The notes under the pieces were generated by a model that did not search any database, had not been told where the DNA came from, and worked only from the letters and a program-made list of their open reading frames with translations. A DNA stretch of 64,000 nt, from assembly GCF_021732705.1 (NCBI RefSeq), contig NZ_JAKFUM010000008.1, positions 235,667 through 299,666 on the forward strand. The letters run 5' to 3'. Origin of the DNA: Nevskia sp. (lineage in GTDB: Bacteria; Pseudomonadota; Gammaproteobacteria; Nevskiales; Nevskiaceae). A program made the translations under genes and the position numbers. The number at the start of each line of letters is the position of its first letter. The first letter of the stretch is position 1. Below are positions 1-64,000 of the stretch, piece by piece.

Positions 1-52
1 GATTGCGTGCCAGTGAGAGGCGCAACGTTCAACCCAGCTCAGGGAGTCATCG

Positions 53-1108
53 ATGATCCGTCACTCGTCTTCGGCGAGGCTTGCGCGTATCTGCGCGCTG
101 GCCGCCGCCACTGCCATGGCCGCGTTCTCGTCCACCGCCGCGCAGGCGCAGGGCGCCACCGTCAACGGCGCACTCGGCACCGTCACCAACAATGTCTCGA
201 CCGTCGTCCGCGATGTCTCGCTGGCGCTGCCGCCGTTCCGGATCAATCCGGTGGCCGGCACCACCAGCTTCCAGGCGTCGCTGACCTGGCAGGGCGTCGC
301 CCGCGTCTATTACGTGATCCGGCCGGACACGATCACGCCGAATGCCCCGGCGCTGTTCCTGCTGCACGGACGCGGCATGACCGCCGATCGCATGGCGAAC
401 TACACCGCCGCCGGCGAACTGACCCGCAGCTTCGGCGTCTGGGTGTTCCTGCCGCAATCCAGCGGCAGCGCTGGCGAATGGGCCAATGATCCGTCGGTGA
501 CCGGCGCGCCGGACGACGTCGGTTTCCTCAACGCGCTGATGGATGTCGCGGTGTCGCAGCATCAGGTCAATCCGCGCCGTCTGTACTTCGCCGGCCTGTC
601 GAGCGGCGGTTTCATGTCGGAACTGATGGCCTGCCGCCATTCCGATCGCATCGCCGCGATCTTTTCGGTGGCCGCCGCGATCCGGTCGTCGGTGCGGCCG
701 TTGTGCACCGCCACCCGGCCGCTGCCGGTCGGGCTGATCAATGGCATCGCCGACACCGTCGTGCCGTTCGACGGCATCGCCGCGTTCACCGCGAACACGC
801 CGCCGAACCTGACCGGCGCGCAGGACACCGCCGCGTTCTGGGGCGAACGCAACGGCTGCGCGATCGGCCCGGTGGAGATGCTGGCCCAGCCGGACATCTC
901 CAACGACACCACCACGGTCACGCGCCGTCGCTATCTCGGCTGCCCGGCCGCGGCGCCGATCACGATGTACACGGTCACCAACGGCGGCCACACCTGGCCG
1001 GGCACCCCGTTCGCCACCTACACCGTCGGCCTCGGTGCGACGACCCAGGACATCAACGCCACGGCCCTGGCGTGGGAGTTCATGAGCCCGTTCCAGACGC
1101 CGCCGTGA
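53..1108 (+). CDS. PHB depolymerase-family / LpqC-like secreted esterase
   Basis: Signal peptide (MIRHSSSARLARICALAAATAMAAFSSTAAQAQ), LFLLHGRGMTADRM, nucleophile-elbow-like GLSSGGFMSELM, C-terminal GGHTWPG. Confidence 0.8.
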   Translation: MIRHSSSARLARICALAAATAMAAFSSTAAQAQGATVNGALGTVTNNVSTVVRDVSLALPPFRINPVAGTTSFQASLTWQGVARVYYVIRPDTITPNAPALFLLHGRGMTADRMANYTAAGELTRSFGVWVFLPQSSGSAGEWANDPSVTGAPDDVGFLNALMDVAVSQHQVNPRRLYFAGLSSGGFMSELMACRHSDRIAAIFSVAAAIRSSVRPLCTATRPLPVGLINGIADTVVPFDGIAAFTANTPPNLTGAQDTAAFWGERNGCAIGPVEMLAQPDISNDTTTVTRRRYLGCPAAAPITMYTVTNGGHTWPGTPFATYTVGLGATTQDINATALAWEFMSPFQTPP

Positions 1109-1160
1109 TCGCCCGCCTGCGCGCCGCCCGGCTGCGGCGCGCAGGCGCAGCGGTTGCCGA

Positions 1161-1565
1161 TCAGTCGATCAGCGGCGATTCCCCGCCGCCCGCCTGCCAG
1201 CCGTAGCGGCGCAGGCTGACCCGTTCGTTCGCGAACACCACCCCTTCGGCGCGCAGCCGCCGCTTCTGTTCGCGGTGCGCCTCGCTGAACGTCGGCAGCG
1301 AAATCTGCCCCGCGGCATTGATCACGCGATGCCACGGCGTGTTCGCGCCGGCCTCCAGCAGTCCGCCGAGCACCCGGCCGACCAGCCGGGCACGGCCCGG
1401 ATAGCCGGCAAGCCACGCGATCTGGCTGTAGGTGGCGACGCGGCCGGACGGTATCCGGGCGACGGTGTCGAGGATCGCGCGGCGTGCGAGATCGGACTCG
1501 CTCGGTGCCAGCGGCTGCTCGCGCGGCCCGGCCGCGGCCGGCGAATCAGGACGCCGGCGCGCCAT
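1161..1565 (-). CDS. Alkyltransferase-like (ATL/MGMT-family) DNA-binding protein
   Basis: IPSGRVATYSQIAWLAGYPGRARLVGRVLGG...TPWHRVINAAGQISLP: MGMT C-terminal domain with PWHR in place of PCHR. Confidence 0.85.
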   Translation of the reverse strand: MARRRPDSPAAAGPREQPLAPSESDLARRAILDTVARIPSGRVATYSQIAWLAGYPGRARLVGRVLGGLLEAGANTPWHRVINAAGQISLPTFSEAHREQKRRLRAEGVVFANERVSLRRYGWQAGGGESPLID

Positions 1566-1959
1566 AGAGGGCGGTGCCGATGCGGGCGAGACCGTGGTCG
1601 TCGAGGTCGAGGATCTCGGCCGCCAGCAGTCGCTGCGGGCCGAGTTCGGCGATGTAGCGGATGGTCAGCGTGCGCGAAGCACCATCCCAGTTCACCGCGT
1701 CGAGCGTGAAGCGCAGGACCGTGATCTGGCCCAGCGCCGCGTGCCAGTACGCGGCGAGATCGGCCTTGCCGCGCACGGTGCCGTTGCCGGTGATGACGGC
1801 GGCCTTCGGACTGCGGAACTCGACGTTGTCGGCGAAGCGCGCCAGCACGGCATCGACATCGCGGGCGTTCCACGCGGCGATCCAGCCGCGGGCCCAGGCT
1901 TCGGCCCAGTCGCGGCTCCAGCGTGCCGGCGCAGCGGCGGTGATGTCAGCAGGATTCAC
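1546..1959 (-). CDS. SnoaL-like / nuclear transport factor 2 family protein
   Basis: WIAAWNARDVDAVLARFADNVEFRSPKA...GKADLAAYW pattern. Confidence 0.75.
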   Translation of the reverse strand: MNPADITAAAPARWSRDWAEAWARGWIAAWNARDVDAVLARFADNVEFRSPKAAVITGNGTVRGKADLAAYWHAALGQITVLRFTLDAVNWDGASRTLTIRYIAELGPQRLLAAEILDLDDHGLARIGTALYGAPAS

Positions 1960-2171
1960 GTCCTTTCTCCCGAAGCCCCTGACCGGCGAGGTCCGGCCAC
2001 TGATCTGCCGGATAGTACCGTTGACGACGCGAAACGGGCTCCCGACACTGGCCTGAACAGCCGTTCAGGACGGGTTCAGTCTGCCGCCTTCATCCTGTGC
2101 CCGTCGATTCGCCAAGCCTGTCGCTGCTGGTCGGATCGCAGCCCCAACCACTTGATTTCCCGGAGCAAAAG

Positions 2172-2912
2172 ATGGACCGCAAGCTGATTCCGACGGCGCT
2201 CTCGACCGTCATCGCCGCTACCCTGTTTGCCACTGCAGCCCCGTCGTTCGCGCTCGGCAAGGGCGCGCTGGATGTCGGCGCCGGTGCCGGCGTCGGCGTG
2301 TCGGCCGGCGGCCTGAATGTCGGCACCGATCTCGACGCGCGAGCCCGCCTCGACGCCGAAGCGGCCGCGAAGGCCAAGCTCGATGCCGAAGCCGCTGCGA
2401 AGGCCGCGGTGGATGCCAAGGCCAGCGCCGCAACCGGCGCCGCCGCTTCGACCGCCGCCGGTGCTGCGGCTGACGCCAATGTCGGCGTCGGCGCCAGCGG
2501 CGGCCTCGGCCTCGGCGGTGCCCTGAAAGGCACCGGCGGCGCGCTGAAGGGCGCGGCGAAGTCGACCACGGGTGCGGTCAAGGGCACCGTCGGTGCCACC
2601 ACCGGTGCCGTCAAGGGCGCGGCCGGCGCCACGGTCGACGCCGGCAAGAGCGCGGCGGGTGCCACGGTCGATGCGACCAAGAGCACCGTGAAGGCGGGCG
2701 CCGGTGTCGCGACCGACGCGGCCGTCGGCACCAAGGCGGCAGTGACCTCGACGGCCGCGGGTGCGGCGGGTGCCGCGAAGGCCACCGCCGGGGCTGCGAC
2801 CTCGGCGGCGTCGACCGCTGCCTCGGCGAAGGTCGATGCCGCGGCCGCAGCCGGTGCCGGTGCCGCGAAGGTCGACGCCAAGGTTGAAGCGGGCGCAGCG
2901 GTCAAGCCCTGA
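2172..2912 (+). CDS. Secreted Ala/Gly/Lys-rich low-complexity protein (LEA/histone-H1-like repeats)
   Basis: ATG at 2172 gives signal peptide MDRKLIPTALSTVIAATLFATAAPSFA followed by KGAxGATVDAxKS-type degenerate repeats; a terminator lies downstream. Confidence 0.65.
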   Translation: MDRKLIPTALSTVIAATLFATAAPSFALGKGALDVGAGAGVGVSAGGLNVGTDLDARARLDAEAAAKAKLDAEAAAKAAVDAKASAATGAAASTAAGAAADANVGVGASGGLGLGGALKGTGGALKGAAKSTTGAVKGTVGATTGAVKGAAGATVDAGKSAAGATVDATKSTVKAGAGVATDAAVGTKAAVTSTAAGAAGAAKATAGAATSAASTAASAKVDAAAAAGAGAAKVDAKVEAGAAVKP

Positions 2913-2974
2913 GCTGACACGCCGTCCGGCCGGGCCGCGCAGCCCGGTCGGACCGTGACGCGAAGGGATGTCGC

Positions 2975-3012
2975 AAAAAAAGCGGCCGGGCAACCGGCCG
3001 CTTTCTTGTTTC
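2975..3012 (+). terminator. Rho-independent terminator-like hairpin
   Basis: aaaaaAGCGGCCGG-GCAA-CCGGCCGCTttcttg; stem 9 bp flanked by A and T tracts, possibly bidirectional. Confidence 0.75.
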
Positions 3013-3052
3013 AGGATCGGGCGCGAGATTCGTCGCGTCCGCTGCCGCGCGC

Positions 3053-3571
3053 TCAGGCGCTGTGCAGCTGCCGGTAGATCTCGTCGCGCAGCGGGCCGGA
3101 CGCCCACTTCACCAGCGACGACGGGCAGTACTGGGCCGGCGCGAAGCCGGCCGCAATCCGGAACAGATCGGACGTGATCCGCTCGATGCCCGAGCGATAG
3201 CCCTTGAACAGGTCGGACTCGTTCGCGTGCATCGACTTCAGCGACGCCAGCAGCACGTTGACCGGCACGTAAGGGGCGATGCGATCGAGAATCCGCTCGA
3301 CCAGCGCCAGATCCTTGTCGTTCGGGCCTTCATCGAGCACGACGCTGACCAGCTTCGGGTTGCCGCCGGTGCGGTTCGCCGATTCCTTGCGCAGCTTCGG
3401 GTCGCGGGCGTAATAGGCAGCCACGGCGAGAATGATGAACAGCTCGTCGTAGGAATCCTCGGTGAAGTTGATGTCGTCCGGGATCAGGCCTTTCAGCGCC
3501 GGCTTCAGCGCCGCGAGCAGGCCGGGGAACTCTTCGTCCAGCCGGGCAATGCGGCGGAAGGATGCGGTCAT
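3053..3571 (-). CDS. Conserved hypothetical protein
   Basis: MTASFRRIARLDEEFPGLLAALKPALKGLIPDDINFTEDSYDELFIILAVAAYYARDPKLRKESA...; internal ATG preferred over the extended ORF. Confidence 0.6.
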   Translation of the reverse strand: MTASFRRIARLDEEFPGLLAALKPALKGLIPDDINFTEDSYDELFIILAVAAYYARDPKLRKESANRTGGNPKLVSVVLDEGPNDKDLALVERILDRIAPYVPVNVLLASLKSMHANESDLFKGYRSGIERITSDLFRIAAGFAPAQYCPSSLVKWASGPLRDEIYRQLHSA

Positions 3572-3707
3572 CGATGACTCTCCATGAATGGCAGGTCCGT
3601 GAACTATGCACGGCCTTTGCCAAAGTATAGCGGTGGCTTTCGGCGCTTCGCGCATTCCACGTGATGCGGGTCGTGCTGGCGATGCGAAATCGCCTGCGCG
3701 CAGCGAC

Positions 3708-4634
3708 TCAGACCGGAATCGTGCCGTCGAGCATGCGCACGGCATGGCCGCCAACGCGCACGGCGGTCACGGCACCGGCGACCTTGTCGACCTCGATCAG
3801 CAGCAGACTCGGCCGGCCCATCTCCAGACCCTGATGGATCGGCCAGCGCAGCGTGCCGTCAGTCATCGGCGATTCCAGCCCGAGCCGCCCGGCCAGCGCC
3901 ACCGCGGCCGAGCCGGTGGCCGGGTCTTCGACCACGCCGGAGCCCGGCGCGAACATGCGCGCGCGCAGTTCGCCGTCGTAGCCGCGGGCGTATACGTACA
4001 CGTGGTGCGCCCAGGCCTGCGCCAGCGCGCGGCGCCAGAGTTCGACATTGAACGCGATGCCGGCCAGCAGTTCCGGCGAGCGCAGCGGCACCAGCACGTA
4101 TGGCACGCCGCAGCTGCAGGCGCGCGGCGCTTCGTCGTAGCCCTGCCCGCTCGCGCCGATATCGTCGGCGGCCAGCCCGAGCATCGCGGCCAGCACCGCG
4201 TTCGATGGCACATCCTCAACACCATTCGGACTCCACGCCGGCAGCACGGCAGTGGTCAGTTCGCCGAACAGCGGCCGGCCGGCTTCGCGCACGACGCGCA
4301 CCGGCACCAGGCCGACGTTTTCCTCGAGCACGAAGCGCACGTCGTCGCCCTGCGGCGCCAGCCCGAGTTCGGCCAGCAGGCAGGCCGTGCCGACCGTGGG
4401 ATGGCCGGCGAATGGCAGTTCGACATCGGGCGTGAAGATGCGGACCTTGAACTGCGCCTGCGCGTGATTGGCGGCCTGCACGAACACGGTTTCGGACAGG
4501 TTGAACTCGCGCGCCATGGTCTGCATCTGGCGCGTGTTCAGGCCATCGGCCGCCAGCACCACGGCCAGCGGATTGCCGCCGTAACGGCGATCGGTGAAGA
4601 CATCGAGCGTGTGGAAGGCGAGTCGGTCGGTCAT
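3708..4634 (-). CDS. PhzF-family isomerase/epimerase
   Basis: FHTLDVFTDRRYGGNPLAVVL...MQTMAREFNLSETVFV...VRIFTPDVELPFAGHPTVGTA...VEDPATGSAA. Confidence 0.9.
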   Translation of the reverse strand: MTDRLAFHTLDVFTDRRYGGNPLAVVLAADGLNTRQMQTMAREFNLSETVFVQAANHAQAQFKVRIFTPDVELPFAGHPTVGTACLLAELGLAPQGDDVRFVLEENVGLVPVRVVREAGRPLFGELTTAVLPAWSPNGVEDVPSNAVLAAMLGLAADDIGASGQGYDEAPRACSCGVPYVLVPLRSPELLAGIAFNVELWRRALAQAWAHHVYVYARGYDGELRARMFAPGSGVVEDPATGSAAVALAGRLGLESPMTDGTLRWPIHQGLEMGRPSLLLIEVDKVAGAVTAVRVGGHAVRMLDGTIPV

Positions 4635-4891
4635 CGGCGCGGCGAAGTCGAAGGTGAAGCGGAACCCGCGGGCGCGACACCCGGTGGCCCCGACGGTCTT
4701 TGACGATACCCGGGGACACGCTTCACCGCGAGCCGTTCCCGGATTTGTCATCGCCGTGTAATGTCGGTGTCAAGACCGGCGCGCTTCGGGGGCGTTACGC
4801 GCCGGGATCACTCACCAGCCTGTCGTCGTGCAGCAGCTTTCCGGCCCATGCCGGACTGCCGCGCGTGGCTCACCAATGAAGGGGATACCGC

Positions 4892-7801
4892 ATGAAAGAC
4901 GGAACCAGACCGGCGCGACGGAACCGCGCCATCCTGCTCGGCTCGGCACTGCTCGGCAGCAGCCTTGCCGCCGGCACGGCGCAGGCGCAGCAGGCCGCCG
5001 CGGCCGACGCACCGACCGCCACCAAGCTGCAGGCGGTGGAAGTCACCGGCTCGCGCATCAAGAAATCCGAAGGCACGGGCGAAACGCCGGTGCTGACCCT
5101 GACCGCCGCGGAGCTTCAGGCCACCGGCATCACCTCGATCGGCGACATCATCCAGCGCCTCGGCGTCAGCGGCTCGTCGCTGAACACCAAGTTCAACTCG
5201 GCCGGCAACTTCGGCTTTCCGGCGGATGGCGGCGGCGTCGGCTCCGGCTCCACGACCATTTCGCTGCGCAACCTCGGCGCGCAGCGCACGCTGATCCTGG
5301 TCGACGGCCTGCGTTGGGTGAACGAATCATCGGCGTCCGGCGTGTCCGGCGCGGTCGATCTGAACACCATCCCGTTCAGCGCCATCGAGAAGGTCGAGAT
5401 CCTGACCGACGGCGCCTCGTCGCTGTACGGCTCGGATGCGATCGGCGGCGTCGTCAACATCATCACCAAGAAGAGCCAGAAAGGCGCGCTCGCCAGGGTC
5501 TATTACGGCGATTACGAGACCGGCAACGGCCAGACCTACACCGGCAACCTGTCGCTCGGCGTCAAGGAGAAGGCCTACGAGTTCTTCGTCGACCTGTCGC
5601 ACTACCGCCAGCGCGAAATCAGTTCGTCGGCCACCGATCAGTCGAGCTTCCCGATTCCGGGCACCGGCACGACGTTCGGCAGCTCGTCGACCGCCTTCGG
5701 GCGTCAGGTGTTCTTCCCGAACGGCAACAACACCTACGGCGGCCTGTGCCCGCTGACCGACACCAACGGCGACAACATTCCGGACACCGCGTTCTGCAAC
5801 ATCACGCCGAACGGCGTGAATTCGACGTTCCCGAGCCAGTATCACGGCTTCACCGATGCCGATCGCTTCAACTTCGCACCGTTCAACCTGCTGCTGACGC
5901 CAAGCCAGCGCAGCGCCGTGTTCACGCACGGCCGCTACAACGTCAACGACAACGTGCGTTTCTACGTCAAGGGCCTGTACCAGTCGCGCAAGTCGGTCAA
6001 TCAGGCGGCACCGGAACCGATCTTCCTCGGCCCGGGCGCCGGCACCGGCGGCCTTGCCGATACCGTCGGCATCGACGCGACGAATCCGTTCAATCCGTAC
6101 GGCTACTCGCTGGATTCGTCGAACCTCGTGCTGTTCGCGCGGCGACCGGTCGAAGGCGGGCCGCGCGTGTTCCAGCAGGATGTCAGCACCCGCTACTTCA
6201 ACACCGGCTTCGACGGCTCGTTCGAAGTGTTCGATCGCTTCTTCGCCTGGGACGTGAACTACGTAAACAGCGTCAATTCCGCCGAACAGCGCATCAACGG
6301 CACCTACAACATCCGCCGCATCGCCAACGCGCTGGGGCCGATCGCCAACTGCGTGGCGCCGTGCGTGCCGCTGAACCTGTTCGGCGGTCCGGGCACGATC
6401 ACGGCGGAGCAGCTGAACTACATCTCGTTCATCGAACGCGATTCCAGCCGTCAGACGCTCGACCAGGTCACGCTGAACCTGTCCGGCACCATCGTCCCGC
6501 TGCCGGCCGGCACGCTCGACTTCGCCACCGGCTACGAGCACCGCAAGCTGTCCGGCTCGTACTCGCCGGATGCCGTGGTCACCGCCGGCGAATCGAACGG
6601 CGTGCCGAGCCTGCCGACCAGCGGCCGCTACTCGGTCGACGAGTTCTACGTCGAATTCGCAGTGCCGCTGCTGAACAAGCAGCCGTTCGCCAAGCGGCTG
6701 GACCTGAGTCTGGCCTCGCGCCTGTCGGACTACTCGACGTTCGGCACCACGATCAAGAGCAAGGTCGGCCTGCGCTGGCAGCCGGTCACCGACCTGACCC
6801 TGCGCGGCACCTACGCGGAGGGGTTCCGGGCGCCGTCGATCGGTGAATCGTTCGGCTCTCCGGCGCGTTTCGATGCCTCGATCGAGGATCCGTGCTCCGG
6901 TGCCACCGGCGCCACCGCCACCACCTGCCAGCAGGTGTTCGGCACGCCGGTCGGCTTCCAGCAGGCCAACACGCAGATCTCGATCCGCACCGGTGGCAAC
7001 GCCAATCTCGATGCCGAAACCTCGCGCAGCTACACCGCGGGACTCGTCTACAGCCCGTCATGGGCGGAGAAGCAGGCCTGGTCGGATCGCATCGATCTGG
7101 AACTGACCTTCTACAAGCACAAGGTCAAGAACGCGATCCAGTCGCCGGATGCCCAGACCCAGCTCAATCGCTGCGTCGCCAGCGGCGATCCGAACTCGAC
7201 GTTCTGCCAGGGCATTTCGCGCGGCAGCAGCGGCGACATCAACGGTTTCGACTCGACCTTGCGCAACCTCGGCGTGATCGAGACCCAGGGCTACGACATC
7301 GGCATCGGCTGGAACAGCCCGCGCTACGCGTTCGGCAAGTTCAACATCAACTGGAACACGACCTACATCGAGAACTACCGCGCGGTGGCCACCGACACCG
7401 GTCTGGAAGAACCGCGCGGCGTCGGCAATGAGGTCAGCGACAGCGGCATTCCGCGCTGGAAGTCGACCATCACCACCAACTGGAACCTGGCGCCGTTCAC
7501 CGCAGGCTGGACCATCCGCTACATCTCGCCGCTGCGCGAGCTGTGCGGTGATGCCGCGGCCTTCCCGGTGTGCAGCGATCAGGCTGCCGGCGTCAATCGC
7601 TTCGACCCGGTCGTCTACCACGACTTCCGCGCCGGCGTGACCCTGCCGATCCCGTACAAGCCGGAACTGACCGCGGGCGTCAACAACGCCTTCAACGCCG
7701 GCCCGCCGACCTGCGTCAGCTGCTCGCTGAACGGCTACGACGCCTCGAACTACGACCTGCCGGGCCGCTTCGCCTATGTCCAGGCAACCGTGAAGTTCTG
7801 A
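4892..7801 (+). CDS. TonB-dependent receptor
   Basis: Signal peptide, plug domain (VEVTGSRIKK...ISLRNLGAQRTLILVDGLRW...VEILTDGASSLYGSDAIGGVVNIITKK), beta-barrel ending ...YVQATVKF. Confidence 0.93.
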   Translation: MKDGTRPARRNRAILLGSALLGSSLAAGTAQAQQAAAADAPTATKLQAVEVTGSRIKKSEGTGETPVLTLTAAELQATGITSIGDIIQRLGVSGSSLNTKFNSAGNFGFPADGGGVGSGSTTISLRNLGAQRTLILVDGLRWVNESSASGVSGAVDLNTIPFSAIEKVEILTDGASSLYGSDAIGGVVNIITKKSQKGALARVYYGDYETGNGQTYTGNLSLGVKEKAYEFFVDLSHYRQREISSSATDQSSFPIPGTGTTFGSSSTAFGRQVFFPNGNNTYGGLCPLTDTNGDNIPDTAFCNITPNGVNSTFPSQYHGFTDADRFNFAPFNLLLTPSQRSAVFTHGRYNVNDNVRFYVKGLYQSRKSVNQAAPEPIFLGPGAGTGGLADTVGIDATNPFNPYGYSLDSSNLVLFARRPVEGGPRVFQQDVSTRYFNTGFDGSFEVFDRFFAWDVNYVNSVNSAEQRINGTYNIRRIANALGPIANCVAPCVPLNLFGGPGTITAEQLNYISFIERDSSRQTLDQVTLNLSGTIVPLPAGTLDFATGYEHRKLSGSYSPDAVVTAGESNGVPSLPTSGRYSVDEFYVEFAVPLLNKQPFAKRLDLSLASRLSDYSTFGTTIKSKVGLRWQPVTDLTLRGTYAEGFRAPSIGESFGSPARFDASIEDPCSGATGATATTCQQVFGTPVGFQQANTQISIRTGGNANLDAETSRSYTAGLVYSPSWAEKQAWSDRIDLELTFYKHKVKNAIQSPDAQTQLNRCVASGDPNSTFCQGISRGSSGDINGFDSTLRNLGVIETQGYDIGIGWNSPRYAFGKFNINWNTTYIENYRAVATDTGLEEPRGVGNEVSDSGIPRWKSTITTNWNLAPFTAGWTIRYISPLRELCGDAAAFPVCSDQAAGVNRFDPVVYHDFRAGVTLPIPYKPELTAGVNNAFNAGPPTCVSCSLNGYDASNYDLPGRFAYVQATVKF

Positions 7802-7826
7802 GCGTCTCGGGGGCTTGATGGACCAG

Positions 7827-7858
7827 CAAGGGCCGCGATTGCGGCCCTTGCTGTTTGT
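7827..7858 (+). terminator. Rho-independent terminator after the TonB receptor
   Basis: CAAGGGCCGC-GATT-GCGGCCCTTG followed by ctgtttg. Confidence 0.7.
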
Positions 7859-7891
7859 GGTGCCGACACCGAAGCCGTTACGGCGGGCGAC

Positions 7892-8443
7892 CTAGTCGCG
7901 AGCAGTCGAAACAAGCTCGCGCAAGCGCAGCCACGCCGCCCGCTTGGCGTCGAGGCTCATGCCGGCGTTGGCCGGGCTGGTCGATGGCAGATCGATCAAG
8001 TCGATGTCCGACAGCCGCGTGGCCAATGGCCCGACCACATGCCGCCGGAATGCCGACTGCGCCGCGCCGCCGTTCAGCGCGATCGCTCGCAGTTCCGGAT
8101 GGCGATCGAGAAAGCCGGCGAAATCATTGGCGACCTCGGTTTCGCGGACGATGCTGGAATCGAGGCTCCCGGGCCGCTCACAGGCCCGCAGCACATCCCA
8201 CAGCGCCACCCCCTGCGCATTGAGCCGCGCCAGCCGTTCGGCATACGGCAGCGCGTGCGGCACGCCGAACAGCAGCGCCATCATCGGCCAGAACTGATTG
8301 CGCGGATGGGCGTAGTACTGCCCCGCGCGCAGCGATGCCACACCGGGCATCGAGCCGAGGATCAGCAGCCGGGCGGAGGACGGCTCCGCCGGGGGGAAGC
8401 TTTCGACCTGCGCCGGGTTCGTGACCCGCACGTCCACTGCCAC
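7892..8443 (-). CDS. DNA-deoxyinosine (hypoxanthine-DNA) glycosylase-like, UDG superfamily
   Basis: LLILGSMPGVASLRAGQYYAHPRNQFWPMMALLFG...GVALWDVLRACERPGSLDSSI...STSPANAGMS; GTG start at 8443. Confidence 0.85.
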   Translation of the reverse strand: MAVDVRVTNPAQVESFPPAEPSSARLLILGSMPGVASLRAGQYYAHPRNQFWPMMALLFGVPHALPYAERLARLNAQGVALWDVLRACERPGSLDSSIVRETEVANDFAGFLDRHPELRAIALNGGAAQSAFRRHVVGPLATRLSDIDLIDLPSTSPANAGMSLDAKRAAWLRLRELVSTARD

Positions 8444-8445
8444 CC

Positions 8446-10089
8446 TCAGTTGAAACTGCCGCCGGTGATCCGGCCCTCGGCGTTCAGCTCCGGGAAGAAG
8501 CGGCTGCGATCGGCGCGGAATTCGCGGGTCGTGATCGTGCCGGGCCTGACCACGAACACCTTCGGGTAGCGCGAGGCGAACTGCTCGATCGTCGGCTGGG
8601 TGGCGATGAAGCGGTCGAAGTCGGCGAGGTCGTTGACGTCGGCGGGTGCGGCCTTGAGCGCCGCGCCGGCATCGGCGACGAGCGTCGGGCGTTCGCTCAG
8701 CATCGACGGCGTGCGCGGCAGCGAGATCAGCTTGAAGAACTGCTGCCACTGTTCCGGCGAACCGGCAGTCTTGTTGCCATTGCCTTCGACATAGCCGCGC
8801 ACCAGTTCTTCGCCCCAGGTGTAGTTGATGATGTAGGCGCGGTACTTGTCGATGAAGGCGATGCGCTGGGTCGCACGTTCCGGCGAGTACAGCAGGTTCT
8901 TCTGCAGCCAGACCTTGGTCTCGTCGACCGTGGCCTTGCCGTCGAGATAGCGGCGCGCCGCCTCGATGCCGGCCGGCACCAGTTCGCGCGCAGCAGCCAC
9001 CACTTTCAGGTAGCGGTCGGCATCCTTCGGGTTCAGCCCGGCGGCGCGAAACAGTTCCTGGGTGAACGCGAGCTTGTCAGCGCCCGGAAAGGCGAGGCCG
9101 ACGCCGAAATCGGCCGTGCCTTCGGCAATCAGCGACTGCGGCGAGAACAGCGGATAGACCGTGTACTCCGGCCAGTTCTGGCCGAGGACCAGTCCGTTCT
9201 CGAGCAGCGTGTTGTAGACGTGATGGCCCGGATAGCCCTCGTGCGAGGCCAGTTCGATCACGCGGGCGACCGGAATCGGCAGGTCGGTGTTGACCTCGAT
9301 CCGGCTCTGAAGCTTGCCCTGATACCAGTTGTAGGCGCTCCACGGCTTGCCGGTGACGAAACTCAGGCGGAAGTTTTCGCTGATCGGCACCGGCATGTGG
9401 TTGTAGGCGCGAACCCGGGCTTCCTCGATCGCCAGATTCATCACCTTCTCGAGCTTGGCCTTCGGTACGGCGAAGCGTTCGACATAGCGGTTGTAGCGCT
9501 CGCTCAGGCTGCGGGCCTGGTCGCCCTTCTGCTTCGGCAACAGGGCCTCGATGCGGGCGAGGATCGGCGCGAAGCGCGATTCGTCGTAATGCGGCGCTTC
9601 CGTGTCGTACAGCAGGCGTGCTTCCTCGTCGAAACTGAACGTCTTGCCCTGCAGCATCTGCGCGCGGGCGATCAAGGCACCGAGCTGCTTCTTGAGATAG
9701 GCGCGGCGCAGGTCGACCAGTTCCGGCCGGGTCTGGAACTGCGGGCTCGGCGCGCGATCGACTTCCGCCAGCAGCGGTGTCGCGGCAGCCTCGATCTGCG
9801 CGGGTGTGGCGGCCTGCCGCTTCACCTCGTCGCGAATCGCGGCCGGGCCGTAGTAGGCGTCGACATAGTCCGGATCGTGCTCGCCCAACGCCAGCACCAG
9901 GCGGACGTACTGCTCGGCAAGTTGGTTCAATGTGGGGTTCACGGTGCGCTGGCTCGGCGGGGCGGCGGAATCAACGGGTGCGGCGTGGGCGGCGAAGGCC
10001 AGCGGCAGCAGTGCGCCGACGACGACGGCCACCACCGTGCGCGAAAGTCCGCGGAAGCGCCGCGGGCGGGTTGTCTGGAGGAGGGTCAT
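8446..10089 (-). CDS. DUF885-family protein (putative metallo-hydrolase)
   Basis: ASHEGYPGHHVYNTL signature; signal/TM N-terminus MTLLQTTRPRRFRGLSRTVVAVVVGALLPLAFAAHA; ATG at 10089. Confidence 0.85.
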   Translation of the reverse strand: MTLLQTTRPRRFRGLSRTVVAVVVGALLPLAFAAHAAPVDSAAPPSQRTVNPTLNQLAEQYVRLVLALGEHDPDYVDAYYGPAAIRDEVKRQAATPAQIEAAATPLLAEVDRAPSPQFQTRPELVDLRRAYLKKQLGALIARAQMLQGKTFSFDEEARLLYDTEAPHYDESRFAPILARIEALLPKQKGDQARSLSERYNRYVERFAVPKAKLEKVMNLAIEEARVRAYNHMPVPISENFRLSFVTGKPWSAYNWYQGKLQSRIEVNTDLPIPVARVIELASHEGYPGHHVYNTLLENGLVLGQNWPEYTVYPLFSPQSLIAEGTADFGVGLAFPGADKLAFTQELFRAAGLNPKDADRYLKVVAAARELVPAGIEAARRYLDGKATVDETKVWLQKNLLYSPERATQRIAFIDKYRAYIINYTWGEELVRGYVEGNGNKTAGSPEQWQQFFKLISLPRTPSMLSERPTLVADAGAALKAAPADVNDLADFDRFIATQPTIEQFASRYPKVFVVRPGTITTREFRADRSRFFPELNAEGRITGGSFN

Positions 10090-10168
10090 GGCACGCGCAC
10101 GGGTTGGAAGTCTGTGGAAAGACAGGATTTTCGTATCATGGTTCGGTCCCCCTTCCGGTCGCAAACCC

Positions 10169-12073
10169 ATGTTCGTTTCCTGCGTTGCCACCCTTCGCCG
10201 CGCGGCCGTTGCCGTGTCCGCCACCGCCGCCACGGCGGCCGCCCTGATCGTGCTTCCGATGAATCCTGTACTCGCTGGCGACGTCGTTGATACCCACTCG
10301 TTCGCCAACAGCAGCGAAGTGCGCACGACGCATGTGGCGCTCGATCTCGCCGTCGATTTCGCCAAAAAAGAACTCTCCGGCCACGTCGATCTGACGCTGG
10401 AGCGACTGAAGCCGGACGCCGACCGCGTGGTGCTCGACACCCGCGCGCTCGAAATCCTCGGTGCCGATGCCAGTGCCGACGGCAAGACCTGGGCGAAGAC
10501 CTCGTTCGCGCTCGGCGCGCTCGATCCGGTGCTCGGCCGACCGCTGACCGTCAGCCTGCCGGCCGGTGCCACCCATGTGCGCGTGCGCTACCACTCGCGA
10601 CCGGAAGCCTCGGGCCTGCAGTGGCTGAAGCCGGCGCAGACCGCGGGCAAGAAGCTGCCGTTCCTGTTCTCGCAGTCGCAGGCGATCCACGCGCGGAGCT
10701 GGATTCCTCTGCAGGATTCGCCGGCCGTGCGCGCGACCTACGACGCGCACATCCGCACGCCGAAGGGCCTGCGCGCAGTGATGAGTGCCGAAATGTCGGA
10801 AGGGCTCGACGCCACGGGCCGCTGGGCATTCACGATGCCGCAGCCGATTCCGAGCTATCTGATCGCGCTGGCCGTCGGCGACATCGGCTTCCAGGCGATG
10901 GGCCCGCGCACCGGCGTCTACGCCGAAGCCGCCACCTTGAAGGCCGCCGCCTACGAGTTCGCCGAAACCGAGAAGACCCTGGAAGTCTGCGAGAAGCTCT
11001 TCGGGCCGTACCGGTGGGGCCGTTATGACCTGCTGGTGCTGCCGCCGAGCTTTCCGTACGGCGGCATGGAAAACCCGCGCCTGACCTTCGTCACGCCGAC
11101 CGTCATCACTGGCGATCGCCGGCTGGTGTCGCTGATCGCGCACGAGCTGGCGCACAGCTGGTCCGGCAATCTCGTGACCAACGCCACCTGGGAAGACTTC
11201 TGGCTGAACGAGGGCTTCACCGAATACCTGACCTATCGCCTGACCGAAGCGCAGTTCGGCAAGGCTCGCGGCGACATGGAGCGCGTGATCGGCACCGCAG
11301 CACTGAAGACCGACATCGGGCTCGCCAAGTCGGACGACGACAAGAAGCTGACCCGCAGCACGCCGGCGGCCGATCCGGACGAAGTGTTCAGCAGCATCCC
11401 GTACGAGCGCGGCGCGCTGTTCCTCGTCTATCTCGAAACCAAGTTCGGCCGCGATGCCTTCGACGCCTTCCTGCGCGGCTGGTTCGACGACCACGCGTTC
11501 CAGAGCGCGACCAGCCGCCAGTTCCTCGCGTATCTCGACGCGAAGCTGCTGAAGACCAAGCCCGGCCTCGTGTCGCCGGCCGAGATCAGCGCGTGGGTGT
11601 CGAACCCGGACCTGCCGGCCGATGCCGTGTACGCCTCGTCCGATGCGCTGGCCAAGGTCGATGCCGCGCGCGATGCCTGGCTCGCCGGCAAGACCGCGGT
11701 CACCGCGATGGGCGGCGCCGAGTGGACGGTGCAGGAGTGGGAGCACTTCTTCGAAGGCTTCCCGAAGACCGCGAGCGCCGCGCAGCTGCAGGCGCTCGAT
11801 GCCGCGTTCAAGCTGACCGGCAGCGGCAACGCGATCATCGCCAGCCACTGGTACAAGCTCGCGGTCGACGCCGGCCAGACTGCCGCCGTGCTGCCGGCGA
11901 TGACCGAATACCTGTCCCGCGTCGGCCGCATGAAGCTGATCGGCCCGATCTACCGCGCGCTCGCCGCCACCGACGCCGGCCGGGCACAGGCCCAGGCGAT
12001 CTTCGCCCAGGTCGGCAGCGGCTATCACCCGATCGCGCAGCAGTCGGTGGAGCGGATCATCAAGGGCAGCTAG
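10169..12073 (+). CDS. M1-family zinc aminopeptidase
   Basis: GGMENPRLTFV, HELAHSWSGNLVTNATWEDFWLNEGFTEYL (HExxH-18-E); signal peptide from MFVSCVATLRRAAVAVSA. Confidence 0.92.
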   Translation: MFVSCVATLRRAAVAVSATAATAAALIVLPMNPVLAGDVVDTHSFANSSEVRTTHVALDLAVDFAKKELSGHVDLTLERLKPDADRVVLDTRALEILGADASADGKTWAKTSFALGALDPVLGRPLTVSLPAGATHVRVRYHSRPEASGLQWLKPAQTAGKKLPFLFSQSQAIHARSWIPLQDSPAVRATYDAHIRTPKGLRAVMSAEMSEGLDATGRWAFTMPQPIPSYLIALAVGDIGFQAMGPRTGVYAEAATLKAAAYEFAETEKTLEVCEKLFGPYRWGRYDLLVLPPSFPYGGMENPRLTFVTPTVITGDRRLVSLIAHELAHSWSGNLVTNATWEDFWLNEGFTEYLTYRLTEAQFGKARGDMERVIGTAALKTDIGLAKSDDDKKLTRSTPAADPDEVFSSIPYERGALFLVYLETKFGRDAFDAFLRGWFDDHAFQSATSRQFLAYLDAKLLKTKPGLVSPAEISAWVSNPDLPADAVYASSDALAKVDAARDAWLAGKTAVTAMGGAEWTVQEWEHFFEGFPKTASAAQLQALDAAFKLTGSGNAIIASHWYKLAVDAGQTAAVLPAMTEYLSRVGRMKLIGPIYRALAATDAGRAQAQAIFAQVGSGYHPIAQQSVERIIKGS

Positions 12074-12233
12074 TGCAGCGCACCCGACGAAGCGTTAGTG
12101 ATGTGGCGACGAATCGTGGTGCGAATCAAGGCGCGATGAGGAGCCATAGTTGTTCTATGGCGACGATTCGCAACGAAGAGTCGCGCCGCGAGACGCGGCA
12201 CAGCGCTAACGGTTTGTTGGACGCGCTGCACTA
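12071..12233. repeat. Large imperfect palindrome (MITE/REP-like element)
   Basis: Termini TAGTGCAGCGC ... GCGCTGCACTA perfectly inverted; internal CGTTAG/CTAACG; loop CCATAG-TTGTT-CTATGG. Confidence 0.75.
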
Positions 12234-12237
12234 GCGG

Positions 12238-12597
12238 TTGGCCGCGATGCGTCGCGTTCGCGTTGCCGGCATCGTCGCTGCGCTGCTGCTGTCCGGCGCG
12301 CTGCCGACGCTGTGGCGTGCGAGCGCGCCGGTGGTGCGGATCACGAACGAGAGCGGCCTTGCGGTGAGCATCCGGCTGGAAACGGATATCGCAGCCACCT
12401 ATCCGGCGCTGACGCTGGCGCCGGAAGCACGGAGCGAAATACGCGCGACCGGCCAGGATCAGGGCATTCGCGTCATCGCGACCCGGGCCGACGGACGGGT
12501 GCTGGCCAGCGAGCAGACCTACGTGACCGCCGGTGTCGATGTGCAGGCGACGATCAGGCCGAAAACGATCGAGATCCGCTATGACCTCGACGACTGA
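12238..12597 (+). CDS. Hypothetical protein with N-terminal hydrophobic segment
   Basis: 119-aa ORF starting just after the palindrome; MRRVRVAGIVAALLLSGALPTLWRAS signal-like sequence. Confidence 0.5.
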   Translation: MAAMRRVRVAGIVAALLLSGALPTLWRASAPVVRITNESGLAVSIRLETDIAATYPALTLAPEARSEIRATGQDQGIRVIATRADGRVLASEQTYVTAGVDVQATIRPKTIEIRYDLDD

Positions 12598-12604
12598 GCG
12601 GCGC

Positions 12605-12775
12605 TCAATGCACCTTGCGCGACATGCCCTTCAGCCGCTCGGCGTCCTTGTTGGTCTTGCCGCTGCCCTTGTCGGGACGCAGCTTGCCGCCGCCCGAGGG
12701 GCCGGCGGCCTTCTTCGCGGCCAGCGCTTCCTTCAGCACGTCGGCGGCGGATTTCTTCTTCGGGGCTTCGCTCAT
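12605..12775 (-). CDS. Small Lys-rich hypothetical protein (56 aa), absent from the ORF track
   Basis: Hand translation: MSEAPKKKSAADVLKEALAAKKAAGPSGGGKLRPDKGSGKTNKDAERLKGMSRKVH*. Confidence 0.6.
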   Translation of the reverse strand: MSEAPKKKSAADVLKEALAAKKAAGPSGGGKLRPDKGSGKTNKDAERLKGMSRKVH

Positions 12776-12785
12776 GGGCCGTATT

Positions 12786-13190
12786 CTACTGCGCCCGCCG
12801 TGCCTGTTCGGCCTGCCGCATCGGCATCGCGTCGATGGTCTCGAACAGCACGCGCAGCGGCACCGGCCGCAGCGAGCGGAGTTTCTCGCTGCCGTCGCGG
12901 CCGATCAGCAGGGCGCGGAAGCGGTCGGCGGGAATGTCGCGGATGACGGTGCCGAGGCCCGCCGGACGCGGGGCCTCGCCGATCACTTCGATCACCTGCA
13001 CGTCGCGCTCCGCCAGACCGGCCGGGTCTTCGGCCAGATCGCGGCGCTGATGCACCAGCGCCACATCGGCGGCGGTCGGTGACAGCAGCAGCAGGATGCG
13101 CGGCTGCGCGGCGAGGTCCGCGTCGGCCCGCGCAGCGCCCGCCAGCCCGAGCGCGACCAGCGCCAGCGATCTCGCCAGCGCCTGCATCAC
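12786..13190 (-). CDS. DUF4174-like exported protein
   Basis: PRILLLLSPTAADVALVHQRRDLAE...DRFRALLIGRDGSEKLRS. Confidence 0.65.
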   Translation of the reverse strand: MMQALARSLALVALGLAGAARADADLAAQPRILLLLSPTAADVALVHQRRDLAEDPAGLAERDVQVIEVIGEAPRPAGLGTVIRDIPADRFRALLIGRDGSEKLRSLRPVPLRVLFETIDAMPMRQAEQARRAQ

Positions 13191-13214
13191 GGTGCCCGGA
13201 TCACGGCCGCCCGA

Positions 13215-14957
13215 TCACAGCGCCAGCCGGCGGATGTCGCCGAGCAGCTTGACCAGCAGCACGATGGTGCGCGCGGCATACGCGCCGTCGATCACGCGGT
13301 GGTCGTAGCTCAGGCTCAGCGGCACCATCAGCCGTGGCTGGAACGCGGCGCCGTCCCAGACCGGTTTCATCGTGGCCTTCGACACGCCGAGGATGCCGAC
13401 TTCCGGCGCGTTGACGATCGGCGTGAAGTGACCGCCGCCGATGCCGCCCAGGCTGGAGATCGAGAACACGCCGCCTTTCATGTCGGCACCGCCGAGCTTG
13501 CCGTCGCGCGCCTTCTTGGCCAGCTCGCCGGTCTCGATCGCCAATTGCGTGATGGTTTTCTTGTCGACATCGCGCACCACCGGCACCAGCAGGCCATTCG
13601 GCGTGTCGGCCGCGAAGCCGATGTGCGTGTAGTGCTTGTGGATCAGGTTTTCGCCGTCCGGCGACAGCGAGGCGCGGAATTCCGGGTAGGCCTCCAGCAC
13701 CTTGGCCATCGCCTTCATCACGAACGGCAGCAGGGTGAGCTTCGGACCGCCGGCCTTCGCCGATTCCTCCGACGCTTCCTTGCGGAAGGCTTCGAGTTCG
13801 GTGATGTCGGCTTCGTCGGTCTGGGTGACGTGCGGAATGTTCAGCCAGGCGCGGTGCAGGTGCGCGGCCGACAGCTTGCGGATGCGCGCCAGCGGCTTCA
13901 CCTCGATCTCGCCGAACTGGGCGAAATCGACGGCGGGAATCGCCGGAATGCCGCTGCCGCCGCTGTTGCCGCCACTGCCGCCACCGGCCGGTGCCGCGGA
14001 CGGCGGCGGCGCGGCCAGCGCGGTCTTGACGAAGCCCTGCACGTCTTCCTGCGTGATGCGGCCTTTCGGGCCGGAACCCGGCACCTTGGCCAGATCCACG
14101 CCGAGTTCGCGCGCGAACTTGCGGATCGACGGACTCGCGTACGGCACGTCATCGCTGGCCGGCGCGGGCGGCGCCGGCGGCGGTGCGGTGGCTACCGCCG
14201 GTTTCGGCGCGGCGGCGCTCGCTGCTGCCGCCGGAGCTGGTGCGGCGGCTGGCGCTGCGGGTGGATTCGCGGCAGGCGCGGCGGCGGGAGCAGCAGCCGA
14301 AGTATCGGCCGGGGCACTGCCAGCCAAGCTGCAAACCGCCGTGCCCTTCGCGACCTTGTCGCCGACCTTCAGCAACAGGCCGCTGACGATGCCGGCCGAC
14401 GGCGCCGGCACATCCAGCGTGGCCTTGTCCGATTCGAGCACGAGCAGGGTCTGATCCTTCTCGACCGCGTCGCCGTCCTTGACCAGCACTTCGATCACCG
14501 GCACGTCCGCGTAGTCGCCGATGTCGGGAATGGTGACGGCGATGGCGCCAGCCGACGCCGCAGGTGCGGCCGCTGCTGCCGGGGCGACGGCCGCCGCGGT
14601 CGGCGCGGTCGGCGCGGCCTTGGCGGCAGCGGGTGCCGCGGGTGCCGCAGGCGCTGCGGCGGCAGGCGCGGGTGCGGCCGGCGCAGTCGGAGCGGCCAGC
14701 GCGGCATCGGCCTCCGCGTCACCGGCAATCTCGCAGACCGCCGACCCCATCGACACCTTGTCGCCGACCTTGAGCTTGAAGCCGCCGACGACACCGGCGA
14801 CCGGCGCCGGCACGTCGAGGGTGGCCTTGTCCGATTCCAGCACCATCAGGGTCTGGTCCTTCTCGACGCGCTCGCCGTCCTTGACCAGCACCTCGATCAC
14901 CGGCACGTCGTGGTAGTCGCCGATGTCCGGGACCGTGACTGTCGTTGCACTGGCCAT
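13215..14957 (-). CDS. aceF: Pyruvate dehydrogenase E2, dihydrolipoamide acetyltransferase (two lipoyl domains)
   Basis: Two VLESDKATLDVPAP lipoyl motifs, Ala/Pro linkers, peripheral subunit-binding domain, C-terminal SLSYDHRVIDG. Confidence 0.96.
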   Translation of the reverse strand: MASATTVTVPDIGDYHDVPVIEVLVKDGERVEKDQTLMVLESDKATLDVPAPVAGVVGGFKLKVGDKVSMGSAVCEIAGDAEADAALAAPTAPAAPAPAAAAPAAPAAPAAAKAAPTAPTAAAVAPAAAAAPAASAGAIAVTIPDIGDYADVPVIEVLVKDGDAVEKDQTLLVLESDKATLDVPAPSAGIVSGLLLKVGDKVAKGTAVCSLAGSAPADTSAAAPAAAPAANPPAAPAAAPAPAAAASAAAPKPAVATAPPPAPPAPASDDVPYASPSIRKFARELGVDLAKVPGSGPKGRITQEDVQGFVKTALAAPPPSAAPAGGGSGGNSGGSGIPAIPAVDFAQFGEIEVKPLARIRKLSAAHLHRAWLNIPHVTQTDEADITELEAFRKEASEESAKAGGPKLTLLPFVMKAMAKVLEAYPEFRASLSPDGENLIHKHYTHIGFAADTPNGLLVPVVRDVDKKTITQLAIETGELAKKARDGKLGGADMKGGVFSISSLGGIGGGHFTPIVNAPEVGILGVSKATMKPVWDGAAFQPRLMVPLSLSYDHRVIDGAYAARTIVLLVKLLGDIRRLAL

Positions 14958-14960
14958 GGC

Positions 14961-17654
14961 TTACACCTGCACCGGGTTGGGTTTGGCCGGATCGAGGCCG
15001 TATCTGGCGATGGCCTCGGCCAGCTTCGCGCGCGGGAAGCTGCCTTCGTCGGCCAGTGCCTGCAGGGCCTTGACGGTGATCCAGCGGCGGTCGACTTCGA
15101 AGAAGTGGCGCAGCTTTTCGCGGGTGTCGCTGCGGCCGTAACCGTCGGTGCCGAGCACGTGGTAGGCCATCGGCACGAACGGGCGGATCTGCTCCGGATA
15201 GGCCTTCATGTAGTCGGTCGCGACGATCGCCGGGCCGCTCATGCCGGTCAGCACTTCGGTGACATACGGCTGGCGCGGCGCTTCCGACGGATTGAGCAGG
15301 TTCCAGCGCTCGGCATCGCGGCCGTCGCGAGCCAGCTCGTTGAAGCTCGGCGCACTCCAGATATCGCTGGTCACGCCCCAGTCCGCCTTCAGCAGCTCGG
15401 CGGCGGCGATCACTTCGCGCAGGATCGAACCGGAACCGAGCAGCTGCACGTGGGTTTCCGCCGGCGCTTCGCACGGCGTCAGCAGGTACAGGCCCTTCAT
15501 GATCCCGCGCTCCACGCCCGCCGGCATCGCCGGGTGCGGGTAGTTCTCGTTCTGCAGGGTCAGGTAGTAGTACTCGTCGTGCTGCGGGCCGCCGTCGGAC
15601 GGATACATGCGGCGCATGCCTTCCGACAGGATCACCGCGATCTCGTAGGCGTACGCCGGATCGTAGGCGCGGCAGTTCGGGATGGTCGCGGCGAACAGGT
15701 GGCTGTGGCCATCCTCGTGCTGCAGGCCTTCGCCGTTCAAGGTCGTGCGGCCGGCGGTGCCGCCGAGCAGGAAGCCGCGCGCACGCATGTCGCCGGCGGC
15801 ATAGGCGAGATCGGCGATGCGCTGGAAGCCGAACATCGAATAGAAGATGTAGAACGGCAACAGCGACACGCCATGGTTCGAATAGCTGGTGGCGGCGGCC
15901 GTCCACGAACTCATCGCGCCGGCTTCGGTGATGCCTTCTTCCAGCACCTGACCCTTGATGTCTTCCTTGTAGAAGGCCAGCTGATCGGAATCGTGCGGCG
16001 TGTACTTCTGGCCGACCACCGAATAGATGCCCAACTGGCGGAACATGCCTTCCATGCCGAAGGTGCGGGCTTCGTCCGGCACGATCGGCACGATGCGCGG
16101 GCCGATCTTCTTGTCGCGCAGCAGCACCTGCAGCGCCTGGACGAAGGCCATCGTGGTCGAGATCTCGCGCTCGCCGCTGGCGGCCAGCAGGCGATCGAAG
16201 ATCGACAGCGGCGGGATCTCCAGCGGCTCGCCGACGGACTTGCGGCTCGGCAGCGAACCGCCGAGCGCAGCGCGACGGCCTCGCAGGTACTTGATTTCCG
16301 GCGAATCGTCAGCCGGCTTGTAGAACGGCGTGTCCTTGATCTGATCGTCGGAGATCGGAATCTGGAAGCGGTCGCGGAAAGCGCGGAGCGCGTCCTCGCC
16401 CATCTTCTTCTGCTGGTGCGTGATGTTCTGGCCTTCGCCGGCCTCGCCCATGCCGTAGCCCTTGACCGTCTTGGCCAGGATCACCGTCGGCGTGCCGACA
16501 TGCTTCACCGCGGCCGCATATGCCGCGTACAGCTTGTGCGGATCGTGCCCGCCGCGATTCAGGCGGCCGATGTCCTCGTCCGACATCGTCGACACCAGCT
16601 TCAGCGTTTCCGGGTGCTTGGCGAAGAAGTGCTCGCGCGTGTACTTGCCGCCCTTGGCCTTGTAGTTCTGGTATTCGCCGTCGACGGTCTCGTTGAAGAT
16701 CTTGACCAGATGCCCGGTGCGGTCCTGCGCGATCAGCGCATCCCAGGCGCCGCCCCAGATCACCTTGATCACGTTCCAGCCGCCGCCGCGGAACACGCCT
16801 TCGAGTTCCTGGATGATCTTGCCGTTGCCGCGCACCGGGCCATCGAGCCGCTGCAGGTTGCAGTTGACGACGAAGACGAGGTTGTCGAGCTTCTCGCGCG
16901 CCGCGATGTCGATGGCGCCGAGCGATTCCGGCTCGTCCATCTCGCCGTCGCCGCAGAAGCACCAGACCTTGCGGCCGGTCGCCTTCATCAGGCCGCGATG
17001 CTCCAGATACTTCATCAGCCGCGCCTGATAGATCGCCTGGATCGGGCCCAGACCCATGCTGACCGTCGCGAACTGCCAGAAGTCCGGCATCAGCCACGGA
17101 TGCGGATACGACGGCAGGCCGACGCCATCGGTCTCCATGCGGAAATTGCGCAACTGCGATTCGGTCAGCCGGCCTTCGAGGAAGGCGCGGGCATAGATGC
17201 CCGGCGTGCAGTGCCCCTGGATGTAGACCAGATCCGGGCCATCGGCGTGTTCCGGGCCTTTCCAGAAATGGTTGAAGCCGACGTCGTACAGCGTGGCCGC
17301 CGACGCGAAGCTGGCGATGTGGCCGCCGATGCCCGAATGCTCGCGGTTGGCGTTGATCACCATCGCCATCGCGTTCCAGCGGATGATCGAGCGGATCTTC
17401 CATTCCAGCGCGTGATCGCCCGGCGAGCGCTCTTCCAGATGCGGCGGAATGGTGTTGACGTAGGCGGTGTTCGGCGAGAACGGAATGTAGGCGCCGGAGA
17501 GCCGCGCCTTTTCCTGCAGTGCTTCCAGCAGGAAGTGCGCGCGTTCCGGGCCTTCGCGCTCGAGCACGGCGGCCAGCGCTTCCAGCCACTCGCGGGTTTC
17601 CTGCGGATCCGGGTCGGCAACCACCGGCGGCGTCGGGGCAATGGGTCCAGTCAT
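14961..17654 (-). CDS. aceE: Pyruvate dehydrogenase E1, homodimeric type
   Basis: TREWLEALAAVLEREGPERAHFLLE...YIPFSPNTAYVNTIP...GDGEMDEPESLGAI...; ATG at 17654. Confidence 0.97.
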   Translation of the reverse strand: MTGPIAPTPPVVADPDPQETREWLEALAAVLEREGPERAHFLLEALQEKARLSGAYIPFSPNTAYVNTIPPHLEERSPGDHALEWKIRSIIRWNAMAMVINANREHSGIGGHIASFASAATLYDVGFNHFWKGPEHADGPDLVYIQGHCTPGIYARAFLEGRLTESQLRNFRMETDGVGLPSYPHPWLMPDFWQFATVSMGLGPIQAIYQARLMKYLEHRGLMKATGRKVWCFCGDGEMDEPESLGAIDIAAREKLDNLVFVVNCNLQRLDGPVRGNGKIIQELEGVFRGGGWNVIKVIWGGAWDALIAQDRTGHLVKIFNETVDGEYQNYKAKGGKYTREHFFAKHPETLKLVSTMSDEDIGRLNRGGHDPHKLYAAYAAAVKHVGTPTVILAKTVKGYGMGEAGEGQNITHQQKKMGEDALRAFRDRFQIPISDDQIKDTPFYKPADDSPEIKYLRGRRAALGGSLPSRKSVGEPLEIPPLSIFDRLLAASGEREISTTMAFVQALQVLLRDKKIGPRIVPIVPDEARTFGMEGMFRQLGIYSVVGQKYTPHDSDQLAFYKEDIKGQVLEEGITEAGAMSSWTAAATSYSNHGVSLLPFYIFYSMFGFQRIADLAYAAGDMRARGFLLGGTAGRTTLNGEGLQHEDGHSHLFAATIPNCRAYDPAYAYEIAVILSEGMRRMYPSDGGPQHDEYYYLTLQNENYPHPAMPAGVERGIMKGLYLLTPCEAPAETHVQLLGSGSILREVIAAAELLKADWGVTSDIWSAPSFNELARDGRDAERWNLLNPSEAPRQPYVTEVLTGMSGPAIVATDYMKAYPEQIRPFVPMAYHVLGTDGYGRSDTREKLRHFFEVDRRWITVKALQALADEGSFPRAKLAEAIARYGLDPAKPNPVQV

Positions 17655-17768
17655 GGGAAGGGTCCTGTTCTGGCCGGGTCGAGCGTAGCGCCTGATCATG
17701 CGCCTCGCCGCGGAACACCGGCACCGTCGGCACGATGCCGACCTGCGTGCCGGCACATTAGACGGGCG

Positions 17769-17787
17769 ATATTGATACGTCCAATAT
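17769..17787. promoter_or_regulatory. Candidate LysR-type operator (inverted repeat ATATTG-N7-CAATAT)
   Basis: Perfect 6-bp inverted repeat containing T-N11-A, in the divergent aceE/LysR intergenic region. Confidence 0.55.
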
Positions 17788-17836
17788 ATGTAACGTAGGC
17801 TTTCGATACTTGTCGCATACCGAGAGCGTGCCCCGG

Positions 17837-18736
17837 ATGGAACTGCGTCACCTGCGCTATCTCGTTGCCGTGGCCGACGAACTGCACTTCACCCGCGCGG
17901 CGAAGCGGCTCGGCATGGAGCAGCCGCCGCTGTCGCAGCAGATTCGCCTGCTCGAAGCCGAGATCGGCACGCCGCTGTTCCATCGCGATGCCCGTGCCGT
18001 GCGCCTGACCGATGCCGGCCGGGTGTTCAGCGACGACGCCCGCGCCATCCTCGCGCATGTGCAGCGCGCCATCGATCACGCCCGCCGCGTGGCGCGCGGC
18101 GATCTCGGACGCATCGGCGTCGGCATGATCAACTCGGCACCGTTCCATCCGTTCGTGCCGCGCGTGCTGCGCGAGTACGGTCAGCAGCATCCGGATGTGG
18201 CGCTGTCGCTCGACGAGAACTCGACGCCGGTGCTCGCCGCCGCCGTGCTGGCCGATCAGCTCGACATCGCCTTCGTCCGCCCGCTGCTCGGCGACGAGCC
18301 GGGTCTGGTCACCGAAGCGCTGTTCGACGAGGACGTGCTGATCGCGCTGCCGCAGGCGCACCGGCTCGCGGCCGAACCGGCGCTGGCGCTCGACCAGCTC
18401 AAGGGCGAGCCGTTCGTGCTGTTCTCGCGCCCGGTCGGTGCCGGCTTGTACGACGACATCCTCGCCGCCTGCCGCCGCGCCGGCTTCAGCCCGCGCATCG
18501 GTCAGGAAGCGTCGCAGGTGACGTCGATCGTCAACCTCGTCGCCGCCGGCCTCGGCGTGTCGCTGGTGCCGGCGTCGATGCAGCAAATCCATTCCGACGG
18601 CGTGGCCTACCGCACCATCCTCGGCGATGCTCCGAAAGCCCGGATGAGCCTGGTCTACCGCCGTGGCGACGAATCGGCCACGGTGCGCAACATGGTGGCC
18701 CTCGCGCGGCGGGTGGCGGGGGTGATGGGGCTGTAG
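17837..18736 (+). CDS. LysR-family transcriptional regulator
   Basis: MELRHLRYLVAVADELHFTRAAKRLGMEQPPLSQQIRLLEAEIGTPLFHR HTH. Confidence 0.95.
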   Translation: MELRHLRYLVAVADELHFTRAAKRLGMEQPPLSQQIRLLEAEIGTPLFHRDARAVRLTDAGRVFSDDARAILAHVQRAIDHARRVARGDLGRIGVGMINSAPFHPFVPRVLREYGQQHPDVALSLDENSTPVLAAAVLADQLDIAFVRPLLGDEPGLVTEALFDEDVLIALPQAHRLAAEPALALDQLKGEPFVLFSRPVGAGLYDDILAACRRAGFSPRIGQEASQVTSIVNLVAAGLGVSLVPASMQQIHSDGVAYRTILGDAPKARMSLVYRRGDESATVRNMVALARRVAGVMGL

Positions 18737-18757
18737 CTCGGCAGGCAGGCGGCGGCC

Positions 18758-19060
18758 GTGCCAGCGGGGCTTGTCGCACTTCGGGATTCCGGCATCGACA
18801 AGGCCGGCATCACCACGGCGCTGAAGGTGGCCCGCCACGCGCTGGCCGGCAAGATCGACTACTCGGGCGGCGCCTGCTTCTGGGATGGCAAAGACTTGAA
18901 GACGAATCCCGATCATCCGAAGCGCGGGAAAACCGTGAAGGGCGCGGAGCGCGGCCGCGACACGGCCGCATACGAATCGACTGCTGCGTACGGCGGCACG
19001 GTGTTCTGGCGGCTGACGCCGGCGTACGTCGAAGCAACGGGCAACAAGGTGTATCGATGA
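18758..19060 (+). pseudogene. Possible 5'-truncated secretion-effector-associated protein
   Basis: Reads mid-domain from a GTG: YSGGACFWDGKDLKTNPDHPKRGK...AAYESTAAYGGTVFWRLTPAYVEATGNKVYR; no clear N-terminus. Confidence 0.4.
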
Positions 19061-19785
19061 TGACAAAGCGCCTGCCGGGCTTTCTGCTGCTGCTGACCCT
19101 GACCCGCGTTGCCGGCGCCGACGCGCCCGGTCTTGCCGCCGTGGCCGAGTGGCAGCGCGACCTGTTCACCAGCCGTCCGCAACGCATGGCGGGAACCTTC
19201 GTGCCGATTGCCTTCGAAGGCGGCAACGGCGAGCCGCAATACCATGCGTTTGTGGCTGACGAGGCCGACAGCACGCCAGCGCTGCGCTATTGCGAGTCGA
19301 AGACGCCGACGCTGCGCTGGGGCAAGGCGCGCTACGCGTTACCGGCCGTGACCGCGCGCTGGCGACGGCCGGACGATCCGACCGACTGGTCGCCCGATTC
19401 GATCCGCCGCTACCAGTGGCCGACAACCGTGGCCGGCAAGCCGCAGACCCTGACCTGCCTCGATGCCGCGTTTGCCGGTCTCGGCAGCAGCGGCGGCCTC
19501 GCGTCCTGGCGCGCCGTGCTCGTGCTGCAGGCCGGAAAACCGCGCGAATGGTTGTACTTCGCCGGTTACGGTGCCAGCTGCGAGGCGGTCGGCACCCTGA
19601 ACGACGGCCGGATCGGCTTCGTGCAACTCACGCGACGCGATGGCGACGACGGTCTGTCGGCGCAGGTCTTCGCACTGGCCGGGCGCGGCAAGCTCGTGCC
19701 GGTGCAGGCGTACGTGCTGCGCGACGATGCGGCGGCGGTGAAAGGACTGCGGGTGGATTCCTTGTCCGCCGCGGCGAGTCACTGA
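19057..19785 (+). CDS. Hypothetical exported protein (candidate periplasmic immunity-like)
   Basis: Signal peptide MMTKRLPGFLLLLTLTRVAGADA; ATGATGA overlap with the preceding ORF. Confidence 0.55.
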   Translation: MMTKRLPGFLLLLTLTRVAGADAPGLAAVAEWQRDLFTSRPQRMAGTFVPIAFEGGNGEPQYHAFVADEADSTPALRYCESKTPTLRWGKARYALPAVTARWRRPDDPTDWSPDSIRRYQWPTTVAGKPQTLTCLDAAFAGLGSSGGLASWRAVLVLQAGKPREWLYFAGYGASCEAVGTLNDGRIGFVQLTRRDGDDGLSAQVFALAGRGKLVPVQAYVLRDDAAAVKGLRVDSLSAAASH

Positions 19786-20564
19786 CAGCGCATCTGCTGG
19801 CGGAAGGCGATGATCTGGGCCTCGGTCATGCGCTTCGCGGTCTCGTCGTCAAGCGAGTTGCTCTCGACCCGAATCAGCCGAAACTCGGTGTCCACCAGCG
19901 ACCACACCAGATAACCGCAACGGAACGGCAGGTGTTCGTATCGGCTTGAGAAGTCGACCGCGATGAACAGGCCCGGCGGTCCATTCTGGGGATTCTCGTA
20001 CCGGGTGACCTGGTACAGCGACCGCTCCAGCAACTTGCCAGCGGACTTCGCGAGTGCGTTCTGTTCCGCAATCCAGCTCGACCGCGTGATCGTGGCCGCC
20101 ATCGAGTCGCTCCAGTGCTCGAATGCGGCCTCGGCGTTTTCGGCGTCGATCGACTCCAGATACCGCAGCGACGCCGCACGAACTGTCGCCTCATCGGCAC
20201 GCGCATCCCGATCGCCGAACGACGGCGTGGCCACCGACACCGCCGGCGCGTCCGTGCAGGCGACGTCCTGAACCAGATCCAGCCGTGGCGGCTCGGCGAC
20301 CGCATCCGCCGGCCTCCCAACGCGCGCGGTCGACGTGTATTCAAACTTCTCCAGCACGAATGACCGGGGCGCGCAGACTTGCTCGAACACCGGTTGCAGC
20401 AGGCGCTGCGCGGCGTCGGTCGTCGTCACCGGCAGCGCGTCGGCCGTGACCCGGAATCTGCCACCCCCCAGCGGCTGTACGCGCGCCTCGGCACCGAGCG
20501 CAGACGAAGCGATCATCGTCAGGCTCAGCGCGATGATGAGATCGCATCGCAGTTGTCCGGCCAT
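19779..20564 (-). CDS. Hypothetical exported protein
   Basis: Signal peptide MAGQLRCDLIIALSLTMIASSALGAEA; convergent with the previous gene. Confidence 0.6.
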   Translation of the reverse strand: MAGQLRCDLIIALSLTMIASSALGAEARVQPLGGGRFRVTADALPVTTTDAAQRLLQPVFEQVCAPRSFVLEKFEYTSTARVGRPADAVAEPPRLDLVQDVACTDAPAVSVATPSFGDRDARADEATVRAASLRYLESIDAENAEAAFEHWSDSMAATITRSSWIAEQNALAKSAGKLLERSLYQVTRYENPQNGPPGLFIAVDFSSRYEHLPFRCGYLVWSLVDTEFRLIRVESNSLDDETAKRMTEAQIIAFRQQMRCQ

Positions 20565-20630
20565 GCTCGAACCTCCGTGTTCTGATGCGGACGACGTTGC
20601 AAGCGCAGGCTGCCCGTCGACGAAGTACCG

Positions 20631-21578
20631 TCAAACCCGCGCCGCAATGAACGCTGCCCACACCGGATCCGGCGTCCATACCGCCAGCAGGTCGCGTTCG
20701 GCGATCTCGCGCGGGACGCCGGCCTTCAGCACGCGCCACAGGTAGACGAAGGCGGATACGCGCTTGTTGGCGGCGCAGTGAACGAACACGGTATGGCCGT
20801 CTTCGGCCGCCATCGCGGCGCAGAAGCGTTCGAAATCATCATCGGTCGGCGCGTCGAACAGCACCGGGATGTGGTGATAGCGAAGCCCCAGGCCGCGCAG
20901 GATGTCGTCTTCGTCCGGCAGCGCGTGGTCGGAGGTCGGCAGCGCGAGGTTGATCACGGCCTCGACGCCGATCGCGCGCAGGCCCTTGAATTCCTCGGCG
21001 CTCGGCTGCCCGGCGGTCAGCAGCTTTTCGCTGATCTCGTGCCAGTTGCGCGGCTTGCGCAGCATGCTCATGTCGAACGGCGGCGGGGTGAAGCCACGAC
21101 GGAGCTGCAGGTCGCGCACGGCGTAACCGGTGCCGGCCGGCCACGGCTTGATCTGTTCGAGCGGCGTCTTCTTCCACTCGATCAGCTCGGCGCCGAGGTT
21201 GACCGTGCCTTCGGCGATGACGTGGTACGCGATGATGATCTGGTTCATCCGCTCGAACGGATAGAAGCCGATGAACTCGCCGATCCGGCCTTTCAGCCCC
21301 AGCTCTTCCTCGACTTCGCGCAGCACGCCGGATTCCGGGTGCGGATCGTTCTTTTCCAGAAAGCCGGTGATCAGCGCGAACATCTTCGGCGGCCACAGCG
21401 CGTTGCGGGCGAGGATGATCTCGCCTTCGTGCTCGACGATGGCCGCGACCACCGGCACCGGGTTGTCCCAGTGCACATAGCCGCAGGCACGGTCCGGGCA
21501 GGCGATGCGCTGCATTTCGCCGTGCAGCGCCAGTTCCAGCGGCTTGGCGCATTGCGGGCAGTACTTGAAACGACTCAT
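20631..21578 (-). CDS. Fusion: Zn-ribbon NUDIX hydrolase + tyrosine-phosphatase-like domain
   Basis: CPQCAKPLE...CPDRACGYVHWDNP ribbon; GFLEKNDPHPESGVLREVEEELG NUDIX-box-like; C-terminal TVFVHCAANKRVSAFVYLWR. Confidence 0.8.
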   Translation of the reverse strand: MSRFKYCPQCAKPLELALHGEMQRIACPDRACGYVHWDNPVPVVAAIVEHEGEIILARNALWPPKMFALITGFLEKNDPHPESGVLREVEEELGLKGRIGEFIGFYPFERMNQIIIAYHVIAEGTVNLGAELIEWKKTPLEQIKPWPAGTGYAVRDLQLRRGFTPPPFDMSMLRKPRNWHEISEKLLTAGQPSAEEFKGLRAIGVEAVINLALPTSDHALPDEDDILRGLGLRYHHIPVLFDAPTDDDFERFCAAMAAEDGHTVFVHCAANKRVSAFVYLWRVLKAGVPREIAERDLLAVWTPDPVWAAFIAARV

Positions 21579-21634
21579 GTCAGGGTGATCCGGAGGAAGG
21601 AATTCGGGGACGGCGGCAGGCGCTCGGGCAGCCG

Positions 21635-22090
21635 TCAGGTCAAGGTCTCGATGAACGCGGCGTAGCGTCCGCGATGGACCACGGCGACGCGCTCGTCGGC
21701 GCTGATCTGGGTTTCGATCTCGATGCGGGCGCGGCGGCGACGGCGCAGCGCCGTGACGAAACGCGGCCATTCGGCGTCCGGCACGGTCGAGATCGCGGTG
21801 AAATCGGCGGTCACCGGTTCGCGGAAATCGCAGTCGCTGTGCTGGACGACGATGTGGACATCGTCCAGCCCTTCGGCGCGAAGTGCCGTGCTCAGCAGCG
21901 ACCAGCCGCCGAGAATGCCGAGTGTCGCCAGGCTGCCGCCGAACGCGGTACCGCGATGATTGCGATTGGCGGCGAGCGGTGCGGCGATTTCCATGCGGCT
22001 GCCATCGAACGCGACGACGCGCGCAGCCAGCGCCGCGGTCAGCGGAATGTTCGCGTGCAGGTAGGCGGTCAGGGCCTCGGGCGTGCTCAT
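21635..22090 (-). CDS. YiiD C-terminal-like thioesterase domain protein
   Basis: [25 protein letters not shown] hot-dog thioesterase pattern. Confidence 0.75.
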
Positions 22091-22197
22091 GGCGGCACCT
22101 TACTGGATGGCCTGCGCCGCCGTCACCGTCCACCTTGCCGACCGTGAACCGCCGGCACCACACTCGGCAGCCCCGCCTGCCGAATCCCGAACACCCG

Positions 22198-23466
22198 ATG
22201 AAACCGCCGTTGTACAAGCTGTTGTACGTGCAGGTGATCGTGGCGATCGCCTGTGGCGCGCTGCTCGGGCATTTCGCGCCGGCCGATGCCACGGCGCTGA
22301 AGCCCCTCGGCGACGGCTTCATCAAGCTGATCAAGATGATCATCGCGCCGATCATCTTCTGCACCATCGTCAGCGGCATCGCCGGCGTGCAGGATCTGAA
22401 GAAGGTCGGCCGCGTCGGCGGCAAGGCGCTGCTGTATTTCGAGGTGGTGTCGACGTTCGCGCTGGCCATCGGGCTCGTCGTCGCCAACCTGGTGAAGCCG
22501 GGCGCCGGCTTCAATGTCGACCCCGCGACGCTCGACCCGAAGGCGATTGCCGACTACACGACGCGGGCGCACGACCAGAGCACGGTCGCCTTCCTGCTGA
22601 ACATCATTCCGGAGACTTTCGTCAGCGCCTTCGCCCGAGGCGAGATCCTGCAGGTGCTGCTGCTCGGCATCCTGTTCGGCTTCGCGCTGGCGGCGATGGG
22701 CGAGCGCGGCAAGGCGCTGCTGGCGACGATCGACGACTTCACCAAGGCCGTGTTCGGCGTGGCCGGCATCATCATGAAGGCGGCACCGGTCGGTGCGTTC
22801 GGCGCGATGGCGTTCACCATCGGCAAGTACGGCGTCGATTCGCTGGCGCAGCTCGGTGCCCTGATCGCCAGCGTCTACGGCACCAGCCTGCTGTTCGTGT
22901 TCGTGGTGCTCGGCGCCATCGCGAAGCTGACCGGCTTCAGCCTGCTGCGCTTCCTCGGCTACATCAAGGAAGAACTGCTGATCGTGCTCGGCACCAGTTC
23001 GTCGGAAAGTGCTCTGCCGCGGCTGATGCAGAAGCTGGAGAAGCTCGGCGCGTCGAAATCGGTGGTCGGGCTCGTGGTGCCGACCGGCTACTCGTTCAAT
23101 CTCGACGGCACCAACATCTACATGACGATGGCTGCGCTGTTCATCGCGCAGGCGATGAATGTCGAGCTGACCTTGGGGCAGGAACTGACGGTGCTTGGGG
23201 TGGCGATGCTGACCTCCAAGGGCGCGACCGGCGTCACCGGCGCCGGCTTCGTCACGCTCGCCGCGACCCTGCAGGTGATCCCGACGATTCCGGTCGCCGG
23301 CATGGCGCTGATCCTTGGCGTCGACCGCTTCATGAGCGAATGCCGCGCGCTGACCAACTTCATCGGCAATGGCGTGGCCGCACTCGTCATCGCCCGCTGG
23401 GAAGGCGAGCTGGATCGCGGGCAGCTGGCGGCGGAGCTGCGCGGCGACCGCGTGGCCAAGTCCTAG
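22198..23466 (+). CDS. Dicarboxylate/amino acid:cation symporter (DctA/GltP family)
   Basis: [62 protein letters not shown]. Confidence 0.93.
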
Positions 23467-23849
23467 TCCTGGTCCTCGACGCGGGCCGACCGACGGCAGC
23501 GTGCAGCCACGACCCCGTAGACCGCGACACTCCACAGCACGAAGGCGATCGCGAGGTTCCGCTGATCGTCCGGGGTCAGCGCCGCCGGATAGATCATCGG
23601 TAGCAGGTAGTACTCGATGAAACCGCCGCCGTAGCCGGCATCGCCAGCCAAGGCCCGGTAATGGTTCTCGAGCCGGGTCAGCGGGCAGATGCCATGCGTG
23701 GCCTCGATCCAGACACCCCAGGCCAGCGCCGGCAGATGCAGCGCCGCGAGCCAGCGCCGCCACAGCAGCAGCACGCCGCCGAACACGGCGAACAGGATGA
23801 ACGCGAGATGCACGAGCAGCACGGCATCGGCGGCGAGCCGGGCGGCCAT
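23463..23849 (-). CDS. DUF2784-like membrane protein
   Basis: [19 protein letters not shown]...[19 protein letters not shown]...[14 protein letters not shown]. Confidence 0.85.
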
Positions 23850-23854
23850 CGCCG

Positions 23855-25228
23855 CTACTTGCCGAGGCAGAACGTGGAGAAGATGCGGCCGAGCAGATCG
23901 TCCGCCGTGTAGCGGCCGGTGATCGCTTCCAGCGCGGCCTGCGCCAGCCGCAGATGCTCGGCGATCAGTTCCGGGCTGCGCAGGCCCTGCGTCCTGGCCT
24001 GCGCGATCTCGGCGGCGGCCTGACGCAGCGCGTCGACATGGCGGGTGCGGGCGCCGAAGGCGTCGCCGGCCGTGTCATCGAGTCCGGCCGCGGCATGCAA
24101 GGCGCTGATCAGGCTGGGGATTCCGTCGCCGGTCGCAGCCGACAGGCGCAGATTGCCCCGTGCTCCGGGCTCGTCATCAACCCCGTCGACGGCCGTCGCC
24201 GGCTGGCCGCTCAAGTCGCACTTGGTGTGCACGATCCGCCGCGGCACGGTGGCCGGCAGGGTCGCGAGCAGCGCCTCGTCGTCGGCCGTGACGCCGCTGC
24301 GATCGTCGACCAGATAGAGCAGCAGTTCCGCCTGTTCGACCGCGCGCCGTGCCCGTTCGATGCCGATGCGTTCGATCTCGTCGCGGGTTTCGCGCAGCCC
24401 GGCGGTATCGAGCACGGTCACCGGCAGGCCATCGAGCACCAGATGCTCGCGCAGCACGTCGCGCGTGGTGCCGGGAATCGGCGAGACGATCGCGGCGTCG
24501 GTGCCGGCGAGGCGATTCAGCAGGGTGGACTTGCCGACGTTCGGCTGGCCGGCGATCGCGACGACCAAGCCATCGCGCAGCCGCCGGCCCTGCGCCGCGG
24601 ACACGAGCAACTGCGCCAGCTGCTGGTCGAGCGCAGCAAGCCGCTCGATCATCTGCGCCGACGACAGCCACGGCACGTCTTCGTCGGCGAAATCCAGCGC
24701 GGCTTCCAGATCGGCCCGCAACGCGATCAGGGCATCGACCAGCCCGCCGACACGTTGCGAGAACTCGCCGTGCAGCGAGCGGCTGGCGGCGCGAACGGCG
24801 GCCTGACTGCCGGCGTCGATCAGGTCGGCAATGCTTTCGGCCTGCGCCAGATCGAGCCGGCCGTTGACGAACGCGCGCTCGGAAAATTCGCCGGGGCGGG
24901 CGAGGCGGGCACCGGCGCGCACGGCGGCGCGCAGCAGCAGATCGAGCACGACCGGGCCGCCGTGGCCCTGCAGTTCGACCACCGCTTCGCCGGTGAACGA
25001 GTTCGGCGCCGGGAACCACAGCACGAGGCCATGATCGATGACGATGCCATCGCCATCGCGGAACCGGCGCAAGCCGGCGACGCGGGGTTCCGGCACCCGG
25101 CCACAGATCGTGGCGGCGATGGCGGCGGCTTCCGGCCCGGAAATCCGCAGCAGTCCGACCGCGCCGCGACCGGGCGCGGTGGCGACGGCAGCGATGGTGT
25201 CGACAGCGCGCGAGTCGGAAGCGGTCAT
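23855..25228 (-). CDS. mnmE: tRNA uridine-5-carboxymethylaminomethyl modification GTPase
   Basis: DTIAAVATAPGRGAVGLLRISGP, GQPNVGKSTLLNRL, DTAGLRETRDEIERIGIERA, C-terminal IFSTFCLGK. Confidence 0.97.
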   Translation of the reverse strand: MTASDSRAVDTIAAVATAPGRGAVGLLRISGPEAAAIAATICGRVPEPRVAGLRRFRDGDGIVIDHGLVLWFPAPNSFTGEAVVELQGHGGPVVLDLLLRAAVRAGARLARPGEFSERAFVNGRLDLAQAESIADLIDAGSQAAVRAASRSLHGEFSQRVGGLVDALIALRADLEAALDFADEDVPWLSSAQMIERLAALDQQLAQLLVSAAQGRRLRDGLVVAIAGQPNVGKSTLLNRLAGTDAAIVSPIPGTTRDVLREHLVLDGLPVTVLDTAGLRETRDEIERIGIERARRAVEQAELLLYLVDDRSGVTADDEALLATLPATVPRRIVHTKCDLSGQPATAVDGVDDEPGARGNLRLSAATGDGIPSLISALHAAAGLDDTAGDAFGARTRHVDALRQAAAEIAQARTQGLRSPELIAEHLRLAQAALEAITGRYTADDLLGRIFSTFCLGK

Positions 25229-25316
25229 GGCGCGCAGTTTACGGCGCGGGCACCGAAGCCCGGCGCGAGCGGCCTCCCCTCGCAGGCGAGGGCAGGCAGG
25301 GCCGTCGCGCGGGCGA

Positions 25317-27029
25317 TCAGGCCTTCTTCAGCTCGCGCTTGGCGCCGTCGGCCTGCTCGATCCGATAGGTGATGTACTTCTGCTGCGCGATGCCGATGAC
25401 GTTCGACACGAACCAGTAGACGACGAGGCCGGCCGGGAAGAACAGGAACATGCCGGTGAACGCGATCGGCATGATGTTCATGATCCGCGCCTGCATCGGG
25501 TCCATCGTCGCGAGCTGACCGGACATGCGCTGCTGCAGCCACATCGACGCGCCGTACAGCACCGGCATGATGTACAGCGGATCGGCGGCCGACAGATCCT
25601 GCAGCCACAGCATGAACGGCGCCTGGCGCAGTTCGACCGATTCGATCAGCACCCAGTACAGCGAGAAGAACACCGGCATCTGCACCAGGATCGGCCAGCA
25701 GCCGGCGAGCGGGTTGAAGCCTTCCTTCTTGTACAGATCCATCATCGCGCGGCTGAGCTTTTCGCGATCGTCCGCGTAGCGCTCCTTCAGTTCGGCGATG
25801 CGCGGCGTGAACTTCTTCATCTTCGCCATCGACTTGTACTGCGCGGCAGTCAGCGGATAGAACAGCAGCTTGACCAGCAGGGTCAGCAGAATGATCGACC
25901 AGCCCCAGTTGCCAACCAGGCCGTGGAAGAAGTTCATCGCCACGAACAGCGGCTTGGCGATGACGGTGAGGATGCCGTAGTCCTCGGTCAGCGCGAGGCC
26001 CGGCGCGACAGCATCCAGTTTGCCCTGCAGCTTCGGGCCGATGTACAGGCCGGTGCTGAAGCTGGCTTCGGCCCCATCGGCCACCAGCTTGCCGGCGCCG
26101 AGGTACTGGCCGAGATAATTCGTGCCGCCGGCCGGCTTGCCGCTCAGGGTCAGGGCCTCGTCCGCTGGCGGGATGATGGCGGCGATGAAGTAATGCTGGA
26201 TCATCGCCAGCCAGCCGCCGGTCTGCTTCGACTCGTACGGCGCGCCGTTCAGTTCGGTCAGCTTGATCTTCTTGAAGCGGTAGTCGGTCGTGCCAGGCTT
26301 CTGCTCGAACACACCCATGCCGAGGAAGGTCGAGATGAACTTCTGGGCCTTCTCCGACGACACCGGGTTGCGCAGCCAGCGCGCGTACGGGCTGACATTC
26401 AGCGGCTGCCCGGACTTGTTGACGATGCTCTGCACCAGTTCGATCTGGTAGCTGCCGCGCTTGATCCGATAAACCTTGCGCAGGGTGACGCCGCTGGCAT
26501 CGGTGGTTTCGAACGGCACGTCGAGCGTGTCGACACCCGGCGCCAGCTCGTACGCGGTCTGCGGGGTCGAGTAGATCGTCTGGCCGGTGGCCAATGGCTT
26601 TTCGACGGCGGCAAGGCCGGCCTGCAGGGTGAACACCTGACCATCGCGATCGTTCAACAGCGGCAGCTTGCGCGTCGGGTCGTTCTTCTCGAGCTGGTAG
26701 TTCAGCAGCTCCACGCGGCGCAACTCAGCCCCGGCGGTCGAAATCTCGGCATCGATCAGATCGGTCTTGACCCGGATGGTCTGGGCGGCAACCGGCGCGG
26801 CAGCCGTGCCGTCGGCGACGGTCGGCGCGGCATTCGGATCAGACTTGGCGTCGGTCGCCGACGGCACCGGCGGTGCAGTCGGATCGGCAGGCACGTTGGC
26901 CGCGGCCGTCGCAGCCGGGCTGGTTGCAGCGATCGCGGCGGCGGACGGGAAATCCTTGTTCCAGGCTTCGTACAGCAGGAACAGGATCACGCCCAGCACC
27001 GCGATCAATGCCATGCGGCGAGTTTCCAT
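25317..27029 (-). CDS. yidC: Membrane protein insertase YidC
   Basis: N-terminal TM, large periplasmic domain, NWGWSIILLTLLVKLLFYPLTAAQYKSMAKMK, MPVFFSLYWVLIESVELRQAPF. Confidence 0.97.
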   Translation of the reverse strand: METRRMALIAVLGVILFLLYEAWNKDFPSAAAIAATSPAATAAANVPADPTAPPVPSATDAKSDPNAAPTVADGTAAAPVAAQTIRVKTDLIDAEISTAGAELRRVELLNYQLEKNDPTRKLPLLNDRDGQVFTLQAGLAAVEKPLATGQTIYSTPQTAYELAPGVDTLDVPFETTDASGVTLRKVYRIKRGSYQIELVQSIVNKSGQPLNVSPYARWLRNPVSSEKAQKFISTFLGMGVFEQKPGTTDYRFKKIKLTELNGAPYESKQTGGWLAMIQHYFIAAIIPPADEALTLSGKPAGGTNYLGQYLGAGKLVADGAEASFSTGLYIGPKLQGKLDAVAPGLALTEDYGILTVIAKPLFVAMNFFHGLVGNWGWSIILLTLLVKLLFYPLTAAQYKSMAKMKKFTPRIAELKERYADDREKLSRAMMDLYKKEGFNPLAGCWPILVQMPVFFSLYWVLIESVELRQAPFMLWLQDLSAADPLYIMPVLYGASMWLQQRMSGQLATMDPMQARIMNIMPIAFTGMFLFFPAGLVVYWFVSNVIGIAQQKYITYRIEQADGAKRELKKA

Positions 27030-27034
27030 GGGGT

Positions 27035-27250
27035 CTAGCGCTCCGGAACAGGGTCAAGGCCACCGGCATTGAGCGGGTGGCAGCGGGAAATGCGTTTGAG
27101 GGCAAGCCAGCTGCCACGCGCTGGGCCGAAGCGTTCGATCGCTTCGACCGCGTAATGGGAGCAGCTGGGGTGGAAACGGCAGCGGGGTCCGAGCAACGGA
27201 CTTATCCCGCGCTGGTAGGCGCGGATGGGGCCGATGAGGAGCGCGCGCAT
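27035..27250 (-). CDS. yidD: Membrane protein insertion efficiency factor YidD
   Basis: [35 protein letters not shown]. Confidence 0.95.
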
Positions 27251-27582
27251 CGTTCGATCACCAAGGTCCAGATGTCGGCAAGCAAGGCGCGAATCGCGTC
27301 ATTGCTCAGGTCGGCCAGTCCGGAATGTGCGAAGAACACCAGGTCCACCGCCGGAAGCCGCGCGCGATTGTGCCGGAAATCCTCGCGGATGAGTCGCTTG
27401 ATCCGGTTCCGGTCATGGGCATCGGCAACCGCCTTCTTGGCGATGGCCAGACCGAGCCGGGGATGCGGCATTGCGTTCAACCGGTAGCTCAGGCCGAGCG
27501 GCGAGCGCTTGAGGCGCCGCCCTTCGGCAAACACCAGCTTGAACTCGGCCGGGTTGTGCAGACGGGCGGCCGGCGGGAACAC
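27202..27582 (-). CDS. rnpA: Ribonuclease P protein component
   Basis: [32 protein letters not shown] at 27582 gives a typical ~126-aa length (ORF remains open upstream to 27753). Confidence 0.9.
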
Positions 27583-27802
27583 CGGCCTCGGGCAGAGCGC
27601 GTACTGTTGCGACGCCGCCGTTCGGGCCGCAGTGACTGCGGTCCAGCTGTCAGAACGTGCGGCCCGCAAGTCAGGCTCTGGATGCTTCGACGACGCTGCG
27701 CGCGAACGCTTCGTCGTCGGCCCGGGCGCTTCGCGGGGCAAAGCGCCGGTCACCGTGATGTCGACAGCGACCGTGCAGCGCGGGCTGTCCGTGACGGCGT
27801 CC

Positions 27803-27940
27803 TTACGGAATCAGGCGAGCGCGGCCCTTGGCGCGACGACGAGCGAGCACGGCACGACCACCGGCAGTTGCCATGCGGGCGCGGAAACCGTGGGTGCGGG
27901 TGCGGCGCAGCGTGTGCGGCTGGAAAGTACGTTTGCTCAT
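27803..27940 (-). CDS. rpmH: 50S ribosomal protein L34, absent from the ORF track
   Basis: Hand translation: [45 protein letters not shown]. Confidence 0.97.
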
Positions 27941-28057
27941 GGGTCTACTCGTTGGCGGACCGCGATTCTAGCCGCTGTCCGCGCCGGGCATCAAGCCGAT
28001 TGGCGAAAAACTCAGCATCCGGTCATCGGAAGGCCCCGCCAACAACAGTTCCCAGCC

Positions 28058-28066
28058 TGTGGATAA
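28058..28066 (-). promoter_or_regulatory. DnaA box (TGTGGATAA, reverse of TTATCCACA)
   Basis: Exact 9-mer in the rpmH-dnaA intergenic region. Confidence 0.8.
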
Positions 28067-28181
28067 GCTCGGCAGGCAGACGGTAGACTGCTTCCCCGAC
28101 GCGGTCCGTCCGGCCTTGCTGCCGATGATCCCGACCGTGCTTCGGGCCCTTTTCTGCTGCGTCATCCAAGCCCTTCGCCCG

Positions 28182-29525
28182 ATGCTGAATCAAGACCTGT
28201 GGGACCGCTGTATCGACCGGCTGGAAGCCGATCTCCCGGAAAAGGAGATCAGCACCTGGATCCGTCCGCTGCGCATCGTGCTGGCGGAAGATCAGGTGAC
28301 GTTGCTGGCGCCTAACCGGATCGTGATGGACCGGGTCAAGAGCGATTTTCTCGGCCGCATCCAGCGCACGCTGTCGAGCCTCGCCGCGTTCGATGTCGTG
28401 GTCAATCTCGCGGTCGGCGCGGTCAATGTCGAGAATGCCCGCGGCACCAGCGTCAGCACCTCGTCCGGCGCGGCGTCGTCGCCGATCGACGACGCCATGC
28501 CGTATGGCCGCGGCAAGCTCGACCCGCGCTACACACTGTCGTCGTTCATCGAGGGCAAGTCGAACTCGCAGGCTCGGGCCGCCGGCCTGCAGGTCGCTTC
28601 GGCACCGGGTGGGGTCTACAACCCGCTGCTGATCTACGGCGAATCGGGCCTCGGCAAGACGCACCTGATGCACGGCATCGGCAATGCCATCCTGGCCGAG
28701 AAGGCCAATGCCCGGATCATCTATGTCGGCGCCGAGCAGTGGTTCAACCAGATGGTGTCCGCCATCCGCTACGGCAAGCAGGTCGAGTTCAAGAACTTCT
28801 ACCGCACGGTCGATGCGCTGCTGATCGACGACATCCACTTTCTGGCTGGCAAGGAACACTCGCAGGAAGAGTTCTTCCACACCTTCAATGCCCTAATCGA
28901 CGGCCGCAAGCAGATCGTGCTGACCTGCGACCGTTATCCGCGTGAACTCGACGCGCTCGATGACCGCCTGAAGTCGCGGTTCACCTGGGGCCTGTCGGTG
29001 CCGATCGAACCGCCGGAGTTCGAGACGCGCATCGCGATCCTGCAGGCGAAGGCCGATGTGCTCGGCATCCGCCTGCCGGACGATGTCGCCGTGCTCGTCG
29101 CCCAGCGCATCCGTTCGAACGTCCGCGAGCTCGAAGGCGCGCTGCACCGCCTGAACGCCTCGGCCCGACTGACCGGCGCGCCGATCACCGCCGAATTCGC
29201 CCGCGTGACGCTCAAGGACATGCTGGCCTCGTACGACCGTGCCGTGACGCTCGACAACATCAAGCGCACGGTGGCGGCGTACTACAACATCCGGCTGGCC
29301 GACCTGACCTCGGTGCGCCGCACCCGGACCCTGGCCCGGCCTCGGCAGATCGCGATGGCCCTGTCGAAGGAGCTGACCCGGCACAGCTATCCGGAAATCG
29401 GCGCCGCCTTCGGCAAGGACCACACGACCGTGCTGCACGCTTGCCGCAAGGTGGCCGAGCTGTGCCGCGAAGACGATCGTCTGAAGGAAGACTACGAAAA
29501 CCTGCTGCGCCAGCTGACCAACTGA
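28182..29525 (+). CDS. dnaA: Chromosomal replication initiator DnaA
   Basis: LWDRCIDRLEADLPEKEISTWIRPL...NPLLIYGESGLGKTHLMHGIGN...FGKDHTTVLHACRKV; ATG at 28182. Confidence 0.97.
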   Translation: MLNQDLWDRCIDRLEADLPEKEISTWIRPLRIVLAEDQVTLLAPNRIVMDRVKSDFLGRIQRTLSSLAAFDVVVNLAVGAVNVENARGTSVSTSSGAASSPIDDAMPYGRGKLDPRYTLSSFIEGKSNSQARAAGLQVASAPGGVYNPLLIYGESGLGKTHLMHGIGNAILAEKANARIIYVGAEQWFNQMVSAIRYGKQVEFKNFYRTVDALLIDDIHFLAGKEHSQEEFFHTFNALIDGRKQIVLTCDRYPRELDALDDRLKSRFTWGLSVPIEPPEFETRIAILQAKADVLGIRLPDDVAVLVAQRIRSNVRELEGALHRLNASARLTGAPITAEFARVTLKDMLASYDRAVTLDNIKRTVAAYYNIRLADLTSVRRTRTLARPRQIAMALSKELTRHSYPEIGAAFGKDHTTVLHACRKVAELCREDDRLKEDYENLLRQLTN

Positions 29526-29827
29526 CGCGACCCGACCACGCCGATGGCGGCGGTTGCGACAGCGCGGAAAATCGCTGAAAACGCTTCAAAAACAGTGGAA
29601 AGAGCGCTGGAACAAGCTGTGTATAATCGCCCGACGACCTCGGGACAGCTTTTTATCCACAGCTTTATCCCGGTGTTGTGCCACTGTCCATCCCGCGATG
29701 GATCGGTGCTTGAAAACGCATCAAAGCCTTGAAAAGATTGAGCGAAATGGTTCTGTCCACAGTTCGGGCACGGCACTATTAGAACTAGTCTTTAAAGATT
29801 CAAACCAATCTATTCAGTAGTCCGATC
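29526..29827. other. Candidate oriC (dnaA-dnaN intergenic region)
   Basis: TTATCCACA at 29653-29661, near-consensus TGTGTATAA at 29618-29626, AT-rich stretch about 29774-29820. Confidence 0.7.
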
Positions 29828-30928
29828 ATGAATATCCAGATCTCTCGCGGTGAGCTCCTGTCGGCGCTGCAATCGGTCATCGGTGTCGTCGAACGTCGGC
29901 AGTCGCTGCCGATCCTCGGCAACCTGCTGCTCGAAGCGAAGGACGATCTGTTGATCCTCGTCGGCACCGATCTGGAACTGCAGGTCGAACGCAAGGTTCG
30001 CGTGCAGAACATCGCCCCGGGCCGCATCACGGCACCGGCGCGCAAGCTGCACGACATCTGCCGCGGCCTGCCGGAAGGCGCGATGCTCAGCCTCGAGTAC
30101 GCCGACAACAAGCTCACGCTGAAGTCCGGCCGCAGCCGTTTCGCGCTGGCGACCTTGCCGGCCGAGGAATTCCCGATGTTCTCGTCGGATCCGGCTGACG
30201 TCGAACTCGACTTGAGCAATCGCGAACTGAAGGATCTGCTGTCCCGTACGCAGTTCGCGATGGCCCAGCAGGATGTCCGCTACTACCTGAACGGCCTGCT
30301 GCTCGAAATCCGCCCAAGTCGTCTGCGCGCGGTTGCCACCGATGGTCACCGTCTGGCCATGGCGGAACTGAACCGCGAGCACAGCGCCAAGAAGGACACC
30401 CAGGTGATCCTGCCGCGCAAGACCGTCATCGAACTGCAGCGGCTGCTCGACACCAGCGAAGCGCCGGTCAAGCTGTCGCTGACGACGAACCAGATCCAGG
30501 TCGATGTCGAAGACCTGCGCCTGACCTCGAAGCTGATCGAAGGCCGCTTCCCGGACTACGAGCGCGTGATCCCGGAAGACTCGGACAAGATCGTCAAGTG
30601 CGGTCGCCAAAAGGTGCGTGCGGCGCTGTCGCGAGCGGCGATTCTGTCTAACGAGAAGTTCCGCGGCGTGCGCCTCACCGTTGCCGACGACATGCTGCGG
30701 ATCCAGACCCAGAATCCGGAACAGGAAGAAGCCGAGGAAGAAGTCGAGATCGAATACCAGGGTGCTTCGCTGGAGATCGGTTTCAACGTCAGCTACCTGC
30801 TGGACGCGCTCGATGCCATCGAAGGTGACGAGTTCATCTTCAAGCTGCGCAGCCCGGACGCCAGCGGCCTGATCCATGACGCGGCGCAGGCCAGCGGCAA
30901 GTTCGTCGTGATGCCGATGCGGCTGTAA
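29828..30928 (+). CDS. dnaN: DNA polymerase III beta subunit (sliding clamp)
   Basis: MNIQISRGELLSALQSVIGVVERRQSLPILGNLLLEA...; C-terminal FVVMPMRL. Confidence 0.98.
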   Translation: MNIQISRGELLSALQSVIGVVERRQSLPILGNLLLEAKDDLLILVGTDLELQVERKVRVQNIAPGRITAPARKLHDICRGLPEGAMLSLEYADNKLTLKSGRSRFALATLPAEEFPMFSSDPADVELDLSNRELKDLLSRTQFAMAQQDVRYYLNGLLLEIRPSRLRAVATDGHRLAMAELNREHSAKKDTQVILPRKTVIELQRLLDTSEAPVKLSLTTNQIQVDVEDLRLTSKLIEGRFPDYERVIPEDSDKIVKCGRQKVRAALSRAAILSNEKFRGVRLTVADDMLRIQTQNPEQEEAEEEVEIEYQGASLEIGFNVSYLLDALDAIEGDEFIFKLRSPDASGLIHDAAQASGKFVVMPMRL

Positions 30929-30957
30929 GCGGCTGCCAAGCCGGGAACCATGCTTCC

Positions 30958-34460
<3,503 letters not shown>

Positions 34461-34551
34461 TCGACGACGGCGACTCGGCGTTGCGGTCGACAACGATCCG
34501 CGCGGCTGATTGCCAGGCAGAACGCCGCGCATCGTCGCCAAGGTTGCCACG

Positions 34552-34935
34552 ATGAATGACTCGCTCCAGCCGCTGCGCATCCCCGGCGGCTGGCACGTGT
34601 CGTGGAACACGCTGTTCGAAGCGGACCCGACGCCCGAGAACGTCGCGCACGGCTATTTCGGCGGCTCGTCGTTGTTTGCCGCGACCCACGAGTCCTTGCG
34701 GTTGCAACTCGATCTTGTTTGGCAGCCCGAGGATGACCCGCAAGGCGAATACCGGCTGATCGTCGAATACGCGCCGTGGCTGCGAACGCCAAACGGCCGC
34801 CGCCGAAAGGATGTCCCGCTCGATTTTCGCAATGCACGGCTCGTGCACGAATTCAGCACGCGAAATCGAATCGAACTGGTCCGCGAACTCGAAAAGTCGC
34901 TGCGCGGGCGCAGCGAGTGGATCGAGCATTCTTGA
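34552..34935 (+). CDS. Hypothetical protein
   Basis: 127-aa ORF with ATG at 34552: IPGGWHVSWNTLFEADPTPENVAHGYFGGSSLFAA. Confidence 0.55.
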   Translation: MNDSLQPLRIPGGWHVSWNTLFEADPTPENVAHGYFGGSSLFAATHESLRLQLDLVWQPEDDPQGEYRLIVEYAPWLRTPNGRRRKDVPLDFRNARLVHEFSTRNRIELVRELEKSLRGRSEWIEHS

Positions 34936-34998
34936 CAGCACGCTGTATCGTCTCGGACGGGATTACGCTCGCCAGAACGCAGGCAGAGCGAGATTCGA

Positions 34999-35538
34999 AT
35001 GGCAAAGCTCCGAGCGCTTGAGCACGTCGCACGGACATTGGCGACGATGTTCGTGAGCCGCAACAACGATGTCGACGGCTACTGGGCCATCGGCCGCTTG
35101 TACCGGATCGCCATCGCGAACGGTCGGACCCCGCTTGAACTCAACCTGCTGGCTTCAGCAGATGACGTGCATCAAGTCGGGGATTTGCGCATTGTTCGTC
35201 AGCACTATGCGAACGATCTGCTCATGCAGCTCCGTCATGCCGGCGTAGGAGCCGTGCCGTTCAAGGTGGCGGTGATCCGGGTTCACTTCGCCCTTTCGCG
35301 TCAGCAGCCCGCCCGGTTCGACGCCAGCTACGGTACCTATTACGGTGATCCGGTCGAATGCATCGTGGAACTGGAAACCGAAGTGGGACACGCCTGCAGG
35401 GCGTCCGCGCGGACACGTGCAGCGCCACATGACGCGACGCGCGAACAGCAGAGGCTTGACGCTCACGCCGTTCGCTTGGATTCGACGCATTTAGCACCGA
35501 TTGCTGCCTCGTCAGTTGGCAGCTTTACGGAGCGCTAG
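34999..35538 (+). CDS. Hypothetical protein; C-terminus may be altered
   Basis: MAKLRALEHVARTLATMFVSRNNDVDGYWAIGRLYRIA...; Arg/Ala-rich tail after about 35,390 looks atypical. Confidence 0.5.
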   Translation: MAKLRALEHVARTLATMFVSRNNDVDGYWAIGRLYRIAIANGRTPLELNLLASADDVHQVGDLRIVRQHYANDLLMQLRHAGVGAVPFKVAVIRVHFALSRQQPARFDASYGTYYGDPVECIVELETEVGHACRASARTRAAPHDATREQQRLDAHAVRLDSTHLAPIAASSVGSFTER

Positions 35539-35813
35539 CCATCCTCCTGGTACCTCAGTGTGTGTGTCGCGCCAAGGTTCTGAAGCAGCTCGGTACCTGT
35601 CAGCGTTGGGTGCCGCGTGTTCAACGCGCCGAGCGGTTTGCGAAGCAATCGGGGCGGTGCAGCGTTGCGCTTAGCAACGCCTTGCTGCGGCTTGCGGCGG
35701 TGTATTGGGCGAATCGCGGCGACACGCATGCCTTGCAGACGGGTTTCTCGTGACTCCAGGGCGAGTGCCTGCGACCAATGCTGATTACAGGCCCTACTGC
35801 TGTGACCGTTCCC

Positions 35814-36638
35814 TTACTTCACCAAAGCCCGATACGCCGCCGGTGCGATGCCATACGCCGCGCGAAAACTGCGGGTGAAATGCGATTGATCGTGGAAGCC
35901 TGCGTCTGCGGCGATATCGACGATGCCGCGCGAAGTGCTGGCCACGGCGGCGGCGGCGCGTTCCAGGCGGTGACGTCGGGCGTAGTCGCCGGGTGAGCAG
36001 CCGCTCACGGCGCGAAAGGCCCGGGCCAGGTAGACCGGGTGCAGGTCGAAGCTGCGGGCAAGGCGATTCAGGCCGTCCGCTTCGAGGGCGAAGGCCGGGT
36101 CGTCGCGCAGGGCGTCCTGACAGCGCCGGAGCCAGGCCGGCGCACGGTCGAGCGTGCGTTCGATGTCGGCCGCGAAAGACCCAGCGAGCTCGGCGACGAG
36201 GCTGTCGGCATCGATCGCACTGGGCTCGGGCCGGTGCAGCACCTGCAGCAGCCGTTGCAGGCTGCGCTGGCTGGCCGCGCCCTGTCGCGCAACCGGCCAG
36301 CCCGGCAGGCGCAGGTCCCGGCTCAGCCGCTGCCAATGTGCAAAGCCGATGGTGATCGCGGAAAAGCGCGCTTCTTCAAGCACTTGCGTTTCGGCGAAGC
36401 AATCATGGTGCTCGGTGCCGGGCGGATTGAACAGCAGCAGCGGCTCGCGCAGGTCGGCGTCGGCGGCGCCATCGGCCAGGCTGTCATAGCGGCCGCGTTC
36501 GACCACGATGAAGTGCGCCTCGACATGCCGATGCTCGACGATGTCGTGCGCCGGCACGCTCGGCACGCAGCGGCTGATGCCGACGTCCGCGACCTGCTGG
36601 CGCGCCAGAACCTGTCCAAGAATGCGGGTGGCGGTCAT
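35814..36638 (-). CDS. AraC-family transcriptional regulator
   Basis: LARSFDLHPVYLARAFRAVSGCSPGDYARRHRLERAAAAV...IAADAGFHDQSHFTRSFRAAYGIAPAAYR. Confidence 0.93.
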   Translation of the reverse strand: MTATRILGQVLARQQVADVGISRCVPSVPAHDIVEHRHVEAHFIVVERGRYDSLADGAADADLREPLLLFNPPGTEHHDCFAETQVLEEARFSAITIGFAHWQRLSRDLRLPGWPVARQGAASQRSLQRLLQVLHRPEPSAIDADSLVAELAGSFAADIERTLDRAPAWLRRCQDALRDDPAFALEADGLNRLARSFDLHPVYLARAFRAVSGCSPGDYARRHRLERAAAAVASTSRGIVDIAADAGFHDQSHFTRSFRAAYGIAPAAYRALVK

Positions 36639-36812
36639 TCTCGGACGCTAGACGATTTTCCTGTCCGCTGACGACTTTCGAACGTGCGGTCGGTGACTCG
36701 TCAGCCCCCGTGCCCGTCAGTCGACGGCGGTGTTCAGGTTGCCGGCGTACAAGTGTCGGATCGCGCGTGCTTGTTACGCTCGCGGCTTCTGTCCTCGACC
36801 GCACGCTCGTTC

Positions 36813-38015
36813 ATGACTCGAAACCTGTTCAAAATCAGCATTGTGGCCGCCAGCTTCGCGCTGCTGTCGTCAGCCGTGGCAGCGGATCCAACGGCCAGCG
36901 ATGACGGCTGGACCGTCGCGCCGCCCGATGTGGCGGACGTGCTGCCGGACAGGCTCGCAGCGATGACCGAGGCCTTGCGCGCGAAGCGCTTCGAGTCGAT
37001 CACCAGCGTCGTCGTCGCGCGCCACGGCCGGATCGTCTACGAGCAGTATTTCGATGCCGAGCCTGCCGGTGACAGCCCGGCGACAGAAACCGGCCGTGAC
37101 GCCCTGCGCAACACGCGCTCGGCGACCAAGACGGTTGTCGGCATGCTGATCGGTCAGGCGATCGCCGATCACCGCATTGCCGGCGTATCCGCCCCGGTGC
37201 TGCGCAACCTGCCGAAGCGCTATGCCCGACACGGCGCGGAAACGCCGCGCAAGGCCGCGATCCGCTACGAGGATCTGCTGACGATGAGCGGGCCGCTGGA
37301 ATGCGATGACTGGAACGAGTGGTCCCGCGGCAATGAAGAGCGCATGTACCTGCTTGAAGACTGGCTCGATTTCTACTGGACGCTGCCGCTGCGCGGCTTC
37401 CCGGAATGGCAGCCGAAGCCGGCGGATTCGCCGTACGGCCGCGCGTTCAGCTACTGCACGGCTGGCGTCGTCAGCCTGGGCGCGGCGGTGGAAGGCGCGA
37501 CCGGCGAACCGCTGGATCGCTATGCCGAACGCCGGCTGTTTGCACCGCTCGGCATCACGCGCCTGCACTGGCAGCGGCTGCCGCTCGGCACCCCGATGGC
37601 CGGCGGCGGGCTCGGCCTGCGCAGCCGCGATCTGCTGAAGCTTGGCCAGCTGTACCTGCAAGGCGGCGTCTGGAACGGCAAGCCGCTGATGGACGCCGCG
37701 TGGGTGCAGCAATCCCTGAGCCCGAAGGCGCGCATGCCGGACGGCACGAACTATGGCTATCTGTGGTGGCTGCATCAGCTCAAGTCGGCGGACGGCCGGA
37801 CCCTCGGCACGGCGGCGATGAATGGCGCCGGCGGCAACAGCGTGCAGGTGATACCGGCGCTCGATGCCGTGATCGTCATCACCAGCACCAACTTCCAGAT
37901 TCGCAACGCGCCGAAGCTCACGTTCCAGCTGCTGACCGAGCATCTGCTGCCGGCGTTGCCGGACTCCGCACCACCAGCCGCCGGCGCTGCCTCTGGAGAC
38001 ACGCCAAGGCATTGA
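36813..38015 (+). CDS. Serine hydrolase (beta-lactamase/class C-like), exported
   Basis: Signal peptide; NTRSATKTVVGMLIGQAIAD (SxxK), YCTAGVVSLG, GAGGNSVQVIP. Confidence 0.88.
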   Translation: MTRNLFKISIVAASFALLSSAVAADPTASDDGWTVAPPDVADVLPDRLAAMTEALRAKRFESITSVVVARHGRIVYEQYFDAEPAGDSPATETGRDALRNTRSATKTVVGMLIGQAIADHRIAGVSAPVLRNLPKRYARHGAETPRKAAIRYEDLLTMSGPLECDDWNEWSRGNEERMYLLEDWLDFYWTLPLRGFPEWQPKPADSPYGRAFSYCTAGVVSLGAAVEGATGEPLDRYAERRLFAPLGITRLHWQRLPLGTPMAGGGLGLRSRDLLKLGQLYLQGGVWNGKPLMDAAWVQQSLSPKARMPDGTNYGYLWWLHQLKSADGRTLGTAAMNGAGGNSVQVIPALDAVIVITSTNFQIRNAPKLTFQLLTEHLLPALPDSAPPAAGAASGDTPRH

Positions 38016-38066
38016 TTTCGTGCAGCGTTTGCGGGACAGTCCGGCAGCAACCGGAGTGCTCGATCG

Positions 38067-38816
38067 ATGAAGACGCTGGCGATCTACAACGTCAAGGGCG
38101 GGGTCGGAAAGACCGCGGCGGCGGTCAATCTCGCGTATCTGGCCGCCGAATCCGGCCTGCCGACCGTGCTGTGGGATCTCGATCCGCAGGGTGCGGCGAG
38201 CTGGTATCTGCATGGCGATGACGCGAAGGCGCCGGACAAGTCGGTCTGGCGCGGCTCGTCGCCGATCGGCCGCCGCATCGTCGCCACGCCGCATCACGAG
38301 CAGCTGCACCTGATTCCGGCCGATCTCGAAACCCGCCACCTCGACGTCTGGCTGCGCAAGGACGACAACAGTCACGACCGGCTGGCGAGCCTGATCGAGC
38401 CGCTGTCGGAGCAGTACAGCCTCGTCGTGCTCGACTGCCCGCCCAGCCTGTCGCATGTCGCCGACAACATCTTCGCGGCGGCCGATCGCATCCTCGTGCC
38501 GACGGTGCCGACGCACCTGAGCCTGCGCGCGCTGATGACCTTGATCGACTACTTCAAGGCGCACGAGCTGCCGCGCACGCGGCTGAAGCCGTTCTGGTCG
38601 ATGGCGGACCGCCGCCGCGGCCTGCATCGCGGCTTGATCGAGCAGCCGCCGAAAGCGATGAAGGATGTCTGCGCCTCGGTCATTCCGTACGCGGCATCGG
38701 TCGAACGCATGGGCGAAACGCGGGCGCCGATCGCGCTCAGCGAGCCATCGAGCTACGCCGCCGAGGCCTACCGGGCGCTGTGGGCCGAAAACGCGAACTA
38801 CCTGCGGCGCGGGTGA
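38067..38816 (+). CDS. ParA-family ATPase (orphan)
   Basis: YNVKGGVGKTAAAVNLAYLAAESGLPTVLWDLDPQGAAS; VVLDCPPSLSH. Confidence 0.92.
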   Translation: MKTLAIYNVKGGVGKTAAAVNLAYLAAESGLPTVLWDLDPQGAASWYLHGDDAKAPDKSVWRGSSPIGRRIVATPHHEQLHLIPADLETRHLDVWLRKDDNSHDRLASLIEPLSEQYSLVVLDCPPSLSHVADNIFAAADRILVPTVPTHLSLRALMTLIDYFKAHELPRTRLKPFWSMADRRRGLHRGLIEQPPKAMKDVCASVIPYAASVERMGETRAPIALSEPSSYAAEAYRALWAENANYLRRG

Positions 38817-38820
38817 GCGC

Positions 38821-39789
38821 TCAGGCAGCGGGCGGCGCCACCAGCACCCGCGCCGGTTCGCCGCGCAAGGCGCGCAACACTTCGTCGACGGTACGTTCGC
38901 GCAGTTCCTGAATCGCGTCCGGGCTCGAGAACGCGATGTGCGGCGTCGCGATCACGCGCGGGTGCCTGGTGACGGTCGCGGGCGGATCGGGCTCGCCGGC
39001 GATGACGTCGAGCGCGGCCGCATCGAGCTGGCCCGCGTCCAGCGCATCCAGCAGGGCGGCATTGTCGACCAGTCCGCCGCGGCTGACGTTGATGAACAGC
39101 GCGCCGCGCTTCATCTGCGCGAAGCAGGCGGCATCGAACAGGTTCGCGGTGGCCGGCGACAGCGGCACCAGCGCGATCACGACATCGGCCTGCGGCAGCA
39201 AGGCCGCCATCGTCATCCATTCGACGCGGGCGGCGTCCTCGCCGGTCGGTGCGGTGCGGCCGCAGGCGATCGTCCGCAGGCCCCAGCCGGACAGTTTGCG
39301 GGCGATCAGCTTGCCGGCGCGGCCGTAGCCGACGAGGCCGACGGTCAGCCCGCGCGTGCGCTTGAGCTGTGCCAGCGCCGGGTTCCAGTGGCCGCGCTTG
39401 ACCTCGCGATCCCACTGCACGATGCCGCGCGACCACGCCAGCAGCATCGCCACGGCATGGTCGGACACTTCCTCGACGCAGTAGTCCGGCACGTTGGTGA
39501 CGCGTGCACCGGCGGCCCAGGCGGCGTCGAGCGCGATGTTGTCGAGGCCGACGCCGTAACGCGCGACGATCGCCAGATCGCGGCAATGGCCGATCGCGGT
39601 GGCCGAGACCTGCGCCCAGCAGGTCATGATCGCCTGCGGCCGTTCGCGCTCGGCGATGGCCTCGATCTCTTCGCGCGGCAGTGCGGCCGAACGCCCGGCG
39701 ACCAGCCGATGACCCGCGGCTTCGAACTGCTGGCGCTCGTAGTCGAGATTCGGCCAGGCGAAGTCGGTGATGAAGATGGTCTGGGTCAC
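38821..39789 (-). CDS. D-2-hydroxyacid dehydrogenase, NAD-binding
   Basis: GLVGYGRAGKLIARKLSGWG; FINVSRGGLVDNAALLDAL; ATPHIAFSSPDA; GTG start. Confidence 0.9.
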   Translation of the reverse strand: MTQTIFITDFAWPNLDYERQQFEAAGHRLVAGRSAALPREEIEAIAERERPQAIMTCWAQVSATAIGHCRDLAIVARYGVGLDNIALDAAWAAGARVTNVPDYCVEEVSDHAVAMLLAWSRGIVQWDREVKRGHWNPALAQLKRTRGLTVGLVGYGRAGKLIARKLSGWGLRTIACGRTAPTGEDAARVEWMTMAALLPQADVVIALVPLSPATANLFDAACFAQMKRGALFINVSRGGLVDNAALLDALDAGQLDAAALDVIAGEPDPPATVTRHPRVIATPHIAFSSPDAIQELRERTVDEVLRALRGEPARVLVAPPAA

Positions 39790-39866
39790 GGCGACGTGTC
39801 GGGATGGGGGTCGGACAGGCTGCCGTGGCACGTTCCGGAGCGCTCGGCGCACAGGCCGAGCGAGGC

Positions 39867-40967
39867 TCAGCCGCCGTCCGGCAGGATCGCCAGCAGCTTC
39901 GCGAGCCGGGCCTGCAAGCTCGCGGCATCCGGTGCGGTGACGGTGGCGTGGCCGATCTTGCGCTGCGGTTTCGGCGTCTTGCCGTACAGATGCGTGTGCA
40001 CGCCTTCGAGTGCGCTGGCGGCCTCGATGTCCGGCGCGAGCCCGATGTAGTTGACCATCACCGACGCGCCGCGCAGCGCGGTCGATCCGAGCGGCAGGCC
40101 GACGATCGCCCGCAGGTGGTTCTCGAACTGCGAGGTTTCGGCCCCTTCAATGGTCCAGTGGCCGGAGTTGTGGACTCTCGGCGCGATCTCGTTGGCGATC
40201 AGCTCGCCGTTCGCGACGAAGAACTCGAACGCGAGCACGCCGACGTAGTCCAGATGCTCGGCCACGCGGCGGGCGTAGGCCTCTCCCATCGCCTGCAGCG
40301 GGTCGTTCACGGTCGGCGTGGCCGTGCGCAGGATGCCGGCGCGGTGCACGTTCTCGACCAGCGGATAGAACGCCATCGAGCCGTCGCGTGCCCGCACTGC
40401 GAGGCACGAGACCTCGCGCGTGAACGGCACGAACGCTTCGAGGATCAGCGGCTGCCCACCGATCGCGTTCCACGCGGCATCGAGATCGGCCGGCGTGCGC
40501 AGCACGGCCTGACCCTTGCCGTCGTAGCCCATGCGCCGGGTCTTGAGCACGGCCGGCAGGCCGGTGATGGCGACGGCGGCGGCGAGCCCTTCGCGGCTGT
40601 CGACCGCCGCATGCGTCGGCACCGGAATGCCGAGCGAGGAGAACAGCGCCTTTTCCGACAGCCGATCCTGACCGGCCGTCAGCGCCCGCGGGTTCGGGTG
40701 CAGCGGCACGCGGGCGGCGACGAACTCGGCGGCGACGTTCGGCACGTTCTCGAACTCGAACGTCGCCAGATCGATCTGACCGCAGAAATCGGCGAGCGCG
40801 CGTTCATCGGTGTAGTCGGCGTGGATGTGCGCGCCGAGCGGCGCGGCGCAGGCTTCGCTGGCCGGGTCGAGGAAGACGAAATCGACATCGAGCGGATAGC
40901 CGGCGAGCCCGAGCATGCGGCCCAGCTGGCCGGCGCCGAGGATGCCGATGCGGGTACCGGACTTCAT
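39867..40967 (-). CDS. purK: 5-(carboxyamino)imidazole ribonucleotide synthase
   Basis: RIGILGAGQLGRMLGLAGYPL; GQAVLRTPADLDAAW; RVHNSGHWTIEGAETSQFENHLRAI. Confidence 0.97.
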   Translation of the reverse strand: MKSGTRIGILGAGQLGRMLGLAGYPLDVDFVFLDPASEACAAPLGAHIHADYTDERALADFCGQIDLATFEFENVPNVAAEFVAARVPLHPNPRALTAGQDRLSEKALFSSLGIPVPTHAAVDSREGLAAAVAITGLPAVLKTRRMGYDGKGQAVLRTPADLDAAWNAIGGQPLILEAFVPFTREVSCLAVRARDGSMAFYPLVENVHRAGILRTATPTVNDPLQAMGEAYARRVAEHLDYVGVLAFEFFVANGELIANEIAPRVHNSGHWTIEGAETSQFENHLRAIVGLPLGSTALRGASVMVNYIGLAPDIEAASALEGVHTHLYGKTPKPQRKIGHATVTAPDAASLQARLAKLLAILPDGG

Positions 40968-40992
40968 CAGGCGAGCGCTCCGTCGGTTCCGG

Positions 40993-41505
40993 TCACGGCA
41001 GCGGCAGGGCGCCGTCGTTCAGCACCTTCGCGGTCTGCGCGGCGCGGTAGGCATCGAGCTTTGCGGCCAGGCCTGAGTCTTCGATCGCGAGGATCGCCGC
41101 CGCCAGCAGCGCGGCGTTGGTGGCACCGGCGGTGCCGATCGCGAGGGTCGCCACCGGAATGCCGGCCGGCATCTGCACGATCGACAGCAGCGAATCGACC
41201 CCGGACAGCATCCGCGACTGCACCGGCACGCCGAGCACCGGCAGGCGGGTCTTCGACGCGGCCATGCCCGGCAGATGGGCCGCGCCGCCGGCACCGGCGA
41301 TGATCACCTTCAGGCCGCGTGCGGCGGCGCCGCCGGCGTAGTCGAACAGCAGGTCCGGCGTGCGATGGGCCGAGACCACGCGGGTTTCGTAGGCGATGCC
41401 AAGCTCGCCGAGCGTGCGCGCGGCATGCTCCATCGTCTCCCAGTCGGAGCGGGAGCCCATGATCACGCCGACCACGGGCGCGGACTTGCTGGAAGGTTCG
41501 GACAC
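40993..41505 (-). CDS. purE: 5-(carboxyamino)imidazole ribonucleotide mutase
   Basis: [52 protein letters not shown]. Confidence 0.97.
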
Positions 41506-41700
41506 GGCGCAGGAATTCCGGTGCGGGCAGCGGCTTGAATCGCCAGGCGACTCACAAAAGGGCGGCGATTATTTCACCAGCGGCCCGAAATCGCACCCCG
41601 CCCGGCCGACGCGACGGCCGCTCCTGCCGGCACCGGCCGCGCGCCGGAATCGATCGCGCAGCTCACGGGCCACCGTCATGCCGCCTTCCGGACGCCTTCA

Positions 41701-41755
41701 AGCGGCGATCAGCGGCCGATCAGCGGCCGATCAGGGGGCGATCAGGGGGCGATCA
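41701..41755. repeat. 11-bp tandem repeat (about 5 units) containing phased GATC sites
   Basis: agcggcgatc|agcggccgatc|agcggccgatc|agggggcgatc|agggggcgatc|aggtcg. Confidence 0.85.
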
Positions 41756-42488
41756 GGTCGAAATCGGCATTGACGCTGGCGCTGTAGCGGATCTGGCCGG
41801 CGGAAAAGCCGAACTGCTCGTTGCCGGTGTCGGCTTCCGGCGCGGCCGCGGCCACCGCCACGTAACGGCTCTTCTGCGCGAACGGCGGCGGCGTGAATTC
41901 GGCGTTGGCGTTCAGCGTGTGCACGGCACCCAGCTTCACGCCGAGCGCATCCGCCAGCACCTTTGCCTTGGCCCGGGCATCGTCGGCGGCCTTGGCCAGC
42001 GCGTCGCGGGTCAGGCTCTCGGCCTTCGAGGATTCGAGCGCCGGATCGGACACATTGTTGATGCCGGCGGCGGTCGCCTTCAGCAGCACGTCGCCGATCT
42101 TGTCGAGATCGCGCACCACCACTTCGATGCCGCGGGTCAGGTGATAGCCGAGGAACTTGCGGCCGCCCTTGGCGTTGTAGTCGTACTCCGGCTGGATGCT
42201 CAGGCCGGCCGTGGAGATGTCGGCCTCGGCGATGCCGAGCGCCTTGGCCTGCGCCAGATAGTCGCGGACGATGCGGCTGACCTCGGTCTGCGCGGCACGC
42301 AGGTCGAGCTTGGTGGTCTCGACCTGCATCGAGATCCGGGCCCGGTCCGGCGTTGCCACGACTTCGCCGCGGCCGCTGACATTGACCGAGCGGCGATCCG
42401 GCGGGGCCTCGCCATGAGCCAGTGCGGGCGCGGCGCCGAGCAGCAGCATCAGGCTGGCGGCAGTGGTGGTGAGCAGCGGGTGGCGCAT
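41742..42488 (-). CDS. SIMPL domain (DUF541) exported protein
   Basis: Signal peptide; SVNVSGRGEVVATPDRARISMQVETT; ISTAGLSIQPEYDYNAKGG. Confidence 0.9.
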   Translation of the reverse strand: MRHPLLTTTAASLMLLLGAAPALAHGEAPPDRRSVNVSGRGEVVATPDRARISMQVETTKLDLRAAQTEVSRIVRDYLAQAKALGIAEADISTAGLSIQPEYDYNAKGGRKFLGYHLTRGIEVVVRDLDKIGDVLLKATAAGINNVSDPALESSKAESLTRDALAKAADDARAKAKVLADALGVKLGAVHTLNANAEFTPPPFAQKSRYVAVAAAAPEADTGNEQFGFSAGQIRYSASVNADFDLIAP

Positions 42489-42654
42489 CGATCGATCTCC
42501 TGAACGAAAAAGCGGCCTTCGTGGCCGCGGCAGGGGCTTGGACAACGCCGACAGCGGCTTCGTGCCACCCGTGCCGCAAGGGCTGGCCGGACCGGCAAAG
42601 CCGACCCCGAAACGCTAGACTGACGCGTTTTCCCGCGCTGGAACAAGCCGCCTC

Positions 42655-43206
42655 ATGTCGTACAGCCAACACACCACCGTCACGCTGAGCCGCGATGTCA
42701 TCGGCGTGCTGATTCCCGCCGGCACGCGGGTCGAACTGCCGCTGGGCGCGGAAGCGACGATCACGCAGGCGCTCGGCGGCAGCTACACGGTGGAGGTGCA
42801 GGGTCACCTGTTCCGCATCGACGGCAAGGATGCCGACGCGCTCGGCCGCGAGGTGACCGGCGAAGTCGTGCTGTCCGACAACGCCGGCGAAGAGGAAGTG
42901 GCCGCCGCCGTGCGCCGCCAGCTCGAAACGGTCTACGACCCGGAAATCCCGATCAACATCGTCGAGCTGGGCCTCGTCTACGACTGCCGGCTCGAACCGT
43001 CGTTCGACAATGGCTGGAAGCTGAACGTGACGATGACCCTGACCGCACCCGGCTGCGGCATGGGCGACGTGCTGGTCAACGACGTCAAGACCAAGGCGCT
43101 GCAGGTACCGCTGGTGCGCGAGGCGGACGTCGAGCTGACCTTCGATCCGCCGTGGTCGCAGGACATGATGAGCGACTCCGCCAAGCTGCAGGCCGGCTTC
43201 CTGTGA
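42655..43206 (+). CDS. sufT: Putative Fe-S cluster assembly protein SufT
   Basis: DUF59 core YDPEIPINIVELGLVYDCRLE, TLTAPGCGMGDVL, DPPWSQDMMSDSAKLQAGFL; SufT-type N-terminus. Confidence 0.88.
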   Translation: MSYSQHTTVTLSRDVIGVLIPAGTRVELPLGAEATITQALGGSYTVEVQGHLFRIDGKDADALGREVTGEVVLSDNAGEEEVAAAVRRQLETVYDPEIPINIVELGLVYDCRLEPSFDNGWKLNVTMTLTAPGCGMGDVLVNDVKTKALQVPLVREADVELTFDPPWSQDMMSDSAKLQAGFL

Positions 43207-43586
43207 GCAACACGCTGACCCGTGGCGTGCGCGTGCAGGTGCAGCCGCGCTATGTCGCCGAGCAGTCCGAGCCGACCCGCTCGCACTTCCTGTTCGCCTA
43301 TCAGGTGACGATCCGCAACGAAGGCGACGAGACCGTGCAGCTGCTGTCGCGGCACTGGATCATCACCGACGGCGAAGGCAAGGCCGAGGAAGTGCGTGGC
43401 CCCGGCGTCATCGGCCAGCAGCCGACGCTCGCCCCCGGCGAAAGCTTCCAGTACACCAGCGGCTGCCCGCTGCCGACGCCGGTCGGCACCATGCATGGCA
43501 GCTACCAGATGGTGACGGCCGACGGCGAGAACTTCGACGCCGTGATCGAACCGTTCCGGCTGGCCGTACCGCGCGTGCTGAACTGA
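43203..43586 (+). CDS. apaG: ApaG domain protein
   Basis: SHFLFAYQVTIRNEGDETVQLLSRHWIITDGEGKAEEVRGPGVIGQQPTLAPGESFQYTSGCPL; GTG at 43203. Confidence 0.95.
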   Translation: MSNTLTRGVRVQVQPRYVAEQSEPTRSHFLFAYQVTIRNEGDETVQLLSRHWIITDGEGKAEEVRGPGVIGQQPTLAPGESFQYTSGCPLPTPVGTMHGSYQMVTADGENFDAVIEPFRLAVPRVLN

Positions 43587-43665
43587 TCACCCGACCACGC
43601 CTCGAACAGGTCGGGCCCATTCGCGACGGCCGAGCGGCCGTCCCCCAACGGAAGGAGGAAGTGCG

Positions 43666-44115
43666 ATGTCAGGATTGTTCGGTGAACTGGTTGGAAGCGT
43701 GCTCGCGGGCGCCACGCAGGGCACCACCGGCGGTGGCGGCGGCAACAGCGCGGTGATCCAGGCCATCGTCGGCCTGATCCAGCAGCACGGCGGCGTCGGC
43801 GGTCTGGTCGAGCAGTTCCAGAAGGCCGGTCTCGGCGGCGTGGTCCAGAGCTGGGTCGGCAGCGGCCAGAACCTGCCGATCGACCCGGCGCAGATCACGC
43901 AGGTGCTGGGCGGCGGTGGCGGCCTCGGCGGGCTGGGCCAGATCGCGCAGGCGCTGGGTCTGGATCACGGTCAGCTCGGCGGTCTGCTGAGCGAGGTGCT
44001 TCCGCAGGTGGTCGACCAGATGACGCCGAATGGCCGCGTCGAGCCGGGTGCCGGCGCCGGTGCCGATGCCCTCGGCAGCCTCGCGCAGCAGCTCGGCGGC
44101 AAGCTGTTCGGCTGA
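43666..44115 (+). CDS. YidB-family (DUF937) protein
   Basis: GGVGGLVEQFQKAGLGGVVQSWVGSGQNLPIDPAQITQVLG; LLSEVLPQVVDQMTPNGRV. Confidence 0.92.
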   Translation: MSGLFGELVGSVLAGATQGTTGGGGGNSAVIQAIVGLIQQHGGVGGLVEQFQKAGLGGVVQSWVGSGQNLPIDPAQITQVLGGGGGLGGLGQIAQALGLDHGQLGGLLSEVLPQVVDQMTPNGRVEPGAGAGADALGSLAQQLGGKLFG

Positions 44116-44145
44116 GAACCACTCCGCCGTCAGCGGCAGACGTTC

Positions 44146-44180
44146 AAGCCCCGGCCGACGGTTGTCCGCCGGGGCTTTGT
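44146..44180 (+). terminator. Rho-independent terminator-like hairpin
   Basis: AAGCCCCGGC-N12-GCCGGGGCTT tgtt. Confidence 0.7.
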
Positions 44181-44233
44181 TATTCTGGCCGTCGAGTGTT
44201 TCACCCCTTCGCAAACGGATTCGCGAGGTTCAC

Positions 44234-45346
44234 ATGCCGCTGGACATGGCGCTTTTGCTGGCTCCGCTGTCGGACGACGCCCCGTGCGGCGACGACCTGT
44301 CGTTCTCCACGCTGTTCGACGAGATCGCCGAAGCCCGGCGCGAGGACGACCCGACGCTCGATCAGGGCGACTGGGTCACGTCGCTGAAATCGGCCGACTG
44401 GCCGCAAGTCGTCGCGAAGTCAGCGCATGCCTTGCAAACCCGCACCAAGGATCTGCGCCTCGCCGGCTGGCTGGCCGAAGCGCTGGCGCGCACGCGCGGA
44501 TTCGCCGGTCTTGCCGAAGGCCTGAACCTGATCGAGCAGCTCGCAGACCGCTACTGGGATGCGCTGCACCCGGTGGCCGAACCGGGCGATCCGGACGATG
44601 CCCGCAGCGGCAACTTCGGCTGGCTGATCGGCCGGCTGTCGAAGCTGGTGCGCGAACTGCCGTTGGCCAAGCCGGATCGCGCCACCATCGTCACTGTGCT
44701 GCAGCATCAATCGGCGCTGAGCCTGAAGACCGCGATCGATCGCGATCCGGACGAAGCCGAGCGTCTGTCGGAAGGCCGCACGACGCTGGCCGACCTCGCC
44801 CGCGCCGTCACCCGCTCCGGCAAGGCGTTCTACGACGCGCTGCTGGCCGAACAGGACGCGGCGCACGCGGCGGCCGGCACGCTCGCCCAACAGATCGACG
44901 ACCGCATGGGCCTCGACGGCCCGAACTTCGCGCCGCTGATCGCGGCATTGGACGACGTCCGCAGCCTGACCCGGCAACTGGCGCGCGAGGCTGGTTTTGT
45001 CGCCGTTGCCGCTTCGCCGTCGTCCGCCGCCGCTTTCGTTGAAGCCGAAGCAGCGAATGCCGCAGAACCGGAATCCGGCAGCGCGATGATCGCCGGCCCG
45101 GCCGGCCCGGCCGGCGCGCCGCGCACTCGCGCGCAGGCGCTCGCGCAGCTGCGGCAGGTCGCCGACTTCTTCCGCCGCACCGAGCCCCACAGCCCGGTTG
45201 CCTACCTCGCCGACCGCGCGGCGAACTGGGGCGAGATGCCGCTGCATGTCTGGCTGCGCGCCGTGCTGAAGGACGGCGGCGCGCTCGCGCAGATGGACGA
45301 GCTGCTCGGCGTCGAGAAGAAAGCGGTGGAGTCTGACGACGACTGA
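44234..45346 (+). CDS. tssA: Type VI secretion protein TssA (ImpA_N)
   Basis: LLAPLSDDAPCGDDLSFSTLFDEIAEARREDDPTLDQGDW...LADRYWDALHPVAEPGDPDDARSGNFGWL. Confidence 0.9.
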   Translation: MPLDMALLLAPLSDDAPCGDDLSFSTLFDEIAEARREDDPTLDQGDWVTSLKSADWPQVVAKSAHALQTRTKDLRLAGWLAEALARTRGFAGLAEGLNLIEQLADRYWDALHPVAEPGDPDDARSGNFGWLIGRLSKLVRELPLAKPDRATIVTVLQHQSALSLKTAIDRDPDEAERLSEGRTTLADLARAVTRSGKAFYDALLAEQDAAHAAAGTLAQQIDDRMGLDGPNFAPLIAALDDVRSLTRQLAREAGFVAVAASPSSAAAFVEAEAANAAEPESGSAMIAGPAGPAGAPRTRAQALAQLRQVADFFRRTEPHSPVAYLADRAANWGEMPLHVWLRAVLKDGGALAQMDELLGVEKKAVESDDD

Positions 45347-45453
45347 GTGGCCGACGGCGCGGGTTTCGCACCCGGCAATCCGTCATCGCGTGAAGGCGGG
45401 CAGCGGTTTCGGCGCGGGTCAAACCATCTCGCGAATCAAGCGCCGGCTGCGCT

Positions 45454-46326
45454 TCACGGCTCCACCCGGAACTCGATCCGTCGGTTGCGGGCCCGCCCTT
45501 CCGGCGTTGCGTTGCTCGCGATCGGCTGCGCGGCACCAAGCCCCTGCGAGCGGATCAGCGTGCCGTCGATGCCCTGCGACACCAGGTACTGCTTCACGGC
45601 ATCGGCGCGCGCCTGGGACAGCACGAGGTTCTTCTCCGGGATACCCGAGGCATCGGTATGGCCGATCAGCGACAGCTTCGGCGTGCCGACCGAGCGCAGC
45701 GCGCCGATCATCTGATCAAGGATCGTGCGGCCGTTGCCGGTCAGCGTGGCACTCGACGGCTCGAACTCGATCGTGCGGTTGGCCAGCGTCTGATCGAGCA
45801 CCGACTGCGGCGCGGCGCCGACGCGCAGCCCGTTCCTGACCACATAGGTCGGATTCAGCGACGTGGCGATGTTGCTGACCAGCTCCTGCCGTTTCAGCTC
45901 GCTGGAGACATCGCCGCGGATCGAGACGTTGGTGCCGTTGATGTCGAGCGCGCCGCCGCTGACATCCTTCAGCGCCGGGGTCAGCAGCTTGCCGACGTTG
46001 CTGCTCCAGTTCGGCGGCGTCAGCACCGGCGCCACCGCGAGGTTGTCGACGACTCTTGCCGCGCCATACAGCTCGCGCAGCCGGCCGACGATCGCGGCGC
46101 GCGTCGCTTCATCGCCAACGGTTCCGCTGACGATGACCGGCTTGTCGCCGGCGTTGGCGACCGATGCCGTGGCGGGCGGCGGCGCCGCAGCCGGCGTCTG
46201 GGCGATGCCCTGCGGACTGAACGCCAGCCCGACGCCGAATGCCGTCTGACCCACGAGTCTCCGAACGGGCGTGAAATCGCGGGCCGGCGGATGCACGGCA
46301 GACGGCGGCAGGAATTCACTGGCCAA
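45454..46326 (-). CDS. OmpA-family protein, T6SS-associated
   Basis: C-terminal NRTIEFEPSSATLTGNGRTILDQM...LSLIGHTDASGIPEKNLVLSQARADAVKQYL...NRRIEFRV; start uncertain (TTG at 46326 proposed). Confidence 0.8.
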   Translation of the reverse strand: MASEFLPPSAVHPPARDFTPVRRLVGQTAFGVGLAFSPQGIAQTPAAAPPPATASVANAGDKPVIVSGTVGDEATRAAIVGRLRELYGAARVVDNLAVAPVLTPPNWSSNVGKLLTPALKDVSGGALDINGTNVSIRGDVSSELKRQELVSNIATSLNPTYVVRNGLRVGAAPQSVLDQTLANRTIEFEPSSATLTGNGRTILDQMIGALRSVGTPKLSLIGHTDASGIPEKNLVLSQARADAVKQYLVSQGIDGTLIRSQGLGAAQPIASNATPEGRARNRRIEFRVEP

Positions 46327-47281
46327 GAAAAGTCTCCCGGAACGTGCGCGTGGCGCGGGCAAGGCTGAGCGTGGGGTGTTCGAGATAGCTCGCGAGCTTG
46401 CCGAGGTCCGGCGCGCCCGCGACGTGATCCTCGACCCAGTCGACATCGCGGATGTCGATGGCGTGATCGTGATCCGGGTCCTGCCGCCAGATCGTTTCCA
46501 GCACGCGCGGCTGGGCGCCGCCGAAGCTGATCGTCAGCACCGGGCCGCGTGCGGTGCGGGCGTGCAGGATGCCGAGTTCGAGGTTCACCCGGGTCAGGAA
46601 CGGCGTCACCAGATCCAGCCAGAACGCCGCCATCAGCACGGCCGCCTGCGGCTCGTCAGGCAGCGGGCAGCACAGGCTCTTGCCGACCTCCGGCTGCGCC
46701 TGCGTCAGCAGCGGCTGCAGCAGGATGCCGAGCGCCAGCAGGCTGCGGCGCAGGTCGATCCGCGATTCGCCGGTGTCGAACAGCCTTTCGACGTCGGCCA
46801 GCGTGCTGCGCTCGACGAAGCCGCGCAGTTCGCGCGCGGCGGTGTGGACATCGCCGATCGGCGCGTCGACGCTTTCGAGTCCGGCCAGTGCCGACTGCGC
46901 ATGATCGACGTCGATCGCCTGCGCCTGCAGCGAGGCCAGCAGCGACCAGGCCTCGAACAGGGTCAGCGGCGCGCGGGCAATGAACTGCAAGGGCTCGTCG
47001 ATCGGCGCCAGCGTGCCCATCAGCAGCGGATAGCGTCGCTGCGAGGCGTCGTGGCTGGTCACCAGTCGTCCGGCGATCATGTGCCGCGAACGGGTGCCGG
47101 CGAACAGGAACGCGATCGGCGGGGCCTCGTCGTAGCGGCGCTTCCAGTCCGGATCGTCCAGCATCAGTTCCAGCCCGCGCGTCACCCAGGTATCGAGCTG
47201 CTGGATGACCGCGGCGCCGTGGCTGCCCTTGACGAAATCGCCGCGCGCCGGAATCTTGCCGAAGTAGAACAGGTGGCTCAT
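46316..47281 (-). CDS. tagF: Type VI secretion-associated protein TagF
   Basis: MSHLFYFGKIPARGDFVKGSHGAAVIQQLDTWVTRGLELM; short overlap with tssM. Confidence 0.88.
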   Translation of the reverse strand: MSHLFYFGKIPARGDFVKGSHGAAVIQQLDTWVTRGLELMLDDPDWKRRYDEAPPIAFLFAGTRSRHMIAGRLVTSHDASQRRYPLLMGTLAPIDEPLQFIARAPLTLFEAWSLLASLQAQAIDVDHAQSALAGLESVDAPIGDVHTAARELRGFVERSTLADVERLFDTGESRIDLRRSLLALGILLQPLLTQAQPEVGKSLCCPLPDEPQAAVLMAAFWLDLVTPFLTRVNLELGILHARTARGPVLTISFGGAQPRVLETIWRQDPDHDHAIDIRDVDWVEDHVAGAPDLGKLASYLEHPTLSLARATRTFRETFLGQ

Positions 47282-50200
47282 GGCGCGGGCCCCGCGACGA
47301 TGGCCGGCAGCTTCAGACCGCGCAGGCCGGATGGCCGCAGCGGGCCGTTGCCGGCATCGCCGGCGCTCGCCGCATTCGGGCTCGAAATCAGCCGCAGATC
47401 GATCGAGACGGCGGCTTCGCTGCCATCCCAGGCCAGCGTGAAGCTGCCATCCGGCTTCGAGGTTCGGCGCGCGCTGTTGATGAAGCGCTGCAGGCCGGCG
47501 CGGCCCGGGCTGTTCGTGATCTCGACCGTGCGGCCGTCGGTGGTGATGCCGGTGATTCGCGCGCCGGGAACGCCGGCCGACGGATAGACGAAGTTGTTCC
47601 ACTCCGCCGCCGTGTTGCGATACCGCAGCAGCTGGCCGTCGATCTCGATCGTGTACTCGATCAGGCCCGGAGCCGGAATCGGCTTGATCTGGAACACGGT
47701 CTGGTTGGCCGCTGCGGCGGACGGCGTCACCGCCTCGCCCGGCGTTGCAACATAGACCGGCACGGCCGACACGAAAGTCGGCGCGAGGCGAATGCCGATG
47801 TCGGCCCAGGTGCGCGGCGTCAGCGTGTCGCCACGGCGCACGGCCAGCGTGCCGATGGCGGTCTCCAGATACTTGGCGATGGCGCCGCCCGGCCCGAAGA
47901 CCTGTCCGATCTCGGCCGCGCCGGCTTCGATGCGCGAGGCCGGATCGAACGGATACTTCGCCGCCAGCGAGGTCTGGAACGGCTGATAGACCTGCGCCGC
48001 CCAGACCTTGTTCAGCTCGTCCTCGGTCGGCTTGACGATGACCTGCCAGGCCTGGATCAGCGGCCGCACCAGCAGCGGCCGCACGGTCTGGCGCGCCGCG
48101 TCGTTCATGCCGGGCAGCATGCTTTCATCGACGTAGCGCAGCGCATCGGCCAGCTCCGAGCCATTGCCATCGAGCGTCTGCTGCATCAGCAGCCGGCTGG
48201 GCGGGCCGGGATCACCGGCGTTCTTGATCTGGTTGAAGCGCGTGCGCGTCTTCGACAGCGCATCGAGATAGGTTTTCAGCAGCGAGCCGTCGCCACTGCC
48301 GCCACGCGCGATCACCAGCTGGCCGATCGCTTCGAAGGCCTTGCCGATCGGCCCCATCGCAACGGTCGGCGCATCGCCGGTGATGTTGAGGTTGACCGTC
48401 GCGCCGGACGGCGTGCCGCTCGACACGAGATTGCGGAACCACTGCAGGATGCCGCGCTGCGTCTTCTTCAGGCCCTCGTTGACCAGCGACGGGTTGTCCC
48501 ACGCGGTCTGGTCGTAGAGCGTGGTCAGCAGCTTGCCGATCGGCGAATTGGCCGGATCACCCAGCCGGTTCATCCGCTTCACGGCATCGTCGAAGCCGCT
48601 GAACTCGGTCACCGCCACGCCCTGAATCAAGGCCTGCCACTCGGCGACGTACTCGGTCTTGTACTGGCGCACCAGTGCCTGCTCGATCTGTTCCGGGCTG
48701 CCTTCCAGCGTCAGGTCATCGCGCACGGCGGTGTTCAGCACCCAGTCCTTGCTTTGCAGCTCCTGATTCGACGCTTCGCGAATCGCATCCTTGACATAGC
48801 CCTGCCAGGCTTCCCTGGTGAAGGCGCCGGGAATCGCGTGACTGCCGGCGAGCAGCGCCTTGTCGTCATCGCCGAGGATGCGGGCCACGGTCATCGCCGG
48901 GTAGCGCGTGGCTGCGCGGGCCTTGATGTCGGCGTAGACCCGCTCGCGTGCCGGCGTGCCGCGAACGACGGTTTTCAGCGCTTCGCGCACCTGATCGACC
49001 AGCACAAGCTTCTGTTCGATCAGCGGAAAGTCCGGCGTGCCGACCTGGGCCAGCAGGAACGACAGCGTGCGCTCGGCCGAACGGATCAGCGCCTCACGCG
49101 TCATCGTGCCGCGGTTCTGTTCCAGCCAGTCGCGCCAGAAGCGGGTCAGCTGGTCATTCAGGTGGCTGGCTTCCAGACGCTCGCGATCGCCGAGCATCAG
49201 GTAGGTTTTCAGTGCCGCGTAGGCATCGTCGACATCGGTGGCGGACGCTGCCTGATACGGCGTTGCCGCAGTGCTGGCCGCGTCGGCTGGCTTGGCGTCC
49301 GTCGTGTTGCGCGTCGACGGCTGCAGCCGGTCCCGATTGAGCGTGACTTCGCGCAGATAGCTTTCGAGCGATTCGCTGACCGGCTTCAGCAACAGCTCGC
49401 GAATGCCGCCGAAATACTCGGCGCGCAGCTTCGCGTCCAAGGCATCGCCCTGATACAGCCCGAAACCGAGCGACAGCGGATGGTCGCCTTTCCAGGCTTC
49501 AAGCTGCTCGATGCGGTCCTGCAGGATGCCGAGCGCTTCCAGTCGCGTGCCCAGTTCGCTGCGACCGGCCTGCACCGCCACGGCCTTGTCCAGATCGGCC
49601 TGCGTGTTCGCGACCAGCCGCTGGTTGCCGAGCCAGGACCAGGTCAGCACGGTCAGCACCAGCCCGAGTACCGCCGCCCCGCCGAAGAAACCGAGGTAGC
49701 GCATCCGCACGCTGGCGGGACTCGCGTACTGCTTGACCAGCCCCTTGTCGGCAAAGATCACGCGGGAAAACAGGTCGCGCAGGAAGAAGCCGTGCTGCGA
49801 AGTCACCAAGGTCTGGCGGGGTGCGCTGCCGCTGCCGGTCAGCGCGAAGCGCTCGGCGACGCGACGACTGGACGCACTGGTGGCGATGCCTTCCTGCAGC
49901 GCACTGGTGAAATAGAAGCCGCGGAAAATCGGCCGGTGCTGGAACGGGTTGTCCTGAAACAGCGTGCCGATGAAAGAACGCAGCGGTGATTTCAGCGCCG
50001 CAAACTCCAGCGGGAACGAGAACACGCCGGAGCCGAGCGTGTCCCGCCGCCGATGCGCCATCGTGGCGAGCGAGACTTCGCGCAGGCCTTCGTACAGCAG
50101 GTCGAAATGGCGATCGAACTCGTGGATCGCATCGGCCTTGCCGTCGGCGTCATACGGCAGGGTCGCGCCCCAGACCCGCGCGCGTTCGGCGGCATCCGCA

Positions 50201-51024
50201 CCGGCAAACAGATCGGCGAATCCGGCAATCAGGTCGGCCTTGGTGAACAGCACGTAGACGGGCGCGAACACGCCGAGCTCGGCGGTCAGTTCCTGCACGC
50301 GCTGGCGCAGCTGCTTGGCGAGGTCGATCGCGAATTCCGGCCCGCTCTGGATCAGTTCCGACACGCTGGCCGCAATCAGGATGCCGTTGATCGGCGCCTT
50401 CGGCCGATGCTTCTTCAAGAGCCCGAGGAATGACAGCCATTCGCGGCGATCTTCGTCCTGCACCGCGTAGCGGCCTGCGGTGTCGAGGAAGATGCCTTCG
50501 GTGGTGAAGAACCAGTCGCAGTTGCGGGTGCCGCCGATGCCCTGGACGATGCGGCCGGACTTTTCGGCGAACGGAAACTGCAGGCCGGAATTGATGATCG
50601 CCGAGCTCTTGCCGGCCGCTGGATTGCCGATGATCACGTACCACGGCAGCCCGTACAGCGCGTCCTCGCCGGCGGTTTCGCCAAGGCGCGAGGTCTTGAT
50701 CGTCTTGATCGCGTCGACCAGGCGATCCCGTAGCGCGGCCGTCTCGTGGCTACGGCCCGGCCCGCTGTCGAGCGGGCGGCTGGCCTCGGTTTCGAGCATC
50801 GAGCCGAACGCCTGCGATTGCTTCGCCGTGCGATGCCGACGCCAGAGAGACACGCCCAGCCAGACCAGCAGCGCGATCGCGATGATCAGCAGCGAAGCCC
50901 CGAGTGCCAGCTTCAGTGTCTTCGCCGTCAGCAGGAAGAACGCCGCCACGATGACGAACACCCCCACGGCCAACGCGGTGCGGTTGTTCAGGGTGTTCCA
51001 GATGCGGGGCCAGATGGAGGACAT
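47278..51024 (-). CDS. tssM: Type VI secretion membrane subunit TssM (IcmF)
   Basis: N-terminal TMs, LPWYVIIGNPAAGKSSAIINSGLQFPFAEK (Walker A), GIGGTRNCDWFFTTEGIFLDTAGRYAVQDEDRREWLSFLGLLKKHRPKAPINGILIAAS. Confidence 0.95.
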   Translation of the reverse strand: MSSIWPRIWNTLNNRTALAVGVFVIVAAFFLLTAKTLKLALGASLLIIAIALLVWLGVSLWRRHRTAKQSQAFGSMLETEASRPLDSGPGRSHETAALRDRLVDAIKTIKTSRLGETAGEDALYGLPWYVIIGNPAAGKSSAIINSGLQFPFAEKSGRIVQGIGGTRNCDWFFTTEGIFLDTAGRYAVQDEDRREWLSFLGLLKKHRPKAPINGILIAASVSELIQSGPEFAIDLAKQLRQRVQELTAELGVFAPVYVLFTKADLIAGFADLFAGADAAERARVWGATLPYDADGKADAIHEFDRHFDLLYEGLREVSLATMAHRRRDTLGSGVFSFPLEFAALKSPLRSFIGTLFQDNPFQHRPIFRGFYFTSALQEGIATSASSRRVAERFALTGSGSAPRQTLVTSQHGFFLRDLFSRVIFADKGLVKQYASPASVRMRYLGFFGGAAVLGLVLTVLTWSWLGNQRLVANTQADLDKAVAVQAGRSELGTRLEALGILQDRIEQLEAWKGDHPLSLGFGLYQGDALDAKLRAEYFGGIRELLLKPVSESLESYLREVTLNRDRLQPSTRNTTDAKPADAASTAATPYQAASATDVDDAYAALKTYLMLGDRERLEASHLNDQLTRFWRDWLEQNRGTMTREALIRSAERTLSFLLAQVGTPDFPLIEQKLVLVDQVREALKTVVRGTPARERVYADIKARAATRYPAMTVARILGDDDKALLAGSHAIPGAFTREAWQGYVKDAIREASNQELQSKDWVLNTAVRDDLTLEGSPEQIEQALVRQYKTEYVAEWQALIQGVAVTEFSGFDDAVKRMNRLGDPANSPIGKLLTTLYDQTAWDNPSLVNEGLKKTQRGILQWFRNLVSSGTPSGATVNLNITGDAPTVAMGPIGKAFEAIGQLVIARGGSGDGSLLKTYLDALSKTRTRFNQIKNAGDPGPPSRLLMQQTLDGNGSELADALRYVDESMLPGMNDAARQTVRPLLVRPLIQAWQVIVKPTEDELNKVWAAQVYQPFQTSLAAKYPFDPASRIEAGAAEIGQVFGPGGAIAKYLETAIGTLAVRRGDTLTPRTWADIGIRLAPTFVSAVPVYVATPGEAVTPSAAAANQTVFQIKPIPAPGLIEYTIEIDGQLLRYRNTAAEWNNFVYPSAGVPGARITGITTDGRTVEITNSPGRAGLQRFINSARRTSKPDGSFTLAWDGSEAAVSIDLRLISSPNAASAGDAGNGPLRPSGLRGLKLPAIVAGPAP

Positions 51025-51049
51025 GGTCGGCGGGTCGGTTGAGCAGCAA

Positions 51050-52570
51050 TCAGGACGATGCGGACGCCGCGGCGCCCGACGTGGACTCGGCGTCGGAGTC
51101 AGGTTCCGGCGGCGGCAGCAGCACCAGCGCATGACGCTCGAGTACTTCGGCAACGCTCGTGACGGCGCAGGGCTTGCTCGACGCCGCGACCGTTGCCGTC
51201 GCCAGCGCGAGCAGGCCCGGCACGCGGGCGGCGCCGAGATCGCCGAGCAACAGGCCGAGATCGTCGCGATCGGCCACGGCATCGAGCGGCTCGAACACCG
51301 CAGTCATCGCGCTCGCGACCTCGACGGCGCGCGCGTCGTAGCCGTGGACATCGGCGATCACACGCGTGATCGCCGCGGCCTCGGTTGCCGCGTGGGCCAA
51401 CGCGGTTTGCAGCGCGGCCTCCAGCACGGCCGAAGACACCTTGCCGTGCTCGCTCAACGGTGCCGTGCGTGCGGCCAGTGCTGGCCGGTGCAGTCGTGCC
51501 AGCGGCGGCGGACGATCAGCCGTGACCGGCAGGGTCGTCAGCGCCAGCACGAACGCACCCTCGCCGGCCGCGGGTCGTTGCGGCTTGCGCGCGGTGCGCA
51601 CGAGATCGCGCCGCTCCAGATGCGACAGCGTCTGATCGTCGACCTTCGAGTCGACACCGATCAGCAGCCAGATGTCGTCGGCGTCGGCGCGATGGGCGCG
51701 CGCCATCATCGAATCGATCAGGCGGATGTCCGCGCCCGGATCGCTGATCACCTCGACCTCCAGATAGGCCTGTGCGCGCTCGCGCCGCGCCGCATCGACG
51801 AGCCGTGCTTCGACGGATTGCCTGAACAGGCTGCGAGCCGCTTCGGAGAAGTTGGGCGGGAACAGCAGCGCAGCGCGCAGGCTGGGCGGTGGTGTCGACC
51901 GCACGGCCGGTGCCAAGGCCGATGGTCTTACCGGCTTCGGCGGCGAGCGCGGCGCTGCGGGTGTCAGCCAGTCGGCGATGGCCGTCAGTGCCTCGTCGAG
52001 CGGCGTGTCCAGCAGGGCGATACAGCGATCGAGCCGTGCGCGCTCATACGCCTCGGCATCGGGCAGTGCGGCGTCGGGCTGCAGACGTTCCCGCTGCCAG
52101 TGCGAGGCGGCGGTCAGGTCGAGATCCTCGACCGCGATGCACGGCACGCGAAAGCCATCGCCATCGAACACGGCCTCGGACGGCTTGAGCAGGTCCTTGC
52201 GCGAAACCGCGGCGGCCTGCAGCGCCTCGCCATCGCGACCGGCCGCGCAGCACACGGCGTTGGCGATGATCGTCATCGACCACTGCGATTCCGCCTGCAC
52301 TGCCGCTGCATCGGCATCGTGATGGGCCGAGGCGGCGCCGGTGCTTGCGGCATTCACTGCCGGTGCTCGCGTCGCCACACGCCAGGCCCAGCGCAACCCG
52401 ATCACGGCGGCGAAAATCGCCAGCGGCAGCAGCACGATGAACAGCAACACATCGGCTTCATCGACGGCACGCCGGCTTTCCTGCCACCCGATGATCGTGG
52501 CCGTCCAGACCACCGCGCAGATCGCGAGCAGTATCAGCAGCCAGCGCAGTCCTTTACCGAGTGACGACAT
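51050..52570 (-). CDS. Large two-TM membrane protein in the T6SS operon, function unknown
   Basis: MSSLGKGLRWLLILLAICAVVWTATIIGWQ...DVLLFIVLLPLAIFAAVIGLRWAW; immediately upstream of tssM, same strand. Confidence 0.7.
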   Translation of the reverse strand: MSSLGKGLRWLLILLAICAVVWTATIIGWQESRRAVDEADVLLFIVLLPLAIFAAVIGLRWAWRVATRAPAVNAASTGAASAHHDADAAAVQAESQWSMTIIANAVCCAAGRDGEALQAAAVSRKDLLKPSEAVFDGDGFRVPCIAVEDLDLTAASHWQRERLQPDAALPDAEAYERARLDRCIALLDTPLDEALTAIADWLTPAAPRSPPKPVRPSALAPAVRSTPPPSLRAALLFPPNFSEAARSLFRQSVEARLVDAARRERAQAYLEVEVISDPGADIRLIDSMMARAHRADADDIWLLIGVDSKVDDQTLSHLERRDLVRTARKPQRPAAGEGAFVLALTTLPVTADRPPPLARLHRPALAARTAPLSEHGKVSSAVLEAALQTALAHAATEAAAITRVIADVHGYDARAVEVASAMTAVFEPLDAVADRDDLGLLLGDLGAARVPGLLALATATVAASSKPCAVTSVAEVLERHALVLLPPPEPDSDAESTSGAAASASS

Positions 52571-52812
52571 GCTCTTCCTTGATGGTGCTCCGCCGGGCGG
52601 AGGTCCTTCTGCTGCAGTCGGCTTCTATTGCCTTGGTGGCCATTCGGCTTCTGCAATCCCTGCAAAAGTCGTCAGAGGGGTGAACGATCGCTGCGTCTGC
52701 CGGTTATGCAAAACGAGTGGACTGCTGCGAAACGCGTGACATGACGATGACGTGTCGCCAGCCGTCGGCAACGGCACTGCCGTGAAGATCGTCACCGCGT
52801 CGCAGAGCCGAC

Positions 52813-53391
52813 TCATTGGTCTTCATCGAATGCGCAGACGGCCGACTTCCAGCGCTCGAATTCGCTGGCGACGGCCAGCACCTGGGCGGTCATGCTTCCA
52901 TTGGCGGCCGGCACCAGGCAGAAAATGGCGCTGTACCCGCCGCCAACGGGCACCTTCCCCGCGGCACGACTCTTGGCGGCGATGGTGATGACGTAGGGAT
53001 GGTTCTGCTTCAAACGTGAGGCCGGCGTGTGCAGCTTTGCGCCGTCCGGCAACTTTCCATACACAAGGCAGTCGGCCGCGTTGATTTCGATGGAGCGGCC
53101 CGGCGGATCGATCGAAAATGACCAGACTTCATCTGGCAGCGTTGTCCAGTCACCGCTGGGTCGCGTCGTTTCGGAAACAGACACCCGGAATAGATCGAGC
53201 TTGGATTTCTGGTCTTCGGATTGCCTTGAAACCGAGAAGCAGGCGTTATTGTCGGTGACGGATACTGCGGCAACGCCGAGACGCGACGTGGCGTGGCAAC
53301 TCATGCTGGAAAGACAGATGCCGGCGCCGATGGCCATGCTCGCCAACTTGGTTGTCGTCACCGTGCGATACGGAAACGAATGCTTTCTCAT
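52813..53391 (-). CDS. Exported protein, candidate T6SS periplasmic immunity protein
   Basis: N-terminal signal region IGAGICLSSMSCHA; VTDNNACFSV...GRSIEINAADCLVYGKLPDGAK...; 8-bp gap after the PAAR-effector gene. Confidence 0.6.
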   Translation of the reverse strand: MRKHSFPYRTVTTTKLASMAIGAGICLSSMSCHATSRLGVAAVSVTDNNACFSVSRQSEDQKSKLDLFRVSVSETTRPSGDWTTLPDEVWSFSIDPPGRSIEINAADCLVYGKLPDGAKLHTPASRLKQNHPYVITIAAKSRAAGKVPVGGGYSAIFCLVPAANGSMTAQVLAVASEFERWKSAVCAFDEDQ

Positions 53392-53399
53392 GGTTTCGG

Positions 53400-54578
53400 T
53401 CACGAAGGAAGATTGGTGACGTCGGAAGGGTTCGCGATGAAGTCCTTCAGCACACTCCGATAGAGCGCCAAATCGTTGGCATGCGACCATTGATTCAGCA
53501 GCGGAGGATCCCGATACGTCTTGATCGCCCAGTAATCCGCAAGGAGGTTGCCCTGCGCTTCCATGTTGTAATCGGAAAGTCTTGTCGTTGCCGAAAGACG
53601 GTATTCGTACGAAAGACCAATGCGAATGGCCCCGCGCCGCGCGACGGGATATCCCAGCTGGTACTGCCAGACATGCACCATTTCATGCATGAACCAGAGG
53701 GCATTTCCAAAGCTGCCTGAATTGGAAAAATCTTCCTGGAAATAGCTGGGATTGAAGTACATTTCGCCATTCGGCGTCATCGCAACATCGTCCGGCTGCA
53801 AGCCGAACCACAGGTACTCGCCGTTATGGACCTTCACTTTTGTGTAGTCGACAGACGTCCCGAACAACGAGCGTGCCATCGCGATTTCGCCGGATGTCAT
53901 GCCGCGCGATTGACCTGCCGGCGTTTGAACTTGCCGAACGGAAGTGCCGAGGTTGGCGGCATGGGTGCTGACGCCTGTCAGTGAGAAGACCAACGGCGTG
54001 ACCGAAGTCGGCGCTTGCTGCGCCGCAAAAGAACAGCAGGTCGGAAACGGTTTGGGCGTCAGTGACGCTTCGGTAATTCGAGCCGCCGCACGGGTACGAA
54101 TACGCGACGTCAGGCCTTTGTCATCCGTGGTTCCCGATACAAGGCTGCCATCGTCAAGTTTCAGCGCGTAGGCCACACCCGAAAGCGGACGTCCCTTGGC
54201 GTTCACGAAGCACAGTTGTTCGTCGAATTGCGCAAGGGCCTGATTTGCAGCGGCAAGCGCGGTCTCGGTGGCGGCTGATGCCGCTGCGCTGTCGACATCG
54301 CCACCGCCCTCATCATCGAAGCTGAGACTCTGCGACGCGATCAGTGTCGCGCCACAGGCGGTCTTGTCGCCATGTCGCGCAGCGGGTTTGCCGTCGATGG
54401 TGAAATCGGGATCGCCGGCGACGATCACCGTGGTTCCGCCATGGCCTTTCTCGGGACAGGTGACCTTGCTGCCGACGAGGGCAATCGGCTTGCCGTTGAT
54501 CGTGGCCGTGGCCGCGCCCTCGACCACCACGCCACCGTGGCTGGTCTTGTCGCCGATGACGATGTAGGGCTTGCCCAT
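53400..54578 (-). CDS. PAAR-domain protein with C-terminal metallopeptidase-like domain (candidate T6SS effector)
   Basis: N-terminal GKPYIVIGDKTSHGGVVVEGAATATINGKPIALVGSKVTCPEKGHGG (PAAR); C-terminal GMTSGEIAMARSLFG...NALWFMHEMVHVWQYQLG (HExxH). Confidence 0.85.
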   Translation of the reverse strand: MGKPYIVIGDKTSHGGVVVEGAATATINGKPIALVGSKVTCPEKGHGGTTVIVAGDPDFTIDGKPAARHGDKTACGATLIASQSLSFDDEGGGDVDSAAASAATETALAAANQALAQFDEQLCFVNAKGRPLSGVAYALKLDDGSLVSGTTDDKGLTSRIRTRAAARITEASLTPKPFPTCCSFAAQQAPTSVTPLVFSLTGVSTHAANLGTSVRQVQTPAGQSRGMTSGEIAMARSLFGTSVDYTKVKVHNGEYLWFGLQPDDVAMTPNGEMYFNPSYFQEDFSNSGSFGNALWFMHEMVHVWQYQLGYPVARRGAIRIGLSYEYRLSATTRLSDYNMEAQGNLLADYWAIKTYRDPPLLNQWSHANDLALYRSVLKDFIANPSDVTNLPS

Positions 54579-54637
54579 CGCACGCTCCGTGTGCTGAAAC
54601 TCGCCGAGTTCCGTTCGGCGTCACCGCATTCTAGCGA

Positions 54638-55480
54638 TCATTTTTTGGATCGTGCCGGCATTCGGTTTTCAATGTGACCGAAGTCGCGCAAGGTCCAGCG
54701 ACCACCCCAGGTCAGCCCGGCCGCTTCCGCCAACTCGCCATAGCGCTGGTAACCATTCAGTGCCCATGGATCTTTTTCCGAAATCACCAGCTTGCCGTCT
54801 CGGAAGAAGGCGCTGTCGGCCGCCTGTCCATACTGGTGATAGCTCTGCCAGGCTCCAGCGTTGGTGACGTTCTCGCCCTGTGATTGCAGAAACGCCTGAC
54901 GATCCGGACTGCGATAGCCCTCGAGCAGCACCATCGTGTAGCCCTCGACAGCCATCGCTTGGTAGATCGTCAGCAAGCGTTGCCGGAATTGTGGATCGAG
55001 ACGACTCCAGTCGCGATCAGCGGTGCCGAGATGCGGACGGACGCGTTCGACCTCTCGCGTGACGAAGACATCGGGCGGCAACGGCGGCGGCGGCACCAGT
55101 TGCTCGCCCTGCAGCAGCGACGTGGCGACGCGGTTCTCGGCACCCACACGATCATCGAAGCCGCTCAGCTGCCGGTTCTCGCCGAACAGCAGGACCAGTG
55201 CGACCGGCAGCAAGGCGATGGCGACAGCGCCGCCGATCAACGGTCCGTGGTCACGCGTCCAGTCTCCGAAGGCTGCCATGACACGCCTTGGGGCCAGCAA
55301 GTCGCGCGGCTGGCGTGGAGGCGGCCGCTGCTGGCGCAAGGCGCGGATGCGTTCCCCGAGGCGCGCGATCGATCGATCGATCGCGTCGATCCCGCCGCCG
55401 GCCGCGGATGGAAAGAACATCAGCCATGCCACGGCCAGCGCCAACACGAACAGCAGCAGAACTGTGATCAACATGGCCAT
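54638..55480 (-). CDS. TM-anchored M15/VanY-like peptidase (candidate peptidoglycan hydrolase)
   Basis: VLLEGYRSPDRQAFLQSQG...SYHQYGQAADSAFFRDGKLV...WGGRWTLRDFGHIE; N-terminal TM segments. Confidence 0.85.
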   Translation of the reverse strand: MAMLITVLLLFVLALAVAWLMFFPSAAGGGIDAIDRSIARLGERIRALRQQRPPPRQPRDLLAPRRVMAAFGDWTRDHGPLIGGAVAIALLPVALVLLFGENRQLSGFDDRVGAENRVATSLLQGEQLVPPPPLPPDVFVTREVERVRPHLGTADRDWSRLDPQFRQRLLTIYQAMAVEGYTMVLLEGYRSPDRQAFLQSQGENVTNAGAWQSYHQYGQAADSAFFRDGKLVISEKDPWALNGYQRYGELAEAAGLTWGGRWTLRDFGHIENRMPARSKK

Positions 55481-55586
55481 CCGTGGCGCGGCAGCAGTGG
55501 GATTTCGCAGATTTTTAGAATAATCTCGAATCGTTCCTCGCGAACAGGCCGGAAGGATCCGCCCTCTACACCCGTCACAGGCAAGG

Positions 55587-56405
55587 ATGCCGATGTCGAA
55601 CCGCCGCCGTCCCGCAACCGATCCCGCAGCGCGCGATGAGCAGGCGCACGGCGACCGCGGTCTGGCCGTGCACGGCGATGGCCGCGCTTCGCGACCACGG
55701 GTTGAAGCCGATGCCGTCAGCATCCTCGGCGCTGTCACCGCCGAACGTCAGGCAGCGTCAGGCGGCGATCGCGGACGTTCAGCGTCGCGGGCCCTGCCGG
55801 TGACGAATCGATCGCTCAGTCCTGCGCTGATCCTGCTGCTGATTGGCGCCACGATGTTGCTGGTGGTCGGCTATCGGCTGACTACCCGGGGGCCGGCGCC
55901 GACGAAGGTCCTTGTCTCGAATGCAGGCGTCGCTGCTCCGGCGCCAGCGGCACCGCAGATATTGGCGGCTGCGCCGGTATCGCTTGCGCCGAACGCGGCT
56001 GCAATCGAGACGATCGAACCGGCCGTCTCGCCAGCACACGACGCGCATGCGTCGCCGCCACCCGCCGAGCTCGAGCCATCATCGCCGCCGCCGACAACTT
56101 CGCAAGCGCAGGCCCGCACACGGCCTGCAGATGCGGCTGAGGCGGTCGTCAAGGACAAAAGGAAGGCATCCACGGCACCGCCTGCAGCTGTCCAAGCGGC
56201 GGTAACGGCGCCCGCTCGCTCATCGAAAGCCGTCGTCGAACGCACGGCGGGTGCGTCCACGGCAGACCTGATTCGCAAGTGCGAAGAGTTTGGCCCACTT
56301 GAAGGCCTGCTGTGCCGCATCCGCATTTGCTCGGATCTGTGGGGCATCGACCCTGCCTGCCCGGCGCAGTCGAAGCCGTCAGCGCTGACCGGAGACGCGC
56401 CGTGA
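55587..56405 (+). CDS. Hypothetical single-TM Ala/Pro-rich protein upstream of vgrG
   Basis: TM SLSPALILLLIGATMLLVVGY, low-complexity linker, C-terminal LLCRIRICSDLWGIDPACP; stop overlaps vgrG GTG. Confidence 0.6.
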   Translation: MPMSNRRRPATDPAARDEQAHGDRGLAVHGDGRASRPRVEADAVSILGAVTAERQAASGGDRGRSASRALPVTNRSLSPALILLLIGATMLLVVGYRLTTRGPAPTKVLVSNAGVAAPAPAAPQILAAAPVSLAPNAAAIETIEPAVSPAHDAHASPPPAELEPSSPPPTTSQAQARTRPADAAEAVVKDKRKASTAPPAAVQAAVTAPARSSKAVVERTAGASTADLIRKCEEFGPLEGLLCRIRICSDLWGIDPACPAQSKPSALTGDAP

Positions 56406-59224
56406 GCCTGGCCGGTGCTGCTGACGAGTTGCTGAGCGCAGCGGCACAGCAATGGCGCGCGCTGCTCGCCCGGTTCTCGAGCGAGACTCGCCTGTTCGAT
56501 TTCGAGATCGACGGTGACGCGCCGGCGTTGTGGATCGAGCAGTTCGCGGGGACGGAAGGCCTGTCGACCGTGAGCGACTACCGCGTCACCGTGCTGTCGA
56601 CCGATGCCAACATCGCGCTCGACCGCTTGCGCTGGCTGCCGGCGCGCATCCGCATCCGGCTGCCCGATGGCGGCACCGAGTACCGCAGCGGTTACATCCA
56701 ATCCGCGCGCAGTCTCGGGTCAGACGGCGGTCTGGCTCGCTATGAGATGCGCCTCGTTCCATGGCTGTGGCTGCTGTCTCAGCAGCGTCATTCGCGGGTG
56801 TGGCAGCAGCAATCGCTGATCAATGTCCTGAACGATCTGTTCGACGCTTATGTCGAAGCACGCTGGCAGTTGACCGACGATGCGAGACGCTGGCTCGACG
56901 AGCTGCCGGCCGCGCCGTGTCGTCTGCAGTACCGTGAAACCGACCTCGCGTTCCTGACACGAACGCTGGCCGAGCATGGGCTCGGCTGGTGCTTCGTCGA
57001 GCCCGAGGCTACCGACCGCGGAAGCAGCATCGTGACGATCTTTCACGACAGCTGCCAGTTTCCCGAGGCGATGCCGGGCAGCATCCGGTTCCATCGCGCA
57101 GCCGCGATCGAAGCGGCCGACACCTTTCAGCACCTCGAAGAGTCGCGCGCCCTTCCGGCCGCATTGAGCACCGCGCTGGCCTGGGATCCATCCGCCAAGC
57201 GCGCCACAAGCGCCAGCACGCCCACGCGTCACGCCGTGCTCGGCATGCAAGGGCTCGCGATGCTGGAGCAGTACCGGCCGCTCGGTCACGGGCTTCCAAC
57301 CGATGCGCTGTCGGTTGATCGCCGAAGCCAGTTGATGCAGGAGGCCTGCGAGTCGCGCCACAAGGTCTTCCATGCGGTTGGCAATGTCCGGCACCTGCGT
57401 CCGGCGCAGCAGTTCCAGATGCTGGACGGCATCAGCCCATTGAGTCGTGCCGTGCAGGACGCCGCAGGCCTCGGCCGGTCCTCGTCATCGTCTTCACGAT
57501 TGCCGCCCGAAGCGCGTGATCGATACGCCGTCGTTGGTTTCGACTGCTGCGGCGTGAACAATCTGCCAGCGGAGTGGAAACAGCGACTCGATCCCGGATC
57601 GTCGACCGTATCCGACCTCCATGAACTTGCGCGCACCCAAGGGTACGCCGGCCGCTTTCACCTGCTGCGCGCCGCCATCCCGTGGCGACCGAACCAGGCC
57701 GGACAACGACTGCAAGGCACGGCACCGGGACCGCAGTCGGCGATCGTCGTCGCGGCCGATGGCTGCACCGGCGGCTCCGAAGAGATTCACCGCGACCGGC
57801 TAGGCCGCATCCGCGTGCGTTTTCACTGGCAGACCGAACCGGGCAACGACAGTGCGCATGCCAGCCATTCGACCTGCTGGCTGCGCATCGCCAGTCGCGC
57901 AGCCGGCGCCGGACGCGGCGCGAGCTTCGTCCCGCGTCTGGGGCAGGAGGTGTTGGTCGGCTTTCTCGACGGCGACATCGATCAGCCCATCGTCCTCGGC
58001 GCGCTCTACAACGGACGCGGCGAAGGCGGTATCGCGCCCAGCCCCGGCGGAACGTCGGCGTCATCAGCAGTTTCAGAAGACGTTTTCGAGCAAGCTGCCG
58101 ATGGCCGCGCGAGCGCCCAGGGCAACGTGCGCGGTGGCGCCTCGCCCGCATGGCACGGCCAGAGCGCAGCGCCGAGCGGTCACCACAACCCGATGAGCTT
58201 CACCGGCTACAAGACACGAGAATTCGGCGGTGGTGGTGGCTACAACCACCTGAGCTTCGACGATACGGACAGCGCCTTGCGCATCCAGCTCAAGACCACC
58301 CAGGCCGGCACGGAATTGAATCTCGGCCATCTGATCCACCAAGCCGACAACTACCGCGGCAGCACGCGTGGTCATGGCTTCGAACTGCGAACGGACGCGG
58401 GCGGTACGGTCCGATCCAGCCGGGGCATCCTGCTAGAAAGCCGGCGTGGTGTTGCACCAACGGAGCAACCGGAAGCACTCGGCGACTTTACGGCCGGCAC
58501 CACATTGCTGAAGCAAGTACAGAAACTCTCCGACGGCTACGACGACATGACCCGTCGGCACCACAACGCCGGCCTGTCGCTCAATCGCGGCGCACAGCGA
58601 CCCGAGGTCAGTCGGTTGGACAGCCAGCGCCCTCCGGCCGCGGCGCTGACGCACATCGCATTGGCGACAACGCCAGCGGATGACCATGCGATTCCGCATC
58701 TGGGCGCAGCAGTCGTCGCCATCAGTGCGCAGGCGCAACTCGGTGTTGTCGCCGGTCAGTCGCTGCAGCAGGCCGCTGGCGAAACGATCATCACGGCCAG
58801 CGGCGGCGATGTCGACCACGCCATCGGCGGCAGCCTCCGAATCCACAGCGGCCAGGCCGTAAGCGTGCTCGCCAGCATCCAGACCGGCGCCGACAGTCCC
58901 GGCCTGAGCGCTATCGCTGCTCAAGGCCCGTTTCGCGTCGAAGCGCAGCACGGCGCGATGAACATCGACGCAAGACAAGACCTGAAGCTGGTCAGCGTCA
59001 CCAGCACCTTCGAAGCCGCCGCCAAGACCGCGATCACCCTCACGACGAAAGCCGGGGCCACGATCCGGATTGACGGCGGCGACATCAGCGTGTGTTGCCC
59101 TGGGCAGCTCGTCGTGCATGCGGCAAAGCATGAATTCGCAGGGCCGGCGAGCGGCAAGGCCAAGCTTCCGCAATTCCAGCCGAGCGAGCTCAAGCGGCGA
59201 CGGATGCTGGACTTCTCCGGTTAG
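56402..59224 (+). CDS. vgrG: Type VI secretion spike protein VgrG (TssI)
   Basis: N-terminal gp27-like; HRDRLGRIRVRFHWQTEPG...CWLRIASRAAGAGRGASFVPRLGQEVLVGFLDGDIDQPIVLGALYNG; FTGYKTREFGGGGGYNHLSFDDT. Confidence 0.95.
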   Translation: MSLAGAADELLSAAAQQWRALLARFSSETRLFDFEIDGDAPALWIEQFAGTEGLSTVSDYRVTVLSTDANIALDRLRWLPARIRIRLPDGGTEYRSGYIQSARSLGSDGGLARYEMRLVPWLWLLSQQRHSRVWQQQSLINVLNDLFDAYVEARWQLTDDARRWLDELPAAPCRLQYRETDLAFLTRTLAEHGLGWCFVEPEATDRGSSIVTIFHDSCQFPEAMPGSIRFHRAAAIEAADTFQHLEESRALPAALSTALAWDPSAKRATSASTPTRHAVLGMQGLAMLEQYRPLGHGLPTDALSVDRRSQLMQEACESRHKVFHAVGNVRHLRPAQQFQMLDGISPLSRAVQDAAGLGRSSSSSSRLPPEARDRYAVVGFDCCGVNNLPAEWKQRLDPGSSTVSDLHELARTQGYAGRFHLLRAAIPWRPNQAGQRLQGTAPGPQSAIVVAADGCTGGSEEIHRDRLGRIRVRFHWQTEPGNDSAHASHSTCWLRIASRAAGAGRGASFVPRLGQEVLVGFLDGDIDQPIVLGALYNGRGEGGIAPSPGGTSASSAVSEDVFEQAADGRASAQGNVRGGASPAWHGQSAAPSGHHNPMSFTGYKTREFGGGGGYNHLSFDDTDSALRIQLKTTQAGTELNLGHLIHQADNYRGSTRGHGFELRTDAGGTVRSSRGILLESRRGVAPTEQPEALGDFTAGTTLLKQVQKLSDGYDDMTRRHHNAGLSLNRGAQRPEVSRLDSQRPPAAALTHIALATTPADDHAIPHLGAAVVAISAQAQLGVVAGQSLQQAAGETIITASGGDVDHAIGGSLRIHSGQAVSVLASIQTGADSPGLSAIAAQGPFRVEAQHGAMNIDARQDLKLVSVTSTFEAAAKTAITLTTKAGATIRIDGGDISVCCPGQLVVHAAKHEFAGPASGKAKLPQFQPSELKRRRMLDFSG

Positions 59225-59241
59225 CGTGACAGAGAACCCTC

Positions 59242-60180
59242 ATGGCAGATCAACCAGCAAACAAGGTCAAGCGCTGGGCCTACCCTTTCCAGCTCATTGG
59301 CAACAAGGAGATCGAAGACCCGCAGGTCTTGCTTCATGCACTGTCGATGGCGGAAGACGGTACCTATCCGATCGGTGCCAACGGTCTATGGCACGGCGGT
59401 GTCCATTTCGACCGCAACACTGGGGCTGTGCTCGCACAGGACGCTGGCGTTCGCTGTATTGCAGATGGGGAAGTAGTCGCTTACCGGATTGATCGCACAT
59501 ATCCCGAAATTGCCTACCCTGACGGCAAGCGGGCGCTGTATTCAACCGGCTTTGTATTGATTCGCCATCGGTTGGAATTACCACCAAGGCCGGGCATGGC
59601 CATGCCGAGCGCGCCTGTTGTGGCACCACCGCCTGAGCCCGCGTTGATCTTCTTCAGTCTCTATATGCACTTGCGTGACTGGACACGGTATCACGCTGAT
59701 CCGGCCGCGCCGCGACCTGCATTCTGGCGAGGTCCGTCGACTGAGTATCGTGTTGGCATGAATGCGAATGACGAGGAACCAATCCTGGCGCCCGGAGCGA
59801 AGGGTCTCAGAGTCCGCGATGGCAGTGGTGTACCAATCGGCCTGCTGCCGCGCGGTTATCGAGTGACCTTGGGTCCTGCAAACCACGCGAGACCCGGGTT
59901 TTTCGTATTGGCATCAGTGACCGATGGGGATTCGATCCCTGCAGGCCTGCAAGACGCTTATGTTCACAAGGCCAGCCTCGATCCGCTTCGCGAGCCGGAC
60001 GCGGGTGCGATGGATGCGGTACTTGTCTTGGCGACACCACGGCCCATTGCCGCCGGTGCACTGGTTGGACATCTTGGCGAGTATGGACGCTACGTGGATG
60101 CCACACCGCTGCCTCCCACACCCGGAAGGCCGCTGCTTCACTTGAAGTTTTCACTGCCGACAACATTGAAGCATTCATAG
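59242..60180 (+). pseudogene. 5' part of a T6SS-associated peptidoglycan-hydrolase gene, frame-disrupted near 60,144
   Basis: ORF ends RPLLHLKFSLPTTLKHS*; the other frame continues RPLLHLE(V)FTADNIEAFIATSRARAAELEP... into the downstream ORF. Confidence 0.7.
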
Positions 60181-62057
60181 CGACGAGCCGCGCGCGAGCT
60201 GCCGAACTCGAACCCAGGCAGAAAAGCATTCTCGTCATCGAAAGTGGCGCGAAACTGTGCCAACCGGCCGTAGCGGACATGATGGTTCCCGCGGGTTCGA
60301 TCCTGTGGCGCTTCAGTGGCAAGGAAGCTGGCGAAGGCCCTTGGCTGCGCGTAAGAAAGACAGCTCCCACCATTGTCCCCGTTGACGAGCTTAAGGAACC
60401 ACAAGGAAGCGGAAGCTCCGGTTCGTTCCTCTACCGTGGGCAGCGTGTGCAGTTCACTGGCAACTATGTGAACTCCAACGGCGAACGAACCACGGATCGT
60501 TCGAAGCGAGCTCTCTTCACGAGACGCGAGCTACTGATTCCGACTGGGGCACCGTTCTGGATCGAAAGCTCGAAAATGCGTTCGAGCAACGCCATACCGG
60601 CGTGGTCTGCGTTTCCGCTGCGTACATCGGCCTTGAGTGCTCCAAGGCTTATGCAGCGGCGCGTTATCAATCGCCGTCAGCTTGAAAAGTCTGCCGCTGG
60701 GACGAGGGCGAAGGATGACCAAGGCGTATCGTGGTGGAAAGTCAGCGTTGGCGCTGATGAGGATCGAGCTGCCGAAGGCTGGGTCTGCGAAAAGAACCAC
60801 CCTCAAACAGCATGGAGATCCCCGTGGGATTGGCCAGGCTTCGAAGTCATCAGTGAAAGCGCGCCGCCCCTTGAACTGTTTTCCCGTGAACTGCACAGGA
60901 TTGGCGTCGCCACAGACAACTCCGAGGCCGAAAATCTCAAGATCAGAGCAGACGGCGTGGACGGCGGATCGCTTCTGACGGCGCTCCGGACCGCGATCGA
61001 TGCGCAGGGTGACCGGAACGGTCAGGTGAGTGGCGAAGAGTTGAGATTATCTCTGCGTGAGCCTTGGCTTGCCGACCCAATCACTAGGCTAATCGTAAAG
61101 TACGAAAGTGAATGGTCTGGTCCGATGGACAAGTGGCGTACGTTGAATACGTTGATGTCGGAAGGATTGCCGATCTGGAACGTTGAGCTGGAACGAATCG
61201 CGAAGCTTCACTTATGGAATGAGTGGAACAACAGCAAAACTTTACGCTTGAATTCATTTGTTAGTCACTTTCATTCGACGGCGCTGACCACAAACTTTAT
61301 TGCTACGTGCAGTTGCGGCAAAGAAATTACGCACGAAGAGTTGGCTTTGATACTCCCTGCGGATGTAAAGAAAAATGGATTATTTTACAAGGCACATGAT
61401 ACAACTGTAAGAAATTATGATTCTGGCAGATTTTTAAGTCTTCTCAACAGATACATGCGCGAAAGCGACATCGTGACATGTGCGAGAAAGGCGCACTTTT
61501 TATCGCAGATGAGCCACGAATGTGATGAGCTCAGAACAAACGAAGAGTATCGAAACCGAGATGGATCAGTACCCTCTGGATGGAATGATTACCGCGGTGG
61601 CTCGAACTTCCACGGACGAGGATTAATGCAATTAACTCATGATTCTAACTACAGTGCTTACAGCATATTTACAGGAAATACGAATATTGCAAGGAATCCA
61701 GATATTGTAAGTCACAATATTCCTGATACCGTTAACTCTGCTTGTTGGTATTGGCGCAAGGGAAGCGCATGGGGCGATGTTAATCCAAAAGCTGATGCAA
61801 ATGATTTTTTTGCGATTACGGTCGCGGTGAATGGAGGATTCAACCATGTCGGCGAACGATTTGAAGCTTTGATGAAGCTGGCGGAGCTGTTGGGTGCCGA
61901 TCGATGTTCACTGACTCCGAATATGAGTTTCACTAGTTATAAAATCGAAGAAAGCGCATTGGCGGGCACGCGTTTTTATAGAAGTCATCAAGCCGCAGCG
62001 AAGTCAGCGCAAGATCGTATCGACGATATAAAGCGAGCGCTAAATGGACAACGTTAA
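60145..62057 (+). pseudogene. 3' part of the same gene: SH3-like region, EF-hand-like motif, GH19-like lysozyme/chitinase domain
   Basis: DAQGDRNGQVSGEEL; CARKAHFLSQMSHECDELRTNEEYRNRDGS...YRGGSNFHGRGLMQLTHDSNYSAYS; first in-frame ATG at 60279. Confidence 0.75.
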
Positions 62058-62988
62058 GAAACTTCTATCGAGCAGTTTAATTTTTTTTGTGCTGCTAATC
62101 GGCGGTGCTACTGCACAAGAGATACATGGCGAATTCTTGGATGGTAAAAAATACAGCGCCGAGATTCGAACCGAAGATGTAATAAACGAAGATGGAATGC
62201 GTATCAGAAAGAGCGAAGTCGCTGTTAAGCTGACTGATGGTACAAACAAATTATTTTATAAATTTGAATCAGATAGTATCTCTGCGGTAAGAAGTTCACC
62301 ATTTGGGTTTATTTCGATAATCACTAATTCTAGGGGGATGGAAGGAAGAGTACGATATGAGTACATAAGCCTGTATAAAAATGTGCTGGTGTCACTTGGT
62401 GTCGTAGAGCGACAGCTTCATTTGGGCAGGACGGCGTCAATTGAAATCCAGAAAGGACAGAGCGTTCCGCCAGGTATCACAGCTAAGATTATTGAAAACA
62501 TCATTGCCAACAAAGAATCTTTCGCGCTTATAGACCAATCTCCGTACCTTTTCGCAGCATTAATCTTGCTCGGCAGGAAATCTGAAAATAACAGGTCCAA
62601 GGAGCTTATTCTAAAAATTGTTGAAAATAAAGAGATTACTTCCGATAAAATTTTCCGTGAAGCCCTCGAAAAAATGAGAGTTCCCCGCGGGGGAACACTC
62701 AGATGTGGCTGGCTTGAAAAGTCGATGACATCTGGCGTCAAAATCACAGATAACGATGGGGTATGGACAATTAGAACGGGTAAGGACGGTATTGCAAATG
62801 ATGACCTACCGATTCTCGATCCTGATCAGTGGGTCGCAACTTCAAGCAACGAAGGTTACGGTTGCGTCTGCCTTCGGGTTGTTGCCAACGTCAGCACTCA
62901 TGAAGTAGTGAAGCTGATTTCTTCTTCTCCTAAATCGTTGCTTGCGTGTCGTAATGATAAGAAGCTCGTGGAGCCAGCCAAACCGTAG
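62044..62988 (+). CDS. Exported protein with C-terminal DUF4087-like domain; candidate immunity/accessory protein for the GH19 effector
   Basis: Signal peptide MDNVKKLLSSSLIFFVLLIGGATAQE; LRCGWLEKSMTSGVKITDNDGVWTIRTGKDG...GYGCVCLRV; start overlaps the preceding stop. Confidence 0.6.
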   Translation: MDNVKKLLSSSLIFFVLLIGGATAQEIHGEFLDGKKYSAEIRTEDVINEDGMRIRKSEVAVKLTDGTNKLFYKFESDSISAVRSSPFGFISIITNSRGMEGRVRYEYISLYKNVLVSLGVVERQLHLGRTASIEIQKGQSVPPGITAKIIENIIANKESFALIDQSPYLFAALILLGRKSENNRSKELILKIVENKEITSDKIFREALEKMRVPRGGTLRCGWLEKSMTSGVKITDNDGVWTIRTGKDGIANDDLPILDPDQWVATSSNEGYGCVCLRVVANVSTHEVVKLISSSPKSLLACRNDKKLVEPAKP

Positions 62989-63942
62989 TGACAGTCGAAA
63001 AGTCGATGATTACCACATGTCTGCTGCCATGCCGCTGATTGCGGTATCTGTCTTCGGACCTATTGCAGCTGCATGACGCCAGCTCGCGCTGACTTGGCCG
63101 CACTCTTGAAATAATCCTACTAGATAGAGCGGCACCCTATAAGGCTGAACTTCTCTGAGTAGCCGTGGACTAGCGGAGTCAGACACCCAAGGCGTGGAAT
63201 GTAGCTTGCGTATTTTTACTGCCATCGCCAGACGTTATAATGGCGAAAGCTTTCAACCGCGACTGAAGCCACTTCGTCTTCAGGCACTCACCAACCAGCT
63301 CGCGGATTAAGGATTCGCCGACGCTATCCCGCCAAGATACGCTGGACTCACGGATGGAGTTGTTGAAAACCGAGATCGTGATTCAGTCACGGATCGGCTT
63401 TCGTAAAACTTCGGGCTAGCTCTGCTTCCGTGGCTATCGCCTTGCGACGTGAACAATGATCAATTGTAAAAGCAGGTTGATGATGCGTGTGCCGCGAATT
63501 GAGCAGGCGAGATCGATCGGAAAGATGCCCCAGTGCCTATGCCGATGATTATCTGGCACATGCTGTGCTGACCACTGGCGTAGGCGTCGAACATGTCCTT
63601 TGAGTCCCTACAATCAATCTTTAATGCCGGCTGTAACGGTCGATCGCTACACATGACCAAGTGCCATCGTTGGTGCCCGCAGCGCAGCCCGTAGCTAGAG
63701 CTTGTGACAGCTGTCAACGCTCATCGCGTTGTGTCGTGGTGCGGGAAAACTCGAATCTTTGGGTCGTATTGGCGTATGTACTATGTTGACAGCGCTCTAT
63801 CGCCGAGACTTCAGTTGCGTCTCGTGCCGCCGTGGCCGATTTATAGATAGGCCGAAACTCGGCAACGAGGTACTGACCTGCTGGTCGAATTTCGGACCAC
63901 GTGACGCTTAAGATTCTGGCTCCCGCTATGAGCGAGGAGCAC

Positions 63943-64000
63943 ATGAAGCAGGCACGATTTACTGACGAGCAGATGGTTCGGATCCTCCGTGAAGCGGACA
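63943..64000 (+). mobile_element. IS3-family transposase OrfA, start only (runs off window)
   Basis: MKQARFTDEQMVRILREAD..., typical IS3-group OrfA N-terminus. Confidence 0.75.

What the first reader, a model, noticed from the sequence alone, without database searches (positions are those of the whole stretch)
59242..62057. T6SS GH19-type lysozyme/chitinase effector split by a single-nucleotide frameshift
The ORF at 59242 reads ...RPLLHLK|FSLPTTLKHS*, while the -1 frame reads HLEVFTADNIEAFIATSRARAAELEPRQKSILVIESGAKL... and stays open into the GH19-like ORF at 60279-62057. One missing G in CACTTG[G]AAG would restore a protein of about 938 aa combining an N-terminal M23/SH3-like region, an EF-hand-like loop and a C-terminal GH19-like domain. 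It lies directly downstream of vgrG. It may be a recent inactivation, a phase-variable toxin, two separately translated halves, or a sequencing error.
Basis: partly seen in the sequence, partly recalled or inferred. Interest (0 to 1): 0.8.

Follow-up and report, generated by a model that had tools for sequence, protein, structure and literature searches.

The report
Broken cell-wall-cutting T6SS effector gene
A bacterial weapon gene of a known type, coding for a protein with two cell-wall-cutting parts that a type VI secretion spike would inject into rival bacteria, is interrupted by a reading-frame change that cuts off its second enzyme, while the neighbouring self-protection gene stays intact; this is an ordinary inactivation (or, less likely, an assembly error), not a new system.

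Summary
ORF1 (59242-60180) and ORF2 (60279-62057; its frame has no stop in 60147-62054 and no start codon before 60279) are two halves of one gene. Of 90 homologue loci, 89 stay open at least 100 codons past the corresponding point and the other runs off its contig; in 64 the two matches abut base to base in one frame. None breaks there. The frame changes within about 60139-60147. There is no repeat tract, no slippery heptamer in the ORF1 frame and no ribosome-binding site before ORF2, so phase variation, programmed frameshifting and two separate genes are poorly supported. The gene follows vgrG and belongs to a known kind of modular T6SS peptidoglycan hydrolase (BCAL1166 of Burkholderia cenocepacia; TseP-like): M23-like domain with an inserted SH3, a stalk with an EF-hand-like loop, and an exchangeable lytic C-terminus, here GH19. 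A DUF4087 protein, the probable immunity protein, follows intact. GC falls from 0.59 to 0.45 inside the gene, as after a C-terminal swap. The break lies just after the last M23-like histidine, so ORF1 may encode a nearly complete M23-like domain without the lysozyme. Real mutation or assembly error cannot be settled here; a recent real mutation is somewhat favoured.

The parts
56312..59224 (+). vgrG (T6SS spike, tssI); the true start may lie slightly downstream of 56312
   Evidence: TIGR03361 247 bits over a cut-off of 186, Pfam Phage_GPD, T6SS_Vgr, DUF2345
59242..60180 (+). ORF1: front part of the interrupted effector, M23-like domain with an inserted SH3-like domain
   Evidence: Homologues L011-L101; model pLDDT 87.8; SH3_3 and weak Peptidase_M23 matches among homologues
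59359..59712 (+). First part of the M23-like domain (aa 40-157) with invariant H51, H55, H109, H143
   Evidence: A2; hhalign to an M23 profile with insert columns left out, about 90% probability
59779..60009 (+). SH3-like insert (about aa 180-256)
   Evidence: SH3_3 in 25 of 44 homologues; profile matches to solved bacterial SH3 domains, E 0.02-0.05
60013..60147 (+). Last part of the M23-like domain, ending in 'LLHL' (H300)
   Evidence: hhalign to the M23 profile, about 87% for this part alone
60139..60147 (+). Point where the reading frame changes
   Evidence: Matches of the two native frames abut here in a single frame of homologues
60147..61346 (+). Stalk region in the second frame, no start codon before 60279
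   Evidence: Homologous in 88 of 91 loci
60279..62057 (+). ORF2: second half of the interrupted effector
60999..61043 (+). EF-hand-like loop
   Evidence: Read in the sequence; EF-hand Pfam models match 6-11 of 43 homologues
61347..62054 (+). GH19 lysozyme/chitinase-type domain
   Evidence: Pfam PF00182, PHROG endolysins, 8XCL and 9EOI by profile, Foldseek
62044..62988 (+). Probable immunity gene: DUF4087 protein with a signal-peptide-like N-terminus, overlapping the end of ORF2
   Evidence: PF13316 67.9 bits; homologue at the same place in L041

Best explanation
The region is one T6SS cargo-effector gene downstream of vgrG, interrupted by a frame change (one base, modulo three) at about 60139-60147. 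When intact, members of this family would ride on VgrG into a rival's periplasm and attack peptidoglycan with an M23-like metalloenzyme domain and a lytic C-terminal domain, here a GH19 lysozyme. As assembled, translation stops after ORF1: the product is an M23-like domain with an SH3 insert that keeps the conserved histidines but lacks the stalk and the GH19 enzyme, and the GH19 half is not made. The immunity gene stays intact, so the cell would still resist sister cells carrying a working copy. Shown: one ancestral frame, the position of the break, the identity of the GH19 domain. Inferred: the M23-like fold and activity, delivery by this VgrG, the role of the DUF4087 protein, and that the change is real and recent.
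For: Continuous frame across the point in 89 of 90 homologue loci, the other running off its contig. Position directly after vgrG; T6SS sheath genes elsewhere in the genome. GH19 identity. No start codon or ribosome-binding site for the second half. No stop in 636 codons of the second frame against 32-33 in the other two, so the change is recent or not real. A coding-frame scan of 440 kb found no convincing broken gene, so no sign of an indel-rich assembly. Other members of the family are occasionally broken too, elsewhere (L014, L035, L038).
Against: The break is only 3.9 kb from a contig end and no reads or sister strains were available. The genome scan has low sensitivity (21 of 101 simulated losses passed its filter). 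The M23 fold is not confirmed by Foldseek.
Confidence: 0.62

Rival explanations
1. Assembly or sequencing error: the gene is intact in the living organism and makes a single bifunctional effector of about 900 aa.
For: The second frame is fully open with all conserved residues; every homologue is intact at this point; the site is near a contig end.
Against: The site is not a homopolymer or short repeat, where such errors concentrate. No convincing frame break was found in 440 kb of the same assembly, though the test is weak.
Confidence: 0.3
2. Two separately translated proteins: ORF1 and ORF2 are each made and work as two effectors or as a two-part toxin.
For: The break falls at the end of the M23-like domain. 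In TseP the N and C parts can be secreted separately and the N part alone supports T6SS assembly (PMC11893102).
Against: Conserved homology in the second frame begins about 130 bases before its first possible start codon; no ribosome-binding site before 60279; no homologue is split there.
Confidence: 0.03
3. Programmed -1 ribosomal frameshifting, or phase variation, makes both a short and a long product.
For: The second frame lies at -1 relative to ORF1 and the two frames are both open over 59772-60177.
Against: No X XXY YYZ heptamer in the ORF1 frame over 59772-60177, and no repeat tract at the site; no homologue needs a shift; the genome holds no second copy of ORF1 or of the same C-half to recombine with.
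Confidence: 0.03

Closest known systems
BCAL1166 of Burkholderia cenocepacia J2315 (M23 + SH3_3 + lysozyme-like C-terminus, next to tssI/vgrG; PMC6612558)
   Same: Same domain order and same place beside vgrG with an adjacent immunity gene; a B. cenocepacia locus (L073) is among the homologues, though not shown here to be BCAL1166
   Different: The window gene is interrupted; its C-terminus is GH19 and its immunity protein is of the DUF4087 type
TseP of Aeromonas dhakensis and homologues AHA_1849, PSPTO_5204 (amidase-lysozyme effectors; PMC11893102)
   Same: C-domain homologous (8XCL by profile 1e-36); zinc-amidase-type N-part whose listed residues include an H-xxx-H pair (H19/H23), as in H51/H55 here; GC step between the parts; single adjacent immunity protein
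   Different: Homology of the N-parts was not tested (no TseP N-part sequence at hand); TseP is one uninterrupted protein of 845 aa
S. rhizophila T6SS effector V2b (SH3-domain, predicted zinc DD-peptidase; PMC13340143)
   Same: vgrG-linked peptidoglycan effector with SH3 and metallopeptidase annotation, important for killing
   Different: Sequence not compared here; not interrupted
GH19 phage endolysins (PWe2 9MS7, Pseudomonas aeruginosa 9EOI)
   Same: Best sequence and fold matches of the C-terminal domain
   Different: Here the domain is the C-terminus of a T6SS cargo protein, not a free endolysin

Membership tests
M23-SH3-stalk T6SS peptidoglycan effectors (BCAL1166 / TseP-like) | Gene directly downstream of vgrG | tested here: met
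   vgrG ends at 59224, ORF1 starts at 59242
M23-SH3-stalk T6SS peptidoglycan effectors (BCAL1166 / TseP-like) | M23-like N-terminal domain with zinc-ligand histidines | tested here: inconclusive
   Profile match about 90% when the SH3 columns are left out, conserved histidines kept; weak Pfam M23 in 5 of 44 homologues; no Foldseek match
M23-SH3-stalk T6SS peptidoglycan effectors (BCAL1166 / TseP-like) | SH3_3 domain in the front part | tested here: met
   In 25 of 44 aligned homologues; the window's own copy is below threshold
M23-SH3-stalk T6SS peptidoglycan effectors (BCAL1166 / TseP-like) | Lytic C-terminal domain | tested here: met
   GH19
M23-SH3-stalk T6SS peptidoglycan effectors (BCAL1166 / TseP-like) | Single continuous reading frame | tested here: not met
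   Frame changes at 60139-60147; hence an interrupted member, not a working one, unless the assembly is wrong
M23-SH3-stalk T6SS peptidoglycan effectors (BCAL1166 / TseP-like) | Adjacent immunity gene | tested here: inconclusive
   DUF4087 protein overlaps the end of ORF2; homologue beside a 64% identical GH19 domain in L041; protection not testable here
M23-SH3-stalk T6SS peptidoglycan effectors (BCAL1166 / TseP-like) | Amidase or peptidase and lysozyme activity, secretion by T6SS | not testable with these tools
   Needs bench work
GH19 family | Score over the Pfam cut-off | tested here: met
   26.2 bits against 25.5; 27 bits in the genome search
GH19 family | Two conserved glutamates | tested here: met
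   Read from the alignments to 9MS7 and 8XCL: 'HE' and the second Glu in 'TNEEY'
Programmed -1 frameshift gene | Slippery heptamer in frame and shift conserved in relatives | tested here: not met
   None in the ORF1 frame; relatives uninterrupted
Phase-variable gene | Simple-sequence repeat or homopolymer at the switch | tested here: not met
   None at 60120-60175; nearest short repeat CGCGCGCG at 60189, nearest homopolymer of five or more at 59899

The most novel reading that the evidence does not exclude
The frame change is a real domain fission rather than a simple knock-out: ORF1 still makes a folded, secretable M23-like enzyme that keeps the conserved histidines and supports spike assembly, while the lysozyme half is silenced and immunity to it is retained.
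Probability: 0.15. Interest if true: 0.4.

Novelty: new member of a known kind. Interest (0 to 1): 0.2.

Why it matters
If the break is real, it is a clean example of a strain disarming one lytic activity of a T6SS effector while keeping its immunity. The locus also shows the mix-and-match build of this effector family: a shared M23-SH3-stalk front and exchangeable lytic ends (GH19, pesticin-type, phage lysozyme, muramidase, GH108 and others), with a GC step inside the gene. Otherwise it mainly says that ORF1 and ORF2 should be annotated as one interrupted gene.

Tried and rejected
Programmed frameshifting (no slippery heptamer in frame). Phase variation (no repeat tract; no second copy of ORF1 or of the same C-half in the genome). 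Separate genes. Relatives within the same family of genomes: none for ORF1; in the order only G079, apparently the Salinisphaera locus L041. The first scan of genome contigs with ORF1 alone found nothing; the scan with alignment A1 found 465 relatives. Foldseek with the ORF1 model gave no significant match, and a profile search of the PDB gave only SH3 entries at E below 0.1, none below 0.01. No paper on DUF4087 as an immunity protein was found.

Full report
Observation. ORF1 (59242-60180, 312 aa) and ORF2 (60279-62057, 592 aa) lie in different frames on the + strand. The ORF2 frame is open from 59772 but offers no ATG, GTG or TTG before 60279. Over 60147-62054 it has no stop, against 32 and 33 in the other frames. 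The codon-position GC pattern changes at about 60000-60300.

One gene, one break. Each half was searched in its native frame. Within the family of genomes only distant GH19 domains and no ORF1 relative turned up; one homologue exists in the order (G079), whose locus L011 gives the same matches as the Salinisphaera MAG locus L041. Plasmid records gave Burkholderia and relatives, and a profile scan of genome contigs gave 465 relatives, 80 kept. In the six closest loci examined first, the ORF1 match ends and the second-frame match begins at adjacent bases in one frame of one long ORF. Over 90 loci, 64 show this abutment, 89 stay open at least 100 codons past the end of the ORF1 match, and the remaining one (L040) runs off its contig. 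No homologue breaks at the window's position. Three others look broken elsewhere (L014, L035, L038), so occasional inactivation is normal in this family. The frame change maps to 60139-60147, just after the His-Leu that corresponds to the homologues' 'LLHLEVF'.

What the protein is. vgrG lies directly upstream, and the genome has two T6SS sheath loci on other contigs. The C-terminus is GH19: Pfam, PHROG endolysins, phmmer to PWe2 endolysin 3e-17, profile to 9EOI 2.8e-39 and to the TseP C-domain 8XCL 1e-36, Foldseek 2.1e-7. Both conserved glutamates are present. The N-terminus has no Pfam match of its own, but homologues match SH3_3 (25 of 44) and, weakly, Peptidase_M23 (5 of 44). When the SH3 insert columns are left out, the rest aligns along an M23 profile made from M23 proteins of the same order (hhalign about 90%, pairwise E about 1e-6), pairing H51/H55 with the HxxxD motif, H143 with the Y-x-H motif and H300 with the final HxH motif. 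H51, H55, H109 and H143 are invariant in 44 sequences and H300 is kept in 35. Foldseek did not confirm the M23 fold, so it stays an inference.

Modularity. The front and stalk are shared by nearly all homologues, while the ends differ: among 43 full-length homologues Pfam finds GH19 in 14, pesticin in 6, VgrG3-like C-terminus in 2, phage lysozyme in 2, and muramidase, GH108, M23 and NlpC/P60 in one each (the single M23 match was not placed and could be N-terminal). GC falls from 0.66 (vgrG) and 0.59 (ORF1 and the first part of the stalk) to 0.45 (61050-62057) and 0.43 (immunity gene), as expected if the C-terminus and its immunity gene arrived together. A similar GC step is described for TseP (PMC11893102). 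The downstream 314-aa protein has DUF4087 and a signal-peptide-like N-terminus (by eye); a homologue sits in the same place in L041, next to a 64% identical GH19 domain.

How it likely works. By analogy with BCAL1166 (PMC6612558) and TseP (PMC11893102), an intact member would be carried by VgrG and cut peptidoglycan with two domains in a rival's periplasm. As assembled, translation stops after ORF1 and the GH19 half has no start or ribosome-binding site. The predicted model of native ORF1 still forms the last strand (297-304; pLDDT 87.8 overall, lower at the very end), so a partly functional M23-like product is conceivable; TseP's N-part alone is secreted and supports T6SS assembly.

Why not something stranger. 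No repeat tract and no homopolymer at the site, no slippery heptamer in frame; no second copy of ORF1 or of the same C-half. An assembly error remains possible: the break is 3.9 kb from the end of contig C7 (299666 bases). A coding-frame scan of 440 kb gave four candidates, none of which looks like a broken gene on reading the translations, but its measured sensitivity is low (21 of 101 simulated losses passed the filter).

Verdict. Observation confirmed; an interrupted member of a known family of T6SS peptidoglycan-cutting effectors; low interest, modestly raised by the possibility that the front domain survives as a working effector.

Noticed in passing
window 53400-54578 (-) and 52813-53490 (-): A PAAR-domain protein with a C-terminal HEMVH (HExxH) metalloprotease-like motif, followed by a 225-aa protein with weak lipoprotein/T6SS-immunity matches: a second probable effector-immunity pair beside the vgrG.
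   Followed up: no
window 54638-55738 (-): M15-type D-alanyl-D-alanine carboxypeptidase / endolysin-like gene between the PAAR effector and vgrG.
   Followed up: no
window 61050-63000: GC drops from about 0.59 to 0.43-0.45 inside the effector gene and through the immunity gene, in a genome window of 0.66: looks like a swapped-in C-terminus plus immunity cassette.
   Followed up: partly
L014, L035, L038: Homologues that look interrupted at other points: Cupriavidus EM10 (GH19-like piece in another frame), Paraburkholderia dinghuensis (frame change in the stalk of one of two neighbouring copies), Luteimonas salinisoli (early stop).
   Followed up: partly
L021 (CP057065.1, 6678-base E. coli plasmid) 2462-5125: An intact ~740-aa distant homologue of the effector front plus a small downstream gene sits on a tiny cryptic E. 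coli plasmid with no vgrG among its annotated genes: an odd home for a T6SS cargo-like gene.
   Followed up: no
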